DNA of 64,000 nt, taken from the NCBI RefSeq assembly GCF_008365385.1, contig NZ_QOVF01000001.1, positions 558,001 to 622,000 on the forward strand, given 5' to 3'. The translations under genes were made by a program, and so were the position numbers. Positions 1 to 64,000 of this stretch are shown piece by piece. The stretch comes from Halopseudomonas laoshanensis. GTDB lineage: Bacteria > Pseudomonadota > Gammaproteobacteria > Pseudomonadales > Pseudomonadaceae. Numbering within the stretch: the first letter of the stretch is position 1; every line of letters begins with the position of its first letter. The notes beneath the pieces were generated by a model that did no database searches, was not told the origin of the DNA, and saw only the letters and a list, made by a program, of their open reading frames with translations.

Positions 1-1
1 T

Positions 2-1330
2 CTCGACCATGAAATCTTCCAGCTGGAAAACTCCCAAGCCAGCCTCAACTATCTGGCGCAGCATGACCCATTGACTGATCTTCCCAATCGCTCGCTGATT
101 GAGGAGCGGGTTGGAAATGCCATCGGCCGCGCCAGACAGTCGGGCAAGATGGTCGCATTGCTGTTTCTGGATCTGGATCATTTCAAGATTATCAATGATT
201 CCCTCGGGCATATTGCTGGTGACCAGTTGCTGCGTGAAATTGCCTCGCGGCTGAAGAAGGTGGTCAGGGGTGGCGATACTGTCAGCCGGCAAGGTGGTGA
301 CGAGTTTCTTATCGTTCTCGCCGAGGTCGATAGTATCGATGCGATGACCGCGGTATTGATGCGTATTCAGACACTGGTAGCGCAGCCGCTGACCCTGCAG
401 GATATGGAGCTGGTGGTTTCCCTCTCGATCGGTATTTCGGTTTATCCGCAAGACGGCGACGATTTTGGCACCTTGCTGAAAAAAGCAGACACGGCGATGT
501 ATCAAGCCAAGTCTGCCGGTCGCAACGCTTATCGGCTGTTCAGTGACGAAATGAGCGCGGACACCTATGCACGGCTGGGAATGGAGCAGGATCTGCGTCA
601 GGCGCTGGTGCGAAACGAGTTCGAACTGCATTACCAGCCTATTGTGGATATGCGGGACGGGCGGGTGGTTGCGGTGGAGGCATTGCTGCGCTGGCGCCAC
701 CCCGAGCGCGGCATGGTCGGGCCGGATGCGTTTATTCAGGTGGCCGAGCAGTCAGGGCTCATCGTCGAGATGGGTATCTGGGTATTACAGCAAGCCTGCC
801 AGCAGATGGTCATCTGGCAGGGTGAAGGCCTGCCCGAGGTGTTGATATCGGTCAATCTGTCCGCGGTACAGATGCACCGCGGCGATCTGGAACAGTCAGT
901 GCGCGATGCGCTGCAACGTACCGGACTGAAAGCGTCGCTGTTGGAACTGGAGCTGACCGAGTCGATGCTGCTGCACGACTCCGAAGCGTCAATCCTGCTC
1001 TTGCAGCGCCTGAAACAGTTGGGCGTCAAGTTGGCTATCGATGATTTTGGTACCGGATATTCCAACCTGTCTTACCTGCAGCGTTTTCAGGTGGATCGAT
1101 TGAAAATCGACCGTTCTTTCGTGCAGTCGATCATCAGCAATGAGCAAAATCGAGCGATAGTCACGGCCATCATACAGATGGCGCACAGCCTTGAGCTGGA
1201 AACCACCGCCGAGGGTATTGAAGACGAAGCGACTCGGCAGCTACTGGCGGCGCTAGGCTGTGATTGCGGCCAGGGCTACCTGTTTTCCAGGCCGGTGTCG
1301 GCGTCAAAATTCATGGCCCAGGTTCGATAG
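2..1330 (+). CDS. GGDEF-EAL cyclic-di-GMP protein, 5' end cut by window
   Basis: The frame is open from base 2, so this is the C-terminal part of a longer protein; the TTG at 71 is an internal Leu codon, not a start. The usual GGDEF entry motif HDPLTDLPNR lies at about 62-91. GGDEF itself is intact at about 293-307 and is preceded by an RxxD inhibitory site (RGGD), so diguanylate cyclase activity with product inhibition is plausible. EAL is intact (EALLRW, about 677) with later DDFGTGYS and EGIE motifs of an active phosphodiesterase. Both c-di-GMP synthesis and breakdown are therefore possible; which dominates cannot be read from sequence. The missing N-terminus probably carries a sensor (PAS or membrane) domain. 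Convergent with the antiporter gene downstream. Confidence 0.93.
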   Translation, partial: LDHEIFQLENSQASLNYLAQHDPLTDLPNRSLIEERVGNAIGRARQSGKMVALLFLDLDHFKIINDSLGHIAGDQLLREIASRLKKVVRGGDTVSRQGGDEFLIVLAEVDSIDAMTAVLMRIQTLVAQPLTLQDMELVVSLSIGISVYPQDGDDFGTLLKKADTAMYQAKSAGRNAYRLFSDEMSADTYARLGMEQDLRQALVRNEFELHYQPIVDMRDGRVVAVEALLRWRHPERGMVGPDAFIQVAEQSGLIVEMGIWVLQQACQQMVIWQGEGLPEVLISVNLSAVQMHRGDLEQSVRDALQRTGLKASLLELELTESMLLHDSEASILLLQRLKQLGVKLAIDDFGTGYSNLSYLQRFQVDRLKIDRSFVQSIISNEQNRAIVTAIIQMAHSLELETTAEGIEDEATRQLLAALGCDCGQGYLFSRPVSASKFMAQVR

Positions 1331-1346
1331 GCTCGAAGAGCCTATC
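1326..1346. terminator. hairpin shared by two convergent genes
   Basis: Perfect 9-bp stem GATAGGCTC / GAGCCTATC around a GAA loop. It overlaps the stop codon of the GGDEF-EAL gene (1328-1330) and that of the antiporter gene on the other strand. No T-tract follows on either side, so it is a weak or Rho-assisted bidirectional terminator, or a 3' end stabiliser. Confidence 0.5.
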
Positions 1347-3066
1347 AAGTCGGCTCCGGGATCAGGCCGATGGTGACGATTCTGGCGTCGATCATATCGC
1401 GTACGGTCAAGATCACACCGTCCAGCGTAACCGATGTGCCGATTTGCACTTCTCGCAGCTCTTCGGACATCGTCTGGCGCACCAGGGCTTCGAGCGTCAG
1501 CAAGTCATCAGCGGCGAGGATGATGCCGTAGGAGGAACGAATGTCATCCACAGTGGTTGAGCCCTTCAGGCGCAGTTCTCGGCTGGGTAGCTCGTTGCGA
1601 GCAGCCTCCAACGCCTGGGAAAAGACCGAATCGACAAAGGGCCTGGTTTCCGGACGCAGCACCACAAACAGGTGATCGCCAGCCTGCAACGCAGTCGATC
1701 CGCGTGGTGGGATGACCAGGCTCTTGCGGGTGATCATGGCGACCACGGTGCCATCCGGCAACGCCATCTGCGACAGTCTGCGGCCCACTGCACGACCATT
1801 GGCGCCCAATGTGTACTCGACGATATCCGCATCCACGTCGCCCAGCGCGGTAATTTCCAGAGTAGCTGCCGGCGTAGCGGGCGGCTTTTCCGTCAGCCCC
1901 AGCTTGCGCGCTACCCAGGGCAGAGTTGAGCCCTGGATGGTGGCAGAAATCAACACCACGAAGAACACCACGTTGAAGATCAGCTCTGCGCCGGGTAGCC
2001 CGAACATCAGAGGAAATATTGCCAGGATAATCGGTACCGAACCGCGCAGTCCGACCCAGGATACCAAGGCTATTTCCGCTTTTTTAAAGCCGAAGAGCGC
2101 GAGTATGGGCACCACTGCCAGCGGCCGGGCGACCAGCACCAGAACGGCAGCGATTACCAGCCCCTCAAGCCAGACCTCGAATAATGACGGTGGGTTGATC
2201 AGCAGACCGAGTACCACGAACATGGTGATCTGGCTAAGCCAGGCCAACCCGTCATGAAATAGAAAGGTACTGCGCTGGAACACAAAGCGGCTATTGCCGA
2301 TCACTACCCCGGCAAGGAAGATCGCCAGAAAGCCACTGCCGTTCAGGTTCGCTGCCAGCCCGAACGCGAGCAAGCCACAGGCTGCCACCATTACCGGGTA
2401 CAGGCCGGAAGCGACAAGGTGGATACGGTTGATGATCTGCACCGATGCCCAGCCCACGCCCAGACCCACCGCAGCGCCCACGCCCATTTGCAGCAGAAAC
2501 ATCTGCAGCAGCCCCACACCGGGCTCCATGTCATTGACCAGTATTTCCAGCAGGCCAACGGTCAGGAAGATGGCCATCGGATCGTTCGAGGCGCTTTCTA
2601 TTTCCAGGGTCGCCTTCAGGCGTTCGCGAATATGGATGCCTGCATTACGCAGCAGCGAGAATACAGCGGCAGCATCGGTCGAGCCGACGATCGCGCCCAG
2701 CAGCAGACCCTCCATGATGGGCAAGTCGAGCACATAAGCGGCTGCCACGCCGGTCACGGCCGCCGTTATCAATACGCCCAGGGTGGCCAGCAGGGATGCC
2801 GGCTTCCAGACTTTCTTGATCGACGCCGTAGGCGTTTGCAGCCCACCGTCAAACAGAATAATCGCCAGCGCCAGGGTGCCCAGTGCATGGGCTGCGCCTG
2901 GACTATTGAAGCTGACACCGCCGATACCCGCGTCACCGGCGAGCATGCCGATCAGCAGGAACAGCACCAGCACTGGCAGCCCAAGGCGCGCCGAGAGTTT
3001 GCTTGAGGCTATGCCAAACAGAATCAGTATCGCAGCCAGTAGAATCAATTGGTCAATCAGGAACAT
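1345..3066 (-). CDS. nhaP2: K+(Na+)/H+ antiporter, NhaP2/CvrA type
   Basis: Inner-membrane cation/proton antiporter of the CPA1 NhaP2 (CvrA) type, which exports K+ (and in some members Na+) in exchange for protons. About the first 390 residues are hydrophobic with about 12 membrane spans and contain the transport-site motif SNDPMAIF. The cytoplasmic tail has a TrkA-C/RCK-C-like regulatory domain and a CorC/HlyC-like end. The 573-residue length matches E. coli NhaP2 (578). The ATG at 3066 is chosen because GAGGTAAG lies 8 nt upstream; an in-frame extension to 3099 has no such site and overlaps a terminator hairpin. It follows secDF by 61 nt on the same strand. Ion specificity is inferred from the family only. 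Confidence 0.9.
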   Translation of the reverse strand: MFLIDQLILLAAILILFGIASSKLSARLGLPVLVLFLLIGMLAGDAGIGGVSFNSPGAAHALGTLALAIILFDGGLQTPTASIKKVWKPASLLATLGVLITAAVTGVAAAYVLDLPIMEGLLLGAIVGSTDAAAVFSLLRNAGIHIRERLKATLEIESASNDPMAIFLTVGLLEILVNDMEPGVGLLQMFLLQMGVGAAVGLGVGWASVQIINRIHLVASGLYPVMVAACGLLAFGLAANLNGSGFLAIFLAGVVIGNSRFVFQRSTFLFHDGLAWLSQITMFVVLGLLINPPSLFEVWLEGLVIAAVLVLVARPLAVVPILALFGFKKAEIALVSWVGLRGSVPIILAIFPLMFGLPGAELIFNVVFFVVLISATIQGSTLPWVARKLGLTEKPPATPAATLEITALGDVDADIVEYTLGANGRAVGRRLSQMALPDGTVVAMITRKSLVIPPRGSTALQAGDHLFVVLRPETRPFVDSVFSQALEAARNELPSRELRLKGSTTVDDIRSSYGIILAADDLLTLEALVRQTMSEELREVQIGTSVTLDGVILTVRDMIDARIVTIGLIPEPT

Positions 3067-3084
3067 GCGTGGTCTTACCTCGTT

Positions 3085-3121
3085 GAAAACGGCCGCCACC
3101 CACCGGGCTAGAGGGTGGCGG
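3085..3121 (-). terminator. intrinsic terminator after secDF
   Basis: Minus-strand stem CCGCCACCC / GGGTGGCGG (9 bp, arms 3113-3121 and 3093-3101) just after the secDF stop codon, followed by CCGTTTTC. It probably ends or attenuates secDF transcription before the antiporter gene. Confidence 0.6.
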
Positions 3122-3127
3122 TGCTCG

Positions 3128-5650
3128 TTAGGGTATCAGGTCCAGCTCTTTTCTGATTTGTTCCGCACTGGGGCGTAACTGGGCGCCGCCGTTACGCATC
3201 CGCCGCTGGCCCAGGTAAAACAGAATGGGCGCGGCAATCAGTATTGACGAGCTGGTACCCACGACAATGCCGAACAGCATGGGCAACGCGAAGCTGGCCA
3301 CGGCTGCGCCGCCGGCTATAGCCATCGGCAGCAAGGCGAGAAAGGTGGTCAGCGAGGTGAACACCGTACGGGTCAGCGTCGAGGTGATGCTCTCGTTGAG
3401 CAATTGTAAAAGCGGCTTGTCGGGCGTAAGGCGCAGGTTTTCCCGTACCCGGTCGAATACCACGACCTTGTCATTGATCGAATAACCGATCAATGCCAGC
3501 AGGGCGGCCACTGCCGTGAGATTGAACTCGACGCCAGCGAGAACAAAAAAGCCGATGGTCTTGGTCAGATCCAGTGCAATGGTCAGCGTTGCGGCCAGGG
3601 CGAAGTGGTACTCAAAGCGGATCCACAGATAAACCAGCATGCCGGCTGCGGCCAGCAGCACTGCCATGATACTGGCCTGGACAAAGTCGCCGCTGACCTT
3701 GGGGCCTACCATCTCCACCCTGGGGAAGCTGGCATCTGCGGCCAGTTCGGTAACCGCCTGTTTCAGTGTTTCCACCGGCGCGCCCGAGGCTACCTGTTCA
3801 GCTCCCTGCATCGGCAGGCGGACCAGATACTGGCCTGCGTCACCCGACTCCTGGATGGCCGCCTGGCCGAGACCATGTTCCTGCAGGCTGGTGCGCAGCT
3901 GCTCTACCGTGGTATCAGGCGCTTGCACTTCCACCAGGGTGCCGCCGGTAAAATCGATGCCATAGTCCAGCCCCGGACCGAAAAACAGCGCTAATGAGCC
4001 AACCGAGAGTACCAGGGACAGCATCAGGCCCATCACCCGGCCCCGCATCAGATTCAGACTGCCGCTGGTGAGGTTGTCGAGCCGCTTGATGCCAGATATC
4101 ACCAACGGGCGTCTGCCCATACGCCGTACGCGCCATTCCATCAGTAACCGGGTCACCGCAATGGCGGTAAACATTGACGTCAGCAAGCCGATCCCTATGG
4201 TTACCGCAAAGCCCTTGACCGGGCCGTTTCCGAAAAGGAACAGCAGGCTGACGGCTATCAGCGTAGTGGCGTTGGAGTCCAGAATGGTGCTGTAGGCGCG
4301 GTTGAAGCCTTCGCTCATGGCGCCAAAGGCGGACTTGCCGTTACGGGTCTCCTCGCGGATGCGCTCATTGATCAGGATATTGGCATCCACCGCCATGCCG
4401 ATACTCAGAATGATACCGGCGATGCCGGGCAGGGTGAGTGTGGCACCCAGCAGGCTGAGTATGCCGAAGATCAAGCCGACGTTGATGCTCAGGCCCACGC
4501 AGGCGATAAAACCCCAGCGGCCGTACACCGCCAGCATGAAGCCGATAACCAGCAGAGCGCCGAAAACCCCGGTACTGATGCCCATGGCGATCGCGTCACT
4601 GCCCAGGTCCGGCCCGACAGTGCGCTCTTCTATGACTTTCAGCGGAGCGGGCAGGGCGCCGGCCCGCAATAGCAGAGCCAGATTGCTGGCCTCACTGGCG
4701 CTGAATGCGCCGCTGATTTCACCACTGCCGCCAGCGATTACACCGCGGATCACGGGTGCGGTGATGACCTTCTGATCCAGCACTATGGCCAGCGACCGGC
4801 CGATGTTGGCACGGGTCATGTCTCCGAACAGATCGGTCCCCTCGCGGTCCAGCTTGAAATTGACCACCGGTTGGCCGGAGTCGGGATTGAATGCCAACTG
4901 GGCATCGCGAATATGCTTGCCCTCCATGGCGACCTGCTCCTCCAGCTCATACGCGGTGCCTTGTGCCTGATCTTCAAGGGTAATGACCTGCCGCGATTTG
5001 CCGTTTGCCGCCCAGTGAAAGGTCATTTTTGCGGTCGTACCCAGTAACTGACGTATCTCCTGCGGATTCGCCACACCGGGCATCTGCACCAGAATGCCGT
5101 CGGCGCCCTGGCGGGTAATGCTTGGCTCTACCAGCCCGGTTTCATCCAGCCGGCGACGCACCACTTCCAGGCTGCGATCTACTGCATCACTGGTCAGCGC
5201 CTCACGGTGCGCGTCAGTCATGTGCAATATCCATTGGTTCTTGTTCTGCGCCTGTTCCAGCTTAAAGCGGGTGCCGGGCTCTCCAGGTTGCGAATTAAGC
5301 GACAGGGCAATGCGCTTTAAATCAGGGTTGTCGCGCGTATGTCTGACCGCGATCTGGACTGATTCGATTGAGGCCGCCGGCTGGGTAAAAGCAATGCGCT
5401 CCTTGCGCAAGGCGGCGGTCAGATCATTGGCCAACTGCTGGTTATCGTTGCGCAGCAGCTCGCGGGTATCGACCTCCAGCAGCAGATGCGATCCCCCGCG
5501 CAGATCCAGGCCAAGCGCCAGGTTGTTATCGGTATACCAGCGGGGTAGTTGTTGTGACACCGAAGTGGGCAGCACATTGGGCAAGGCGCAGAGCAGCCCG
5601 AACAGCATTATCAGGCCGTAAAGCACGGCCCGTGAAGACAAAGATTTCAT
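3128..5650 (-). CDS. secDF: fused SecDF protein-export protein
   Basis: Single 840-residue chain joining SecD (about 1-510) and SecF (about 535-830), which use the proton or sodium motive force to pull secreted proteins through SecYEG. SecD shows its first membrane span (9-27), the periplasmic P1 region, and the ion-pathway motif GMAVDANIL (Asp422). SecF shows DYGIDFTGGTLVEV (562-575) and GYSINDKVVVFDRVREN (722-738). Two SecF positions are unusual: the HD of E. coli SecF (AHDVIITLG) is LD here (ALDLTKTIG), and Lys728 follows Asn-Asp where Ser or Thr is usual. Pseudomonads normally carry separate secD and secF beside yajC, so this fused gene is probably a second, specialised copy; the main copy is not in the window. 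The start (ATG 5648-5650, GAGGA upstream) lies inside an inverted repeat shared with the preceding small ORF. Confidence 0.95.
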   Translation of the reverse strand: MKSLSSRAVLYGLIMLFGLLCALPNVLPTSVSQQLPRWYTDNNLALGLDLRGGSHLLLEVDTRELLRNDNQQLANDLTAALRKERIAFTQPAASIESVQIAVRHTRDNPDLKRIALSLNSQPGEPGTRFKLEQAQNKNQWILHMTDAHREALTSDAVDRSLEVVRRRLDETGLVEPSITRQGADGILVQMPGVANPQEIRQLLGTTAKMTFHWAANGKSRQVITLEDQAQGTAYELEEQVAMEGKHIRDAQLAFNPDSGQPVVNFKLDREGTDLFGDMTRANIGRSLAIVLDQKVITAPVIRGVIAGGSGEISGAFSASEASNLALLLRAGALPAPLKVIEERTVGPDLGSDAIAMGISTGVFGALLVIGFMLAVYGRWGFIACVGLSINVGLIFGILSLLGATLTLPGIAGIILSIGMAVDANILINERIREETRNGKSAFGAMSEGFNRAYSTILDSNATTLIAVSLLFLFGNGPVKGFAVTIGIGLLTSMFTAIAVTRLLMEWRVRRMGRRPLVISGIKRLDNLTSGSLNLMRGRVMGLMLSLVLSVGSLALFFGPGLDYGIDFTGGTLVEVQAPDTTVEQLRTSLQEHGLGQAAIQESGDAGQYLVRLPMQGAEQVASGAPVETLKQAVTELAADASFPRVEMVGPKVSGDFVQASIMAVLLAAAGMLVYLWIRFEYHFALAATLTIALDLTKTIGFFVLAGVEFNLTAVAALLALIGYSINDKVVVFDRVRENLRLTPDKPLLQLLNESITSTLTRTVFTSLTTFLALLPMAIAGGAAVASFALPMLFGIVVGTSSSILIAAPILFYLGQRRMRNGGAQLRPSAEQIRKELDLIP

Positions 5651-5715
5651 GTGTAATCCTCGACACTAACGTCGTAGTTTCAGAACTTACGGGTGTGGTC
5701 AGCTGGGATTACACA
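5650..5715 (-). promoter_or_regulatory. inverted repeat hiding the secDF start site
   Basis: On the minus-strand mRNA, TGTGTAATCC (5715 to 5706) is perfectly complementary to GGATTACACA (5659 to 5650), with a 46-nt loop. The first arm contains the stop codon (TAA) of the upstream small ORF. The second contains part of the GAGGA ribosome binding site (5657-5661) and the first base of the secDF ATG. Folding would block secDF translation, and a ribosome standing at the end of the upstream ORF would open it. Arms and positions are read directly; the switch is inference. Confidence 0.7.
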
Positions 5716-6110
5716 GAGGGTGGGGCGCGCGGAGCCTGCTGGAAGAGGTTGCCATGGTAGGAACTGAGAACGGCTCTGGGCGCCATTAGACCAGGAAGGG
5801 GTAGTGGCGGATGCAACGTAAAAAGCTGCGTCGCAATGGCTAGCCATTGGGGGTCCGGATCGCCGTCATCACCGAGCAGGTCAGCTGCACGCGGCAGAAT
5901 ACGAGCTGGATCGCTGTTGCCGGCAAAAACAAAGTGCTCGATCTGGCTGACATAACCGGAACCGACTGCCGCCTTGGCGCCGAAGGAAGCCGAGTTGATG
6001 CACAGCGCCAATCCCACAAACAGCAGCCACAGCAACGGCAGCCTGGCCAGTGCCGAGACTGGGGCTGGATCACAGGGACCTGGTGTAAGGGCTCTGGACA
6101 TGCAGGGCAT
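5709..6110 (-). CDS. putative secretory arrest peptide (VemP/ApdP-like) controlling secDF
   Basis: A 133-residue protein not recognised by homology. It has a positively charged N-terminus and one hydrophobic segment (about residues 24-40, LPLLWLLFVGLALCI) like a signal sequence or anchor, then a low-hydrophobicity stretch, then a C-terminus ending APRAPPSV, with RAPP at 128-131. RAPP is the core of known force-sensitive arrest peptides (ApdA, ApdP), and secretory arrest peptides SecM and VemP sit directly upstream of secA and secDF2. This ORF ends 58 nt before secDF, with its stop codon inside the hairpin that masks the secDF start. Inference: it monitors Sec export and raises secDF translation when export is slow. 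The start is uncertain (ATG 6110 or 6101; neither has a good ribosome binding site). Confidence 0.7.
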   Translation of the reverse strand: MPCMSRALTPGPCDPAPVSALARLPLLWLLFVGLALCINSASFGAKAAVGSGYVSQIEHFVFAGNSDPARILPRAADLLGDDGDPDPQWLAIATQLFTLHPPLPLPGLMAPRAVLSSYHGNLFQQAPRAPPSV

Positions 6111-6190
6111 TCCGAATGTTGAGCGGCAAGTGTGGGGGCGACCTGTCAGTTAGTCAACGCTTCTGCCTGTCGTTCAGCTAGCGGGGAGGC

Positions 6191-6219
6191 TTGATGCCCG
6201 GCCGTCAATCGGCTAGAGT
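6191..6219 (+). promoter_or_regulatory. sigma70 promoter of the DAHP synthase leader
   Basis: TTGATG (6191-6196), a 17-bp spacer and TAGAGT (6214-6219) match the -35/-10 pattern at 4 of 6 positions each. Transcription would begin near 6226, about 18 nt before the leader peptide start. Confidence 0.5.
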
Positions 6220-6243
6220 CATGACAGATCAATGGAGACGCCC

Positions 6244-6372
6244 ATGCAACTCATGTCAGACCACCACACCATCACCCGCAGTGCTTCACGCACTGGGTCG
6301 GTGTGCGCGCTGACGGCAATGGTTGGCGGGTATTTCTATTTTGGGTATTGGTTTAGCCGCATGCGCGCCTGA
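6244..6372 (+). CDS. aromatic amino acid leader peptide (attenuator)
   Basis: A 42-codon ORF with a good ribosome binding site (GGAG at 6234-6237, 6 nt spacing). Codons 30-37 read Y F Y F G Y W F: seven aromatic codons of eight. It is followed by an intrinsic terminator at 6417-6451 and then by a DAHP synthase gene. This is the arrangement of transcription attenuation (as in pheL or trpL): when charged Tyr, Phe or Trp tRNA is scarce, the ribosome pauses on these codons and the terminator does not form. GGGTAT at 6343-6348, within the Gly34-Tyr35 codons, can pair with ATACCC at 6372-6377 just past the stop, giving a first hairpin that a paused ribosome would disrupt. The exact antiterminator partner was not resolved. 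Confidence 0.85.
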   Translation: MQLMSDHHTITRSASRTGSVCALTAMVGGYFYFGYWFSRMRA

Positions 6373-6416
6373 TACCCCAGCAGGCGCCCGGTTCAAGGGT
6401 CGCCACCAGCAGTTTC

Positions 6417-6451
6417 AAAACCCCGGTCGGCTTCCCGCCCGGGGTTTTTTT
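6417..6451 (+). terminator. attenuator terminator before DAHP synthase
   Basis: AAAACCCCGG (6417-6426) pairs with CCGGGGTTTT (6439-6448), with extra CGG/CCG pairs inside the loop and a run of seven T at 6445-6451. It lies 45 nt after the aromatic leader peptide and about 185 nt before the biosynthetic gene, so readthrough is required for expression. Confidence 0.88.
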
Positions 6452-6491
6452 ATGTCCGACAATTTGATGTTTTGCTAACGAGGATTTGATC

Positions 6492-6599
6492 ATGTATGCA
6501 CCCACTCACAACACCGCTTCATATCGTAACTGGCGATTTACCGGCGCCTTGCGCGCTGACACCCGACCACTGAATCGAACGACACATAGAACACGCTAG
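6492..6599 (+). CDS. possible second leader ORF, 35 codons
   Basis: ATG at 6492 with GAGG about 9 nt upstream; it ends with TAG at 6597-6599, 37 nt before the DAHP synthase start. It contains two Tyr, one Trp and one Phe codon, spread out rather than clustered. It lies between the attenuator terminator and the structural gene. It could be a translated upstream ORF or chance; no similarity was recognised. Confidence 0.25.
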   Translation: MYAPTHNTASYRNWRFTGALRADTRPLNRTTHRTR

Positions 6600-6636
6600 T
6601 GCTGTGGCGCAGTGAGCGCCACGCGAGGAATCGAGT

Positions 6637-7746
6637 ATGAATGCCACGCTCTCTACCCTGACCAATGCTGTCCACGGACGCCTGATCGACACTGCTCTGG
6701 CTGACGCCGCCCTGAGTGAACCGAGCAATCCGCGTCACACCCTACCGCTCCCCAGCCCCGCGCAGTTGCGCCAGCGGCTTCCATGCAGCCCCGCTTTGCA
6801 CGGGCAAATCGCCGAGCAGCGCGACGCTATTCGCGCAGTACTGAACGGAGACGATGATCGTCTGCTGGTTATTGTCGGGCCTTGTTCCCTGCATGATCCC
6901 GACTCGGCCATGGAATACGCACAGCTTCTCGCTGAGTTGGCGCCACAGGTCAGCGATCAGTTGCTGCTGATGATGCGCACTTACGTCGAGAAGCCGCGCA
7001 CGACGGTGGGCTGGAAGGGCTTGATGTACGATCCGCATCTGGATGGCACTGGCGATATGGCTGAAGGGCTGGCGCTGTCACGGCGTCTGATGCTGTCGGT
7101 TGCCGAGCTGGGTTTGCCGGTCGCGACCGAACTGTTGCAGCCAATGGCCGCGGGCTACCTTGACGACCTGCTTGGGTGGGCTGCCATTGGCGCTCGCACC
7201 AGCGAGTCGCAGACGCACCGGGAAATGGTCAGTGGTCTGGGTCTGCCGGTCGGCTTCAAAAACGGTACCGACGGCAGCATAAGTATTGCCAGTGACGCGA
7301 TGCGCTCTGCTGCGCATGGCCACCAACATTTTGGGCTGGATGAGCAGGGTCGTCCGGCAATGGTTCAGACGCGCGGCAATTCCGACACGCATCTGGTGCT
7401 CAGGGGCGGCAATGGCGGAGCGAATTATCATCCGCAGGCCGTTGCGGCGGCGCGGCAGATGCTGGTGGGTCAAGGGCTTGAAGCACGTCTAGTAGTGGAC
7501 TGCAGCCACGCCAATAGTGGCAAGAATCCGCTATTGCAGCCTGAGGTGCTGGCCTCGGTTGTTGAGCAGCGATTGGCGGGTGACACCAGCCTGCGCGGCG
7601 TGATGCTCGAAAGTCATCTGTTTGATGGTTGCCAGCCGCTGTCCGGGCAACTGGCGTATGGGGTCTCTATCACTGACGCCTGCCTGGGCTGGAATGCGAC
7701 TGAGCAAGCCCTGTTGCGCGCGGCTGAGCGTCTGGGCGGGCGCTAA
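6637..7746 (+). CDS. 3-deoxy-7-phosphoheptulonate (DAHP) synthase, class I
   Basis: First enzyme of the shikimate pathway: condenses phosphoenolpyruvate and erythrose 4-phosphate to DAHP in the cytoplasm. The 369 residues cover the class I (AroF/AroG/AroH) barrel: VIVGPCSLHD near residue 88, MRTYVEKPRTTVGWKG, GARTSESQTHREM, VGFKNGTDGS and DCSHANSGKNP are all present, carrying phosphoenolpyruvate-, metal- and phosphate-binding residues. The N-terminal extension needed for feedback control is present; which aromatic amino acid inhibits this isoenzyme cannot be told from sequence alone, so no aroF/G/H symbol is assigned. The leader peptide upstream holds Tyr, Phe and Trp codons, so expression may respond to all three. 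Convergent with the next gene, 20 nt apart. Confidence 0.95.
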   Translation: MNATLSTLTNAVHGRLIDTALADAALSEPSNPRHTLPLPSPAQLRQRLPCSPALHGQIAEQRDAIRAVLNGDDDRLLVIVGPCSLHDPDSAMEYAQLLAELAPQVSDQLLLMMRTYVEKPRTTVGWKGLMYDPHLDGTGDMAEGLALSRRLMLSVAELGLPVATELLQPMAAGYLDDLLGWAAIGARTSESQTHREMVSGLGLPVGFKNGTDGSISIASDAMRSAAHGHQHFGLDEQGRPAMVQTRGNSDTHLVLRGGNGGANYHPQAVAAARQMLVGQGLEARLVVDCSHANSGKNPLLQPEVLASVVEQRLAGDTSLRGVMLESHLFDGCQPLSGQLAYGVSITDACLGWNATEQALLRAAERLGGR

Positions 7747-7766
7747 CTCTGGCAGGTACGCGGGCG

Positions 7767-9524
7767 TTATTCCTGCGTACTGGTTGCCATCCATTGCTCG
7801 AACTGCTCGGGTGGCAAAGGCCTGGAAACGAAATAGCCTTGCACCTCGTCACAACCAAGGCTATCCAGAAACGCGTAAGTCTGGTGATCTTCCACGCCTT
7901 CAGCCACTACGCTGTATCCCAGGTCATGGGCCATGGAGATCATCGCCTTGACCAAGGTGCGGCTGCGCTTTTCTTGCTCTATGCGCTGAATGAAAGAGCG
8001 GTCAATCTTGACTACCTGGGCGGGGATTTCCTGCAGATAAGCCAGGCTGCTGTAACCGGTTCCAAAGTCGTCGATCGCCACCCGTATGCCAGCCTTGAGT
8101 AGTGCGTCCAGTTGGTTGGAGGCGATGGGGCTGTAATCCACCAGGGCGCTCTCGGTCAGCTCAACTTCAATGGAGGTGACAGGCAGAGCGTGCATGCGCA
8201 TTTCTTCCAGCAGCCGCTCGACCAGATCAGTCTCTTCCAGATTGGAAGCGGAAATGTTGATCGACATGCACATGGTCAAGCCCTTGGCGTGCCAGCTTGC
8301 AGCTTGCTTGATCGCCGAGCGCATTACCCATTCAGTCAGTGGCCTTGCTAATTGGGTCTGTTCAATTATCGGGATAAACTCGGTTGGAGATATATTGCCC
8401 CACTCGGGGTGCGTCCAACGTAGCAAGGCTTCGGCACCAACCGTCTCGCTGGAGCGCGTGGAGATGCGCGGCTGATACTCAAGGTGCAATTGCCCTGGCT
8501 GTTCCAGGGCACTGCGAAAGTCCACCAGCATCTGAAATCGCCGCTGGTGATCCGCATCCAGCTCCGATGAATACAGGGCGACGCCCTTTTCTGTCAGCCG
8601 TGCGTCCAAACAGGCGCTGTGCGCTGTGCGCAAAATATCGATTGAATTCTGCTCCTCGAGCTTGAGCCGGGCAATGCCTACGGCCGGGCGCACCATGACT
8701 GCGGCGGCTTCGCCCGTGGTCAGGCGGCGCAGTGCCTCACGCAGGGCCAGGGCTTCGCGCACAACATCTTCGTCACTGTCAGCGATCAATAAGTGCGCAA
8801 ACTGGCAGGGCCCGAGATGGTAAACCCGTCCGCCTTCGGGCAAGGTATTGCCCAACAGCCGACCGGCTGAGCGGGCCAGCTCTTCAACGTAGGCAGGGCC
8901 CATGACGCGCTGCAAGGAACCCATTGAGGCCACGTCTACTACTTCGCTGAAAAGTACATAGACCGAGGTCGGCTGATGATCGCGGCTCATCTCCTGCAGA
9001 TCGACGGCGAATTGGCTGCGGTTAGGCAGGTCGGTCAGCGGATCAAGCCGGCCGTAGGCCCGTTGCAACTCGATCTGGTCCATGACCATGGCGGCCAGAT
9101 CCTGGAGCACCGCCAATTCGGCGGCCGTCATGCTGCGGGGTTCATTTCCAAGTACGCATATTGCACCCAACGTATAACCCTCACGGGTTGTCAGCGGTGC
9201 GCCGGCATAAAAACGGATGCCGGATTCGACCAGTACGCTGTTCTTGTAACGGGGTGAGGCGAGCAGATCGGGTATGGTCAGGCCGGTGGCCGTCTCGGTC
9301 ACTTCACTGTCGCAGGCATCGGAGCGGGGAATCTCTGAGCGATCCGTGCCGACGCGCGATTTAAACCACTGGCGCTTTTCATCGGTGAGAGAAATCGCCG
9401 CAATCGGCAGGTTGAATAGCTGGCTTGCCATACGGGTAATACGATCGAAGCTATCGCTGGGTACCGTGTCGAGCAAATTCAATTTCTTCAGGGCATAAAG
9501 TCTGTCTTGCTCATGCACGCTCAT
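7767..9524 (-). CDS. GAF - degenerate GGDEF - EAL phosphodiesterase
   Basis: Cytoplasmic protein with an N-terminal GAF sensor domain (about 20-160), a GGDEF-like domain and a C-terminal EAL domain (about 335-575). The GGDEF motif is replaced by GPCQF, so cyclase activity is very unlikely. EAL is intact (EALLRWTHPE, DDFGTGYSS, EGVED), so it probably degrades c-di-GMP, perhaps with GTP binding or GAF ligands as regulators. The start is set at ATG 9524 because GAF proteins of this type begin just before the ENEQ/HEQDRLYAL-like segment; a GTG at 9569 with AAGG upstream would add 15 residues and cannot be excluded. An inverted repeat lies 55 nt upstream. Confidence 0.9.
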   Translation of the reverse strand: MSVHEQDRLYALKKLNLLDTVPSDSFDRITRMASQLFNLPIAAISLTDEKRQWFKSRVGTDRSEIPRSDACDSEVTETATGLTIPDLLASPRYKNSVLVESGIRFYAGAPLTTREGYTLGAICVLGNEPRSMTAAELAVLQDLAAMVMDQIELQRAYGRLDPLTDLPNRSQFAVDLQEMSRDHQPTSVYVLFSEVVDVASMGSLQRVMGPAYVEELARSAGRLLGNTLPEGGRVYHLGPCQFAHLLIADSDEDVVREALALREALRRLTTGEAAAVMVRPAVGIARLKLEEQNSIDILRTAHSACLDARLTEKGVALYSSELDADHQRRFQMLVDFRSALEQPGQLHLEYQPRISTRSSETVGAEALLRWTHPEWGNISPTEFIPIIEQTQLARPLTEWVMRSAIKQAASWHAKGLTMCMSINISASNLEETDLVERLLEEMRMHALPVTSIEVELTESALVDYSPIASNQLDALLKAGIRVAIDDFGTGYSSLAYLQEIPAQVVKIDRSFIQRIEQEKRSRTLVKAMISMAHDLGYSVVAEGVEDHQTYAFLDSLGCDEVQGYFVSRPLPPEQFEQWMATSTQE

Positions 9525-9889
9525 AGCGCTATCTCGAATAAGTTGTGTGAGTCCTTTCGTACTGGCCACTTACTGGCCTTACCGAATTAGTCTGGCGAGC
9601 TTAATTCGGTAGTGAAATCAATGTAGCACAGGCTTTAGCCGTGGTTATTGAAAAGTCGCGTCAGATATTCGCAAGACTCCCTATATAGAGCCTGCGAATG
9701 GCGATATATAGCAAGGCCTCGGGATATGAAATTTCGCTAGAACTATGATCGTGCGGGCAGGTAGCTGCAATGCGATGCTGCAGATGGTTTGGAGAGCTGA
9801 CACATTTTGATAAAGTCTGAACCTAAATTACCATTGATCGGTCATGAACAGTTCAACCGACCTTCTTCGTAGTTATCGTCAGGAATAAT
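9525..9889. promoter_or_regulatory. divergent intergenic region with a 10-bp inverted repeat
   Basis: Separates the EAL gene (minus) from the hybrid kinase (plus). It holds TACCGAATTA (9580-9589) / TAATTCGGTA (9602-9611), a perfect inverted repeat with a 12-nt spacer and no T-tract, suited to an operator for the EAL gene. A shorter repeat ATTCGCA / TGCGAAT lies at 9667-9673 and 9693-9699. The segment is AT-rich. No small ORF with a convincing start was found. Confidence 0.45.
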
Positions 9890-11833
9890 ATGGACAGCAA
9901 AGCGCATCTGAGTCCTCTGTTCTCGGCAGAAGACAAATACCGTCTGTTGGTTGATGCGGTGACTGATTACGCCATCTACATGCTTGACCCGCAAGGCATC
10001 ATCGCCAGTTGGAATACCGGCGCCCAGCGGCTCAAGGGCTATGCTGCGGAAGAGGTTATTGGTCAGCATTTCTCGATGTTCTATTCCGACCTGGATCGTG
10101 CTGCTGGCCTGCCGGGTAACGGCCTGGCGATTGCTGTTCAGCAGGGGCGGTTTGCCAATGAGGGCTGGCGGGTGCGCAAGGATGGCACACGCTTCTGGGC
10201 GCATGTTGTGCTGGACCCCATCCGCAATGGTGCCGGGGACATAATCGGTTTTGCCAAGGTCACCCGCGATCTCACCGAACGCAAGATGGCCGAACAAGCG
10301 CTGCGCAAGAGTGAGGAGCAGCTGCGCTTGCTGGTGCAGGGCGTAACGGATTACGCGATTTATCTGGTCAGTCCGGAGGGGCTGGTTACCAATTGGAACG
10401 CTGGCGCCCAAAAGATCAAAGGCTACCGCCCGGAAGAGGTCATAGGCCGGCATTTCTCCTGTTTCTATACGCCTGAAGATGTGGCCAATGGCAAGCCTGA
10501 AACCAATCTAGCGCTGGCTGCCCGCGCGGGTAGAGCGGAGGAGGAGGGCTGGCGCATACGTAAAGACGGTACCAGGTTCATGGCCCACGTCATCATTGAT
10601 GCCATTCGCGAAACGGATGGCACTCTGACCGGTTTTGCCAAGGTCACGCGCGATATCACCGAACGTATGGAGACGCAAAAGGCTCTCGACTATGCGCGCG
10701 AGGAGCTGCTGCAGGCGCAGAAGATGGAAGCGGTCGGCCGCCTTACCGGCGGCGTGGCGCACGACTTCAACAACTTCCTGACGATCATCCTGATCAGCCT
10801 GAAAATGGCGCGCAAGCGGGTGATGGATTCCCCGGATGTTCTGCGCTTTGTGGACAACGCGATCCAGGGCGCCGAGCGCGGTGCCTCCATGACCCAGCGC
10901 ATGCTGGCGTTCTCCAGCCGCCAGTCGCTGCAGCTGGAAGTGCTTTCGCTTACAGAGCTGGTGCAGGGCATGCGTGACCTGCTTCAGCGCTCCATCGGAC
11001 CGCAGGTACGTATTCGCACCCAGACCGCCGTGGCGCTACCTCCAGTACAAGCAGACGCGCATCAACTGGAAACCCTGTTGTTGAATCTGGTACTTAACGC
11101 CCGCGATGCGATGCCAGAAGGGGGCGACATCACCATCAGCACGCGCCGACCCCGTCACGAAGAGATACCCGTGGCAGGCCTGGAGGACGAAGACTGGGTG
11201 ATTCTGGAAGTGGCTGACGTCGGTGAGGGCATGGATACGCAAACCCTGGCACGGGCGACCGAACCCTTTTTCACCACCAAGGGTGTGGGCAAGGGCACTG
11301 GTTTAGGCTTGTCCATGGTGCACGGTATTATCGAACAGTTGGGTGGCAAGCTGAAACTGCATAGCGAGCCAGGTCAAGGTACGCGCGCGCAGCTTTGGCT
11401 GCCTGTCTATCAGGGTGAGGAGCCAGTGGTTGGTCACGAAGCGATAACACCGTGGGCCGATGCGGCTGTCGCGCTGCGAGTTCTCGCCGTGGACGATGAC
11501 GCTCTGGTACTGACCAATACCTGCGCACTGCTGGAAGAGATAGGCCATCGGTCATTCTCAGCAGGTTCGGCCGCTGAGGCGCTGGCTTTTCTCGAGCAGG
11601 AGACGGTTGATCTGGTGATCACTGATCACGCCATGCCGCTTATGACTGGCAGTCAGCTGGCTGAGCTGCTGCACCAGCGCTATCCAGGCTTGCCGGTGAT
11701 CCTGGCCACCGGGTATCTGGAAATCGGCCATCAGCAGACAGAGAACACACCTCTGCTGGCCAAACCCTTTGATGAGCAGGATCTGGTTCAGGTAATTTCC
11801 CGGGCTGTCCGCCGATCCAAGGGGCAGGGTTAG
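9890..11833 (+). CDS. hybrid histidine kinase: PAS-PAS-HisKA-HATPase-receiver
   Basis: Soluble hybrid sensor kinase of 647 residues. Two tandem PAS domains (about 14-134 and 142-262) are clear duplicates: both contain a DYAIY segment, a W-N-x-GAQ motif, EEVIG-x-HFS and GFAKVTRD-x-TER. The HisKA phosphorylation site is His291 in VAHDFNNFLT. The ATPase domain has NLVLNARDAM, VGEGM and GTGLGLSMVHGI. A C-terminal receiver carries the phospho-acceptor Asp579 (ITDHAMP) and Lys in the AKPFDEQ segment. There are no membrane spans, so the signal is cytoplasmic; PAS domains of this type often bind haem or flavin, but the ligand is unknown. The start has AGGA 5 nt upstream. No separate partner regulator adjoins it. 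Confidence 0.92.
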   Translation: MDSKAHLSPLFSAEDKYRLLVDAVTDYAIYMLDPQGIIASWNTGAQRLKGYAAEEVIGQHFSMFYSDLDRAAGLPGNGLAIAVQQGRFANEGWRVRKDGTRFWAHVVLDPIRNGAGDIIGFAKVTRDLTERKMAEQALRKSEEQLRLLVQGVTDYAIYLVSPEGLVTNWNAGAQKIKGYRPEEVIGRHFSCFYTPEDVANGKPETNLALAARAGRAEEEGWRIRKDGTRFMAHVIIDAIRETDGTLTGFAKVTRDITERMETQKALDYAREELLQAQKMEAVGRLTGGVAHDFNNFLTIILISLKMARKRVMDSPDVLRFVDNAIQGAERGASMTQRMLAFSSRQSLQLEVLSLTELVQGMRDLLQRSIGPQVRIRTQTAVALPPVQADAHQLETLLLNLVLNARDAMPEGGDITISTRRPRHEEIPVAGLEDEDWVILEVADVGEGMDTQTLARATEPFFTTKGVGKGTGLGLSMVHGIIEQLGGKLKLHSEPGQGTRAQLWLPVYQGEEPVVGHEAITPWADAAVALRVLAVDDDALVLTNTCALLEEIGHRSFSAGSAAEALAFLEQETVDLVITDHAMPLMTGSQLAELLHQRYPGLPVILATGYLEIGHQQTENTPLLAKPFDEQDLVQVISRAVRRSKGQG

Positions 11834-11859
11834 CTGACCAGGAACACGCGGCGCAAGCT

Positions 11860-12876
11860 TCAGTCGAACAGGCTGACTTTGCTCCAGTCCTCCTTTATCT
11901 GTTTGAGCAACTGGCGTAATCCCGGGCTGCTGTACTTGGCAGCGGGGTCTTCCCAGCGCTTGCGCACGCTGCGGTGCAGCTGCGCTTCGGGTACTCGCAC
12001 TCTGGAACGACGCATGATGCGGTAGAAGCCTTTGTACTCGTTATGCTTGCTGCCCAGGTGGTTCGGCTGCAATTGGGCTTGCAAATGCGCTTCCAGCTCC
12101 AGGCCGGCGCTCTGCGCTTCACGGCAAATCCACAGTCCGGCGTAGTCTCCCAGTGAATGATCCGGATAGCCGCCGCCGATATCGGTATGGACGCCGGCGA
12201 ACCACACCTGCTTTAAATCAATGCCCGGCTTGAGTGACCAGAGTGCTGGTTCAAAGTCTTCCCGGTTCTCGTCAATGGCCACCGCATGCCGTGCGTGGCA
12301 AATGATGCTGCTGGGTTCGGTGTCATGAAACAAATAGCGCGCTGTGCCCAGCGTGCCGAGAAAGGGCGCGGGTATACCCAATGCGCCGACAGTATCGAAC
12401 ACGCCGATAAACTCGATCTGGCTGATATCGGCTACGGCGTAATCTTTCCTGAACTGGCGTGCTTTGACTTCACTCGGGGAGGAGGCTGGACTGCGCTGTC
12501 GATACAGCTCGTAGGCTGCATCTATGTGCCCGGCGTGCGCGCGTTTGAGAATGCCGCAGTTGCGAATTAGCCCGCCAAGCGAGCGAACGGTATAGGCTCC
12601 GCGGCTGAAGCCGAACAGGAATAATTGGTCGCCGACATCGTAGTTGTGCACGATAAATCGGTAGCAATCCATAATGTTCTTGTCGATGCCCTTGCCAGTC
12701 ACCCCACCGGTGAGGCGATCGCCCTCGGAACCTACACCCCAGTCGTAAAACACCACCTGCCGGTTACCTTGGGCGTCGGCGGGGGCAACCGCCTGGGCGA
12801 TGCGCAGGACATGAGTGGGTGTGTCGCTTTCCGGTGATTGCCAGGTTCCGTCGGCACAAATAACGATACGTTTCAT
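11860..12876 (-). CDS. DUF2235 alpha/beta hydrolase (Tle1-like phospholipase family)
   Basis: 338-residue protein of the DUF2235 family, serine hydrolases that include the type VI secretion phospholipase effectors Tle1. It opens with the diagnostic KRIVICADGTW segment; the nucleophile elbow is GFSRG (Ser91), and VFDTVGALGIP supplies a conserved acidic residue region. There is no signal peptide. No VgrG, PAAR or immunity gene is nearby, so a secreted toxin role is not supported; many DUF2235 proteins are solitary housekeeping-type enzymes of unknown substrate. ATG 12876 is chosen over 12894 because GGAG lies 6 nt upstream. Confidence 0.88.
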   Translation of the reverse strand: MKRIVICADGTWQSPESDTPTHVLRIAQAVAPADAQGNRQVVFYDWGVGSEGDRLTGGVTGKGIDKNIMDCYRFIVHNYDVGDQLFLFGFSRGAYTVRSLGGLIRNCGILKRAHAGHIDAAYELYRQRSPASSPSEVKARQFRKDYAVADISQIEFIGVFDTVGALGIPAPFLGTLGTARYLFHDTEPSSIICHARHAVAIDENREDFEPALWSLKPGIDLKQVWFAGVHTDIGGGYPDHSLGDYAGLWICREAQSAGLELEAHLQAQLQPNHLGSKHNEYKGFYRIMRRSRVRVPEAQLHRSVRKRWEDPAAKYSSPGLRQLLKQIKEDWSKVSLFD

Positions 12877-13070
12877 CACGTACTCCATGGTCAAGACTGG
12901 AGCACAACTGCGGCGGCTGCCTGCACTCGTATGAGTGAACCGTAAGGCAGGCCATATAAGGCGATAACGGTCCTAGGGAGTTTCTCGGGCTGCTGACTTC
13001 AGCTGCAACCTGATAAAGGTATAGCGTACTCAGTGGGAAGCTGCAGGTTCAGATAGAGTTCAGCAACTGA

Positions 13071-14195
13071 TCAGTTTTTAGGTAACTCAACGGTAAAAGT
13101 GGTTCCAGCGCTTTGCGTCGACTCCACGCTAACCTTGCCATCGTGTGCCATGACCAGTTCTCGGACGATATACAAACCCAGACCGAGATTTTTGTTTGGG
13201 TTACCTTTTTCAACATGCTTGCGACTGGAAAGCTCAAAGATATCCTGCTGCTGCGATTCGGGTATGGGTTTGCCCCTGCTGTTGACTGTGAGTACCACCT
13301 GGTCTTTACGGGCTTCACAGCCGACGACGATATCGCCCTGCGGATCCCCATGCTGCAGGGCATTGCTAATCAGGTTTTGACAGATCTGGCCGATACGGCT
13401 GGCGTCCCAGTGACCGCTGCAATCGCCATTAACCACGTGTTCAAATCTGTGATCCTGGTGTGCGGAGCGAAACTCATCAACCAACTGACGAGTAATTTCA
13501 GCCAGATCTGCCGGGCCACGGTGAATGATCAAGCCCTCACCAATGCGGCTTTCGGTGAAATCCATCAGATCGTCGAGCATTTCTTTCATGCGCTGAACAC
13601 TGGCTATCATGATTGAGCCCAACTGGTTCAAACTCTTGTCGGCGTCTTCCATATTCTTCAGCTTGGCAGCGCCAAAACTGAGCACCTGCAAAGGCGAGCG
13701 GAGATCGTGCCCGAGCATCCCGACGAAAATATCGGAGTTCTCGGTTACTGCCTCCGAGTAACGGCCAACCGATTCAGCCAACGCTTGATCTATGGATTCA
13801 TTGAATCGAATCAAATCCTCCAGCTCATCGGGATTATCCGGTTCGCTCAATGCTTCACCCTTGATCCACAGGCGCAATACACTGGCCCGCAAAGCCCGGT
13901 ATTCTGCGACCAGGAGACGAATGGAGAAGCCCGCTCCCAGGCGCTCATCGGCATGTACCTCGGCAGGCGTATCCGTATCGGAAGTGGGGCTATTGCCCTG
14001 GGACTTGGATTCGCGTTCCGATTCGGTCTGCGCCGTAGCCATATCACGAACGATATTATTCAGCAGATCCTTCGCATGGTCACGAAGCTCGACTACCTGC
14101 AGGTCCCCACCGGTCGGCTGGTTTGCGCGGGCAAAATCCTCCCATTCCTTGAGGATAGCTTCCATATTGGCGGAAATGAACTTATGTAATCTCAT
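13071..14195 (-). CDS. sensor histidine kinase with RsbRD-like N-terminal domain
   Basis: 374-residue soluble histidine kinase. The N-terminal helical domain (about 1-160, beginning FISANMEAILKEWEDFAR) resembles the RsbRD-N regulatory fold, interrupted by a Ser/Thr/Asp-rich linker near 60-80. The HisKA site is the His of GMLGHDLRSPLQ; the ATPase domain has QNLISNALQHG and NLGLGLYIVRELV. There is no receiver or membrane span, so it must pass phosphate to an unlinked response regulator. It faces a chemoreceptor gene transcribed in the same direction, with no regulator beside it. The sensed signal is unknown. Confidence 0.88.
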   Translation of the reverse strand: MRLHKFISANMEAILKEWEDFARANQPTGGDLQVVELRDHAKDLLNNIVRDMATAQTESERESKSQGNSPTSDTDTPAEVHADERLGAGFSIRLLVAEYRALRASVLRLWIKGEALSEPDNPDELEDLIRFNESIDQALAESVGRYSEAVTENSDIFVGMLGHDLRSPLQVLSFGAAKLKNMEDADKSLNQLGSIMIASVQRMKEMLDDLMDFTESRIGEGLIIHRGPADLAEITRQLVDEFRSAHQDHRFEHVVNGDCSGHWDASRIGQICQNLISNALQHGDPQGDIVVGCEARKDQVVLTVNSRGKPIPESQQQDIFELSSRKHVEKGNPNKNLGLGLYIVRELVMAHDGKVSVESTQSAGTTFTVELPKN

Positions 14196-14323
14196 GGCTT
14201 CGCTGCTCTACGCGGATCTGATCTTTAGAACATGTTAGACCGCAGTGTGAAGACCTGTTTGCCGACACAGGGAGGGGCTCAGTCGAATGCTGTGCTGACC
14301 GGAGGACTTATGACTATACGGAG

Positions 14324-14349
14324 GGGGGCGCCCCAACACCAGCGCCCCC
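14324..14349 (-). terminator. GC hairpin after the PAS chemoreceptor gene
   Basis: GGGGGCGC (14324-14331) and GCGCCCCC (14342-14349) form a perfect 8-bp stem with a 10-nt loop, 8 nt past the chemoreceptor stop codon. No T-tract follows on either strand, so termination is plausible but not canonical. Confidence 0.45.
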
Positions 14350-14357
14350 GGCAAAGC

Positions 14358-15710
14358 TTACTTCAGTTCCTTGGCAAACCGCCCAACCGCATTAACCACC
14401 TGTTTGGCACCCTTCTGAATTTCAACGATCACCGTCCCCGCCTGACCCGCCAGCGCCAGGCCCTGAGCTGCTTGCTCACGGCTACGGGCCATGCCGTGGA
14501 CGGCGTCTTCGGCCAGCGACTGATTCTTCTCCACCACCTGGATGATCTCCTCGGTAGCCTTACTGGTGCGACCTGCCAACTGCCGTACTTCATCCGCTAC
14601 CACCGCGAAGCCTCGGCCTTGTTCACCCGCCCGGGCAGCCTCAATGGCCGCGTTCAGAGCCAGCAGGTTGGTTTGCGCGGCAATACCGCTAATGGTCTGA
14701 ACGATTGAACTGATCAACAGGGATTGTTTGCCCAGTGCTTCGATACCCTGAGTGGCTGATTCCACTTCGCGCGCGACATGCTCCATGGTTTCGACGGTAT
14801 CCTGAACGACGCAAGCGCCCCGTTCCGCGCTCACGTCCGTCTGCAGCGAAATATCGTAGGCAACGCCTGCGGCTTCCCTGACTTCAGCCTCCCGCTCTAC
14901 CTGATCACTGACCACACTGGCGAACTTGACCACCTTGTACAGCGTGCCTTCGGTGTCATACACCGGGTTATAGCTGGCCTCCAGCCAGACATCGCGGCCC
15001 ATGCTGTCGATTCGCTGGAAGCGATTACTGACGTACTCGCCTCGATTGAGCGTTTGCCAGAAGCTTTTGTATTCTGGCGAAGCAGTCGTTTCGGGGGTAC
15101 AGAAAAGACTATGGTGCTTGCCGACGATCTGCTCCTTCGAATAGCCCATGGCTTGCAGGAATTGCTTGTTGGCGCTGATTACCTTGCCGTCCAGGCTGAA
15201 CTGGATAACGGCGGTAGAGCGCATCAGTGCATCAATGAATTGCTGATTTTCCTTCGCCGCCTGAATGCTTTGGGTCACGTCGCGGGCAACGCCCTTGATG
15301 CTCAGCAACTCACCCCGGTGATCCTTCAACGGGTACCAGTTGACGCGTAGCCAAACCAGGCTGCCATTGCTGCGCAAGTACCGGTAGTCATCTGAAATCG
15401 GCTGGAATTTGCCGACGGCGGCCCTGAAGTTATGAAAGCAGGGCAGTTTGCTCACGTAGCTGGGCACCACCTCCGCCATGGGGCGGCCTTGCAACTGCGC
15501 CGGAGTGTAGTCCAGCGCCTGGGCAAATTTCTGATTGACCACCGCTATTTTGAAATCCTTATCCAGCTCGATATACATCTCGTCAGACGCGAGCATGTCT
15601 GCCAACTGACGCAAAAGATGCAGTTCCTGATCCTGTTCCTTGAGCTTGGCTTTCAAATGGTGGTTAAACATGGCGATGTCCGTAGGGGAAGGTGCTCTGT
15701 TATCGGCCAT
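14358..15710 (-). CDS. soluble PAS-PAS chemoreceptor, BdlA-like
   Basis: 450-residue methyl-accepting chemotaxis protein without membrane spans. Two PAS domains (about 40-155 and 165-280) precede a short MCP signalling hairpin with the conserved tip [27 protein letters not shown] sequence near 370. The same architecture is found in P. aeruginosa BdlA, which links c-di-GMP and redox cues to biofilm dispersion, and in Aer-like receptors. The many c-di-GMP enzymes in the surrounding 38 kb fit a BdlA-like role, but this is inference from architecture. The ribosome binding site is weak. Confidence 0.88.
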
Positions 15711-15950
15711 CCCGAGATGTTCTTTACCCGCGAAAGATGGAAGTTTTTAATTCACGCCAGTTCAGGAGTGGTGTAGTTGTTTCAAAAAATTAATAACTAT
15801 AGGCAATTGGCATGTGCAATGTGCTGCAGCTGAGTAATAAAGCTGATTCAGGGCCATCGGTTGTCGGGCCGGTTGTCATTTAAATCAGGGTGAACTTTTT
15901 ATATTGCATACTTTCTATTGTGTACGCTTCTTAAATATAAAAGGTGACTC

Positions 15951-16256
15951 ATGAAAGATCTCAAACTATCCAAAGTACTTTTCGCCTCTGCTTTTACCAT
16001 TGCACTGGGAGCTGCTGCGCCCCTGGCTGTTGCAGGTGATCATGACAAGCACGATGCGGACGGCACTCATCACGAAATGGACAAGAAAGATCACAAGGCC
16101 GGCCATGGTGATGACGCCACTGGCAACCCCGGCGCACCTGGTAGCGATGGCACCGGAACAACCAGTGCAGGGTCCGAAGCCCCTAATGCTCCTGCCCATG
16201 TTCCCGGCGGTACCAATCCGGATGATGCTCCCGAGTCCGATCGCGACGTAGAGTAA
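15951..16256 (+). CDS. small secreted His/Asp/Gly-rich protein
   Basis: 101-residue protein with a clean Sec signal peptide (Lys-rich start, hydrophobic core, cleavage expected after AVA near residue 28). The mature part is strongly hydrophilic and low in complexity: the first half is rich in His, Asp and Lys (HDKHDADGTHHEMDKKDHK), the second in Gly, Pro, Ser and Thr, with an acidic end. His/Asp-rich secreted tails of this kind often bind metal ions, but no family was recognised. AAGGTG lies 6 nt before the ATG. It stands alone with its own AT-rich upstream region and a strong terminator. Confidence 0.8.
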   Translation: MKDLKLSKVLFASAFTIALGAAAPLAVAGDHDKHDADGTHHEMDKKDHKAGHGDDATGNPGAPGSDGTGTTSAGSEAPNAPAHVPGGTNPDDAPESDRDVE

Positions 16257-16342
16257 CTCTACCTCGACACTCTGCCCCGATGTTGGCAGATTGCCGTTTG
16301 CTTGAAATTGTTATCTGGTTACTAGCAAGCAGCAGTAATAAG

Positions 16343-16386
16343 GTCCGGGTCTATATCGCTATATCGATATAGACCCGGACTTTTTT
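16343..16386 (+). terminator. strong intrinsic terminator
   Basis: A 16-bp perfect stem, GTCCGGGTCTATATCG (16343-16358) with its complement at 16365-16380, a 6-nt loop and six T (16381-16386). It ends the transcript of the small secreted protein gene. Confidence 0.93.
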
Positions 16387-16479
16387 GTTTAAATATTTTG
16401 TTAACTGAATTGATGACAAGTTACGGCTATATGAGTATGGATATTTATGTAACTTGATATGAAAAGAGTGGGCGCTTTG

Positions 16480-17364
16480 TTACAAGGTTTCGCGCATCAA
16501 TTCGATATAGCGCTGCGCGCCCAAACCCAGTGACCGGTCCTTGACCCAAACCATATCCACCCATAGCCACAGCTCGTTGGTCATATTTTCGAAGCGGATC
16601 TCCAGCAGGCTGCCGGCTGCCAACAAAGGGTGGATCAAGGTTCGCGGCAACCAGGCCCAGCCGAGGCCGGCCTGCACCAAGCTGAGGGTGGCGAGGTGAC
16701 TGTCGGTTAGCCAGATCTGTCTTGAGCGCACCATGCGTGGATCGGATTCCGTTACGTCGCCGCTGGCTACCACAATCTGCCGCATGTCCATCAGTTGTTC
16801 TTCCCGGATCGGTGCACTGCCTTCAATCATTGCGGGATAATCAGGTCCCACCACCGCGACCAACAGCTCGCTGCCGAACTCCTCGAAGCGCTCACGCTCG
16901 TCAATGGCGGGGCGTTCAAATACCAGAGCGATCTGTACCGAGCCTTCGTGCAGCAGCCTTAGCGCATCTGCCTGTGGTTCGGAGCGGATTTCAAGTTCCA
17001 ATGTAGGGAATTCACTGGCCAGCGCCGCGAGAGGACCATTCCAAGCCGCAGAGAGCAGTTCGGGGGCAACGGCTAGTGTCAGCCGCTTCTCCAGCCCCTG
17101 ATGAATTTGCAGTGCTTGTGTCTGCAGTTCCAGCAACTGGCGTTGGACCTGCCTGGCCTTGGGCTCCAGGGCGAGCGCTGCCGTGGTCGGCAGGGCTTCA
17201 CGCGCTGAGCGATCAAACAGCTGTAGATCCAGCTCGGCCTCGAGCTGGGAAATGCTCATGCTGATCGCCGAGGGAACGCGCTTGAGCTTGCGCGCTGCGG
17301 CAGAGAAAGAACCGCAATCCAATACTTCGAGAAAAACTTTGACGGTTTCGCTGGTGAATGCCAT
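16480..17364 (-). CDS. LysR-type regulator, probably of the adjacent PACE pump
   Basis: 294 residues with an N-terminal winged helix-turn-helix (about 4-62; GSFSAAARKLKRVPSAISMSISQLE) and a substrate-binding co-inducer domain. It is divergent from the PACE efflux gene with 110 bp between starts, the same arrangement as aceR-aceI in Acinetobacter, so it probably activates that gene in response to a biocide or polyamine. The shared region has TGATAG (17381-17386) and CTATCA (17400-17405), an inverted pair with a 13-bp spacer that could be its binding site. The ligand is unknown. Confidence 0.9.
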   Translation of the reverse strand: MAFTSETVKVFLEVLDCGSFSAAARKLKRVPSAISMSISQLEAELDLQLFDRSAREALPTTAALALEPKARQVQRQLLELQTQALQIHQGLEKRLTLAVAPELLSAAWNGPLAALASEFPTLELEIRSEPQADALRLLHEGSVQIALVFERPAIDERERFEEFGSELLVAVVGPDYPAMIEGSAPIREEQLMDMRQIVVASGDVTESDPRMVRSRQIWLTDSHLATLSLVQAGLGWAWLPRTLIHPLLAAGSLLEIRFENMTNELWLWVDMVWVKDRSLGLGAQRYIELMRETL

Positions 17365-17474
17365 GGCTTGTCAGATTTATTGATAGGAGGTTTCTTTTTC
17401 TATCAGAAGTTAGCACTTATATTCCAGCCCTTTACTCAGTAAAGCTGAGAAATTGATTAGCAGGGGCTGTCATC

Positions 17475-17915
17475 ATGCAGGGGATCAAACGCAAGCTGGT
17501 GTATGTGACGCTATATGAAGTAATCGCTACGGCCATTATTACGCTGATACTGCTGTTGATGGGGCATGCGATTCTGGACGCGGGTGTCGCCTCGGGCATG
17601 ACTTCTGCGATTGCCGTGAGCTGGAATCTGGCCTGGAATAGCCTGTTCGAAAGCTGGGAGGCGCGGCAGCCGGAGCGTGGCCGCAATATCAAAAGGCGCA
17701 TCATGCATGCGCTGGGTTTTGAATTCGGTCTGCTGGCGATTCTGGTGCCGGTGATGGCCTGGTGGTTGGAAATCTCGCTGTGGCATGCCTTTGTGCTGGA
17801 CATGGGACTGCTGATATTTTTTGTGTTCTATACCTTTGTGTTCAGCCTGGCCTTTGACAAAATATTCGGATTACCTTTGTCGGCTCAACCTGTCATGGTC
17901 GAATCCCAGGCTTGA
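17475..17915 (+). CDS. PACE family efflux transporter (AceI-like)
   Basis: 146-residue inner-membrane protein made of two tandem bacterial transmembrane pair domains, four membrane spans in all. PACE proteins export chlorhexidine, acriflavine and short polyamines using the proton gradient. The essential membrane acidic residue of AceI, Glu15, is present at the same position (YEVIAT, Glu15), and the second repeat has the matching FEFGLLAI segment. AGGGG precedes the ATG. Divergent from a LysR gene; followed by two hairpins, the second with a T-rich tail. Confidence 0.9.
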   Translation: MQGIKRKLVYVTLYEVIATAIITLILLLMGHAILDAGVASGMTSAIAVSWNLAWNSLFESWEARQPERGRNIKRRIMHALGFEFGLLAILVPVMAWWLEISLWHAFVLDMGLLIFFVFYTFVFSLAFDKIFGLPLSAQPVMVESQA

Positions 17916-17936
17916 AGCCGCCAATGGAAGTGATCT

Positions 17937-17970
17937 GCGAGAAGGGTCCACTGGTTTCAACCCTTCTCGC
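17937..17970. terminator. 11-bp hairpin between convergent genes
   Basis: GCGAGAAGGGT (17937-17947) and ACCCTTCTCGC (17960-17970), perfect complement, 12-nt loop. Located between the PACE gene and the hemerythrin gene, which point toward each other. No T-tract, so a bidirectional role is inferred. Confidence 0.55.
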
Positions 17971-17973
17971 GGT

Positions 17974-17997
17974 AGAGACACTTGCAAGTCTCTTTTC
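17974..17997 (+). terminator. intrinsic terminator after PACE gene
   Basis: AGAGAC (17974-17979) / GTCTCT (17988-17993) followed by TTTCTTC. A short stem directly behind the larger hairpin, so the two may act together. Confidence 0.5.
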
Positions 17998-18019
17998 TTC
18001 CGTGCGGCTGCCTGGCAGC

Positions 18020-18478
18020 TTACTTCTGTGCAGCTTTCAGCTTCTTTTGCTTGGCCGCCATTTGCTCGCCCAGCTCGTTCAACTGATCCTTGCTGAGTAA
18101 TTTGTTCGCTTCCTTGAACATTTCCTCTTCCTCTTCCTCGATATGGTGCTCCAGCAGTTCCTTGAGCACTTTGATACGCCCTGAAAACTGGAGAGAGCCT
18201 GGGTCGGTCGCAAGCAAGTCAGGCAGCACTAATTTCTCCACCGCGCGGTGCTCCTCGACGGCTTCGTGATACATCTTGGCTTGTTCCTTGCCACCAGCCT
18301 TTTTGTAAGCCGGATAGAAATCTTCTTCCTCGAGTGAGGTGTGTACACTCAGCTCAGCCTGGATCTGCGCGAGCAGGTCGGTACGGGTTTTTACCGCACG
18401 TTCGGTTGTGCTGGTAATCTCATCCAGCAGCTTCAGGACTTTCTTGTGGTCGTCTTTGAGCAGTTCGATCGCATTCAT
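18020..18478 (-). CDS. hemerythrin (HHE) domain protein
   Basis: 152-residue cytoplasmic protein with a hemerythrin-like four-helix bundle. Iron ligands are visible: DDHKKV (His of helix 1), HTSLEEEDFYP (His/Glu of helix 2), HEAVEEHRAVE (helix 3) and EHHIEEEEEE (helix 4). Such proteins bind a diiron centre and sense or store oxygen or nitric oxide, or release iron. The tail is Lys-rich. ATG 18478 is chosen over an upstream in-frame start because GAGGA lies 7 nt before it and homologues start here. No operon partner. Confidence 0.9.
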   Translation of the reverse strand: MNAIELLKDDHKKVLKLLDEITSTTERAVKTRTDLLAQIQAELSVHTSLEEEDFYPAYKKAGGKEQAKMYHEAVEEHRAVEKLVLPDLLATDPGSLQFSGRIKVLKELLEHHIEEEEEEMFKEANKLLSKDQLNELGEQMAAKQKKLKAAQK

Positions 18479-18715
18479 TATGTCGTCCTCATCAGGTGCT
18501 TTAATCACGGTTGCAACCAGGGCTTCTTTCAAGAGGCCTCTCTTTCGCAGGCAACATGCTGAGCTCGCCATTAGCGCGGGGGCTCTTGCCCTCACTCAAT
18601 TCATGTTGTCTGCTACAGATAGAATGGGTGACACGCGAATAGTTCAGGGAATAAACGCCGCAGCGCTTTCTTCAGGTGGTGAGCTAGGTGCTGAACTGCT
18701 TAGGGAGCCTGAGGA

Positions 18716-19339
18716 CTAATACAAGGTATCCTGCTGTCGGCCAGGCAATTCGTCATCGTATCGCTTGGCGTCCACGGAGCCGTTCGACAGCGCCGCCAGG
18801 ATGGTTCCGGCGCTGGGCAGGGTGGCAGCGGGTTGAGTCGCCTGTTCATCCCATAACCGGGATCGTTTGATAGCCCTGGCGCATTGGAAGAACACCTTCT
18901 CGACCTCGATCACCAACACGCATTTCGGCGGTTTACCCTTCACTGCAAAGCGCTCCATCAATTCAGGTTCAACTGTGATGGTGGCCCGGCCGTTCACCCG
19001 CAGCGTCTCGCCCACGCCAGGTATCATAAAAAACAGCGCGACCCTGGGGTCGGTAAGCAGATTGCGCAAACTGTCTACGCGGTTATTGCCCCGGCGCTCA
19101 GGCAGCAGCAAGGTCTTCTCGTCCTGCACCTGCACAAACCCAGGTGCGTCGCCGCGCGGTGATGCGTCCAGCCCGCCATCACCACTGGTGGCCAACACGG
19201 CAAAGGGTGAGGCCTGAATCAGCGCTTGATACAGCGGGTGGATGAAGTCGATTTCCTTCTTTTGCGACACCTCGGCGACGTCGCCGTAGAGAGCAGCAAG
19301 TTGGTCGGCGTTGTTGATGACGTGCTTGGGGTCTAGCAT
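18716..19339 (-). CDS. pyridoxamine 5'-phosphate oxidase-fold flavoprotein (MSMEG_1061 type)
   Basis: 207-residue split-barrel protein of the PNPOx-like superfamily. FAVLATSGDGGLDASPRGDAPGFV and the ERRGNNRVDSLRNLLTDPRVALFF segment are typical of the MSMEG_1061 subfamily, which binds FMN or F420-like cofactors; the substrate is unknown. ATG 19339 is used because GGGAG lies 6 nt upstream, dropping 21 residues of a longer open frame. It lies downstream of the cytochrome gene on the same strand with 119 nt between, so co-transcription is possible but not shown. Confidence 0.85.
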   Translation of the reverse strand: MLDPKHVINNADQLAALYGDVAEVSQKKEIDFIHPLYQALIQASPFAVLATSGDGGLDASPRGDAPGFVQVQDEKTLLLPERRGNNRVDSLRNLLTDPRVALFFMIPGVGETLRVNGRATITVEPELMERFAVKGKPPKCVLVIEVEKVFFQCARAIKRSRLWDEQATQPAATLPSAGTILAALSNGSVDAKRYDDELPGRQQDTLY

Positions 19340-19458
19340 TGCGGCTCCCGCTTGGCAGGTGGTGGCAAGCCTAACCTTATCTCTGGAAGGCAATTTTTGC
19401 ACACTGCTGTGGTTATTCCTCAGTGAAGCGGCTCGGTAGGCAGCTACCCCGACGCGCC

Positions 19459-21732
19459 TTACCTACCTGCTACCGCCGGATCATCGGGATTCTGCTCACG
19501 CAATTGCTCCATTAACATCCTCGCCTCTTGTGAATCCTGCCCACCTAGATAACTTACCAATGCCAGGCGCAGTTGGCGGTTGGCAGGGTCGGCAGCGAGT
19601 TGCTGTCTGAGCAATTCACGAGCCTGCTCGGGCTCGCCGCTGTCGTGCAGGGCGATGGCCAGTACGTAGGCGTAGTCGGGGTTGTTGGGTGCCAATTGGT
19701 GGGCTTGGGTGAAGGCGGGCAGGGCGTCTGCCAGCTTGCCCTGGCGGACCAGCGCCATACCCAGTGCATGCTGCAGGCTGGCTTCCCCTGGATGAGCTTT
19801 GAGCGCTTTGTGCAAGATGGCCAGGCCGACCTGGGGTAGGCGGAAGTATTGCTCCTGCCACTGGGCTTGCATGATCACGGCGGGGAAAAAGGCCGAATCA
19901 CGCTCCAGTGCCGCACGCAAGGCAGCTTCAACCCGATCTTCACGGCCGCTCAGTTGATAGAGCATGGCTAAATTGAAGTGGGCGTCAGCACGCTCAAGGA
20001 GGTTATTTTGTACCTGCTCGTATTCAGCCTGCAGCGTCGGCCAGGTGGTCAGCCCGGATTTGGTTTGCGCCGATAGTTGCGCCAGTTGCCAGGCGACAGC
20101 GAGGCGAACTGCGCGTACAGGATCGGATGCCAGGGGCGCTAGCAAGTCTGCGAGTTGGGTTTCACTGGCCAGAGCCGGCAAGCTGTTGGCCGCGGCGACC
20201 CGCACGCTGGGATCAGCATGCTGAAGCGCACTGGCTAATTGCTGCAGCGCGGCGAGTGACGGATAGCGAGGCAGTTCGCTGATCAGGGTGGCGACTCTGA
20301 TGGCGGGCTGATCGTCACGGGCCAGTTGTCTGTTCAGCGCAGCTGCGGCGCCGGGTTCGCCATCGCGTGCCGCTGACAGATCCTGCGCGTAACCGCCATC
20401 GCGTGGTTCCGCGTCAGGGTATTGCGCCAGATACTGGGCAACCAGCTCTGCCGGCTCAACTTGCTGATGGCAACCCAGACAAGCGTCGGAATGCCCCAGT
20501 TCCAGCGCCTGAGCCGGGTTGGGTGAAGTAAAGCTGTGGTCATGCCGCAGATCGTTGGTCATATACAACTTGCCGGGCATATGGCAGTTGATACATTGCG
20601 CGCCGGCTGAGCCATTGGGGTGATGGTGGTGGGCTGGCGAATCATAGTCTTTTGCTTGCAGGCCGCTGCCGTCAATCGCCGCGCGAATGGGCTGCGCATT
20701 GCCGTTGTGACACTGCGTGCACACGCCATTGCCTGACGCGCGCAGTTCGCCGCTGTGCGGGTTGTGGCAATCGGAACAGGCCACGCCGGCGGCGTGCATC
20801 TTGCTCTGCTTGAAGGAGCCATATTCGAAAACCTCGTCCTTGATCTTGCCGTCTACTTCATACAGATCCGCGCTGAGAATACTTGGCAGAAAGTCGTCCA
20901 TCAGCGCGTTGCTGTGCTGGTAGCCGTCGTCCAGTGGCGCACGGCGGCTATGGCAGCGCGCGCAGACTTCCACTTCTGCAGTGGGGGCGATACTCGGGTT
21001 GGCGCTGAAGCCCTTCGAGTTGTTGTGTTGTTCCGGCTTGGATGCCGAATGGTTTTCAGCCCAGGTCAGGTGGCCAGAAGCAGGGCCGTGACAGCTTTGG
21101 CAGCCGACGCCGGGCGCTTGCCAGCGGCTGGCGAAGCTATCTGTGGCGGCATTGTAATTGCGCTGGAAGTCAGTGGCGTGGCACTCGATACACATAAAAT
21201 TGGCGTTCTGCACGGCACCAGTCCAATGCAGAGGGCTGTGGTGATCCACGGCCTGGTCCTGATACAGATGAAACCAGGCCTGTTGCTGGGTATCCCAGGC
21301 CATGCCGTGGGCCTGCAAACGCCCACCGGGCATCTCCAGCAGGTATTGCTGTAGCGGCTCCAGACCGAAGGTGTAAGCCACCTTGAAATCGGCCGATTGG
21401 CCGTCGGCACCAGGGGTCCGAATCACCAGCGCGTCGTCCTGACCCAGGAACAGATGGCTTTCGGTATCCGTATCGATCTGTTGTCCGCTGAAATCCCCAA
21501 GTACTGTTTGCTCAGTGGCAGGCTGCATGGCCAACTGGTGGTGGGAACCCTGCCAGTCGGCAAAGGCGGCGGTGTGGCAGCCTTGGCATTGGCTTTCTTC
21601 CACCCAATGTGGCGTGGCTATATTGGCTGCGGGCCCGGGCGTGGACGCGCTGGGCAACTGAGCAGCCCACCAGGTGGTACCCACTGCGGCAATTACCAGC
21701 AACGCGAGCAGCCAGATCCAATGTCTGTTCAT
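19459..21732 (-). CDS. octaheme cytochrome c with C-terminal TPR repeats
   Basis: 757-residue periplasmic or membrane-anchored protein. An N-terminal hydrophobic segment (5-24) is a signal anchor. Eight CXXCH haem motifs are present with cysteines starting at 49, 181, 211, 257, 319, 338, 380 and 418, spanning a c554/NrfA-like multihaem domain; extra histidines (HHHH near 368-371) may be distal ligands. Residues about 470-570 look like HEAT-type helical repeats, and 590-757 are TPR repeats (LGMALVRQGKLADALPAF). It probably shuttles electrons and docks a partner. Its start is 60 nt downstream of the sulfatase gene on the same strand, so the two are likely one operon. The substrate is unknown; no nitrite-reductase active-site CXXCK was seen. 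Confidence 0.92.
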   Translation of the reverse strand: MNRHWIWLLALLVIAAVGTTWWAAQLPSASTPGPAANIATPHWVEESQCQGCHTAAFADWQGSHHQLAMQPATEQTVLGDFSGQQIDTDTESHLFLGQDDALVIRTPGADGQSADFKVAYTFGLEPLQQYLLEMPGGRLQAHGMAWDTQQQAWFHLYQDQAVDHHSPLHWTGAVQNANFMCIECHATDFQRNYNAATDSFASRWQAPGVGCQSCHGPASGHLTWAENHSASKPEQHNNSKGFSANPSIAPTAEVEVCARCHSRRAPLDDGYQHSNALMDDFLPSILSADLYEVDGKIKDEVFEYGSFKQSKMHAAGVACSDCHNPHSGELRASGNGVCTQCHNGNAQPIRAAIDGSGLQAKDYDSPAHHHHPNGSAGAQCINCHMPGKLYMTNDLRHDHSFTSPNPAQALELGHSDACLGCHQQVEPAELVAQYLAQYPDAEPRDGGYAQDLSAARDGEPGAAAALNRQLARDDQPAIRVATLISELPRYPSLAALQQLASALQHADPSVRVAAANSLPALASETQLADLLAPLASDPVRAVRLAVAWQLAQLSAQTKSGLTTWPTLQAEYEQVQNNLLERADAHFNLAMLYQLSGREDRVEAALRAALERDSAFFPAVIMQAQWQEQYFRLPQVGLAILHKALKAHPGEASLQHALGMALVRQGKLADALPAFTQAHQLAPNNPDYAYVLAIALHDSGEPEQARELLRQQLAADPANRQLRLALVSYLGGQDSQEARMLMEQLREQNPDDPAVAGR

Positions 21733-21792
21733 GATCGCGCCTTCATGCCAGCTTCCATCAGGCAGTGGGCCCTGTTAGGAATGCGCCGGTCA

Positions 21793-23970
21793 TCACAACG
21801 GACAGGGGCCGAGATTGGCGCTGATGATGTCGCGGTCAAGGTCATCGGTAGAGCCGTCGATATTGAAATCATAGGTGCTGGAACCGCCCCAGCGCGCCTG
21901 CACGGCGGCCTGCGTGCTCAGATCCAGATCATCCACTGCACCATCACCATTTCCATCACCGGGGCAGCTGATCTGTGAAGCAAGCACGCTATTGAGCTCG
22001 GCTCGCAGCAGATCCAGATTGCGCTGCTTTTGCGGATTCAAACCCTGGGTCGTCAGATTACGGTTGGCCTTGTCAATCTGGGGTAGCCTCGGATTCTGAT
22101 CAATGGCGTAGAACTCTTCAGTGACTACTTCGACACCGTCGTCGAGGGTGATGTCGTAATCCAGCGCCTGATTGCGTACCAGTTTGAAATCGTCATTGCG
22201 CACTGCCTGAGTAGTGGTCGGGTTCATGACTATGCGGTTGCGCTCGTAATTGGCTGGGTCGTCATCATAAATCGCCTGGTTAACTTCCCAGCATTGGGTC
22301 AGTTCGCCCCTGAGTACCGCTGGATCGTCAGCCCCAATACCCCACCAGACCCCAGCGTTATCTTCACATACGTTTTTGCTCACCGGAGTGTGAGAGCAGA
22401 AGTTGCCATAGAACACGCATGGACCATTACGGCCGCCATTGAGCTGAAGATTCAGCCCGCCCTGGGTGAAGTTATAGTCGCGCAGGCTCTCCTGATCCGG
22501 GGTGCTGAGGTAGGGCTGCATACTGACCGAGTCGACGCCCCGCGGCACCGCGGCGGGCACATCAATACCGGCCGTTTCGCCAAATAGCTGAAATACGTCC
22601 GCAGCGTTAATCATATGCTCTACGGCACGGCCAGGTGCTTCGACCATAGGCCCGGCGACGATTAACGGCACCCAGACCCCGGTCTGATACGCCGTGCCCT
22701 TGGCGCGATTCGGATCAAAGGGCGCTTTGACCAGATTGCCGAAACTGCCGTTATCGCCTACGACCACCACCATGGTGTCGCTGGCAGCCGGATCGTAGAT
22801 CAGCGAACCATCGGACTGCGCCTGGGCTATACCGGTTTCCACCAGCAGCCGCCCCAGTTCGGTATCCATGGCCTCGATCATCGCATCGGACAACCGCCGT
22901 TGATTGGGCAGATTGGCGCAGTTGCTGTTCAACTCGGCATTGATGCCCGATGGCAGCAGTTCGGCAGGGGGCTGTTGTAGTGGCTTGTGCACCGAGCTGA
23001 AACTCAGGGTGGTCATCCACGGGCCTGGTTGGCTCTTGCGTGCGTTGATCCATTCGATGGCCGCGTTCACTTCGATGGTTGAGCGCCAGCCGCGCCCGCG
23101 TATGTCACTCAAGGGCGCCTCAAGTACCTCGCCTGCTGCGTTAACTACCAAAGGCGATACGTAATGCGCGTTCACCTGGTCGAAGTTGACCTGTGGCGGG
23201 GTTTCGCTTTGGCAGATATCGTCAGGAACCAAGACCCCACCCCGGGAAACGCATTGCAGCCCGGCCGAATCACCCAGCGCACTGGCACCGACAATTTCCG
23301 TACACTGGCTGCCGTTCGACGTGGGTACATAGCAGGCGCCGCTGTAGGCTCCATTGGTCTGGGTTTCATCCGGGATGTATCCGCAACTGTGCGTCCCAAC
23401 TGCGGCGACACCACCGGCAGTGGTATCGATGGAGCCAGGCTCGCCGCTGATCCAACCGTAAAAGTTATTCCAGCCAATTTGCGCCGGCGTGCCGTTGCCG
23501 GCTTCGTTGTTCTCTGCCTGGGCCAGGTGAAACTTGCCGAACATCGCGCTGGTGTAACCGGCAGGTTCCAGCAGTTTGGCCGCAGTGATCTGTTCTGGGT
23601 CAGTCTGCGAGTTGGCCAAATCGTTAGGGCCGATCGCCTGATAGATGTTGGTACGAAGTGGATAGCGCCCGGTCATCAGCACGGAGCGCCCGGGGGAGCA
23701 TTCAGGCATCGACCAGGTATTGCGAAAGCGCACTCCGGCGTCCGCTATGGCGCCGATGGTAGGCATGCTGGGCGGTTCTGCACCGCCGTAGCCAAAGGCA
23801 CTGAGCTGATCAATGCCCACGTCATCCATGATCACGAATAGAATATTCGGTGTCGGGTTCTCAGTGACGGGTGGGGGATCCTCAGCATTTGAGTCAGAGC
23901 CGAATCGGCAGGAGGCAAGCACAAAAAAAGTCATCACCAACAACACTTTGGCGCCGTGCGGAGTTTTCAA
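21793..23970 (-). CDS. lipoprotein sulfatase with dockerin-like calcium repeats
   Basis: 725-residue sulfatase-family hydrolase. A lipobox (VLASC, Cys21) predicts membrane anchoring after export. The catalytic formylglycine motif is CSPGR (91-95, ECSPGRSVLMTGRYPLR), a CxPxR match whose Cys would be oxidised to formylglycine. Metal residues DD (49-50) and VVGDNGSFG are present. The C-terminus (669-725) has two EF-hand-like loops, DGNGDGAVDDLD (672-683) and DFNIDGSTDDLD (701-712), bracketed by cysteines, as in dockerin type I modules. The start is TTG with GAAGGG upstream. No sulfatase-maturating enzyme was seen nearby. The substrate (sulfated glycan or sulfate ester) is unknown. Confidence 0.9.
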   Translation of the reverse strand: MKTPHGAKVLLVMTFFVLASCRFGSDSNAEDPPPVTENPTPNILFVIMDDVGIDQLSAFGYGGAEPPSMPTIGAIADAGVRFRNTWSMPECSPGRSVLMTGRYPLRTNIYQAIGPNDLANSQTDPEQITAAKLLEPAGYTSAMFGKFHLAQAENNEAGNGTPAQIGWNNFYGWISGEPGSIDTTAGGVAAVGTHSCGYIPDETQTNGAYSGACYVPTSNGSQCTEIVGASALGDSAGLQCVSRGGVLVPDDICQSETPPQVNFDQVNAHYVSPLVVNAAGEVLEAPLSDIRGRGWRSTIEVNAAIEWINARKSQPGPWMTTLSFSSVHKPLQQPPAELLPSGINAELNSNCANLPNQRRLSDAMIEAMDTELGRLLVETGIAQAQSDGSLIYDPAASDTMVVVVGDNGSFGNLVKAPFDPNRAKGTAYQTGVWVPLIVAGPMVEAPGRAVEHMINAADVFQLFGETAGIDVPAAVPRGVDSVSMQPYLSTPDQESLRDYNFTQGGLNLQLNGGRNGPCVFYGNFCSHTPVSKNVCEDNAGVWWGIGADDPAVLRGELTQCWEVNQAIYDDDPANYERNRIVMNPTTTQAVRNDDFKLVRNQALDYDITLDDGVEVVTEEFYAIDQNPRLPQIDKANRNLTTQGLNPQKQRNLDLLRAELNSVLASQISCPGDGNGDGAVDDLDLSTQAAVQARWGGSSTYDFNIDGSTDDLDRDIISANLGPCPL

Positions 23971-24086
23971 AGGTAACCCTTCTTATTATGGAGCGTTATT
24001 TATGGCCGGAGTATCGGGCCATCAAGCGCTGCGCGCAAGCTAAGGTTAGGAGGCGGCAGCTAGTGTTATGGATAGACCGCTGGAGC

Positions 24087-25802
24087 TCATCCGGGTTGTG
24101 CTTCAGCTATAAAGGGCGTCTCGACGCACAGCCGATTGCGCCCGCTGTGCTTGGCCTGGTACAGCGCCTTGTCCGCGCGGTTGAGCGCGGCTTCGACGCC
24201 CTCATTGCCTACCATGACCTCAGCGATGCCAATACTCACAGTAGAATGCACCAGGTCATTGTCGTTGACTCTCACCTCCAAGGCTTGCACGGCTGCGCGC
24301 AGGCGTTCTGCGCAGCGGTTGGCCTCTTGCAGATCCGCCTCCGGTAGCAGAACGACAAATTCCTCACCACCAAAGCGCGCCAGCAGATCCTTTGTACGAC
24401 TGTGTGTTTTCAGTGTTTGCGCAATGCTGACGAGGACTTGATCCCCGCAGCTGTGCCCATACTGGTCGTTCACCTGTTTGAAGTGATCAATGTCGACTAC
24501 CAGCACAGCCAGCGGCGTACCCCGATTCTTAGCCAGCTCCAGCAGATAGTCCGCCTCGGAAAAGAAGAACCGGCGGTTGTAAAGCTTGGTGAGCGGGTCG
24601 GTGGCAGCCTGCTTTTTCAGCTCCTCTTGGGACGCGCGGATATCTTCCAGAATCTTGATGCGGTGGGAGATGATAAACGCCAGGGTCAGGGCCTCAAGTA
24701 CGATGCCGATACCCACCCCGTGGCTGCTGAGATAGGAGTGGGCAATAATCCCCTTATAAAACAGCACCGCGATACCGTTGAACAGCACAAAGAAACTGTG
24801 GCCGATCAGAAAGTACACAACCAAGGGGTTGCCCTTGCGGTACAACGAAATGCTGACAGAGAAGGTCACCACCATCATCAGCGCGGCCAGGCTACTGGCG
24901 GGCTTGAGCGCTGCTGAAATATCAAACAGACCCCAGATCAGAGTGCCGCAGAGCAGCGCAAGCAGGGCCTGCAGCACGCGGTGCTCGGTAGGGTAAAAGC
25001 GCTTGGTCTCGAACACCGCCATCATGAACAGCATCAGAAAGATCGGCATGGTGATCAACGAGATATTCAGCTTGAACACCCCGCTGCCATAGACATCGAA
25101 GGTGCTGGCGATCAACCCGTAGGACAGCGCAATCCACACCAGCCCGGAGATCAGGTAGAACGAGTAGAAGATGTTCTCTTTCTTGCTGGTAGCGAAATAC
25201 AGCAAGCCGTTATAAACCACCAGTGCGAGCATCATGCCCACCAGCAGAGCAATGTCGGTTTTGATGCTGATCAGCGCGCGCCTGGAGGTTTGTTCATCCA
25301 GTACCTCGACGGCGAACCATTGATGCGAATAGGCATGGCTGCGCAGGTACAAGGTAGTGGACTGGGCGGCGGGGATCGTCAGAGGGTACACGGCGGTGCC
25401 GCGGTACATCAGCGGATCATCATCGATCTCTTCCATATCGAGCGACTGCTGATCCACCAGCCGGCCATCGCGTTCCTGATAAAAGTCGACCGAGCGCACA
25501 TGATAAGCGTGGGGCAGGTGCACAAACAGCTGTTGCTGCTCACCGGTGGCATTGTCCAGAATCACCTTGAACCAGGTCACCCTGGCACTGGTGCCAAGTG
25601 TGGTTTTACTGTTGGTGGGGGTAAAGGGCAGGGCGGTGATGTCTTGGTAAGTCAGCGCTTGAGAGTCATCGATGAAGTAGCCCATGCTGAAATCAGTCAG
25701 CGAGACCGGCGTTTTTGTAACGTCGACTCTGGGCTCGGCCCCCGCAACGCTCGCGTTGATCATGAGGAGCGATAGTAATATCAGCTTCTTGAGTAATTCC
25801 AT
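24087..25802 (-). CDS. 7TMR-DISM diguanylate cyclase
   Basis: 571-residue membrane sensor-cyclase. A signal peptide (1-22) leads into a periplasmic jelly-roll 7TMR-DISM extracellular domain (about 30-175), then seven membrane spans (about 180-385), a short coiled coil and a GGDEF domain. The active site is GGEEF (RFGGEEFVVLLPE), preceded by an RxxD inhibitory site (RTKD), so it should make c-di-GMP with feedback control. The periplasmic domain of this family binds carbohydrates or other small ligands. It lies 117 nt upstream of the sulfatase gene on the same strand. Confidence 0.93.
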   Translation of the reverse strand: MELLKKLILLSLLMINASVAGAEPRVDVTKTPVSLTDFSMGYFIDDSQALTYQDITALPFTPTNSKTTLGTSARVTWFKVILDNATGEQQQLFVHLPHAYHVRSVDFYQERDGRLVDQQSLDMEEIDDDPLMYRGTAVYPLTIPAAQSTTLYLRSHAYSHQWFAVEVLDEQTSRRALISIKTDIALLVGMMLALVVYNGLLYFATSKKENIFYSFYLISGLVWIALSYGLIASTFDVYGSGVFKLNISLITMPIFLMLFMMAVFETKRFYPTEHRVLQALLALLCGTLIWGLFDISAALKPASSLAALMMVVTFSVSISLYRKGNPLVVYFLIGHSFFVLFNGIAVLFYKGIIAHSYLSSHGVGIGIVLEALTLAFIISHRIKILEDIRASQEELKKQAATDPLTKLYNRRFFFSEADYLLELAKNRGTPLAVLVVDIDHFKQVNDQYGHSCGDQVLVSIAQTLKTHSRTKDLLARFGGEEFVVLLPEADLQEANRCAERLRAAVQALEVRVNDNDLVHSTVSIGIAEVMVGNEGVEAALNRADKALYQAKHSGRNRLCVETPFIAEAQPG

Positions 25803-25974
25803 CTACGATTGCCTGTTTCGCTCGTGAGTGCACTGCAAGGCAACCTTCAGGCTGCTGCATTCCGTTGCGTTCTAGGGTGAATATACTCCATGTCGGCGGT
25901 ACAAGCCCAGCTTAGAGCGGAACGATATCTGCCTGGGCAGGTCTTTAAAGTACAGCCAACAAAGGAGTAGTCGC

Positions 25975-26061
25975 ATGTTGAAATTTCTAGGCAGCACCAT
26001 TGGTATCATTTTTTTGATCGGTCTGGCCGTTGTAATCGGCTTTTTCATGCTGATCTTCTGA
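25975..26061 (+). CDS. 28-residue single-span membrane protein
   Basis: ATG at 25975 preceded by AAAGGAG at ideal spacing; TGA at 26059-26061. The product starts MLKFLGST and is otherwise almost wholly hydrophobic (IGIIFLIGLAVVIGFFMLIF), one membrane span with a Lys near the N-terminus. It stands alone between two c-di-GMP genes, with a 7-bp hairpin 16 nt after its stop. The ribosome binding site, composition and terminator-like hairpin support a real small protein. Its function is unknown; small proteins of this kind often regulate membrane kinases or transporters. Confidence 0.6.
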   Translation: MLKFLGSTIGIIFLIGLAVVIGFFMLIF

Positions 26062-26076
26062 TCAATTCGCAGCCGC

Positions 26077-26098
26077 CGGCTCAGCGCCTGTTGAGCCG
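26077..26098 (+). terminator. hairpin after the 28-residue ORF
   Basis: CGGCTCA (26077-26083) / TGAGCCG (26092-26098) with an 8-nt loop, 16 nt behind the small ORF. There is no T-tract. The rest of the gap to 26299 shows nothing recognisable. Confidence 0.35.
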
Positions 26099-26299
26099 AA
26101 TGGCTGGGACTGATGATGGCCTATGGCCTTCTGTCGGAAAGTCGATGCATATTTACAATATGTCAGACATTGGCGATACCGCGAATAGTAGCCTGAGGTA
26201 GACTTCTCGCTTGGAAAACTGTTCTGCCGTGCGATGTATTGCTGTGCACGCCCGTGTAGTACCTCAGTTGATCAGAATCCTTCCACGACCTGAGATTTT

Positions 26300-28375
26300 A
26301 TGCTGACGGGTAGTTACGACCTTTTCATGGTCTTCATTTCTTTCTGCGTGGCAGTTCTTGCCTCGTACACCGCACTGGATCTTTCCGGCCGCGTTGCCAC
26401 ATCAAAAAAGAATGCTGTGCCCTTCTGGATATGCGGGGGCGCGCTGGCGATGGGCATTGGTATCTGGTCTATGCACTTCGTCGGTATGTTGGCGTTCAGC
26501 CTGCCGATCCCCATGGGTTACGACCTGACCATCACTTTGCTGTCGCTGGCCTTGGCCATTATTGCGTCGGGCTTCGCCCTGTGGATGGTGGCGCAGCCGG
26601 AGATGCCCTGGACACATCTGCTGATTGGTGCCGTGGCTCTGGGCGCGGGCATCGCCGCGATGCATTACCTGGGTATGTACGCACTACTGATGCAGCCGGG
26701 CATTGTCTATGACCCCTTGCTGGTGGGCTTGTCGCTGGTAATCGCGGTCATTGCGTCGGCATCCGCGTTGCTGATTGCCTTCCGCTTGCGCAGAAACACG
26801 GCCTATGTGAAAGCCTGGCGTATGGGTGCATCGCTGGTCATGGGCGGCGCCATCATCGGTATGCACTACACCGGCATGGCCGCGGCAGGCTTCCCGGAGG
26901 GCAGCTTCTGCGCTGCGGCGATTGACGGGCTGGACAACAACTGGCTGGCCAGCCTGGTCATTGTAGTCACGCTCGCGGTGCTCGGCATCGCGCTGCTGAC
27001 CTCGGTGCTGGACGCAAAAATGGAACTCCGCACCGACGCGCTGAGTAGCTCCCTGGCGGAAGCCAACAAGGAACTGACACACCTGGCCCTGCATGACAAT
27101 CTGACCAAACTGCCCAACCGCCTGTTGCTGGAAGACCGTATTGAGCAGAGCATGCAGAAGGTCAAGCGCAACGGCGGTATTTTCACCCTGATGTTTCTCG
27201 ATCTGGATGGCTTCAAGCCGATCAATGACGCCTTTGGCCATCACGTGGGTGACAAGCTCCTGGAGCAGGTCGGACAACGGCTAACCCAACGTTTGCGCGC
27301 TACCGATACCTTGGCGCGGGTCGGCGGCGACGAGTTTGTATTGTTGGCGGAAGTGGATAACGCCACCGATGCATCCAACATCGCCAAACAGATTATTGAC
27401 CTGGTCAATCAGCCGTTTCAGGTTGGCGAGCAGGAACTGCGGGTATCCACCAGCCTGGGCATCGTGATGTATCCGGCGGATGGCGCGGACCAACAAGAGC
27501 TGCTGATGAACGCCGACGCTGCCATGTATCACGCCAAAGCCAGTGGCAAGAACGACTTCAGCTTCTTCAACACCACCATGAACGCCGGCGCTCTGGCGCA
27601 GTTGAACCTGCTGCAGGATCTGCGCCGCGCCCTTCAGCAAGACGAATTTGTACTTTATTACCAGCCTAAATTTGCCGCCAATGGGGGACAGATCGTAGGG
27701 GCTGAAGCGCTGATACGCTGGCGCCATCCCACCCGAGGCTTACTGGCGCCTGGCGCGTTTATCGGGCTGGCCGAGAAGTCCGGCCTGATTGTTGAAATCG
27801 ACAGCTGGGTGCTGAAACAAGCTTGTCAGCAAATGGGCGAATGGTACGCCGAAGGCTATCTCGACTGGTGCGTAGCGGTGAACGTCTCGGCATTGCAATT
27901 ATCCCAGCCGCGCTTCGTCGACAGCGTGCAAGCAGCCCTTGAGCAAAACGCCCTGCCTGCGAAACACCTGATCATCGAAATCACCGAAACCATGGCCATG
28001 AATGACGTCGATGCCAGCATCAAGGTGTTGGAGCGTCTCGCCAATATTGGGGTAGGTGTCTCGATTGATGATTTTGGTTCTGGTCATTCCAGCCTGTTGT
28101 ATCTGAAAAATCTGCCGGTCAACGAACTGAAGATCGACCGCGGTTTCGTCAATGAGCTGCAACACGGCGCCGCGGATGAAGCGATTATTTCTGCCATTGT
28201 CGATTTGGGTCAGGCGCTAGGGCTACGCATTGTCGCTGAAGGGGTGGAGACGGCAGAACAGCAAGCATTCCTCTCAAGTATGAAGTGCGACGTGCTGCAG
28301 GGCTTTTTGTTAGGGCACCCGCTCCCTGCTGAAGACTTTATTGGCAAATTGGCTGAAAAGCGCACTGCCAGCTAA
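26300..28375 (+). CDS. mucR: MHYT-GGDEF-EAL membrane c-di-GMP protein, MucR-like
   Basis: 691-residue inner-membrane protein. The N-terminal MHYT sensor has seven spans and three copies of the motif (MHFVGM, MHYLGM, MHYTGM), proposed to bind copper and sense oxygen, CO or NO. GGDEF is intact (RVGGDEFVLLAE) with an RxxD inhibitory site (RATD); EAL is intact (EALIRWRHP, DDFGSGHSS, EGVET). Length and order match P. aeruginosa MucR, which controls alginate production and NO-induced biofilm dispersion. It may switch between cyclase and phosphodiesterase. The symbol is given by architecture and should be taken as MucR-like. Confidence 0.9.
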   Translation: MLTGSYDLFMVFISFCVAVLASYTALDLSGRVATSKKNAVPFWICGGALAMGIGIWSMHFVGMLAFSLPIPMGYDLTITLLSLALAIIASGFALWMVAQPEMPWTHLLIGAVALGAGIAAMHYLGMYALLMQPGIVYDPLLVGLSLVIAVIASASALLIAFRLRRNTAYVKAWRMGASLVMGGAIIGMHYTGMAAAGFPEGSFCAAAIDGLDNNWLASLVIVVTLAVLGIALLTSVLDAKMELRTDALSSSLAEANKELTHLALHDNLTKLPNRLLLEDRIEQSMQKVKRNGGIFTLMFLDLDGFKPINDAFGHHVGDKLLEQVGQRLTQRLRATDTLARVGGDEFVLLAEVDNATDASNIAKQIIDLVNQPFQVGEQELRVSTSLGIVMYPADGADQQELLMNADAAMYHAKASGKNDFSFFNTTMNAGALAQLNLLQDLRRALQQDEFVLYYQPKFAANGGQIVGAEALIRWRHPTRGLLAPGAFIGLAEKSGLIVEIDSWVLKQACQQMGEWYAEGYLDWCVAVNVSALQLSQPRFVDSVQAALEQNALPAKHLIIEITETMAMNDVDASIKVLERLANIGVGVSIDDFGSGHSSLLYLKNLPVNELKIDRGFVNELQHGAADEAIISAIVDLGQALGLRIVAEGVETAEQQAFLSSMKCDVLQGFLLGHPLPAEDFIGKLAEKRTAS

Positions 28376-28444
28376 AGCATTCGGACCGCCGCGGCGCCCC
28401 GGATGCTTGTCAGCAAAATCGCATTCAACTTTCAATTTCCAACT

Positions 28445-29188
28445 TCAGCCAGCCTGTACCGCATCGGCCTGTTTCAATTGCTTGTGCTGGTCTTCGTTAC
28501 TGCCATGCTTCCAGTAGCTGGAAATATACAGATCAGCCCGGTCTACCTGACGCTCCTCGCGAAAATACTGGCGCAGGGCGCGCATGCCGGTGAACTCGCA
28601 AGCCGCCCACACATTGACTCGGCCGTCTGGCCAGGGCAATTGGCGCATACGCTCGGCCAATGCCTCAGGGCGGTGGCCGGGCTCAGGGTTGATAAGCCAG
28701 ATCAGTTCCATCCCCGCGGGCGCGTTGAGCTGTTGAATGTCCGCCTGGTCGATTACCTCAAGTATGGCGGTGCCCCGAGCGTCGGCGGGTAGAGCTTCAA
28801 TATTGACGCTGATCGCGGGTAACGCCGTCATGTCGCCAGCCAGCACAAAGTAGTCCGCACTGTGGTCGAGCGGCTTTTTCGCGCCAGGGCCGCCAACCAG
28901 GATGCTGTCGCCGGTCTGGCAATGCGCCGCCCAATGCGAGGCCGGCCCACCATCGCCGTGCAACACAAAGTCCACGTCGATCTCGCCAACGCGTTGCTCG
29001 CGGATCGTATAGGTGCGCATCAGCGGTTTGTTTTCTGGACCTGCGTCGAACATCAGCTTGATGTAGCCGCCTGCCTGGTCTTCGGGAAAGTCCAGCATGC
29101 CGTCGCCGCCGAGAGTGACGCGCAGCATGTTCGGGGTAACGTTGTGCTTGCTAATGACGTGCAGATTACGGGGTAAAGCGCGTGCCAT
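28445..29188 (-). CDS. siderophore-interacting FAD protein (ferric reductase)
   Basis: 247-residue cytoplasmic flavoprotein of the ViuB/SIP family, which reduces ferric siderophores to release iron. The FAD domain has RTYTIRE (RxYT motif); the NAD(P)H domain carries LAGDMTALPAI and the typical WAACEFTGMRALRQYFR and SSYWKHGSNED motifs. ATG 29188 has AGGA 7 nt upstream; a longer frame to 29227 is less likely. No siderophore uptake genes flank it, and no convincing Fur box was found. Confidence 0.93.
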   Translation of the reverse strand: MARALPRNLHVISKHNVTPNMLRVTLGGDGMLDFPEDQAGGYIKLMFDAGPENKPLMRTYTIREQRVGEIDVDFVLHGDGGPASHWAAHCQTGDSILVGGPGAKKPLDHSADYFVLAGDMTALPAISVNIEALPADARGTAILEVIDQADIQQLNAPAGMELIWLINPEPGHRPEALAERMRQLPWPDGRVNVWAACEFTGMRALRQYFREERQVDRADLYISSYWKHGSNEDQHKQLKQADAVQAG

Positions 29189-29426
29189 GGATGTTCCTCG
29201 GACGAGTGTCGTCCCGTTTTCGGTCATATGCCAGGCGATACGGAAGGCTGCTTGGCCTCTGTTGGGCGCAAGTCAGGACGCCATATTAACGCAAAAGAGG
29301 AGCCTGGATCGATTGCCGATTTGCGACTCAAGGCGATTTCGCAGCAACAGGCTGTTGCAATGATGCGGGTGCCGCCAGACGTCGGTATGCGCATAATGCC
29401 GCCTTTGATCAGCAGGGGTGTGGGCT

Positions 29427-29687
29427 ATGTCCGGCAGCAATCAGTGGAGCGGTGCAGATGCGTCCCGCATCATCGAAATGGCCTGGGAAGACCGCACCCC
29501 GTTTGAAGCGATTGAAGCCCTGTACGGGTTGAGTGAGCCGGCGGTAATTCAACTGATGCGCAAGCAACTCAAGCCCGGCTCCTTCCGCTTGTGGCGTGCG
29601 CGCGTCAGCGGCCGCAAGACCAAGCATGGGGCGCTGCGTGATCCTGGGGTTATTCGCGGTTATTGCCCGACCCAGTACAAGCGTTAG
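29427..29687 (+). CDS. DUF2805 / TIGR03643 family protein
   Basis: 86-residue conserved protein. SRIIEMAWEDRTPFEAIEALYGLSE and the SFRLWRARVSGRKTKH segment are the hallmarks of this family, which looks like a small helix-turn-helix protein but has no assigned function. ATG 29427 is used, with GGGGTG before it; a GTG at 29418 is possible. Convergent with the chemoreceptor gene downstream, with a small hairpin between them. Confidence 0.88.
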   Translation: MSGSNQWSGADASRIIEMAWEDRTPFEAIEALYGLSEPAVIQLMRKQLKPGSFRLWRARVSGRKTKHGALRDPGVIRGYCPTQYKR

Positions 29688-29701
29688 GTCAGCGGAAGAT
29701 A

Positions 29702-29717
29702 CAGGCATCCTTGCCTG
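29702..29717. terminator. small hairpin between convergent genes
   Basis: CAGGCA (29702-29707) / TGCCTG (29712-29717), 4-nt loop, 14 nt from the chemoreceptor stop. No T-tract; weak evidence. Confidence 0.3.
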
Positions 29718-29730
29718 AGCCTCGCGGGTG

Positions 29731-31413
29731 TCAAATGCGGAACTGACCTACCAATGAGCCTAACCGGTCGCCAAGTGACGACAGATCGCGAGCGGTCTTG
29801 GCACCATTGGCAGTTTCATCTGCCACGCTTTCCACTGCTGTGGCGATCTGATGCACGCTGCGGTTGATCTCCTCCGCTACGGCCGTTTGCTCCTCAGCGG
29901 CACTGGCGATCTGCGCGTTCATGGAGTTGATGGTGCCGATCAGCCGTGCGATGGCATCCAGTGACATGCCCGCTTTATTGGCGTGCTCGCTGGTGACTTC
30001 ACCGGCATCGCTGGAGCGGCGCATTGAAGCCACCGCGGCCTCCGTGCCCTGCTGCAGGCGCTCGGTCATGCCCTGAATCTCCTGGGTGCTCTGCTGGGTA
30101 CGGCTGGCCAAGGCACGGACTTCATCAGCCACTACCGCAAAACCTCGTCCTGCTTCACCGGCACGGGCTGCCTCGATGGCTGCGTTCAGCGCCAGCAGGT
30201 TGGTCTGTTCTGCGATGGAGCGGATTACGCCCAGCACGCTAACGATCGACTGCACATCCTTTTGCAGGGTATCCAGCGTGCTGCCGCTGCTGCGGATGTC
30301 CTGCACCAGGGTATGAATCTTGGCGATACTGCCATCAACGATGGATTTGGCATCCTGGCCTTCTCGATCAGTTTGTTGCGCCGCTTCCGCTGCGCCCTGG
30401 GCGCTGCGGGCCACTTCTTGCGCCGCGGATGACATCTCGTTGATGGCTGCGGCGACCTGCTCGGTCTCGCTGCGCTGTTTGCCCATGGCAGCGTCGGAAC
30501 GCTGGGCCTGGGACGACACATCGGCAACCAGCACCGTTAGCTGGCCGGTCATCTCCACTGTCTGCCGCACCAGCCCGTGTACCTTGTCTACAAAGCGGTT
30601 GAACGAGGTCGCCAACTCACCGATTTCGTCGTTACTGGTCACCGGCAGCCGGCGGGTCAGATCACCTTCACCTTCAGCAATGTCGTCCAGGTTGCTCTTG
30701 ATCTGTTGCAGTGGGCGCAGCAGGGTGTTGGCCAGGATGACCCCGGCGATGCCAAAGACAATCAACAGCACGGTCGCGATCACCAGGATGCTGGTGATGA
30801 TGGTGTTCACGCGTTCGCTGATGGCGGCTTCCACGTCGGCGAGCTGTGCGTCTATACCGTCCAGGTTGATAGCTGTGCCTATGGCCATGTCCCATTTGGG
30901 CAGATAGTAGCTGTAAGCCAACTTCGGCACGGTAACGGCTTCGTTGCCGGGTAACGGCGAGGAGTAATTGACGTAGTAGCTGTTGTCCTTCGCTACGCGG
31001 ACCAGCTCACGGTTGATATAAACGCCGTTCGAATCCTGGCGGTTAACCAGGCTGTTGCCGACGTCTACCGGGCTATCACCGCGGAAGAGTCTGACCACGT
31101 CGGAATCATGGCCGAAAAAGTAGCCGTCTTCGCCGAACTTTATCTTCGATAGCACCGCGATGGCTTGTGCGCGGCTGCTCATGTCGCCGTCACTGGCGTT
31201 CTCGTAAAGCGTCTGAACCGAACCAATGGCGATCTGGATGTAGTTGCGCAGCTCCGTGCGGCTTTCCTCCATCAGCCGCTCGCGGGTGGTCTCCAGCTCA
31301 TGCTCGGCAAGATTGTTCAGAATATTTGCGGCCGCGCCGCTCAGTACCAGGGCAAAAAGAATGACCGGGACCAGAGCCAGCAGGACGACTTTCGACTTAA
31401 GGGACATGCGCAC
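29731..31413 (-). CDS. methyl-accepting chemotaxis protein with single Cache domain
   Basis: 560-residue transmembrane chemoreceptor: first span (10-32), periplasmic sCache_2-type ligand domain (about 35-205, with the GYFFGHDSD and [18 protein letters not shown] signatures), second span (about 208-230), HAMP (about 232-285), then the MCP signalling helices with the conserved [27 protein letters not shown] tip. sCache_2 receptors usually bind small carboxylates such as acetate or pyruvate, but the ligand is not predictable here. The start may be GTG 31413 (GGAG 8 nt upstream) or ATG 31407. No pentapeptide CheR tether is present at the C-terminus. Confidence 0.93.
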
Positions 31414-31588
31414 GTGTTTCTCTCCGAGAGGTCGGCAGTCTCACACATGCCGTTGCTTGTCTATCGGCAGCGCCGAAGGTTACTGAAGAAGAAAACCACG
31501 AAAGAAATTCCTCTCGGACGGGTTTTCCAGCTTCCCCAGCTTTGGCATGCTGATGCTTGTCACTTATTTCGTCCATCGCGGGTGAGTC

Positions 31589-32140
31589 ATGAGCCAAGAA
31601 CACACAAAATCCCGATTCCAGGCACTATTGCAGCGTCCGGCTGAACCAGGCGATGGTCAGCCATGGGCTTTTATCGTTCTGCCTAAAAGCGCGAGCGACA
31701 AACTCCCGCGGCGCGGCAGAACGACGGTGGATGCTTCCGTCAATGGCCACAGCTTCCAGGCCACGCTTGAGCCCGATGGGCAATTGAGCCACTGGCTGCG
31801 GTTGGACGGCCCGCTGCTTGATACGGCTGGCGTCACTATAGGCGCCACTGCGGAGTTTGAGATCACGGCGGTGGAGCAGGAACCGGAGCCCGACATCCCA
31901 GCTGATTTGCAGCAGGCGTTGAATGCTGCTCCTGACGCATTAGCTGTGTGGCACGACACCACCACCATCGCGCGCCTGGACTGGATACATTGGATTACCA
32001 CCGCCAAACAGACCAAAACACGCGCGAAGCGCATCAATGACGCTTGTAGCAAACTTGCCCAAGGCAAACGGCGGGTGTGCTGTTTTGACCCCTCGGGTTT
32101 TTACAGTAAAGCCTTGAGTGCCCCCAAAGCAGTGGACTGA
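31589..32140 (+). CDS. DUF1905 / YdeI (OmpD-associated) family protein
   Basis: 183-residue cytoplasmic protein. The N-terminal half is a DUF1905 beta-barrel (PWAFIVLPKSASDKLPRRGRTTV); the C-terminal half is the YdeI/OmpD-associated helical domain (LDWIHWITTAKQTKTRAKRI). YdeI-type proteins are linked to envelope stress and bacteriocin resistance, but the biochemical role is unknown. Convergent with the enoyl-CoA hydratase gene, 15 nt apart. Confidence 0.88.
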   Translation: MSQEHTKSRFQALLQRPAEPGDGQPWAFIVLPKSASDKLPRRGRTTVDASVNGHSFQATLEPDGQLSHWLRLDGPLLDTAGVTIGATAEFEITAVEQEPEPDIPADLQQALNAAPDALAVWHDTTTIARLDWIHWITTAKQTKTRAKRINDACSKLAQGKRRVCCFDPSGFYSKALSAPKAVD

Positions 32141-32155
32141 GTTATTGGGTCGGAT

Positions 32156-32965
32156 TTAGGCAGAGCCAGGTTGGGGAAAGCGTGGTGCTCGTTTTTCCTT
32201 GAAGGCGGCAATACCTTCTGCTGCCTCTGCACCACCCAAAGCGATCGCCATCAGCTGTTTTTCACGGTCAAGTTGCCGTCTGAATGCGTTCTGATCGGGG
32301 CCGTCAAGCAATTGCAGGATCGCGCTCTGCGATGCCCGCGCACCCTCGGCCAATTGCTGGCCGAGCTCCAGTGCGACCTGCAGAGCTGTTCCCGGCTCGA
32401 CCACGCGGTTGACCACGCCCGCCTGCTGAAACCTTTCTATCGGCAAGCGCCCGCCAAACAAGGCAATCTCTGCAGCCAACTGATGGGGCAAGGACTGGGC
32501 AAGAAAGGCCGAGCCCCCGCCATCTGGCACCAGTCCGGCTTTGACGTAAGCCATGGATATATAGCTGCCGCTGGCCGCCACGATCAGGTCAGCGGCAAAT
32601 GCCAGCGACGCTCCTGCACCAGCGGCGCCTCCCTCAATGGCGGCAATCACCGGCTTCGGGCAGAATTTCAACTTCAGCACCAGATCATGCAGGCGTTGGA
32701 TCAGCGCCGCACGTTCCTCCACGGGTAGGGCAGCACGGGTTTCCAGCGAGCGCAGATCACCACCCGAGCAGAAGAAGTTACCTGCGCCGCGCAGCACCAG
32801 ATTGGCGATCTGCGGATCTGCAAGCGCGTCGTCGATATGCTTTTCCAGCAGTATGTACATCGCCGTTTCAAGCGCGTTGCGCTTGTCTTGCCGGTTCAGC
32901 GTCAACACCAGTGTGGGGCCGCAGCGTTCAGCCAGAATGATGTCGTTGGTATCGGGCGATGTCAT
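32156..32965 (-). CDS. enoyl-CoA hydratase/isomerase family protein
   Basis: 269-residue crotonase-fold enzyme acting on acyl-CoA thioesters. The oxyanion-hole segments are NFFCSGGDLRSL and EGGAAGAGASLAFAAD. At the usual second catalytic Glu the sequence is LVPDGGGS, with Asp instead, as in PaaG/isomerase-like members; the first Glu position also lacks a clear match. It may therefore be an isomerase or a hydratase of an unusual acid rather than a beta-oxidation hydratase. GGAGG lies before the ATG. No acyl-CoA genes adjoin it. Confidence 0.88.
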   Translation of the reverse strand: MTSPDTNDIILAERCGPTLVLTLNRQDKRNALETAMYILLEKHIDDALADPQIANLVLRGAGNFFCSGGDLRSLETRAALPVEERAALIQRLHDLVLKLKFCPKPVIAAIEGGAAGAGASLAFAADLIVAASGSYISMAYVKAGLVPDGGGSAFLAQSLPHQLAAEIALFGGRLPIERFQQAGVVNRVVEPGTALQVALELGQQLAEGARASQSAILQLLDGPDQNAFRRQLDREKQLMAIALGGAEAAEGIAAFKEKRAPRFPQPGSA

Positions 32966-33070
32966 GGTGCCTCCGTAGTCGAAAATCAGTGGCTACGAAT
33001 ATACCTGTTTGGGTCGCGGCGGCAGGGCGCATAAGTCGGTTGAATGGTGGTCAATCCAGCTACTGGCGGA

Positions 33071-33817
33071 TCAACCGCCAAAGTATCTGAACATCCATAA
33101 CCCCATAGCCATCATCATCAGATTTTCAGTCAGCGATACAAAGCCCAGGGGGACACTGCTGCCACCGCCAACGCAGGCACATTTGAGTTCGCGGCGATCG
33201 ATGTACACCGCTTTAAATACTGACGCCGCGCCTACGGTACCGATAAACAGAGCGACCGGAATCGCAAGCCACAGCAAGGCCCCGGCTACCATCAGCACGC
33301 CGGCAAACAATTCGGCGTAGGGGTAAATATAGGAGTAGGGCACTTTGCGGCGGGCGAGCAGATCGTAGTTGAGAAACATGGTGGAGAAGCTCTCAATATC
33401 CTGCAATTTGAGCAGCGCCAGAATGCACATGCTGAAGGCGATAAACAGCTCGACAGTTCGCACGCTCAGCAGCGCCCCACCGGCCATCCAGATCACCGCC
33501 AGCGCAAGCAGTGCGGCAACCCCGAATACCGCCAGGACCGGTCTGTAACTAGTCTCATCGGCGGATTTTACCTCTTTGCCAAAATGCCGACGCAGATCGT
33601 CGTAACCGCCGATTCGCTGCTCACCGATAAAGGCTTGCGGCGTAGTATCCACATCATGCTTGGCCTTGAATGCGTCGGTTTCTTCGCGGCTGGTCAGCCA
33701 GTTGTCGTCCACGCTGTAGCCTTGCCGCCTGAGCAGATCAAGCGACTTCAAACCGAATGGGCAGAGGTGCTTTTTCATGACCATGCGGTAAAGCGTGGCC
33801 TGTTTTTCCTCAGTCAT
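33071..33817 (-). CDS. glutaredoxin-MauE-like membrane fusion
   Basis: 248 residues joining two modules. Residues 1-80 form a glutaredoxin with active site CPFG and the cis-Pro TTPQAF motif. Residues 95-248 have four membrane spans of the MauE/DoxX-like type, with a conserved pair of cysteines in KCACVGG on the loop before the last span. In the MauE/DsbD-like family, such spans pass reducing power across the membrane, so this chain may carry electrons from glutathione to periplasmic thiols; that is inference. GGAG precedes the ATG. Monocistronic. Confidence 0.85.
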   Translation of the reverse strand: MTEEKQATLYRMVMKKHLCPFGLKSLDLLRRQGYSVDDNWLTSREETDAFKAKHDVDTTPQAFIGEQRIGGYDDLRRHFGKEVKSADETSYRPVLAVFGVAALLALAVIWMAGGALLSVRTVELFIAFSMCILALLKLQDIESFSTMFLNYDLLARRKVPYSYIYPYAELFAGVLMVAGALLWLAIPVALFIGTVGAASVFKAVYIDRRELKCACVGGGSSVPLGFVSLTENLMMMAMGLWMFRYFGG

Positions 33818-33977
33818 AGACTACTCCTCTAAAGTTCTGGACATCTTCTTGTGGCACGACGATCGGGCTTAGGTTCCATTGGTTTCCCCAAAGGGCGAGC
33901 GCCAGCTCGAAACGCTTTACCTCATGGCGACTTGCGGCTAACGTCAGAACTACTGCCGTATTCAAAACAAGGACGCC

Positions 33978-34829
33978 ATGAATACCACCTCCAGGTCGAC
34001 TGCCATGCAGGACTTAACTAACGGAAGCGAGGCTACAGTTGCGATTCTGGTGGACTGCGACAACGTTCCACCGGAAATCCTTCCTTACGCACTGCGCGTT
34101 GCCGCCCAGTTTGGCCGAGTCGCATTGCGCCGCGGCTACGGCAATCACACCACATTGGCAAATCGCTGGCAGGAGGCCCTGGTGCGCCAGGCGTTCACGC
34201 CGCATCTGCAGTATCAGTACGCCTCGGGCAAGAACACCGCTGATATTGCCTTGGCGCTGGACGCGCTTGAAGCCATGTTTGACCAACGCGCCGATACCTT
34301 CTGCCTGGTTACCAGTGACTCCGACTTCGCCTACCTGTGCCGCAAACTGCGCGAGCGCGGCTCGCGCGTATGCATAGTCGGCGAAGCGAAAACGCCGCAG
34401 GCACTTCGTAACGCTAGCGATCAGTTTTTTGAATGGTCGCCTGATGACGCTGATCCCGACGGCACCAGCGATTCGGCAGAAAAAGCCCCGGTGAAACCGG
34501 AGTCCGCCGCCAGGCCCAAAGCCCCGAAGGTAGAGCCGAGCAAAGAGCTGGTTAAAGATCTCGCCAAGGAGGCCAACAAACCCCCGGTCAAGCAGCGACC
34601 ACGTTTTGTGGTGGAAGCGGTCTCTCTGCTGGCCAGCGAATCCTCCGAAGGTAAAGTCGGCCTGGGCGCGCTCGGGCAATACCTCAAGCGCACTGATCCG
34701 GCCTTTTCCCCCAAGACCTACGGACATTCCGGGTTGCTGGACATGGTGAAGACCTATGATTTGTTGGAGTTGAAACAGGAAGCGGGAGCGGGATGGTTTG
34801 TGGTGTTGGCAGATGTGAAGGGCGGTTGA
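33978..34829 (+). CDS. NYN (LabA-like) nuclease domain with C-terminal LOTUS domain
   Basis: 283-residue protein. The N-terminal NYN/PIN-like ribonuclease domain has the acidic metal site (ILVDCDNVPP, NTADIALALDALE, LVTSDSDFAYL). A Pro/Ala/Lys-rich linker (about 155-205) connects to an OST-HTH/LOTUS domain (about 210-280, FVVEAVSLLASESSEGKVGLGALG), which binds RNA, often G-quadruplex RNA. Likely a regulated RNA-cleaving enzyme; its target is unknown. Monocistronic. Confidence 0.88.
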   Translation: MNTTSRSTAMQDLTNGSEATVAILVDCDNVPPEILPYALRVAAQFGRVALRRGYGNHTTLANRWQEALVRQAFTPHLQYQYASGKNTADIALALDALEAMFDQRADTFCLVTSDSDFAYLCRKLRERGSRVCIVGEAKTPQALRNASDQFFEWSPDDADPDGTSDSAEKAPVKPESAARPKAPKVEPSKELVKDLAKEANKPPVKQRPRFVVEAVSLLASESSEGKVGLGALGQYLKRTDPAFSPKTYGHSGLLDMVKTYDLLELKQEAGAGWFVVLADVKGG

Positions 34830-35007
34830 GTTACGACTTTGGTGGTTAACGACTCAATAGTCTTAACGCAAAAAATGGCCTTTATGGATTGAAACAGTTA
34901 AATTAACCAAATGGCATATGGCCACTCACAGAGGCTTAGCGGACGTCACCGAGATGCACGACGCGGACTGAGACCTGGTACGTTGTTACTCGAACCCAGG
35001 GAGTTTT

Positions 35008-35238
35008 ATGGATTCCGAAGTAGTACAAAAAGCCGAGATAATTCTCTCAAATAAAAAGCTACTGGCAGAATTCGCCGACCTCAACAGAATGACCCCCGAG
35101 ACAGCCAGGAAGCTGCTTGAGCGGCTTATTCGCGAGCCTGTTGATTCCGAGCAGGTCGAGCGTGAAAGAGAGTCGGTACTCGCATATTGCTACTCGAAGG
35201 TAGGCAAAATATTTGGGATAGCAAAACCCAAGACCTGA
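35008..35238 (+). CDS. hypothetical small helical protein
   Basis: 76 residues, charged and predicted all-helical, with no signal peptide or membrane span. GGGAG lies 6 nt before the ATG. The central segment MTPETARKLLERLIREPVDSEQVERERES is amphipathic. No family was recognised. Base composition is more AT-rich than its neighbours, and the 178 bp before it are also AT-rich with imperfect dyads. Confidence 0.6.
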   Translation: MDSEVVQKAEIILSNKKLLAEFADLNRMTPETARKLLERLIREPVDSEQVERERESVLAYCYSKVGKIFGIAKPKT

Positions 35239-35332
35239 TTGAATGCCGGCGCAGCCGGCCGTCACGCTATGTGAGCGCCAACACGTCAAAGCCGTTCCGT
35301 GGCTAAGCGAGTTGACGCCCAGACCAGCATCC

Positions 35333-36034
35333 TCATACCGTTTCCAGGTGCGGGGCCTCTGCAAAAGTTGCCTGCAGCTCGTCAACGAGAGTGTCGACCT
35401 GCTGCATTGCATCAGCTACCGATTCAGCCAGCAACTGCCCACCCACTTCCTGTCCTTCGATAGCGATATAGTGAAAGCGGGTGATCCCGATAAACTCCAG
35501 GGCGGTCGCCAGATTGGGTTCCAAATGATTCATGTGCGCCATCTCCCCACCCGGGTTGAAGCCCACACCACCTCTGGCAGTGAGAATGACAGCATGTCTC
35601 GGTCGGTCCGCGAGCTTGGCGACATAAGGGTCGAGTGGATTGCTTTCATCGACATCCACCGTCCGGCCCATGCGCACTACCTGATCAATCCAGGCCTTAA
35701 GCGCGGCGGGCATGCCGAAGTTATATAGCGGCGTGCCGATCACCAGAATATCAGCAGCAATCAACTCACCTGTTAATTCATCACTTTCGGCCAACACATC
35801 TGCCATCCAGGGCTCCTGTTTTTCCTCTGGCGTGAAGGCAGCTGCGATCCAGTCATGGTCGATTATGGAAGGTGGGTTTTGGCCAATGTCTCGGTAGGTA
35901 ATGCTGTCTTGCGCACGGCGAGACTGCCACTGGCTGACGAAGCGGTGGCTAAGATTGCGGCTGTGTGAGCCGTGATTGTCCTTACCGGCAAAGCCGGGGC
36001 GGGCGCTGGCGTCTATGTGCAGAATATGTGGCAT
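35333..36034 (-). CDS. azoR: FMN-dependent NADH-azoreductase / NAD(P)H quinone oxidoreductase
   Basis: 233-residue flavodoxin-fold enzyme. The FMN-binding segments are DASARPGF (P-loop region), PLYNFGMPAALKAWIDQV and LTARGGVGF. AzoR proteins reduce quinones and azo dyes with NADH and protect against thiol stress. ATG 36034 has AGGAGG upstream. It is divergent from a LysR gene (36154), which probably regulates it. Several AzoR paralogues usually exist per genome, so the symbol denotes family only. Confidence 0.9.
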   Translation of the reverse strand: MPHILHIDASARPGFAGKDNHGSHSRNLSHRFVSQWQSRRAQDSITYRDIGQNPPSIIDHDWIAAAFTPEEKQEPWMADVLAESDELTGELIAADILVIGTPLYNFGMPAALKAWIDQVVRMGRTVDVDESNPLDPYVAKLADRPRHAVILTARGGVGFNPGGEMAHMNHLEPNLATALEFIGITRFHYIAIEGQEVGGQLLAESVADAMQQVDTLVDELQATFAEAPHLETV

Positions 36035-36153
36035 GGTATGCCTCCTGTTTAGAGTTGAATTCATCTGTAATTAATCGCAAGCTCAGACTAGGCCGGCCCT
36101 CTATGGGCGACAAACGATCTTTTCTTTCGGCTACAGGTGAGAGGAATTCACTC

Positions 36154-37059
36154 ATGACTCATCGTCGGTTACCTTCTCTTTCCGCGTTGCGGGCGTTTGA
36201 AGCCGCGGCTCGGCATGAGAGCGCCAAGCAGGCGGCGTTGGAGTTATCCGTCACAGCTACCGCCATCAGTCACCAGGTTCGCGGGCTGGAAGAGTCGCTC
36301 GGCGTATCGCTGTTTGTGCGCAAACCTCGACAACTGGAATTGACGGCCCAGGGGCGGGAGCTGCAGGAAGTGCTGGAGTCTGCGTTCGACAGCATCAGCA
36401 CTGCAGTTGAGCGCCTAAGCGCAGTGCCCTGTCGTCAGGCGGTCACGCTCTCCACAACCCCCGCCGTTGCGGTGCGTTGGTTGTTGTCATGGGTTTGCTT
36501 GTTACGCGAGTCGCATCCGGATATCGACTTGCGCATTCATGCGTCCCATGAGCCGGTCGCCCTGGACGGAGTAACGGCGGACCTGGCTATTCGCTATGGT
36601 GACGGTCGCTGGCCGGGCCTGGTGGCAGAAAAGCTGTTCGATAACACCTTTATCCCTACCTGCAGTCCGCATCTTGGGTTGCACGATGTAGCTCAGCTTG
36701 CCTCGCATTCGCTGATCCACTTTCGCAACGAGGATGCAGTATCGTCGCCCATCGACTGGGCGGCGTGGCAGAAGCTGGCAAAGGTGCCTGGGCTGGATGT
36801 CAGCGCCGGGTTGGTGTTTTCCGACGAGACTCACGCCATATCCGCTGCCATCGGCGGCCAGGGTGTGGCGTTGATGAGTCGTCCGTTGATTGAAGATGAG
36901 CTGAGGGAAGGGCGTCTGGTTCAGCCTTTTGGCCCGTCGTTTGAAGGTAAACCCTTCTATCTGGTGTACCCGGAAAGCCGCCGGAACGATCCGACGATTC
37001 TGGCTATTCGCGATTGGGTAATGTCGGTGCCGGGCGGGTTGTGCACGTTGTCGGCTTAA
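36154..37059 (+). CDS. LysR-type regulator, GcvA-like
   Basis: 301 residues. The N-terminal helix-turn-helix (PSLSALRAFEAAARHESAKQAALE) and the co-inducer domain (IRYGDGRWPGL) are of the GcvA/AmpR-like type. The start at 36154 has AGGA 8 nt upstream and fits the family; an open frame extends further upstream but lacks support. Divergent from azoR, so likely its regulator. Its last 56 bp overlap, on the other strand, the end of the PAS-GAF-GGDEF gene. Confidence 0.9.
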   Translation: MTHRRLPSLSALRAFEAAARHESAKQAALELSVTATAISHQVRGLEESLGVSLFVRKPRQLELTAQGRELQEVLESAFDSISTAVERLSAVPCRQAVTLSTTPAVAVRWLLSWVCLLRESHPDIDLRIHASHEPVALDGVTADLAIRYGDGRWPGLVAEKLFDNTFIPTCSPHLGLHDVAQLASHSLIHFRNEDAVSSPIDWAAWQKLAKVPGLDVSAGLVFSDETHAISAAIGGQGVALMSRPLIEDELREGRLVQPFGPSFEGKPFYLVYPESRRNDPTILAIRDWVMSVPGGLCTLSA

Positions 37060-38437
37060 GCTGGTCATTGGCTATGGCCGAAATCCCGGCAATCTTGAAG
37101 CGCTTGCCGCCATCGCGTTTGGCCACGTACATGGCTTCATCCGCAAGTCGAACCAGCTCCAGTTCATCCTTGGCGTGCTCTGGGTAGATGGCGATACCCA
37201 GGCTCGGCGCACTGATGACCGTTTTGTCGTTCAGGATGTACGAATTGCTTAGCGTGTCGAGAATTTTTTCGGCCACCAGGATGGCGTCTTCGCGCTTACC
37301 GATGTTGTCCAGCAAGACGGCGAACTCGTCGCCGCCCAACCGGCCAATGGTGTCGGACTCACGCACACACTGTTTGAGGCGTTGGGCAACTTCCTGCAGC
37401 AGATGATCCCCGGTGGTGTGGCCGAAGGTATCGTTGATCTGTTTGAAGTTATCCATATCGATATACAGCACTGCCAGCCGTAAGTCGTCACGTTGGGCTC
37501 TTTGCAGCGAGTTTTGCAGGCGGTCCAGAAACAGCGCCCGGTTGGGCAGCTCAGTCAGGTGATCGTAGCGTGCCAGAAACTCCAGGCGCGAGTGGGTGCG
37601 TTTGCGCTCTATCGCGGTGGCCACCTGGTTTGAGACGAATTGCAGCAGCTCCTTGTCATGTTCGTTGTAACGTACCGAGCCGGAATAGCTTTGCAGCACT
37701 AACGCGCCGATGGTTTCGGTACCCAATATCAGCGGCACGCCCAGCCAATCCAGGGAATGCTTGCCAGCGACCCTGCCGATTTTTTTCAGCATCTGCTCGG
37801 CCGTTTCAGGCGTCAGCAACATGGCCTCGCCTGAGCGAACAACTTCGGCACTCAGGGTGCCGGAGTCTAGCGACTGAGGCAGCGGTGGAGCGTCAAATTG
37901 GTCCACGTAGTAGGGGAAGCTCAGCTCGTCAGCCGCAGCGTCGTATAAGGCGACAAAGAAATTCTCGGCCGGCAGCAACTGACCTATCACCTCATGCACC
38001 CGCTCATACAACGCTTGCAAATCACCGGCCGAATGAGCTGCTTCCGATATGGTATACATCGCTGCCTGCATCGCTTCGGCACGCTTACGCGCGGTTATAT
38101 CCCGTGCCACGCCGACTCGCACCTGCTCTGCCTCAAGCCATTGCGCAGACCACATGATATGCACGATATGCCCGTCCTTATGGAAGTAACGGTTCTCATG
38201 ATCATGGGAGGGTTCGCCGGAATTGATCCGCTCGACCAGCGCGCGGCTGGCATCGCGATCAGCCGGGTGCATCATTTCATAGGCCGTGCGGCCAATCATT
38301 TCATCCGGCCGAAAGCCGAAAACACGCTCACTGGCCGCGCTCACCGAAAGAAAGCGACCCTCAACATCCACTACGCAGACTACGTCCAGCAGTAGATCGA
38401 GTAATTTGTCGTGAGGTAGGTGCGGGTTTGAAGTCAT
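37004..38437 (-). CDS. PAS-GAF-GGDEF diguanylate cyclase
   Basis: 477-residue soluble cyclase. A PAS domain (about 8-125) is followed by a GAF domain (about 140-285) and GGDEF (about 290-450). The active site is GGDEF (RLGGDEFAVLLD), with an RxxD inhibitory site (RESD), so it should be active and product-inhibited. The C-terminal 27 residues after MYVAKRDGGKRF are not part of the GGDEF fold and are encoded in the region that overlaps the LysR gene. No clear ribosome binding site precedes the ATG; TATAGT ends 7 nt upstream, so a very short leader is possible. Confidence 0.92.
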   Translation of the reverse strand: MTSNPHLPHDKLLDLLLDVVCVVDVEGRFLSVSAASERVFGFRPDEMIGRTAYEMMHPADRDASRALVERINSGEPSHDHENRYFHKDGHIVHIMWSAQWLEAEQVRVGVARDITARKRAEAMQAAMYTISEAAHSAGDLQALYERVHEVIGQLLPAENFFVALYDAAADELSFPYYVDQFDAPPLPQSLDSGTLSAEVVRSGEAMLLTPETAEQMLKKIGRVAGKHSLDWLGVPLILGTETIGALVLQSYSGSVRYNEHDKELLQFVSNQVATAIERKRTHSRLEFLARYDHLTELPNRALFLDRLQNSLQRAQRDDLRLAVLYIDMDNFKQINDTFGHTTGDHLLQEVAQRLKQCVRESDTIGRLGGDEFAVLLDNIGKREDAILVAEKILDTLSNSYILNDKTVISAPSLGIAIYPEHAKDELELVRLADEAMYVAKRDGGKRFKIAGISAIANDQLKPTTCTTRPAPTLPNRE

Positions 38438-41406
<2,969 letters not shown>

Positions 41407-41421
41407 TCACAGGAGCAACGC

Positions 41422-41715
41422 ATGACTAAATTGCATATGAAAGGCCGCATCCTACAACTGATCAATGCCGAGCAGGATGTCGGCATTTGGGATTGGCAGA
41501 TCACTGATGCGGTGATGGGTGAGTACGGTTTGAGCGGAGCTTATTGGCGCGGTAACACCCGAGTCACTCTGACGGACCTGTTCTCCAGCGGCATTTTCGA
41601 AAGCGTGGAAGAGAAACTCGATGACCAGGCCTATTTCGGCGCTGGCCGCGTGTTATTCAAATTTCGGCTAAACGACTTTGGCCGGCAACGCATGGATGAT
41701 ACCGCGCTGGTCTAA
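41422..41715 (+). CDS. conserved hypothetical, winged-helix-like
   Basis: 97 residues, 15 nt after the permease with AGGAG upstream, so in the FMO operon. The fold looks like a small winged helix (helices followed by a beta hairpin: MKGRILQLINAEQDVGIWDW, then TRVTLTDLFSSG). No family was recognised. It may be a small regulator of the operon or a subunit of a complex. Confidence 0.7.
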   Translation: MTKLHMKGRILQLINAEQDVGIWDWQITDAVMGEYGLSGAYWRGNTRVTLTDLFSSGIFESVEEKLDDQAYFGAGRVLFKFRLNDFGRQRMDDTALV

Positions 41716-41750
41716 CCGCAGCCGTTACCCACTACAACCAAGGAGCTACC

Positions 41751-41861
41751 ATGTCTGATTTCTGGGGTTTTCCGGGGGCGGATATGCTCGCCGTCGGTGT
41801 GATCATCGTGCTTAGTGGCCTGGCGCTGTACCAGGCCCGCACCTTCGTCACCAAGCTGTAA
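41751..41861 (+). CDS. 36-residue membrane protein of the FMO operon
   Basis: ATG at 41751 with AAGGAG 7 nt upstream; stop TAA at 41859-41861. The product begins MSDFWGFPGADM, then has one hydrophobic span (LAVGVIIVLSGLALY) and a basic end (ARTFVTKL). It lies 35 nt after the 97-residue gene, in the same direction. Composition, ribosome binding site and operon position support it as real; it could be an accessory subunit of the permease. Function unknown. Confidence 0.62.
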   Translation: MSDFWGFPGADMLAVGVIIVLSGLALYQARTFVTKL

Positions 41862-41958
41862 GCGTTAAACGCCCCGCCAGGGGCACGGCCAGGAACGGGT
41901 TTTGCCTTTTACCAGTCAAAGCCTGAACCTGAGCCATTAACGTTAATCAAGGTGAAGC

Positions 41959-42390
41959 ATGGCAAAGCACGTATCCGCAGCGGATATCGGCCTGGACCTG
42001 AGCCAGGGTGACGACCAAGCGCTATTCAAATGGTTTATCGCCAGCTTTCTGTTCGGCAAACGCATTCAGCAAAATATTGCCGTACAAACCTACCGCGTGA
42101 TCATCGAACAACATCAGCGCGACACCCCGCGCAAGCTCGGCAATTGCTCCCATCGCGAGTTGGTCCGAATGCTCGGCGAGGGCGGTTACGCCCGCTATGA
42201 CGAGTCGACCGCCACGCGCTTGCTCAAGCTCTGCACCAAGCTGAACGATGAGTATCAGGGCAAAGTCAGCGTCATCCACCAACTCAGTGACAATCGGGCG
42301 GATCTGGAGAAACGCCTGAACGCATTTGAAGGCGTGGGCCCGAAAACGGTTGAAATCTTTATGCGTGAAGCTGGACCTGTTTGGTACTGA
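41959..42390 (+). CDS. HhH-type DNA glycosylase-like protein, endonuclease III superfamily
   Basis: 143 residues with an AAGGTGA ribosome binding site. The helical N-terminal region (FKWFIASFLFGKRI) and the C-terminal helix-hairpin-helix LNAFEGVGPKTVEIFMREA match the endonuclease III / HhH-GPD superfamily. The usual catalytic Lys of glycosylases is not evident and the protein lacks a Fe-S cluster motif, so a DNA-binding role is more likely than base excision. 97 nt separate it from the previous ORF. Confidence 0.7.
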   Translation: MAKHVSAADIGLDLSQGDDQALFKWFIASFLFGKRIQQNIAVQTYRVIIEQHQRDTPRKLGNCSHRELVRMLGEGGYARYDESTATRLLKLCTKLNDEYQGKVSVIHQLSDNRADLEKRLNAFEGVGPKTVEIFMREAGPVWY

Positions 42391-42448
42391 GGGCCGATCA
42401 ATACTGTCGTTTGGCCGCACGGCACATAGCTACTCCGACCACCAGCAC

Positions 42449-42476
42449 ATGACTTCCCGCTCAAAAGCCGGATAAT
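42449..42476 (+). promoter_or_regulatory. possible promoter of the OsmC-YcaO gene
   Basis: ATGACT (42449-42454), a 16-bp spacer and GATAAT (42471-42476), 39 nt before the ATG. The match is moderate. The gene lacks a Shine-Dalgarno site, so start selection is otherwise unexplained. Confidence 0.3.
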
Positions 42477-42515
42477 GGCGGCCAATTCGTTTCGCTCGTC
42501 ATTCTGGTGCCCCCC

Positions 42516-44708
42516 ATGGAAATCAAGGTCAACTTTCTCGACAACCTTCGACTTGAAGCCAAGTTCGATGACTTCACGGTGGTGGCTGATCAACCCATCC
42601 GTTACAAGGGTGATGGTTCCGCGCCAGGGCCTTTCGACTACTTTCTCGCATCATCGGCGCTGTGTGCGGCGTATTTCGTAAAGCTCTACTGCGACACGCG
42701 TGGCATCTCCACCGACAACATCCGCCTGTCGCAGAACAACATTGTAGATCCGGAAAACCGTTACAAGCAGACCTTCAAGATCCAGGTCGAGCTGCCGGCC
42801 GACATCTCCGCCAAGGATCGTCAGGGCATCCTGCGTTCGATTGACCGCTGCACAGTAAAGAAAGCGGTGCAAACCGGTCCCGATTTCATTATTGAAGAGG
42901 TGGAGAATCTGGACGCCGACGCCCAGGCGTTACTGATGCCCATGGCAGCGGGCGAGGGTACTCGCGTGTTGGGCAAGGATCTGCCGCTGGAGCAGACCAT
43001 CGCAAATATGTCCGGCATCCTGGCCGGCCTGGGCATGAAGATCGAGATCGCCTCCTGGCGCAATATCGTGCCCAACGTCTGGTCGCTGCATATCCGTGAT
43101 GCGCAGTCACCGATGTGTTTCACCAACGGCAAGGGCGCGACCAAAGAGGCGGCGTTGGCCTCGGCGCTGGGCGAGTTTATCGAGCGGCTGAACTGCAACT
43201 TCTTCTACAACGACCAGTTCTGGGGCGAAGAGATCGCCAATGCGGCCTTTGTGCATTACCCGAACGAGCGCTGGTTCAAGCCGGGCCGCCGGGGCGCGCT
43301 GCCAGCGGGCCTGCTCGACGACTACTGCCTTGAGATCTACAACCCCGACGGCGAGTTGCGCGGCACGCACCTGATCGACACCAACTCCGGCAATAGCGAC
43401 CGCGGTATCTGCGCGCTGCCCTATGTGCGCCAGTCAGACGGTGAAGTGGTGTATTTCCCCTCCAACCTGATCGAGAACCTGTTCCTCAGCAACGGCATGA
43501 GCGCCGGCAATACTCTGGCTGAGGCCCAAGTGCAGTGCCTGTCGGAAATCTTCGAGCGCGCGGTCAAGCGCGAGATTCTCGAAGGTGAGCTATGCCTGCC
43601 GGACGTGCCCCAGGCCGTACTGGAAAAATACCCCGGCATCCTCGCCGGTATTCGGGGGCTGGAAGAGCAAGGCTTTCCGGTGCTGGTCAAGGATGCCTCA
43701 CTGGGCGGCGAATTCCCGGTAATGTGCGTTACGCTGATGAACCCACGCACCGGCGGCGTGTTCGCCTCCTTCGGCGCACACCCGAGCTTTGAGGTCGCGC
43801 TTGAACGCAGCCTGACGGAACTGTTGCAGGGCCGCAGCTTCGAGGGCCTGAACGATTTGCCCCAGCCGACCTTTGAAAGCCAGGCCGTTACCGAGCCGAA
43901 CAACTTCGTGGAGCACTTTATCGACTCCAGCGGCGTGGTCTCCTGGCGCTTTTTCAGCGCCAAGGCTGATTACGAATTCGTCGAGTGGGATTTTTCCGCC
44001 GAGGGGGAGCACGCCAATGTCGAGGAGGCCGCCACCCTGTTTAGCATCCTCGAAGAGCTGGGCAAGGAAGTCTACATGGCCGTCTACGACGACCTGGGCG
44101 CCACCGCCTGCCGCATCCTGGTGCCGGGCTACTCCGAGGTGTACCCGGTCGACGACCTGATTTGGGACAACACCAACAAGGCGCTGCTGTTCCGCTCCGA
44201 TATCCTCAACCTGCACAGCCTCGACGACGCCAGCCTGCAAGCGCTGATCGAGCGTCTGGACGAAAGCGAGCTGGACGATTACACCGATATCAAAACGCTG
44301 ATTGGCATCGAATTTGACGACAACACCGCCTGGGGACAATTGACTATCCTCGAGCTCAAGCTGCTGATCCATCTCGCCCTGCAGCAGTTTGAAGAAGCCA
44401 AGGAGCTGGTCGAAGCCTTCCTGCAGTTCAATGACAACAGCGTCGAGCGCGGGCTGTTCTATCAGGCGCTGAATGTGGTGCTGGAAGTGGAACTGGACGA
44501 TGAGCTGGATCTGAATGATTACGAGCCCAACTTCCGCCGCATGTTCGGGAACGAGCGGATGAACGCTGTTATCGGTTCAATGGACGGCAGCGTACGCTTC
44601 CATGGCCTGACGCCGACCAGCACGAAGCTGGAAGGGCTCGACCGGCATCAGCGTTTGATTGAGAGCTACAAGAAGCTGCATATGGCGCGGGCTAAAGCGG
44701 CGGGCTGA
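42516..44708 (+). CDS. ycaO: OsmC-YcaO fusion protein
   Basis: 730-residue fusion. Residues 1-140 are OsmC-like, with a peroxide-active Cys candidate in SSALCAAYFVKLYCD. Residues about 190-560 are the YcaO ATP-dependent domain (ALASALGEFIERLNC, SEIFERAVKREI, ALERSLTELLQGR), and the rest is an acidic TPR-like C-terminal region as in E. coli YcaO. YcaO proteins phosphorylate amide backbones to form thiazolines, or assist RimO-type methylthiolation of ribosomal protein S12. The OsmC head suggests a thiol/redox donor role. Start: ATG 42516, or GTG 42507; neither has a clear ribosome binding site. Confidence 0.9.
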   Translation: MEIKVNFLDNLRLEAKFDDFTVVADQPIRYKGDGSAPGPFDYFLASSALCAAYFVKLYCDTRGISTDNIRLSQNNIVDPENRYKQTFKIQVELPADISAKDRQGILRSIDRCTVKKAVQTGPDFIIEEVENLDADAQALLMPMAAGEGTRVLGKDLPLEQTIANMSGILAGLGMKIEIASWRNIVPNVWSLHIRDAQSPMCFTNGKGATKEAALASALGEFIERLNCNFFYNDQFWGEEIANAAFVHYPNERWFKPGRRGALPAGLLDDYCLEIYNPDGELRGTHLIDTNSGNSDRGICALPYVRQSDGEVVYFPSNLIENLFLSNGMSAGNTLAEAQVQCLSEIFERAVKREILEGELCLPDVPQAVLEKYPGILAGIRGLEEQGFPVLVKDASLGGEFPVMCVTLMNPRTGGVFASFGAHPSFEVALERSLTELLQGRSFEGLNDLPQPTFESQAVTEPNNFVEHFIDSSGVVSWRFFSAKADYEFVEWDFSAEGEHANVEEAATLFSILEELGKEVYMAVYDDLGATACRILVPGYSEVYPVDDLIWDNTNKALLFRSDILNLHSLDDASLQALIERLDESELDDYTDIKTLIGIEFDDNTAWGQLTILELKLLIHLALQQFEEAKELVEAFLQFNDNSVERGLFYQALNVVLEVELDDELDLNDYEPNFRRMFGNERMNAVIGSMDGSVRFHGLTPTSTKLEGLDRHQRLIESYKKLHMARAKAAG

Positions 44709-44783
44709 TGCTAGCGCCGGCCGGGACGAGTGGCCATTTTGCCTATACTGTTCGATAGGTCAGCAGGCAGAGCCGAGATACCC

Positions 44784-45662
44784 ATGCGAAAACTGGAATG
44801 GTTTGTAGCCGGTTGTGCCTTGGCGCTCGCTATAGGCCAGGCACCCATGGCCGCGGCGACAGATCGCAGCATTTCTCTGCCCGCCGAGGTGCCACCTGTC
44901 ACGACTGGCGACTGGTATCAGCCGCCTGTCGGGGTAAGCTGGCAGTGGCAATTGCTGGTGGATGATGATCGCCCGCTGAACATCGCCCATGAGGCGGATA
45001 TCTACAATATCGACCTGTTCAATACGCCCGTATCCACTATCCGCTCGCTACAGGCGGCAGGGCGCAGGGTCATCTGCTATTTCTCTGCGGGCACCTACGA
45101 GAACTATCGTCAAGACCGCGATCAATTCACTGACACCGATCTGGGCGACGGCCTGAAAGACTGGCCCAACGAACGTTGGCTGGATATTCGTTCGGCCAAT
45201 GTCCAGCGCATCATGACTGAGCGGTTGGACCTGGCGGTCGAGAAAGGTTGCGATGCGGTCGAACCGGATAACGTCCAGGGCTATCTTGAACCCACAGGCT
45301 TTGCCCTGAGCGCCGAACACCAGCTCGCCTATAATCGATTTATCGCCAATCACGCGCGCCAGCGCGGCCTAGGGGTTGGCTTGAAAAACGATCTTGAGCA
45401 GGTGGAGGCGCTGGTGGACTACTATGATTTTTCTATCAACGAGCAGTGCTTTCAATACAACGAGTGCGACCTGTTGCTGCCGTTTATCCAGGCTGGCAAG
45501 CCCGTGTTGCATGCCGAATACCCCGGGGAGGAGGGTGGCTTTTCCCGGAGTGACAACTCGGTTGAAGCGCTGTGCGATGCTGCCAACAAACTGCAGTTCA
45601 GTACCCTGGTTTTGCCGGTTGAGCTTGACGATAGCTTTCGGGTCGCCTGCCAGAACCAGTGA
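44784..45662 (+). CDS. GH114 family endo-alpha-1,4-polygalactosaminidase-like protein
   Basis: 292 residues with a Sec signal peptide ([16 protein letters not shown], cleavage near AAA). The mature part is a TIM-barrel of the TM1410/GH114 family: [34 protein letters not shown] and GVGLKND are conserved. The likely catalytic acids are in DAVEPDN. GH114 enzymes cleave alpha-1,4-linked galactosamine, as in Pel-type polysaccharide, so a biofilm-matrix role is plausible but inferred. An upstream in-frame ATG (44730) would spoil the signal peptide and was not chosen. Confidence 0.88.
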
Positions 45663-45736
45663 TTGTAGTAGCCGCCTGTTACCCGCAGGCCTTCATACCG
45701 GTGCATGCTGAACGCACCTATAGAGGAGGGCGAAAC

Positions 45737-46318
45737 ATGACCGCTAAAAGATTGCTGTTACTGGCCGGTGACTTCACCGAAGACTATGAAACCATGGTGC
45801 CGTTTCAGGCCCTGACCATGCTCGGCTATCAAGTTGACACGGTATGCCCGGAGAAAAAGGCCGGAGACACCGTACGCACCGCCATTCATGACTTTGAGGG
45901 CGACCAGACCTACACCGAGAAGCCCGGCCACAACTTTGCTTTGAACTACGATTTCGATCAGGTGAAGGTCGAAGACTATGTTGGTCTGGTGATTCCTGGT
46001 GGCCGCGCCCCGGAATATTTGCGCTTGAATGATCGGATAATCGAGATTGTGCAGCAGTTCGACAAGGCGCAAAAGCCTATCGCTGCCGTATGCCATGGTG
46101 CGCAGATTCTAGCCGCAGCAGGCGTGTTAAAGGGCCGGGAATGCAGCGCCTATCCTGCCTGTGGCCCTGATGTGAAGCTAGCCGGCGGAACCTATATGGA
46201 TATCCCCGTGGATCAGGCCCACACGCAAGGCAACCTGGTCACCGCGCCCGCCTGGCCGTCGCATCCGGCCTGGCTGGCCGCGTTTGTAAAACTGCTGGGC
46301 GCCCAGATAACGCTCTAG
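45737..46318 (+). CDS. DJ-1/PfpI family protein
   Basis: 193-residue cytoplasmic protein of the DJ-1/PfpI superfamily. The nucleophile elbow is AVCHGAQIL (Cys) and the matching Glu lies in FTEDYE. Length and the [19 protein letters not shown] region resemble PfpI-like stress proteins and glyoxalase/deglycase types; substrate unknown. ATG 45737 has a strong AGAGGAGG site; the longer open frame from 45659 overlaps the GH114 stop and is not chosen. It lies 74 nt after the GH114 gene in the same direction. Confidence 0.9.
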
Positions 46319-46349
46319 TTTGGATAATCAATCATCAGGGGGTGGCCGC

Positions 46350-46655
46350 ATGTGTGAGCTCTACGTCAAAGCCGATCCAATTCTGTACGAATCGCGTTCC
46401 CGCTCTCTGCGCATCCGCGGCGTGGTTACCACGCTGCGGCTGGAAAATCAGTTCTGGCAGATACTCCAGGAAATTGCCGAGGTCGATGGCATGACCACCA
46501 ACCAGCTGATCACCAAACTGTACGAGGAAATAATGGAATTACGCGGCGAAGTGGAGAACTTCGCCTCGTTTCTGCGCGTGAGCTGTACCCGCTATCTTGC
46601 CCAGCGCGAGGCACGTCCGGTGCCCTTGTCGGTTGTGCGGACCTCGGCGGGCTGA
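46350..46655 (+). CDS. ribbon-helix-helix domain protein
   Basis: 101 residues. RSRSLRIRGVVTTLRLENQFWQIL and the IAEVDGMTTNQLITKLYEEI segment fit the RHH_4 ribbon-helix-helix family, which binds DNA as dimers. ATG 46350 follows a GGGGGTGG site. It lies 31 nt after the DJ-1 gene, so it may be its co-transcribed regulator. Its stop codon directly abuts the stop of the convergent binding-protein gene, with no bases between. Confidence 0.82.
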   Translation: MCELYVKADPILYESRSRSLRIRGVVTTLRLENQFWQILQEIAEVDGMTTNQLITKLYEEIMELRGEVENFASFLRVSCTRYLAQREARPVPLSVVRTSAG

Positions 46656-47456
46656 TTATTCTTTCGGTACGTAACGCTGGACTATTTGTTCATAACTGCC
46701 ATCGGCGACCAGCTGTTGTAACGCCTCTGCATAGTCACCAACAAAGTCGAGATCGTTTGATTCCTTGCTGAACGCCACTTCTGCTGGCTCATGGGACACA
46801 ACAACGTTAGTCGCTTTGATGCGCCTGCCCAAACCCAACTGACGAATCTCATAGGCGCCGGTATGTTCGTTGGCGATGACGCCGTCAATTCGCCCTCTGT
46901 CCAGCATGCGCCAAAGGTTTTCGCGTTTGGCAAGGATCGTTACCCGTGCGGCAAATTCGGGGTCGTTCATGACCTCCTGAAAGTCAGATCCGTAATACAC
47001 CCTGATCTGAGCACCCAGACGAAACTCCGTATCTCGCAGGTCGAGAAGCCGGGTTACTGGCCATTTGGCAAGTGCTTCCTCATTCATGAACAGGATGTTG
47101 TGCGAGGCGGGTAATACGGCGCCGGAGAAGTGCGCGTATTTTGCGCGCTCTGGCCGGCGAAAGGCCCCGGGCAGAATATCCAGCCGGCCCAGCTCCAGTT
47201 CCCTTAGCGCTCTGGCCCATGGCAATTTGCGCAGGGTGACGGTGCAGTCCAGGTGCCCGAGCACCGCGCGGTTGAGCTCCACATCAATACCGGAGATGTC
47301 TCCATTAGGCAGTTGCATGCTGAACGGTGGGTCATCATCCCAGCGCAGGGTTTTTTCGCAATGGGCTGCCGCCAGATTGGACCAGCAAGCCAGGACCACA
47401 AGAACGAGCGTCGAGCAACTGCGTGATAACGCAGAACGGCCAATCAAGATCTTCAT
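46656..47456 (-). CDS. periplasmic amino-acid-type solute-binding protein (family 3)
   Basis: 266 residues with a Sec signal peptide (about 1-31, ending LAAA). The mature part is the bilobed SBP_bac_3 fold: TLRWDDDPPFSM, GIDVELNRAV, LGRLDILPGAF and RGRIDGVIAN. No permease or ATPase gene is nearby, so it could be an orphan binding protein, or a sensory partner of a chemoreceptor. ATG 47456 has AGGT 9 nt upstream. Confidence 0.9.
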   Translation of the reverse strand: MKILIGRSALSRSCSTLVLVVLACWSNLAAAHCEKTLRWDDDPPFSMQLPNGDISGIDVELNRAVLGHLDCTVTLRKLPWARALRELELGRLDILPGAFRRPERAKYAHFSGAVLPASHNILFMNEEALAKWPVTRLLDLRDTEFRLGAQIRVYYGSDFQEVMNDPEFAARVTILAKRENLWRMLDRGRIDGVIANEHTGAYEIRQLGLGRRIKATNVVVSHEPAEVAFSKESNDLDFVGDYAEALQQLVADGSYEQIVQRYVPKE

Positions 47457-47544
47457 CCGTGCAGACCTCGTTGTGGTTTCAAGGAGCATAGCAGACCGGC
47501 GATCTCCGGTATTCTTCCCTCGCCCTGGCCCTCGCCCCTGCAGA

Positions 47545-48372
47545 TCAAGGTGTCAGAGGCACCTGGCGTTTATGCTCTGTCGCATCATAGCGCTCGATGA
47601 TCTTGCGCGCCGCCTCGTCGTTCACCGCTTCACCAACCAGAAAAGCATCAATCTGCTCGTAAGTCAGCCCATAGGCATCTTCATCCGGTCTGCCGGGCTT
47701 CAGCTCTTCAAGGTCGGCGGTGGGCACTTTACCGACTAGGGTCGCTGGCGCACCCAGCTCCGCAGCAATGCGCCGTACCTGGTTCTTGGTCAGCCCGGTC
47801 AATGGGGCGAGGTCACAGGCGCCGTCACCAAACTTGGTGAAAAAGCCCATCACCGCTTCGGCGGCATGGTCGGTACCCACCACCAGGCCATTGACGAAGT
47901 TGGCCAACGCATATTGCGTGACCATACGAGTACGCGCCTTGACGTTGCCCTTAACAAAATCGCGCTTGCCAGCGTCAGCCTGTTCATCGGCAAAGTTCTC
48001 CATCAACGCGTCGACGGCACTTTGAATGTCGACGGTGCGCACCTGATCCGGCTTGATGAAATCCAGCGCTGACTGCGCGTCGTGTTCATCATGCTGTACG
48101 TCATAGGGCAGGCGCATGGCATAGAAGGTAGCGTCGTAACCGCCCTGGCGAAGCGATTCGACGGCAATTTGGCAAAGCTTGCCACAGGTCGTCGAGTCCA
48201 CACCGCCACTGATCCCGAGTACCAGCGCTTTGGTCCCGGAGCGGCGAACCGTATCCTTGATAAAGTCGATACGTCGTTCAAGCTCCATCTTGAGTTCAAC
48301 GTCGTGCTCAAGCTTGGGATTTACCTGCAAGGCGCTGCGAATTTCAGCGCCACGGCTTGACGCAGTGTTCAT
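47545..48372 (-). CDS. nadE: NH3-dependent NAD+ synthetase
   Basis: 275 residues, the same length as E. coli NadE. It amidates nicotinic acid adenine dinucleotide to NAD+ using ammonia and ATP; there is no glutaminase domain. The PP-loop is GISGGVDSTTCG, with the FFTKFGDGACDLAPL and DAYGLTYEQID signatures. ATG 48372 has AAGGAG 6 nt upstream; the longer frame to 48408 crosses the repeats and is not chosen. Two direct repeats lie in the 60 bp upstream. Confidence 0.96.
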   Translation of the reverse strand: MNTASSRGAEIRSALQVNPKLEHDVELKMELERRIDFIKDTVRRSGTKALVLGISGGVDSTTCGKLCQIAVESLRQGGYDATFYAMRLPYDVQHDEHDAQSALDFIKPDQVRTVDIQSAVDALMENFADEQADAGKRDFVKGNVKARTRMVTQYALANFVNGLVVGTDHAAEAVMGFFTKFGDGACDLAPLTGLTKNQVRRIAAELGAPATLVGKVPTADLEELKPGRPDEDAYGLTYEQIDAFLVGEAVNDEAARKIIERYDATEHKRQVPLTP

Positions 48373-48387
48373 GCTTATCTCCTTGGT

Positions 48388-48429
48388 ATTCGACACGAAA
48401 ATAATCAATGACCTGATAATTCGACACGA
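48388..48429 (-). promoter_or_regulatory. paired 11-bp direct repeats upstream of nadE
   Basis: ATTCGACACGA occurs at 48388-48398 and again at 48419-48429, 31 bp apart (about three helical turns). The first copy sits in the palindrome TTCGACACGAA. They lie just upstream of the nadE ribosome binding site and look like a pair of operator sites for an unknown regulator; the known NrtR box was not recognised. Confidence 0.5.
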
Positions 48430-48522
48430 TAAACGAGGTTCGTGCCGACACCAAGAGTCAGTTCGTTATCTTGTATGTCCCAGCAGTACAAAGGATTAGC
48501 ATTGTCACTACAAGTGTTTACT

Positions 48523-48999
48523 TCACAAACCAAGCTGCGAAAGCCCCGGATGGTCATCGGGGCGGCGGCCCAGTGGCCAGCGGAATTTGCGTTCGGACTC
48601 CTTAATGGGGAGGTCATTGATGCAGGCGAAGCGATGGGCCATCAGGCCGTTTTCGGCAAACTCCCAGTTTTCGTTTCCGTACGAGCGAAACCAGTTGCCG
48701 GAATCGTCGTGCCATTCGTAGGCATAGCGCACAGCAATACGGTTATCGGTAAAGGCCCATAACTCCTTGATCAGGCGATACTCAAGTTCCTTGTTCCACT
48801 TGCGCTCGAGAAAAGCCTGCGCTTCGGCGCGGTTCTTCGCAAACTCCGCGCGGTTGCGCCATTGGGTATCTGGTGTATAGGCCAGGGCCACTTTTGCCGC
48901 GTCGCGGCTGTTCCAGCCATCTTCAGCCAACCGGACTTTTAACAGAGCAGACTCGCGGGTAAAAGGCGGAACAGGTTGGCGAATTTCAGGGGTAGACAT
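48523..48999 (-). CDS. DUF1348 / NTF2-like protein
   Basis: 158 residues of the nuclear-transport-factor-2-like fold. The signature [22 protein letters not shown] and [21 protein letters not shown] are typical of DUF1348, a family of unknown function, sometimes suspected to bind a small ligand. Same strand as, and 14 nt downstream of, the three-domain oxidoreductase, so likely in the same operon. Confidence 0.9.
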
Positions 49000-49013
49000 G
49001 GCGCAGCACCTCT

Positions 49014-51071
49014 CTACAGATCAAGAACCAGGGGTTGAATACCGTCCGCATGTTCCGCCGGAACCGCGCAGCAGATCAGCACGCTGCCGTCCTCCGGCAT
49101 TTCCGCCGGTGGGTTAGGGTAATGCACGTTGCCGCTGACCAGGCGGGTTTTACAGGTGCCGCAGGAGCCGCCGCGGCAACTGAAGTCGGGGCTCAGGCCA
49201 CGACTTTCGGCCAGTTCCAGCAAGCTGCCGCTGTCTGGTGTCCAGCGCGCTTCTTTAGCCGATGACTCGAAATACACCGGCACCGGCGCGCTGGCGGCCG
49301 GTAGTTGCACCAGTGGCGGGGAGGCTTCAGCCGCCAAGCGTCGTAAAGTCGATGGCCCGAATGCTTCTGCGTGAATGCGCTCGTCAGCAATATTCAGTGC
49401 ACGCAGCCCGTCGTACATATCTTGAATAAATCCGCCAGGTCCGCAGAGGTAAAAGTCGTAATCATCCAGCGGCAGCCGAGCCTTTACTTGAGCGAAGTCC
49501 AGGCGACCGGTTATATCAAAGTCGCGGCCAGCGATAGCTTCGGCACCTGGATTGCTTAAGGCGCGATGTATGTGCAACCGCTCCGGATCGCGCTGCTGTA
49601 ACGCCTTGAGTTCTGCCTGGAATGGCAGATCCTCTAGCGTTCTGGCGCTCTGGAACAGATGCACATGGCGTTGCCGCTGATGCTGCTGATTCTGCGCTGC
49701 CAACTCCCTGAACATGGAGAGCAGGGGCGTGATGCCTACTCCGGCAGCGATCAGTACCACGGGCCGTTCGGTTTCCTCTTTCAGCGTGAAGCTGCCCATT
49801 GGCGGGCGCACCTCCAACAGGTCGCCCACTTGCACAGTGTTGTGCAGGTAATAAGACGCCGGCCCCTGCGCTTTGACGCTGATACGGATGTGCCCGTCAG
49901 AAGGGGCGCTGGAAACGCTGTAGGTTCTGATCAGCGCGGGCTCATCGGCATTGGGTTGCAGGCGCACTGGCACGTGTTGCCCAGGGGTGAAAGCAACCTG
50001 CGCATTGTCCAACGGTTTGATAACAAAAGAGCGGATGTCCTTGCTCTCTTGTTGTACTTGCAGCACCCGCCATTGCTGCCACTGCCGGCGCTTTTCGTTC
50101 TGCAGCAGCTTCTCGTCTGCTTTCGCCCAGGTGCCGGTGGCCAGGCTGGTGGGTGCGTAGTCGTGGAACTCCCAGCGCAGAGAGACGGCGGCCGAGCGTA
50201 GCACTGCCTGCGTCACATCCAGCGTCCAGAGGCGCTCGGCGCCTTCAAACGCGTTCACCAGTGGGCCATCCAGAATCAGTTCCGTGCGCCCGGTAAGCTG
50301 CAAAATGTCGCCATTGGCGAAATCGACAAACAGCAGGCCGGCGACAGGGTTGGCGTGCAGGTTGCCCAAGGTGTTGAAGAACAGATTGCCCGCGTAATCG
50401 GGAATGGTCAGCCGATTGCCCTCGACTTTAACAAAGCCCGCGCGGCCACCCCGGTGGGACACATCCACAGAGCGGTGGTGTGGGTCGTGATCGAAGTAGC
50501 TGGCGATAAAAAAAGTGTCCGCGGCGCGGATAATTGCGGTAGCCCGCGCATTCAGCTCAGTAAAGTCCTGGCGCGGGGAGCGGTCGGCTGGCATCTGAAC
50601 GCGTTGATAGGAGCGCGTTTGAATGTATTTCGGGCAGTTGCCATAAGAGTGCTCGACCGCCACGGCAATGCCATCCGCAGATACCTGCTGGATCAGACCG
50701 TTGATGCGATTACGCCGACGCGTATGCAGCTCGATGCCGAGCAGCCCGATACTCTTGCCGGGTTGCAAGCCGGCAGCGGCCGGATCCTGGCTGTCGGGCC
50801 GCGTACCTAGCAGCAATTGCTGCGGGTCCGGCGAGGTCGCGAAGCCTTCCGGCCCCTCCAGCAGAGTGGCCCAGGGCCGCTGTTGCTCGTCTACCGCGCC
50901 GGCGATCATAAAGGGCAACTGTTGGTAGAATTCCCGGTGTTGGTCGGGCATGTGGTCGCGGATCACCTTTTGCCCAAGCACCTCCATCCGCTCGGATACG
51001 CCGTGGAGTTCCTGGAGTACTTTTTCCCCGGCATGCCAGGGAGAGCGACGGTGCTTGGGCAGATGATCCAT
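49014..51071 (-). CDS. three-domain oxidoreductase: PPOX-FNR-ferredoxin fusion
   Basis: 685 residues. The N-terminal region (about 1-320) is a pyridoxamine-phosphate-oxidase-like FMN domain ([19 protein letters not shown]). Then a ferredoxin-NADP reductase module binds FAD ([13 protein letters not shown]) and NAD(P)H ([24 protein letters not shown]). The C-terminal plant-type 2Fe-2S domain has [11 protein letters not shown] and a fourth Cys at ICCAVP. Electrons likely run NAD(P)H - FAD - 2Fe-2S and FMN. The substrate is unknown. AGGAGG precedes the ATG. Lies between the NTF2-like and GST genes in one operon. Confidence 0.93.
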
Positions 51072-51097
51072 GGTGCGTCCTCCTCGCGTGGCTCGGC

Positions 51098-51730
51098 TTA
51101 GCTGGACTGCAGACCAGCAGCGGTTCGCGCCATGGGTACGAAGTTGGGCAGTGCTTCAACCCGTTGCAGCCAGGCGCGCACGTTCGGGTAATCCTCCAGC
51201 GACACGTTGCCCTCCGGGGCATGAGCGATATAGGCGTAGTTCGCCACATCGGCAATGGTGGCTGTATCACCCGCCAGGAACTGCGAATTAGCCAGCTCGC
51301 TGTTCATCACTTTGAGAAGCACGTGGGAGCGGGTGATAGCCTCGTCGGCATTCAATTGAGCGCCGAACACGGTGACCAGGCGCGCAGAGGCCGGGCCGTA
51401 GGCAACCGGGCCGGCCGCCACCGAGAGCCAGCGCTGAATGCGCGCCGCCGCGACAGGTTCGTCAGACAGCCAGCTACCGCCGTCGTCGTACTTCTTCACC
51501 AGGTACACCAGAATGGCATTGGAATCGCTGAGAATGGTGCCGTTGTCATCGATAACCGGCACTTGCCCGAAAGGGTTGATGGCCAGGAATTCAGGCTTTT
51601 TGTGCGCCCCATTGGCCATATCGAGGTCCACCGGTTCCATGGGCAGCTTCAGCAATGAAAGCATCAGCTGGACGCGATGGGCGTGGCCGGACAGGGGATG
51701 GCGATAGAGTTTGATAGCTGGTTGAGACAT
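51098..51730 (-). CDS. glutathione S-transferase
   Basis: 210 residues. N-terminal thioredoxin-like domain ([39 protein letters not shown]) with cis-Pro and glutathione Gln-Val-Pro segment; helical C-terminal domain. The family conjugates glutathione to electrophiles. It is first of the redox genes on this strand, 26 nt before the oxidoreductase, so co-transcribed. Confidence 0.93.
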
Positions 51731-51909
51731 GATCGTGGCTCCGCATCTGGTTAAGGAAGTCAGCGCAGATCAAACCGGCTTGGGGCTATTTGCGCTGGGA
51801 AATACATGCTGCACCCACTCGCGCCTGAGCAGAATCGCCATGCAGAACAATGCATAATTTCATTTTCTGAAAGAATGCGGGAGGGCGTTGACGTGTCAGC
51901 CGCGTAGCG

Positions 51910-52812
51910 CTAACTGAGGAAGGCCGGGTGGGCGCGCAGCCTGGGCGTGGCGAAGTCGATAAAGGTGCGCACACGCGCCGCCGCGCGGCGACCATCACGG
52001 TAGATCAACTGCGCCGGCATGCCTTGAATTGCGAAGCTGTCCAGTACCTGCTCAAGCACGCCGGCCTGCAGCTCATCATGCGCCTCATAACTCATGCAGC
52101 GAACCAAGCCCAGCCCCAGGGTCGCGGCTTTAATCGCGGCGCGCTGGGTGGTGCAGGTCAGCACCGGTATCGGTTTCACCACACGCGTTGAACGCTCTGA
52201 ACGAAAGCGCCACTCATTTTCCTCACCAGAGGCGGTGGTCAGCACGCTGCGATGGGCTTTGAGGTCCTCTGGCGTTTGCGGGCGGCCCCACTTGGCCAGG
52301 TAAGCGGGTGAGCCGCAGACGATCGGCTGCACCGTCCCCACCGGCACGGCGAACTCCGATGAGTTCGGCAAATGGCCCACCACCAGCGCAACATCAATAT
52401 TGTCCTCGAGCAGTTTCGGCAGACCCTCGCTGGCGCGGGTGAGAAGCTGCACGTCGGGGAACGCCTCCAGATAGTCGAGAGCAATGGGCATGAATATCTG
52501 CTGATCCATCAGCATCGGCAGTGCCACCGTTAATTGCCCGGCTGGGCGCGCATGCAGGCCAGCAGCGGAGCGCTCGGCAGCGGCGATGTGCTCCAGGATC
52601 TGCTCAGAACTGGCAGCAAAGAGTTCCCCCGCAGGGCTCAGTTCGACGCCGCGCGGGCCGCGCAGCAACAGGGTGTTATTCAGGCGTGCTTCCAGTTCAG
52701 CGATGCTGCGCATAACGGTCACGGTCGAAAGCTCCAGCTCGCGTGCTGCTGCAGCCAGGCTACCCGCTTGCGCCACGGCTTCGAACACCTGCATCTGACG
52801 ATAACGGTTCAT
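51910..52812 (-). CDS. LysR-type regulator (first of a tandem pair)
   Basis: 300 residues: winged helix-turn-helix (about 4-62, AVAQAGSLAAAARELELSTVTVMRSI) and CrgA-like co-inducer domain. Starts 4 nt after the stop of the upstream LysR gene (translational coupling) and ends 179 nt before the GST gene on the same strand. It may regulate the redox operon. Its sequence is clearly related to the next gene, but not a near copy. Confidence 0.92.
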   Translation of the reverse strand: MNRYRQMQVFEAVAQAGSLAAAARELELSTVTVMRSIAELEARLNNTLLLRGPRGVELSPAGELFAASSEQILEHIAAAERSAAGLHARPAGQLTVALPMLMDQQIFMPIALDYLEAFPDVQLLTRASEGLPKLLEDNIDVALVVGHLPNSSEFAVPVGTVQPIVCGSPAYLAKWGRPQTPEDLKAHRSVLTTASGEENEWRFRSERSTRVVKPIPVLTCTTQRAAIKAATLGLGLVRCMSYEAHDELQAGVLEQVLDSFAIQGMPAQLIYRDGRRAAARVRTFIDFATPRLRAHPAFLS

Positions 52813-52815
52813 GCG

Positions 52816-53730
52816 CTAGAGTCCCCCAGCCCTCTGTAGGCCAGGGTCCTTGAGGAATCGGTCGGCACAAAAGTCGACAAAGGTGCGCACTTTAGCCGGC
52901 ACCCGCCCGCCACCCTGATAGAGGATGTGCACCGGCAGCGCCGCTGCTTCATAGGTGTCGAGAATGATCTCCAACTCCCCCTTGGCTACCAGCTCGGCCA
53001 CCTGATAAGACAACACCCGCGTCAGCCCCCAACCCAGGCGCGCAGCATTGATCGCCGCCCGGTTGGAACTCACCAACAAACGCGGTTGGGGGTGCAAGGT
53101 AGTGCTGCCTGTCGGCAGGTTGAATTGCCAATCGGTGAGCAGGCTGCTGGCAGACGACATCACAATAGGCGCTGCCAATACGTCCTTAGGAGCTTGCGGC
53201 CGACCAAACTCCTCTAGAAAGCCCGGGGCAGCGCAGATCACCGGGCGGATCTGCCCGACCTTGATCGCCTGCAGACCGGTGTCTGGCAAGTGACCGATGC
53301 GAATGGCTACATCCACGCCCTCATCGACCATGTTTACCACGCGATCCACCAGAAGGGCACTGATGGCGACCTGCGGATGCGCAGCCAGGTACTCGGTAAT
53401 TTGCGGAATCAGATACAGCTCGCCGAACATCACCGGCGCCGTCACCGTGAGGTTACCCCGGGCCCGGATGCTGCTGCCGGTGGCCAGTTCTTCCGCTTCG
53501 TCCAAGTCCAGCAGGATGCGCTTGCAGTCTTCCACATAGCGCCGGCCGGCCTCAGTCAGGCGCAGACTGCGAGTACTGCGGGCCAACAGAAGGGTGCCCA
53601 GGCGTTTCTCCAGGCCGGCAATTACGCGCGTCACGCTCGGCGGCGACATGCCCATCAGCTTCGCACCCCCGGCAAAGCTTTTCGCCTCCGCCACGGCCAG
53701 CAGCACTTTCATTTCCTGAAACCTGTCCAC
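52816..53730 (-). CDS. LysR-type regulator (second of a tandem pair)
   Basis: 304 residues: winged helix-turn-helix (SFAGGAKLMGMSPPSVTRVIAGLE) and CrgA-like co-inducer domain. The start is GTG 53730 with AAGG upstream. The pair shares architecture (for instance GLVRCMSYE here matched by GLTRVLSYQ in the partner) and probably arose by duplication. Confidence 0.92.
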   Translation of the reverse strand: MDRFQEMKVLLAVAEAKSFAGGAKLMGMSPPSVTRVIAGLEKRLGTLLLARSTRSLRLTEAGRRYVEDCKRILLDLDEAEELATGSSIRARGNLTVTAPVMFGELYLIPQITEYLAAHPQVAISALLVDRVVNMVDEGVDVAIRIGHLPDTGLQAIKVGQIRPVICAAPGFLEEFGRPQAPKDVLAAPIVMSSASSLLTDWQFNLPTGSTTLHPQPRLLVSSNRAAINAARLGWGLTRVLSYQVAELVAKGELEIILDTYEAAALPVHILYQGGGRVPAKVRTFVDFCADRFLKDPGLQRAGGL

Positions 53731-53865
53731 AGTTACCGCCTTGCCTGGAACCTGATTGGTAGCACACAGCGTAGCGGCGTTGGATAGGGTTGCGCTACTT
53801 GTCCCGGTGGTTTGGCTGAACTATCGAGCGATATAGGTTGCTACTGACGGTCACCCGGGGCGAAC

Positions 53866-54726
53866 TCAAGTGGGTAGTCTGCGCGCCCCCCGCTTACTGA
53901 TCCACAGCGCGAAAATGATCAGGCTGCCGCCGATCGAAAGCGGCAGTAAAGCGGTGTCAGTGCGCCAGACCAGCAGATTGAGCAGCAGGCCCACCGGTAC
54001 GGACAGATTGTTCATCACCGCGAGTGTTCCGGCGGATACCAGGGTCGCGCCCTTGTTCCAGCAAAACTGACCGACCGCCGTGGCGAGCACACCCATCCAT
54101 AGCAGCACGCCCCATTGTGTGGAAGTGCTCGGTAAATGCTCTGCATCACCAAACAGCAGCCACGCTGGCAATACCACCAGCAGCGCGCCCAGAAAAAAGT
54201 AACCAAAGCGTCGATACAACGGGATCTCGGATGGAAAGTGCTGGGTCAAGTGCTTGTAACCGATCTGCCCGCTGGCGAAGGTGAAGTTGGCCAGTTGCAT
54301 CAACAAAAAGCCGCCAAGAAATCCAGCGGAAATGCCGTCAAAGCGAATAACTCCCGCGCCAAGCACGGCAACAGCCGCAGCCACTAACGCCCAGGGGTTG
54401 AACCGCCGCCGCAGCGCATCATCAATCAGCGTCACATGCAGCGGCGTCAGCACCGTGAACAGCAGCACCTCCGCCACGCTTAGCAGATTGAAGCTCAAAT
54501 ACAGGCAGATGTAAGTCACGCCAAATTGCAACGCCCCCACCAGCGTGACCCCGCCGATGAACCGGGGGTCGACGCCGCGCCAGCGCGTCAGCGGCAAAAA
54601 CACCATACCGGCCAGCAGGACGCGGGTCAGTACCGAAAAATAGGGATCTACCTGGCCGGCCAGATGGGCACCGATCAGGTTGAAAGACACGGCCCAGAGC
54701 ACCGTGACGAAGAGCAGATAGGTCAT
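53866..54726 (-). CDS. EamA/DMT family permease
   Basis: 286 residues with about 10 membrane spans in two EamA repeats. No substrate is evident; relatives export amino acids or other metabolites. ATG 54726 has GGAGG 5 nt upstream; an extension to 54750 is weaker. Divergent from the tenA gene. Confidence 0.9.
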   Translation of the reverse strand: MTYLLFVTVLWAVSFNLIGAHLAGQVDPYFSVLTRVLLAGMVFLPLTRWRGVDPRFIGGVTLVGALQFGVTYICLYLSFNLLSVAEVLLFTVLTPLHVTLIDDALRRRFNPWALVAAAVAVLGAGVIRFDGISAGFLGGFLLMQLANFTFASGQIGYKHLTQHFPSEIPLYRRFGYFFLGALLVVLPAWLLFGDAEHLPSTSTQWGVLLWMGVLATAVGQFCWNKGATLVSAGTLAVMNNLSVPVGLLLNLLVWRTDTALLPLSIGGSLIIFALWISKRGARRLPT

Positions 54727-54913
54727 GTCGCCTCCATTACAGGAGCGCAACCATAACGGCTCGCCGGCAAATCGGCTACGCGAGTTGTGTAGCTATTTGG
54801 AAAGAGGGCACAGATCTATTCTGGTCTCTGCGTCTGCGCAACCAGGTGGGCGTTGGCTATGCTATGGTGCTTTTTCTCACAGATTATCCATCAAAAACAG
54901 CGAGATAAAGTAG

Positions 54914-55582
54914 ATGGCCTATACCTTCGAGCACCTCAAACAACAGTGTCAGCAGGAATGGGATGCCTATATTCAGCATGACTTTGTCAGGCAATTGGGC
55001 GAGGGCAGGCTGGCGCCGGAGTCGTTCCGTCACTATCTCAAGCAGGACTATCTGTTTTTGATCCAGTTTGCCCGCGCCTTTGCTCTGGCGGCATACAAGA
55101 GCACCACGCTGGACGATCTGCGGCACGCCAAGGCAGGGCTTTCGGCGATCGTCGATCTAGAGCTGGGCCTGCACATTCAGTACTGCAAGGAGTGGGGCAT
55201 CAGTGAGCAGGAATTGCAGGCCTTGCCGGAAGCGCGCGCAACACTGGCATACACCCGCTATGTGCTCGACACCGGCAACCGCGGAGACCTGCTTGATCTG
55301 CACGTGGCGCTGGCACCCTGCCTGGTCGGTTACGGTGAAATTGCCAACTGGCTCAACACCCGTGCGCAAACGCTGCGCGGTGAGCAGAATCCCTATGATG
55401 CCTGGATCGGGATGTACGAGAGCGCCGAGTTTCAGGAGGCGATGCATGCCGAGATCGACTGGCTGAACTGCGAACTGGCGGACGTAACACCCCGGCGCTT
55501 CGAGCGCCTGGGGCGGATCTTCAGCGACGCCACCCGGCTGGAAATTGATTTCTGGGCCATGGGGCTGGAGCTTCGTCAGTAG
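54914..55582 (+). CDS. tenA: TenA aminopyrimidine aminohydrolase (thiaminase II)
   Basis: 222 residues. Salvages thiamine breakdown products by hydrolysing aminopyrimidines. The active-site Cys136 (APCLVGYGEI) and the acidic QDY (Asp45) are present, together with conserved DLELGLH. It stands alone; no thiamine riboswitch (CUGAGA motif) was found in the 187 bp upstream. Confidence 0.93.
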   Translation: MAYTFEHLKQQCQQEWDAYIQHDFVRQLGEGRLAPESFRHYLKQDYLFLIQFARAFALAAYKSTTLDDLRHAKAGLSAIVDLELGLHIQYCKEWGISEQELQALPEARATLAYTRYVLDTGNRGDLLDLHVALAPCLVGYGEIANWLNTRAQTLRGEQNPYDAWIGMYESAEFQEAMHAEIDWLNCELADVTPRRFERLGRIFSDATRLEIDFWAMGLELRQ

Positions 55583-55621
55583 CGTTAGTTACATGGCTGA
55601 TCCCTTTCTCTTAGGGTGACA

Positions 55622-56677
55622 CTACTTACCTCGGCCGGCTGACTGAACTATTGAGCGTACAAACTCGGTTGGAATCTCAACGTGCCTTGCTTCATCCAGA
55701 GAGGGGCGCAGCAAAATAGCGTCGCCGAAGGACCACACCACATGTACATTTCGCAGCGTGCAGTCCTCGGCAATACCCAGCTCACTCAGATCGCGGTTGC
55801 AGAAAGCGGGATCCAGCATAATGATTTCTGCTTCGTAGGCGCCGAGGCCTAAACTTTTTACCGTTTTCTCGGGTAGTGTCGTCAATGCCCCGCTAAATCC
55901 AGCGACCAACAACCCAAAAAACAACGTGAAGTGAATAGCTACTTTCCATCCGCCAAAATGGGCCATTGAGCAGAGCGTGACTAACGCTGCCATCAGGACT
56001 GGAATCGTCCAGATAACGATGTTTTGCAAGGATGGGCCAAGTTTGCCAATAACCGGTGCGCTGTTCTGGAGGACAAGAAGCAAGAGCACTACGAATGCTA
56101 GCTGCGAGAGATAAGCAACCCATGTGAACTCGTAGATGCTGTTCCTGCCAAGGTTAAAGCGCCATGTCACCAGTGTCCCGAACAGCACCGCTGTAACGGC
56201 CGGCCAGAGAAGTGCGGTCCATAGGAGGTTGCTTGCGTCGACCAGCGCTGCGATCAGCAGCCCTAAAGCACAAAAACAGAATGGGCCGAAGTAAACTAAA
56301 CCGACCATTTGCCAAAAAACGCTATCGCGCTTGTCGTCTGCGCTGGGCATTGCCTCCTGAACACGCTCTTTAACTGCTGTGGTATTCAGGAACGACCGGA
56401 ACAACATTGCACCTGGTACAAACATCGCTAGTACCACAACTCCGACGATAACAAAGCCAATGACGGCGGCTGCCAAGAGGAGCGATGAGAACTGGAACAA
56501 ATCAAAGCTGGGGTAAAAGCGGTTGCGGTAAAAGTAGAGCAGGAATATGCCGAAGCCCACCAGAGGGGGAGCGGCTTTAGCAATCAACGAGGCGTGTTTG
56601 CCTATGATGGCGTCAGAAGCTTCAAATGCCGCATCAAACGGGTCCCTGCTCGGCGGACGATCTTTCCATTTCTGCAT
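55622..56677 (-). CDS. unknown multi-span membrane protein
   Basis: 351 residues with seven or eight probable membrane spans, and a soluble C-terminal part of about 85 residues (LGLGAYEAEIIMLDPAFCNRDL). No family was recognised. AAGGA precedes the ATG. The gene is AT-richer than its surroundings and is divergent from a K+ channel gene, so the two may be acquired together. Confidence 0.75.
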   Translation of the reverse strand: MQKWKDRPPSRDPFDAAFEASDAIIGKHASLIAKAAPPLVGFGIFLLYFYRNRFYPSFDLFQFSSLLLAAAVIGFVIVGVVVLAMFVPGAMLFRSFLNTTAVKERVQEAMPSADDKRDSVFWQMVGLVYFGPFCFCALGLLIAALVDASNLLWTALLWPAVTAVLFGTLVTWRFNLGRNSIYEFTWVAYLSQLAFVVLLLLVLQNSAPVIGKLGPSLQNIVIWTIPVLMAALVTLCSMAHFGGWKVAIHFTLFFGLLVAGFSGALTTLPEKTVKSLGLGAYEAEIIMLDPAFCNRDLSELGIAEDCTLRNVHVVWSFGDAILLRPSLDEARHVEIPTEFVRSIVQSAGRGK

Positions 56678-56844
56678 AGGGCTTCCTTGCTGGTGAGTTA
56701 ATCGAAGATCATATCCTTATCGGCAGTAGCTGAGCTATCCTCGAGCGGCCTAATCGGTCCCCAGCAACCAAGCACATCAGCGATCAGATCAATGCCCGTG
56801 CTGACACGTTCGCGAGCCGACTCGACAAATAAAAAGGACTTAAA

Positions 56845-57597
56845 TTGCACATCCGAGCCAAGCTCCACCTCGCAGTTGATCCCTCGGCGCGCGCGCGGGG
56901 TATATCGTCGTTCAATCTTGTGGCTTGTGGGCTGATTCTGATCGCTGTTCTGGTCGCAGTGCTGGAAACTGAGCAGACGCTGGTGGACCAATACCCAAGC
57001 TTTTTTATGATTGCTGACGGGCTCTTCTTTATCATTTTCGCAATCGAGTACTGCCTCAGATTGTACGTCGCGCCGCTTAATCCCAGGTTTTCTGGGCGCT
57101 TTGGCCGCATTCGCTATATTTTCAGTTTCTGGGCGGTAATTGACCTGATTGCACTGCTGCCATTCTTGTTAGCAGGTGCAGGTACCTCCGCCTACTACTT
57201 ACGTCTGGCACGTCTTTTCCGCGTACTGGGTATTGCCCGGCTGGGTCGCTTTACCCACGCTTGGAGGGTCCTTGGCGGGGCGTTCTATTCTCGTCGGTAT
57301 GAGCTTTTGATTAGCGCCCTTGTAGCACTCTTGCTATTGCTAGTATCAAGCACGTTTCTTTACCTGATCGAGGCCGACGGCCAGCCCGATGCGTTTGGCA
57401 GTGTGCCCCGTGCCCTATGGTGGAGTGTCGCGACCCTGACGACTGTTGGCTACGGTGACGTAACGCCGCATACGCCAATTGGGCAGTTCTTCGCTGGCAT
57501 TACTGCTGTGGCGGGTATTGGCTTGGTAGCCATGCCAACAGGTATTCTCGCGGCCGCGTTCAGTGATGCTTTTCAAAAGCAACGTGGCGATAAGTGA
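56845..57597 (+). CDS. voltage-gated potassium channel (Kch/KvAP type)
   Basis: 250 residues. Six-span voltage-sensor channel: an S4-like helix with regularly spaced Arg (YLRLARLFRVLGIARLGRF), and the pore with selectivity filter TVGYGD. No cytoplasmic RCK domain; the C-terminus is short. The start is TTG 56845 with AAGGA 6 nt upstream. Divergent from the unknown membrane protein with 167 bp between. Confidence 0.92.
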   Translation: MHIRAKLHLAVDPSARARGISSFNLVACGLILIAVLVAVLETEQTLVDQYPSFFMIADGLFFIIFAIEYCLRLYVAPLNPRFSGRFGRIRYIFSFWAVIDLIALLPFLLAGAGTSAYYLRLARLFRVLGIARLGRFTHAWRVLGGAFYSRRYELLISALVALLLLLVSSTFLYLIEADGQPDAFGSVPRALWWSVATLTTVGYGDVTPHTPIGQFFAGITAVAGIGLVAMPTGILAAAFSDAFQKQRGDK

Positions 57598-57603
57598 GAG
57601 GGT

Positions 57604-57723
57604 ATGCCTCGGCAAGGATGAGAGCGGTTACGCCTGGGCTGGGCGGTCGTAGTAGGCTGTTTAGTGCTTCTCATGCCCATCGCCGCTATCATCGGCTGGC
57701 TCATCTTTGCCAGTGGCAGATGA
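57604..57723 (+). pseudogene. small membrane ORF with an in-frame stop
   Basis: ATG 57604 reads MPRQG, then TGA (57619-57621), then the same frame continues through a hydrophobic stretch (AVVVGCLVLLMPIAAIIGWLIFASGR) to TGA 57721-57723. This looks like a 38-residue single-span protein broken by one stop, or a shorter protein starting at GTG 57664. Low confidence. Confidence 0.25.
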
Positions 57724-57775
57724 ACCGAAAAACCGGTTTAACTTAAGTAAATCTCTCCTTCAAGGAAGACTCCCT

Positions 57776-58237
57776 ATGACCAGGATGACCCCACTCAAAA
57801 AATACCTATTCATCTTCGGCGGCGCCAATCTGGGCTTGATGGTAATCGCAGCGGTGGTGTTTGCCCTGCTGGACCTTGAAGGCAATGCCGGGGTCAATAT
57901 GGGCATATTGATTGCCTCGGCGATGGCGGCCGGGCATTACTTTCTCAAGGACCACCAACGTCTGCCGACAGCTGCCGAGAAGCGTTGGCTGGTTTTTATG
58001 TCGTTCCTGGTGTCCGTGCTGGTCTCGCTGCTATTCGTCTTGGCTGTCGTTGCGATGCAGCCAGAAAGTGTCGCGGTGATGCGGATTATGCTGCAAGAGA
58101 ACGCAGTCGTTTTTCTGGTAGTGATGCTGGTGGTTTCGCTGGTTTATCTTCTGGTGCTCTGGTTGGGCTACGGCTTTATGCTCGACAGGCAGTTCAAGGC
58201 CATGCAGAAGAAAGCGGCATCTGACCGCTCCAGTTAG
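57776..58237 (+). CDS. ABZJ_00895 family membrane protein
   Basis: 153 residues, four membrane spans, with AAGGA upstream. The HYFLKDHQRLPTAAEKRW loop and the FGGANLGLMV start resemble the ABZJ_00895 family, whose function is not known. An open frame extends upstream to 57707 but lacks a suitable ribosome binding site. Confidence 0.8.
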   Translation: MTRMTPLKKYLFIFGGANLGLMVIAAVVFALLDLEGNAGVNMGILIASAMAAGHYFLKDHQRLPTAAEKRWLVFMSFLVSVLVSLLFVLAVVAMQPESVAVMRIMLQENAVVFLVVMLVVSLVYLLVLWLGYGFMLDRQFKAMQKKAASDRSS

Positions 58238-58283
58238 GTCTGGTACCCTAAGCCCAAATTCCCGACCACAACTGAGGTACCGC

Positions 58284-58727
58284 ATGATCTGGACTGTTTA
58301 CTTATCCGGTGAGATTCATACCGACTGGCGCGAACAGATTCAAGCCGGGGCAGAATCCGCCGGCCTGCCGGTGGAATTCACCGCTCCAGTCACCCATCAC
58401 GAGTCCAGCGACGCTGCCGGCGATATGCTGGGCAAGCCCGACGTGCCCTTCTGGCGCGATCACCAGTCCGCCAAGGTCAACGGCATACGCACCAAGACGC
58501 TGCTCGAACAGTGTGATGTGGCCGTGATTCGCTTTGGCGACAAGTACAAGCAGTGGAACGCCGCCTTCGACGCCGGCTACTGCGCCGCCATGGGCACGCC
58601 TTACATTACCCTGCATGATGAAGACATCATCCATCCGCTCAAGGAAGTGGACGCAGCGGCGATGGCCTGGGCGCAGACGCCGGAACAGGTGGTTGAAGTG
58701 TTGAAGTACGTTACTTCGGCTAGGTAA
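58284..58727 (+). CDS. YtoQ family protein
   Basis: 147 residues. The VYLSGEIHTDWRE start, APVTHHESSDAAGDMLG and IRFGDKYKQWNAAFDAGYCAAMG are hallmarks of YtoQ, a nucleoside 2-deoxyribosyltransferase-like fold of unknown role. GAGG lies before the ATG. 46 nt after the ABZJ_00895 gene. Confidence 0.92.
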   Translation: MIWTVYLSGEIHTDWREQIQAGAESAGLPVEFTAPVTHHESSDAAGDMLGKPDVPFWRDHQSAKVNGIRTKTLLEQCDVAVIRFGDKYKQWNAAFDAGYCAAMGTPYITLHDEDIIHPLKEVDAAAMAWAQTPEQVVEVLKYVTSAR

Positions 58728-58760
58728 TAGTGCGACGCGTTGGGCCCATCACTGAAACAG

Positions 58761-58785
58761 AAAGCCCGCCAGAGCGGCGGGCTTT
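58761..58785. terminator. bidirectional intrinsic terminator
   Basis: AAAGCCCGCC (58761-58770) / GGCGGGCTTT (58776-58785), 10 bp with a 5-nt loop, T-rich at each end, between the convergent ytoQ and OmpA-family genes. Confidence 0.9.
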
Positions 58786-58828
58786 ATACAAACGGATCAG
58801 GCACCCACGAGCGATGCCTTGATGCGTT

Positions 58829-59629
58829 TTACTCCATCGACGAGCGGGGCGCTACCTGTTGGTCGTCGTTGGAAATGGTCACTTCCACTCGACGGTTCAT
58901 CGCCCGGCTTGACGGCGAATCGTTGCTGGCGACCGGGTATTCCTCGCCATAACCAATGGCCTGAACTCGCTGCATGCTAACACCAGCCGCCGTCAAGGCG
59001 CGGCGCACGGACTCAGCGCGACGCTGAGACAGTTGCTGATTGTAGGATTCAGCACCAGTACTGTCAGTGTAGCCTTCGACTACCACCTGGCGTTCCGGGT
59101 TTTCATTGAGAAAGTTGGCAAGTTGCTGCACGCCACGCATCCCTGACGGTTTAAGGTCAGATTTGTTTACGTCGAAAAGCACATCACCGAAGGTGACCAG
59201 CGTACCGCGCTCGGTCTGCTTGGCCTGAAGCTCTTCCTGCAACCGGCGAATCTCTTCCTCACGGGACTGCAGTTGCTGCTCACGTGATTCCAACTGAGCT
59301 TTGGCGCGCATGGCAGCGGACTGCTCCAGTTCATTTTCTGCAGCTTTTAGAGCAATAGTCTCATTGGCCAGCTCAATGCGGCGCTTGGCCAGATAGGCAA
59401 GTTGATCTACTTTATCCTCTTCACCGGCCTCGTACGCCTGGCTGGCCCGATCTACCGCTGCTGCAGCGTCTTCAGTCTCTAGCGCGGCCAATTGGCTGGC
59501 GCGAGGGTCACTTTGCAGTTGGGTATATTGGGCCTGAGCCTGCTCCAGATTGCTGTTGGGCTGGGAGGCACACGCTGCAAGACCAATGGCCGTTGCAAGC
59601 ACGGTGGACATGGTGATTAGTTTATTCAT
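58829..59629 (-). CDS. OmpA-family lipoprotein with DUF4398
   Basis: 266 residues. A lipobox (LAAC, Cys20) marks an outer-membrane lipoprotein. DUF4398-like helical coiled-coil (about 25-140) precedes an OmpA C-terminal domain (about 145-255) with the peptidoglycan-binding GYTDSTGAESYNQQLSQRRAE motif. It tethers the outer membrane to peptidoglycan. Runs in one operon with the DUF4398 lipoprotein gene upstream (45 nt gap). Confidence 0.93.
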   Translation of the reverse strand: MNKLITMSTVLATAIGLAACASQPNSNLEQAQAQYTQLQSDPRASQLAALETEDAAAAVDRASQAYEAGEEDKVDQLAYLAKRRIELANETIALKAAENELEQSAAMRAKAQLESREQQLQSREEEIRRLQEELQAKQTERGTLVTFGDVLFDVNKSDLKPSGMRGVQQLANFLNENPERQVVVEGYTDSTGAESYNQQLSQRRAESVRRALTAAGVSMQRVQAIGYGEEYPVASNDSPSSRAMNRRVEVTISNDDQQVAPRSSME

Positions 59630-59674
59630 AAGAGTATTCCTTTGCTTTAGGCATTTGAGAAGTAAACGGCAGGA

Positions 59675-60070
59675 TTACTGGGTACCGCGCATACCCTCTT
59701 CGCGCAGTTCCTGGATACCTTTCTTGGCATCCTCTACAGCCCTTTGCGTCTTGGCTGCTCGCGCCTTGCGTTCGGCAACTCGAGCATCCATCTCTGCCTG
59801 CTCGGCAAGCATGCGCGCCTGCTCGTAATTCTTTTCCTGCATTTCCATTTCTGCCTGCTTCCACTTTTCCTGAGCGGCACGCATCTCCACCGCTGAGTAC
59901 TCGGTAGCCTCGGCACTAACCGCGCTACGTACGGCTGATTCGGTCAGAGCAAACTGCTCGGTCGGCGGATTGCCGGCACAACCTGCTATTAACACGCCAC
60001 CTAACGCCACGGCGGCGAACTTGGGTAGCTGGAAGCGCGTCAAAGGACTCTTGAAAGTATTCATAGACAT
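59675..60070 (-). CDS. DUF4398 lipoprotein
   Basis: 131 residues. Lipobox VLIAGC gives a lipoprotein; the rest is a charged alpha-helical coiled-coil (MRAAQEKWKQAEMEMQEKNYEQARMLAEQ). ATG 60070 has GGAG 7 nt upstream; TTG 60076 was dropped. Likely a partner of the OmpA-like protein next to it, with which it shares DUF4398 sequence. Confidence 0.9.
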   Translation of the reverse strand: MSMNTFKSPLTRFQLPKFAAVALGGVLIAGCAGNPPTEQFALTESAVRSAVSAEATEYSAVEMRAAQEKWKQAEMEMQEKNYEQARMLAEQAEMDARVAERKARAAKTQRAVEDAKKGIQELREEGMRGTQ

Positions 60071-60418
60071 AGCCAATCTCCATTTGAAATCTCGCTTGCC
60101 GGCTCAAAAAATTAACCGCAAGCAGTATCGTATACACCGCTTGATCATGTACGCATGATCAATATGGGCATGGTTTTGGGACACTATCATCCTGATAGTG
60201 TTCAAATCTTTTACCGCATGGCCCTGGATGTAGTGCTTTTGTAGAGCTATTTGATGCTGCAGCTCCAGGCCCTGGACTATCGTCAGCAAATGACGCGTGT
60301 TGATTGATCTTGTTCATTCAGGAGCGGAAAGCACATCATAGGGTTTAGTCACCAAGGGGCTTCGCTAGACTGTGACCCCGCTTCCCGATACACCTTCTGC
60401 CGCTGGAGCCTTATCGCC
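60071..60418. promoter_or_regulatory. divergent control region with two strong dyads
   Basis: Between the DUF4398 operon (minus) and paiB (plus). Dyad 1: TTGATCATG (60141-60149) / CATGATCAA (60154-60162), 4-bp spacer. Dyad 2: ACACTATCA (60181-60189) / TGATAGTGT (60193-60201), 3-bp spacer. Both are perfect 9-bp palindromes, 18 bp apart, suited to dimeric repressors; dyad 2 resembles TetR-family operators. The rest of the gap has no ORF that I can support. Confidence 0.6.
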
Positions 60419-61039
60419 GTGTACCTGCCTGAACACTTTGCCGAAGACCGGCCCGAGCAACTGCACGCGCTGATGCGCGTCTACCCGCTGGGCACGCTGG
60501 TGATGCACTCCGACGCTGGCCTGGATGCCAACCACATACCCCTTGAGCTGTTGGCAGAGCAGGGCGCTCACGGCGTGCTGCAAGGCCATATCGCCCGTGC
60601 CAATCCCTTGGTACAGCAGATTACTGACGGCGCGCCCGTGCTGGTGATCTTTCAGGGGCCGCACGGCTACATCTCCCCCAACTGGTACCCCAGCAAGCAC
60701 GAAACCCACCGCCAGGTACCGACCTGGAATTATCAGGTAGTGCATGCCCATGGCCGTATTCGCCTGCGCGACGATGAGCGCTTCGTCCGCGGCCTGGTAG
60801 CACGCCTGACCCGCGAACACGAAGCCCAGGCCGAGCCCGAACGCCCCTGGAAGATGACCGACTCCAGCCCTGACTACATCAGCGAGATGCTGGCGAAGAT
60901 TGTTGGTATCGAGATCGAGATTGAGCGCCTGGTGGGTAAGTTCAAGCTGAGCCAGAACAAGGCTGCTGCGGATGTGGCGGGTGTGGTTGACGCGCTGGAT
61001 GCGCGTGGGCAGCAACCGCTGGCAGATACCATGCGCTAA
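60419..61039 (+). CDS. paiB: FMN-binding PaiB-type regulator
   Basis: 206 residues. The start MYLPEHFAE and the motifs GPHGYISPNWY, VPTWNYQVVHAHG are diagnostic of PaiB, an FMN-binding split-barrel protein first described as a transcriptional repressor of sporulation and protease genes in Bacillus. Its actual role in gammaproteobacteria is unproven. Starts with GTG, GGAG 10 nt upstream. Confidence 0.92.
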   Translation: MYLPEHFAEDRPEQLHALMRVYPLGTLVMHSDAGLDANHIPLELLAEQGAHGVLQGHIARANPLVQQITDGAPVLVIFQGPHGYISPNWYPSKHETHRQVPTWNYQVVHAHGRIRLRDDERFVRGLVARLTREHEAQAEPERPWKMTDSSPDYISEMLAKIVGIEIEIERLVGKFKLSQNKAAADVAGVVDALDARGQQPLADTMR

Positions 61040-61078
61040 GGATTGTCGGAGTTGGTCAGCCAAATCCTTTCAGGCGAG

Positions 61079-61117
61079 AAAAGCAAAACAGCCATATCGA
61101 TCGCGTCGATATGGCTG
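61079..61117 (-). terminator. intrinsic terminator of ycaC
   Basis: Perfect 12-bp stem CAGCCATATCGA (61089-61100) / TCGATATGGCTG (61106-61117), 5-nt loop. On the minus strand it is followed by TTTTGCTTTTC, so it ends the ycaC transcript. Confidence 0.88.
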
Positions 61118-61125
61118 CAGAACTG

Positions 61126-61752
61126 TTAGCGCTTGCTGGTCAGCGTGTTGTAGCTGTTGATCAAGTTGCGATAGTCAGGAATGTGATTCGAGAACAGGGT
61201 TCCCAGACCTTCAACATCATTGCGCCAATCGCGGTGCAGCTCACACGCTAACCCGAACCAGGTCATCATCTGGGCTCCGGCAGCGGACATGCGATCCCAC
61301 GCGGCATCGCGCGTCAAGGGATTAAAGGTACCGGATGCGTCTGCTACCACGAAAACCTCATAGTCTTCTGCCAGAGCTGACAGCACCGGGAAAGCGACGC
61401 AAACCTCAGTGACTACGCCCGCCACGATCAGTTGCTTTTTGCCAGTCGCTTTAATCGCCTTGACGAAGTCTTCGTTGTCCCAGGCATTGATCTGGCCCGG
61501 GCGGGCAATATAGGGCGCGTCCGGGAAAATCTCCTTCAGCTCAGGCACCAGCGGGCCATTCGGGCCGTCTTCAAAGCTGGTGGTGAGTATGGTCGGCAGC
61601 TTGAAATACTTTGCCAGGTCCGCCAACGCGAGCACGTTATTCTTGAAGGTGTCAGGCTGAATGTCCCGTACCAGCGACAGCAAGCCGGTCTGGTGATCCA
61701 CCAGCAAAACAGCAGCATCATCCTTGTTCAGACGTACATAGGGTTTGCTCAT
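61126..61752 (-). CDS. ycaC: isochorismatase-family hydrolase, YcaC-like
   Basis: 208 residues, close to E. coli YcaC in length and sequence. Cysteine hydrolase fold: Asp19 and Cys118 (VVTEVCVAFP) of the catalytic triad are present; position 84 is Arg in the ARPGQINAW motif as in YcaC. The substrate is unknown. AGGAG before the ATG. Divergent from a LysR gene whose leader has a strong dyad. Confidence 0.92.
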   Translation of the reverse strand: MSKPYVRLNKDDAAVLLVDHQTGLLSLVRDIQPDTFKNNVLALADLAKYFKLPTILTTSFEDGPNGPLVPELKEIFPDAPYIARPGQINAWDNEDFVKAIKATGKKQLIVAGVVTEVCVAFPVLSALAEDYEVFVVADASGTFNPLTRDAAWDRMSAAGAQMMTWFGLACELHRDWRNDVEGLGTLFSNHIPDYRNLINSYNTLTSKR

Positions 61753-61854
61753 GTCACTACTCCTCTCGGTTGTGCCAGCTTGCTGGCTAAAAATTAAACT
61801 ATAGCTTTATGATAAAAGTAGAACGTGGGGGCTAGAAGTGAGTGATTGGAGGAC

Positions 61855-61880
61855 TCAGCGTTCTAGCCATAGAACGCTGA
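61855..61880 (+). promoter_or_regulatory. 11-bp dyad just upstream of the LysR start
   Basis: TCAGCGTTCTA (61855-61865) / TAGAACGCTGA (61870-61880), perfect complement, 4-bp spacer, ending 14 nt before the ATG and 5 nt before the GGGGGG ribosome binding site. It may be an operator in the LysR/ycaC intergenic region or an RNA hairpin near the translation start. Confidence 0.6.
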
Positions 61881-61894
61881 AAGCGGGGGGCGTC

Positions 61895-62800
61895 ATGCAG
61901 GATTGGAATGACTTGTATTACTTTGTGCAGGTTGTCGAGCACGGTGGCTTTGCCCCGGCAGGGCGAGCACTAGGCGTGCCAAAGTCGAAGCTGAGCCGTC
62001 GGGTTGCCCAACTAGAAGAACGCTTGAATACCCGATTGATTCACCGCTCTACGCGTAACCTGATGGTTACGGACGTGGGTCAACGGTACTACGAACACTG
62101 CAGAGCCATGGTGATAGAGGCGCAGGCCGCACAGGAAGTGATTGAGACAGTGCAGGGCGCCCCCAGAGGGGCTGTGCGCATGACTTGCCCGGTGGGTTTG
62201 CTGAACTTTCATGTTGGCGAAATGCTGGCTCGGTTTATGGCGATTTACACCGAGGTATCCGTGCAGCTGGAGGCAACCAATCGGCGAGTGGATCTGATTG
62301 CCGAAGGCGTCGATCTGGCGCTGCGAGTGCGGCCCCTGCCGTTGGAAGACACTGACCTGGTCAGCAAAACGTTGTCTGACCGGGGGCAGTGCCTGGTTGC
62401 CAGTCCTGACCTGGTTGAACGTTATGGCATGCCTGCCTCGCCGCTGGAACTAGCAGACTGGCCTAGCCTGAATCGTGGTACACGAGAAGAGCTGGCGATA
62501 TGGACGCTGGAGAGCGAGACCGGGGAGCGTATTCAGGTACGGCATCAGCCCCGGTATTTCACTACAGACATGCTGGCACTCAAATCGGCCGCGCTGGCCG
62601 GCGTAGGCGTCGTCCAGCTGCCAGTGCTGATGCTGACCGATGAACTGGCCAGGGGCACATTGGTATCTGTGCTACCTAATTGGCGCCCGCCAAGGGAAGT
62701 CATTCACATCGTATTCCCGTCACGGCGCGGCATGTTGCCTTCGGTCAGGGCGCTCATTGACTTTATATCGGCAGAGTACGCGGCGATCGAAGAGGACTAG
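61895..62800 (+). CDS. LysR-type regulator divergent from ycaC
   Basis: 301 residues: winged helix-turn-helix (WNDLYYFVQVVEHGGFAPAGRALGVPKSKLSRRV) and CrgA-like co-inducer domain. ATG 61895 chosen because GGGGGG lies just upstream and the family starts here; a GTG at 61838 would place the dyad in coding sequence. Likely regulates ycaC. Confidence 0.9.
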   Translation: MQDWNDLYYFVQVVEHGGFAPAGRALGVPKSKLSRRVAQLEERLNTRLIHRSTRNLMVTDVGQRYYEHCRAMVIEAQAAQEVIETVQGAPRGAVRMTCPVGLLNFHVGEMLARFMAIYTEVSVQLEATNRRVDLIAEGVDLALRVRPLPLEDTDLVSKTLSDRGQCLVASPDLVERYGMPASPLELADWPSLNRGTREELAIWTLESETGERIQVRHQPRYFTTDMLALKSAALAGVGVVQLPVLMLTDELARGTLVSVLPNWRPPREVIHIVFPSRRGMLPSVRALIDFISAEYAAIEED

Positions 62801-63001
62801 ACGATGAGGGCTCGTATACAGATTAGGACGACTGTTTAAACCTGTTTCACATAGCTCAACAGAGCCTGTTAAACCGCTTAGCCGCGAGAGTTCGATACGC
62901 TTAACTGATCGGCCTCATCGAAAGAATGCATTTTCGTCCTCTACGCTTGGCAACCATACTCGCGGCCTGTAAATCATTCAGTAACGCAAAAGGCCAAGTT
63001 T

Positions 63002-64000
63002 ATGAGCGATGTAATGCACAGTGTTCAATTTGCCAACCAGAAGTTGGCGAACCGGTTTGCACTGGCACCCATGACACGCACCAGCGCCGAGGCGGACGGT
63101 ACCCCTAATCAAGCCATGGCTGATCACTACGAGGCCTACGCCAAAGGCGGCTTTGGCCTGGTGATCACCGAGGGCACCTACACCGATAACGGCGCAAGCC
63201 AGGGCTACGGCAACCAGCCAGGCATCATCAACGACGCCCATGTAGCCGGCTGGAAAACCATTGTCGAGCGCGTGCACGCAGCTGGCAGCAGCATATTCGT
63301 TCAGTTGATGCATGCGGGTTCTCAATTCCAGGCGAACCACTATACCGACCAACCCATTGCGCCCAGTGCGGTTAAGCCAAAAGGTTCGCCCTTGGGCATA
63401 TATGGCGATCAAACCGAGTGGAAGACGCCAAAGAGCATGACCCTTGAGGACATCCAGTTCGCAATCGCGGGGTTCGTTCAGGCGTCGCAAAATGCCCAGG
63501 CGGCCGGTTTTGACGGCATCGAACTGCATGGCGCCAACGGCTACCTGTTGAACCAGTTCCTGAGCACCTATTTCAACCAGCGTGAAGACAGCTACGGCGG
63601 CAGCCTGGAAAACCGCCTGCGTATTATGGTTGAAACCATCAAAGCCATCCGCGCAGTGGTCGGCAAGGACTTCACCCTCGGTATTCGCCTGTCTCAGGTA
63701 GCAGTGACCGATCCTGACTATCAATTACCTGAGGGCGAAGCCGGATTCCGCCAGATCGTCGAGGCGGTGCGCGATGCAGGTGCTGATTTCGTGCATACCA
63801 CCGACGGCGATGTGCGCCGCGCAGCCTTCATCGAAGGGGACAAGTCCCTTGCCGATGTGGCTGCTGAAGTCCAAGGTGTGGCGCTGATCATCAATGGCGA
63901 TATTGACGAAACCAACCACCCCGATTTTGCTGCTGACTACCCACAAGCGTTGCTGGCCATCGGCAAGAAGGCGCTGGCCAATCCCGACTTCGTGCAGCGT
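63002..64000 (+). CDS. Old Yellow Enzyme family alkene reductase, 3' end cut
   Basis: 333 codons to the window edge, no stop. FMN-dependent NAD(P)H:alkene oxidoreductase of the OYE family, reducing activated C=C bonds. The active-site pair is HxxN (His176, Asn179) in ELHGANGYLLNQF; FMN-binding PMTR (23-26) and the NRLR(IMVE) segment are present. AAAAGG precedes the ATG. It probably needs about 20-40 further residues to end. Nearby LysR/YcaC genes point to a detoxification setting. Confidence 0.92.
   Translation, partial: MSDVMHSVQFANQKLANRFALAPMTRTSAEADGTPNQAMADHYEAYAKGGFGLVITEGTYTDNGASQGYGNQPGIINDAHVAGWKTIVERVHAAGSSIFVQLMHAGSQFQANHYTDQPIAPSAVKPKGSPLGIYGDQTEWKTPKSMTLEDIQFAIAGFVQASQNAQAAGFDGIELHGANGYLLNQFLSTYFNQREDSYGGSLENRLRIMVETIKAIRAVVGKDFTLGIRLSQVAVTDPDYQLPEGEAGFRQIVEAVRDAGADFVHTTDGDVRRAAFIEGDKSLADVAAEVQGVALIINGDIDETNHPDFAADYPQALLAIGKKALANPDFVQR

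Follow-up and report, generated by a model that had tools for sequence, protein, structure and literature searches.

The locus described here raises the question of whether the short open reading frame directly upstream of a fused secDF gene in Halopseudomonas laoshanensis encodes a secretory arrest peptide that adjusts SecDF to the state of export. The window, i.e., the whole stretch of 64,000 nucleotides that was analysed, had been interpreted before from its letters and translations (henceforth, the sequence-only reading), and a putative secretory arrest peptide carrying RAPP had been placed directly upstream of secDF. Our analyses support this placement and point to the leader being, with good probability, a Sec-monitoring arrest peptide, which by analogy with SecM and VemP would raise SecDF2 when export fails. 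The features on which the argument rests are listed in Table 1.

Table 1. Features of the leader-secDF2 locus in window coordinates
Feature	Position	Strand	Description
Na+/H+-exchanger-type antiporter gene	1345..3099	-	PF00999 and TrkA_C; behind secDF2
Fused secDF (secDF2)	3128..5650	-	840 aa; Pfam SecD_SecF_C, SecDF_P1_head, SecD_1st
SD arm GGATTACACA	5650..5659	-	secDF Shine-Dalgarno region through the A of its ATG
Anti-SD arm TGTGTAATCC	5706..5715	-	Covers the final leader codons and the stop; at +9 to +18 counted from the first base of the predicted P-site codon
Leader ORF	5709..6110	-	133 codons, or 130 if translation begins at the likelier ATG (6101); signal-like segment, then a long spacer and RAPP near the C-terminus
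RAPP codons CGCGCCCCACCC	5718..5729	-	Position read from sequence

The leader product with a signal-like segment and a RAPP-containing end was found as described in the sequence-only reading, on the minus strand, which had been left unnamed there. Translation from the ATG at 6110 gives 133 aa and from the ATG at 6101 gives 130 aa; the latter is the likelier start, since GGA is located a few bases upstream of it and the relative P0001 begins there. The N-terminal region contains the hydrophobic segment LPLLWLLFVGLALCI (signal sequences were judged by hydropathy only), and the C-terminus reads QQAPRAPPSV, i.e., RAPP two residues before the stop. The window has 494 stop-bounded open frames of 60 aa or more; RAPP occurs a single time among them, in the leader ORF. 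Searches of the leader against Pfam, NCBIfam, and solved structures gave no match, and mobile carriage was rejected as the protein matched none of 72,556 plasmid and 50,697 phage records. The region before the leader showed no sigma-70-like promoter, and no Rfam family matched the leader-secDF junction, all five listed matches being at 6330-6453 on the other strand. That the next gene is a fused secDF was borne out by its Pfam domains; it follows 58 nt past the leader on the same strand. Because separate secD and secF genes are encoded on another contig of the genome (best stretches 50% and 39% identical), the window gene represents a second SecDF set (secDF2). A second arrest sensor before secA was also considered and rejected: none of the open frames of 90 aa or more upstream of secA in this genome terminates in a RAPP-like motif.

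For comparison across relatives, 82 gammaproteobacterial secDF2 loci were gathered (the window, five genomes of the same genus, 45 of the 80 loci from one secDF search, and 29 and 2 loci from samples of the order and class, respectively) and clustered at 95% DNA identity into 67 non-redundant loci. The other 35 of the 80 were alphaproteobacterial and set aside as controls, and six of eight new class-level loci were omitted (39-43% identity, one internal stop, presumably separate secD and secF). The motif was scored as [RQH][AGS]PP in the 16 C-terminal residues of frames that were 100 aa or longer and terminated near secDF; this rule requires PP and hence makes the prolines invariant by construction. 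RAPP-like leader C-termini were identified in 62/67 loci. RAPP itself accounted for 54 leaders, followed by RGPP (3), RSPP (2), HAPP (2), and QAPP (1), with R in 59/62 and A in 57/62, and none of the positions from -20 to -5 exceeded 1.33 bits. Locus L020 was scored by its frame ending in RAPP instead of an alternative QAPP frame, and L110 was kept in the count and may be a chance match (RSPP, nine residues after the motif, weak hydrophobic segment). Five loci fell outside the 62: two could not be judged due to too little upstream DNA (L034, L051), two had degenerate leader ends (PRAAPQANFA in L017 and PRDPPTT in L109), and one had no leader of the RAPP-like kind (L043). Chance occurrence was rejected on the control rates, the same rule being satisfied in 1/34 alphaproteobacterial secDF loci (L086 omitted, without upstream DNA) and at 1/255 random antisense anchors.

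Within the genus of the window, RAPPxx ends the leader in 6/6 secDF2 loci, and the leader relatives P0001, P0002, and P0003 (97, 78, and 56% identical) end in RAPPSV, RAPPSA, and RAPPLV. A small-protein search gave matches in 6/58 genomes, of which the one in G035 appears to be spurious (E 0.003, within a 358-aa frame). The leader of G013 was located by position only. An N-terminal hydrophobic peak (15-residue mean of at least 1.6) was present in 61/62 leaders, and the spacer between signal and motif had a median of 88 residues (range 26-109; one or more below 30). Codon comparison between the window leader and its nearest relative (G026) yielded 11 synonymous and 5 non-synonymous differences (dN/dS 0.16), from which the leader ORF is under purifying selection at the protein level. 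The last 12 codons had no non-synonymous change in 7 of 11 leader pairs; changes were seen in window/G024, G018/G028, L029/L035, and L036/L037. In three Marinobacter pairs, these codons showed 10 synonymous and 0 non-synonymous changes, while the whole 125 codons showed 119.5 and 167.5, respectively. Codon conservation at the C-terminus, which the sequence-only reading had named as a check, agrees with it: RAPP persists in leaders that have otherwise diverged.

At the junction, TGTGTAATCC and GGATTACACA form a perfect 10-nt complement with arms 46 nt apart; no other inverted repeat of 8 nt or more was reported between 5640 and 5730. The predicted fold has an energy of -21.6 kcal/mol (z -2.99). 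This junction harbours an RNA switch, not mentioned in the sequence-only reading, through which arrest could be coupled to secDF. The footprint of a ribosome reaches about +16. Using the ApdA/ApdP stall site as a model (excerpts of PMC10951233), a ribosome is predicted to stall with its P site on P130 (5723-5721) and its A site on P131; if this position holds, the anti-SD arm would be the downstream side of the footprint of a ribosome stalled at RAPP. The stretch from +4 to +36 paired significantly with the SD region (p ≤ 0.05 against dinucleotide shuffles) in 41/62 loci, versus 4/62 for a control stretch inside the leader; the 21 loci without significant arm pairing include the Alteromonas locus L040. 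Own arms averaged -14.7 kcal/mol, compared with -10.0 kcal/mol (sd 0.35) for arms swapped between loci; none of 20,000 permutations over the 62 loci paired as well, and the preference for own arms also held among the 34 leaders with less than 50% identity. Joint changes of both arms were observed in L027 (TTTAACTCT/AGAGTTAAA), L041 (GATAACCCTGT/ACAGGAGTTATC), and L044 (GTTCTCC/GGAGAAC), and at the sequence level the pairing is kept in relatives by compensatory change. The anti-SD arm changes in step with the SD and stays close to RAPP, which suggests that selection acts on the switch itself and not on the peptide motif alone.

The effect of a stalled ribosome on the SD was modelled for each of the 62 loci. 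With a ribosome placed at RAPP, the cost of opening the SD core fell by at least 2 kcal/mol in 43 loci and rose by that amount in none, and the unpaired probability of the SD rose by more than 0.1 in 36 loci and fell in 7. For the window, the opening cost decreased from 8.6 to 4.3 kcal/mol, and the predicted unpaired probability of the SD core went from 0.28 to 0.03, since a weaker alternative fold takes over. By analogy with SecM, VemP, and the Alteromonas uDF_RQH peptide, we infer arrest, its release by Sec pulling, SD opening, and increased SecDF2; the genes, the motif, protein-level selection, and conserved pairing are established by sequence comparison. In the proposed mechanism, working export would pull on the nascent leader chain and free the ribosome, upon which the hairpin would close and secDF2 would stay low. 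With failing export, a ribosome stalled at RAPP would cover the anti-SD arm, the SD would open, and SecDF2 would be made.

Several other explanations were weighed against this mechanism. In plain translational coupling, any ribosome at the leader stop would open the hairpin, and RAPP or arrest would add little. The anti-SD arm and the leader stop codon overlap in the window and in most loci, where a terminating ribosome would likewise cover the arm. The nine leaders with a displaced stop (four with a significant duplex, i.e., L031, L033, L042, and L044, and five without) are informative in this respect: with the stop at +10 to +25, the arm centre of the four significant-duplex loci lies +12.5 to +18.7 from the P site, i.e., the arm stays near the stall site, and the mean is 15.7 in 35 ordinary loci. 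The slope of arm position on stop position was -0.41 overall, where an arm tracking the stop would give +1. Coupling by itself also leaves the retention of RAPP in 62/67 loci unexplained, and we consider it improbable.

RAPP arrest might instead respond to a different cue and have secDF2 as its output, for example a metal ion, the proposal made for CruR-like uORFs; in our estimate this is very improbable. This explanation would accord with the RAPP/RGPP uORFs that also precede metal-homeostasis genes (excerpts of PMC12992588) and with the cation exchangers behind secDF2 in 15/65 loci; against it, the five near leaders compared contain no invariant Cys or His, and the hydrophobic peak in 61/62 leaders combined with a long spacer is expected of an exported monitor. 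The idea that an ordinary small exported protein carries RAPP by accident, or that the ORF is no gene at all, hardly deserves credence: no family match indicates a function for the leader protein, as such a coincidence would allow, but the motif recurs in 62/67 loci with controls near zero, the leader is under purifying selection, and between leader groups the C-terminal motif is the only detectable similarity. Conservation brings the coincidental explanation close to refutation.

The favoured Sec-monitoring mechanism might extend to the gene behind secDF2. The antiporter (Table 1), whose start may be at 3066 judging by the N-termini of relatives, is a possible operon member with secDF2. Downstream DNA of 600 nt or more was available for 65 loci, and in 15 of them a cation exchanger gene followed secDF2 on the same strand, its match beginning 29 to 365 nt past the secDF stop. 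Six are PF00999 antiporters (window, G024, L040, L049, L116, L138) and nine are PF01699 exchangers (G013, L029, L035, L039, L050, L110, L112, L113, L117); seven of the 15 were called with Pfam and the other eight by tblastn with queries from these loci. TerC was located behind secDF2 in two more loci and MotA in one. The genome of the window encodes three PF00999 and two PF01699 genes. On the secDF2 tree, each exchanger type needed 5 changes, and PF01699 was clustered more than shuffled labels, whereas PF00999 was not. No exchanger was found in the 34 alphaproteobacterial control loci; in 2/63 gammaproteobacterial loci (L007, L012) an exchanger lies upstream of the leader, so that this control is not clean. 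A strict link between exchanger and secDF2 was rejected at 15/65 loci.

The SecDF1 of Vibrio depends on sodium and its SecDF2 on protons, and SecDF2 is raised by VemP when salinity is low (excerpts of PMC7897499), which leads to the hypothesis of a joint SecDF2-antiporter response. The arrest peptide would then govern a cassette of leader, secDF2, and cation exchanger: failing Sec export would signal a lost ion gradient of the first SecDF, and a spare SecDF together with a gradient-restoring antiporter would be switched on. We regard this extension as tentative and rather unlikely. Its odds are lowered by a 9-bp GC-rich hairpin followed by CCGTTTT in the secDF-antiporter gap of the window, which could end transcription and separate secDF2 from the antiporter (the terminator scan was limited to loops of up to 8 and could not report this hairpin). 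If the extension were true, the salinity logic of VemP would reach a horizontally moving gammaproteobacterial cassette, and ion homeostasis would come under the control of an arrest peptide. Should the link to exchangers hold, it would offer a testable reason for the retention of a second SecDF in these bacteria, namely coping with an altered ion gradient.

At E ≤ 1e-150 (the genome of the window included in each count), secDF2 was found in 6/198 sampled genomes of the family, all in one genus, and in 30/390 genomes of the order; matches in the class amounted to 9/369 genomes, six of the nine presumably being separate secD and secF. In a tree of 66 of the 67 loci (L048 omitted, extraction too short) built by a quick method without bootstrap, the window, G024, and G018 group together (98). 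The same-genus locus G013 is placed in another group, which suggests horizontal transfer of secDF2.

The sequence-only reading had further recognised no described family with this sequence in a pseudomonad and had suggested that the leader may have evolved independently; neither point is supported. The RQH family already covers RAPP-like uORFs before secDF, with 11 groups in this position (Fujiwara et al. 2024, excerpts of PMC10987492). An independent pseudomonad origin was rejected, as homology to Marinobacter leaders extends across most of the leader (111 columns in hhalign, probability 95%, E 3.7e-8). The profile of the Zhongshania/Halioglobus leaders shares only the C-terminal 13-14 columns with the window or Marinobacter leaders, and more distant leaders may be unrelated or diverged past recognition. 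Eight leaders of other genera searched against NCBIfam gave no match passing the cut-off and two weak matches far below it. In each feature of the RQH family that can be read from sequence, the window leader conforms, its arrest being putative: it is a uORF of a sec gene encoding a small protein (<300 aa) without known function, has an N-terminal secretion signal or TM segment by hydropathy, carries a C-terminal RAPP-like motif common to several species of the order, and has a signal-to-RAPP spacer of about 90 residues (>30 in the family definition). One of the 11 secDF groups would be expected to come from Pseudomonadales, and the group of the window leader is perhaps already among those of PMC10987492. 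In our literature search, the names uDF_RQH and uA_RQH were found only in PMC10987492, and no paper was found joining arrest peptides, ApdP, and Pseudomonas, tying SecDF2 and arrest to Pseudomonas, on secDF in Halopseudomonas, or on an arrest peptide in Marinobacter.

Among known systems, the proposed switch is compared foremost with uDF_RQH_Enterobacterales of Alteromonas naphthalenivorans, which by experiment stalls ribosomes and induces secDF2 (excerpts of PMC10987492, also for the following details). There, a short secDF2 uORF carries a RAPP-like motif (RGPP) near its C-terminus, a stem-loop covers the secDF2 SD, and arrest induces secDF2; the P127A substitution reduced a secDF2 reporter about 5.6-fold, an effect counteracted by disruption of stem-loop 2. 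It differs in host group and in RGPP versus RAPP in the window, and the likeness drawn here is one of motif, position, and stem-loop. The Alteromonas secDF2 relative in our set (L040) is 55% identical to the window secDF2, and its leader ends in SRAPPVLL. Our comparison would extend this experimentally proven type of switch to a pseudomonad and a wide gammaproteobacterial set, and adds evidence from the RNA side, i.e., an anti-SD arm that changes jointly with the SD and sits near RAPP. From the order of the window, uA_RQH_Pseudomonadales likewise has a RAPP-like motif (R109GPP) and stalls E. coli and B. subtilis ribosomes (excerpts of PMC10987492), but precedes secA, whereas the window leader precedes secDF. 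ApdP (Alphaproteobacteria) and ApdA (Actinobacteria) share RAPP near the C-terminus, an N-terminal signal, and the position as secDF2 uORFs; their discoverers found no SD-sequestering hairpin (excerpts of PMC7897499), whereas the window has one. They are likened to the leader by these features, and the relatives of the window are gammaproteobacteria. In VemP-secD2F2 of Vibrio and SecM-secA of E. coli, arrest opens an SD-masking hairpin when export fails (excerpts of PMC10987492 and PMC7897499), and the scheme proposed for the window is alike. Inspection of the leader translation showed neither the VemP arrest sequence (RxxxWKxxNxxY-like) nor that of SecM (FxxxxWIxxxxGIRAGP; both from excerpts of PMC10987492), and SecM precedes secA, while the gene after the window leader is secDF. 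As in the VemP and ApdP systems, in which a second secDF accompanies a first Sec set, the genome of the window has its separate secD and secF alongside secDF2.

A cation exchanger gene (PF00999, the Na+/H+-exchanger-type antiporter domain, or PF01699, the other exchanger type at these loci) was located directly downstream of secDF2 at 15/65 loci, i.e., in the window, in G024 and G013 of the same genus, and at the gammaproteobacterial loci L029, L035, L039, L040, L049, L050, L110, L112, L113, L116, L117, and L138. At this position, a TerC gene was found instead at two further loci and a MotA gene at one. In the window, the hairpin in the secDF2-antiporter interval may be a terminator or attenuator. 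At L007 and L012 (Marinobacter), a PF01699-like exchanger was encoded 5' of the leader, with both genes in the same orientation.

Features of the window at the secDF2 locus
Feature	Position	Strand	Details
Exchanger gene behind secDF2	1345-3099	(-)	
Hairpin	3062-3131	(-)	9-bp, GC-rich, then CCGTTTT; secDF2-antiporter interval
Pseudomonas sRNA P15 match	6330-6445	(+)	Rfam RF00627, 92 bits vs cut-off 70

The P15 match was situated in the gap separating the leader from the DAHP synthase gene.

In the secDF2 tree, the Marinobacter clade included the leader and secDF2 of L011 (Billgrantia desiderata FB2 contig10), reflecting either a contaminated assembly or a recent transfer. Halopseudomonas-like and Marinobacter leaders shared a conserved patch C-terminal to the signal segment and far from RAPP (around GYVSQIEHFVFAGN in the window leader, GFIGTVDHLVVASH in Marinobacter), which might represent a regulatory element within the spacer.
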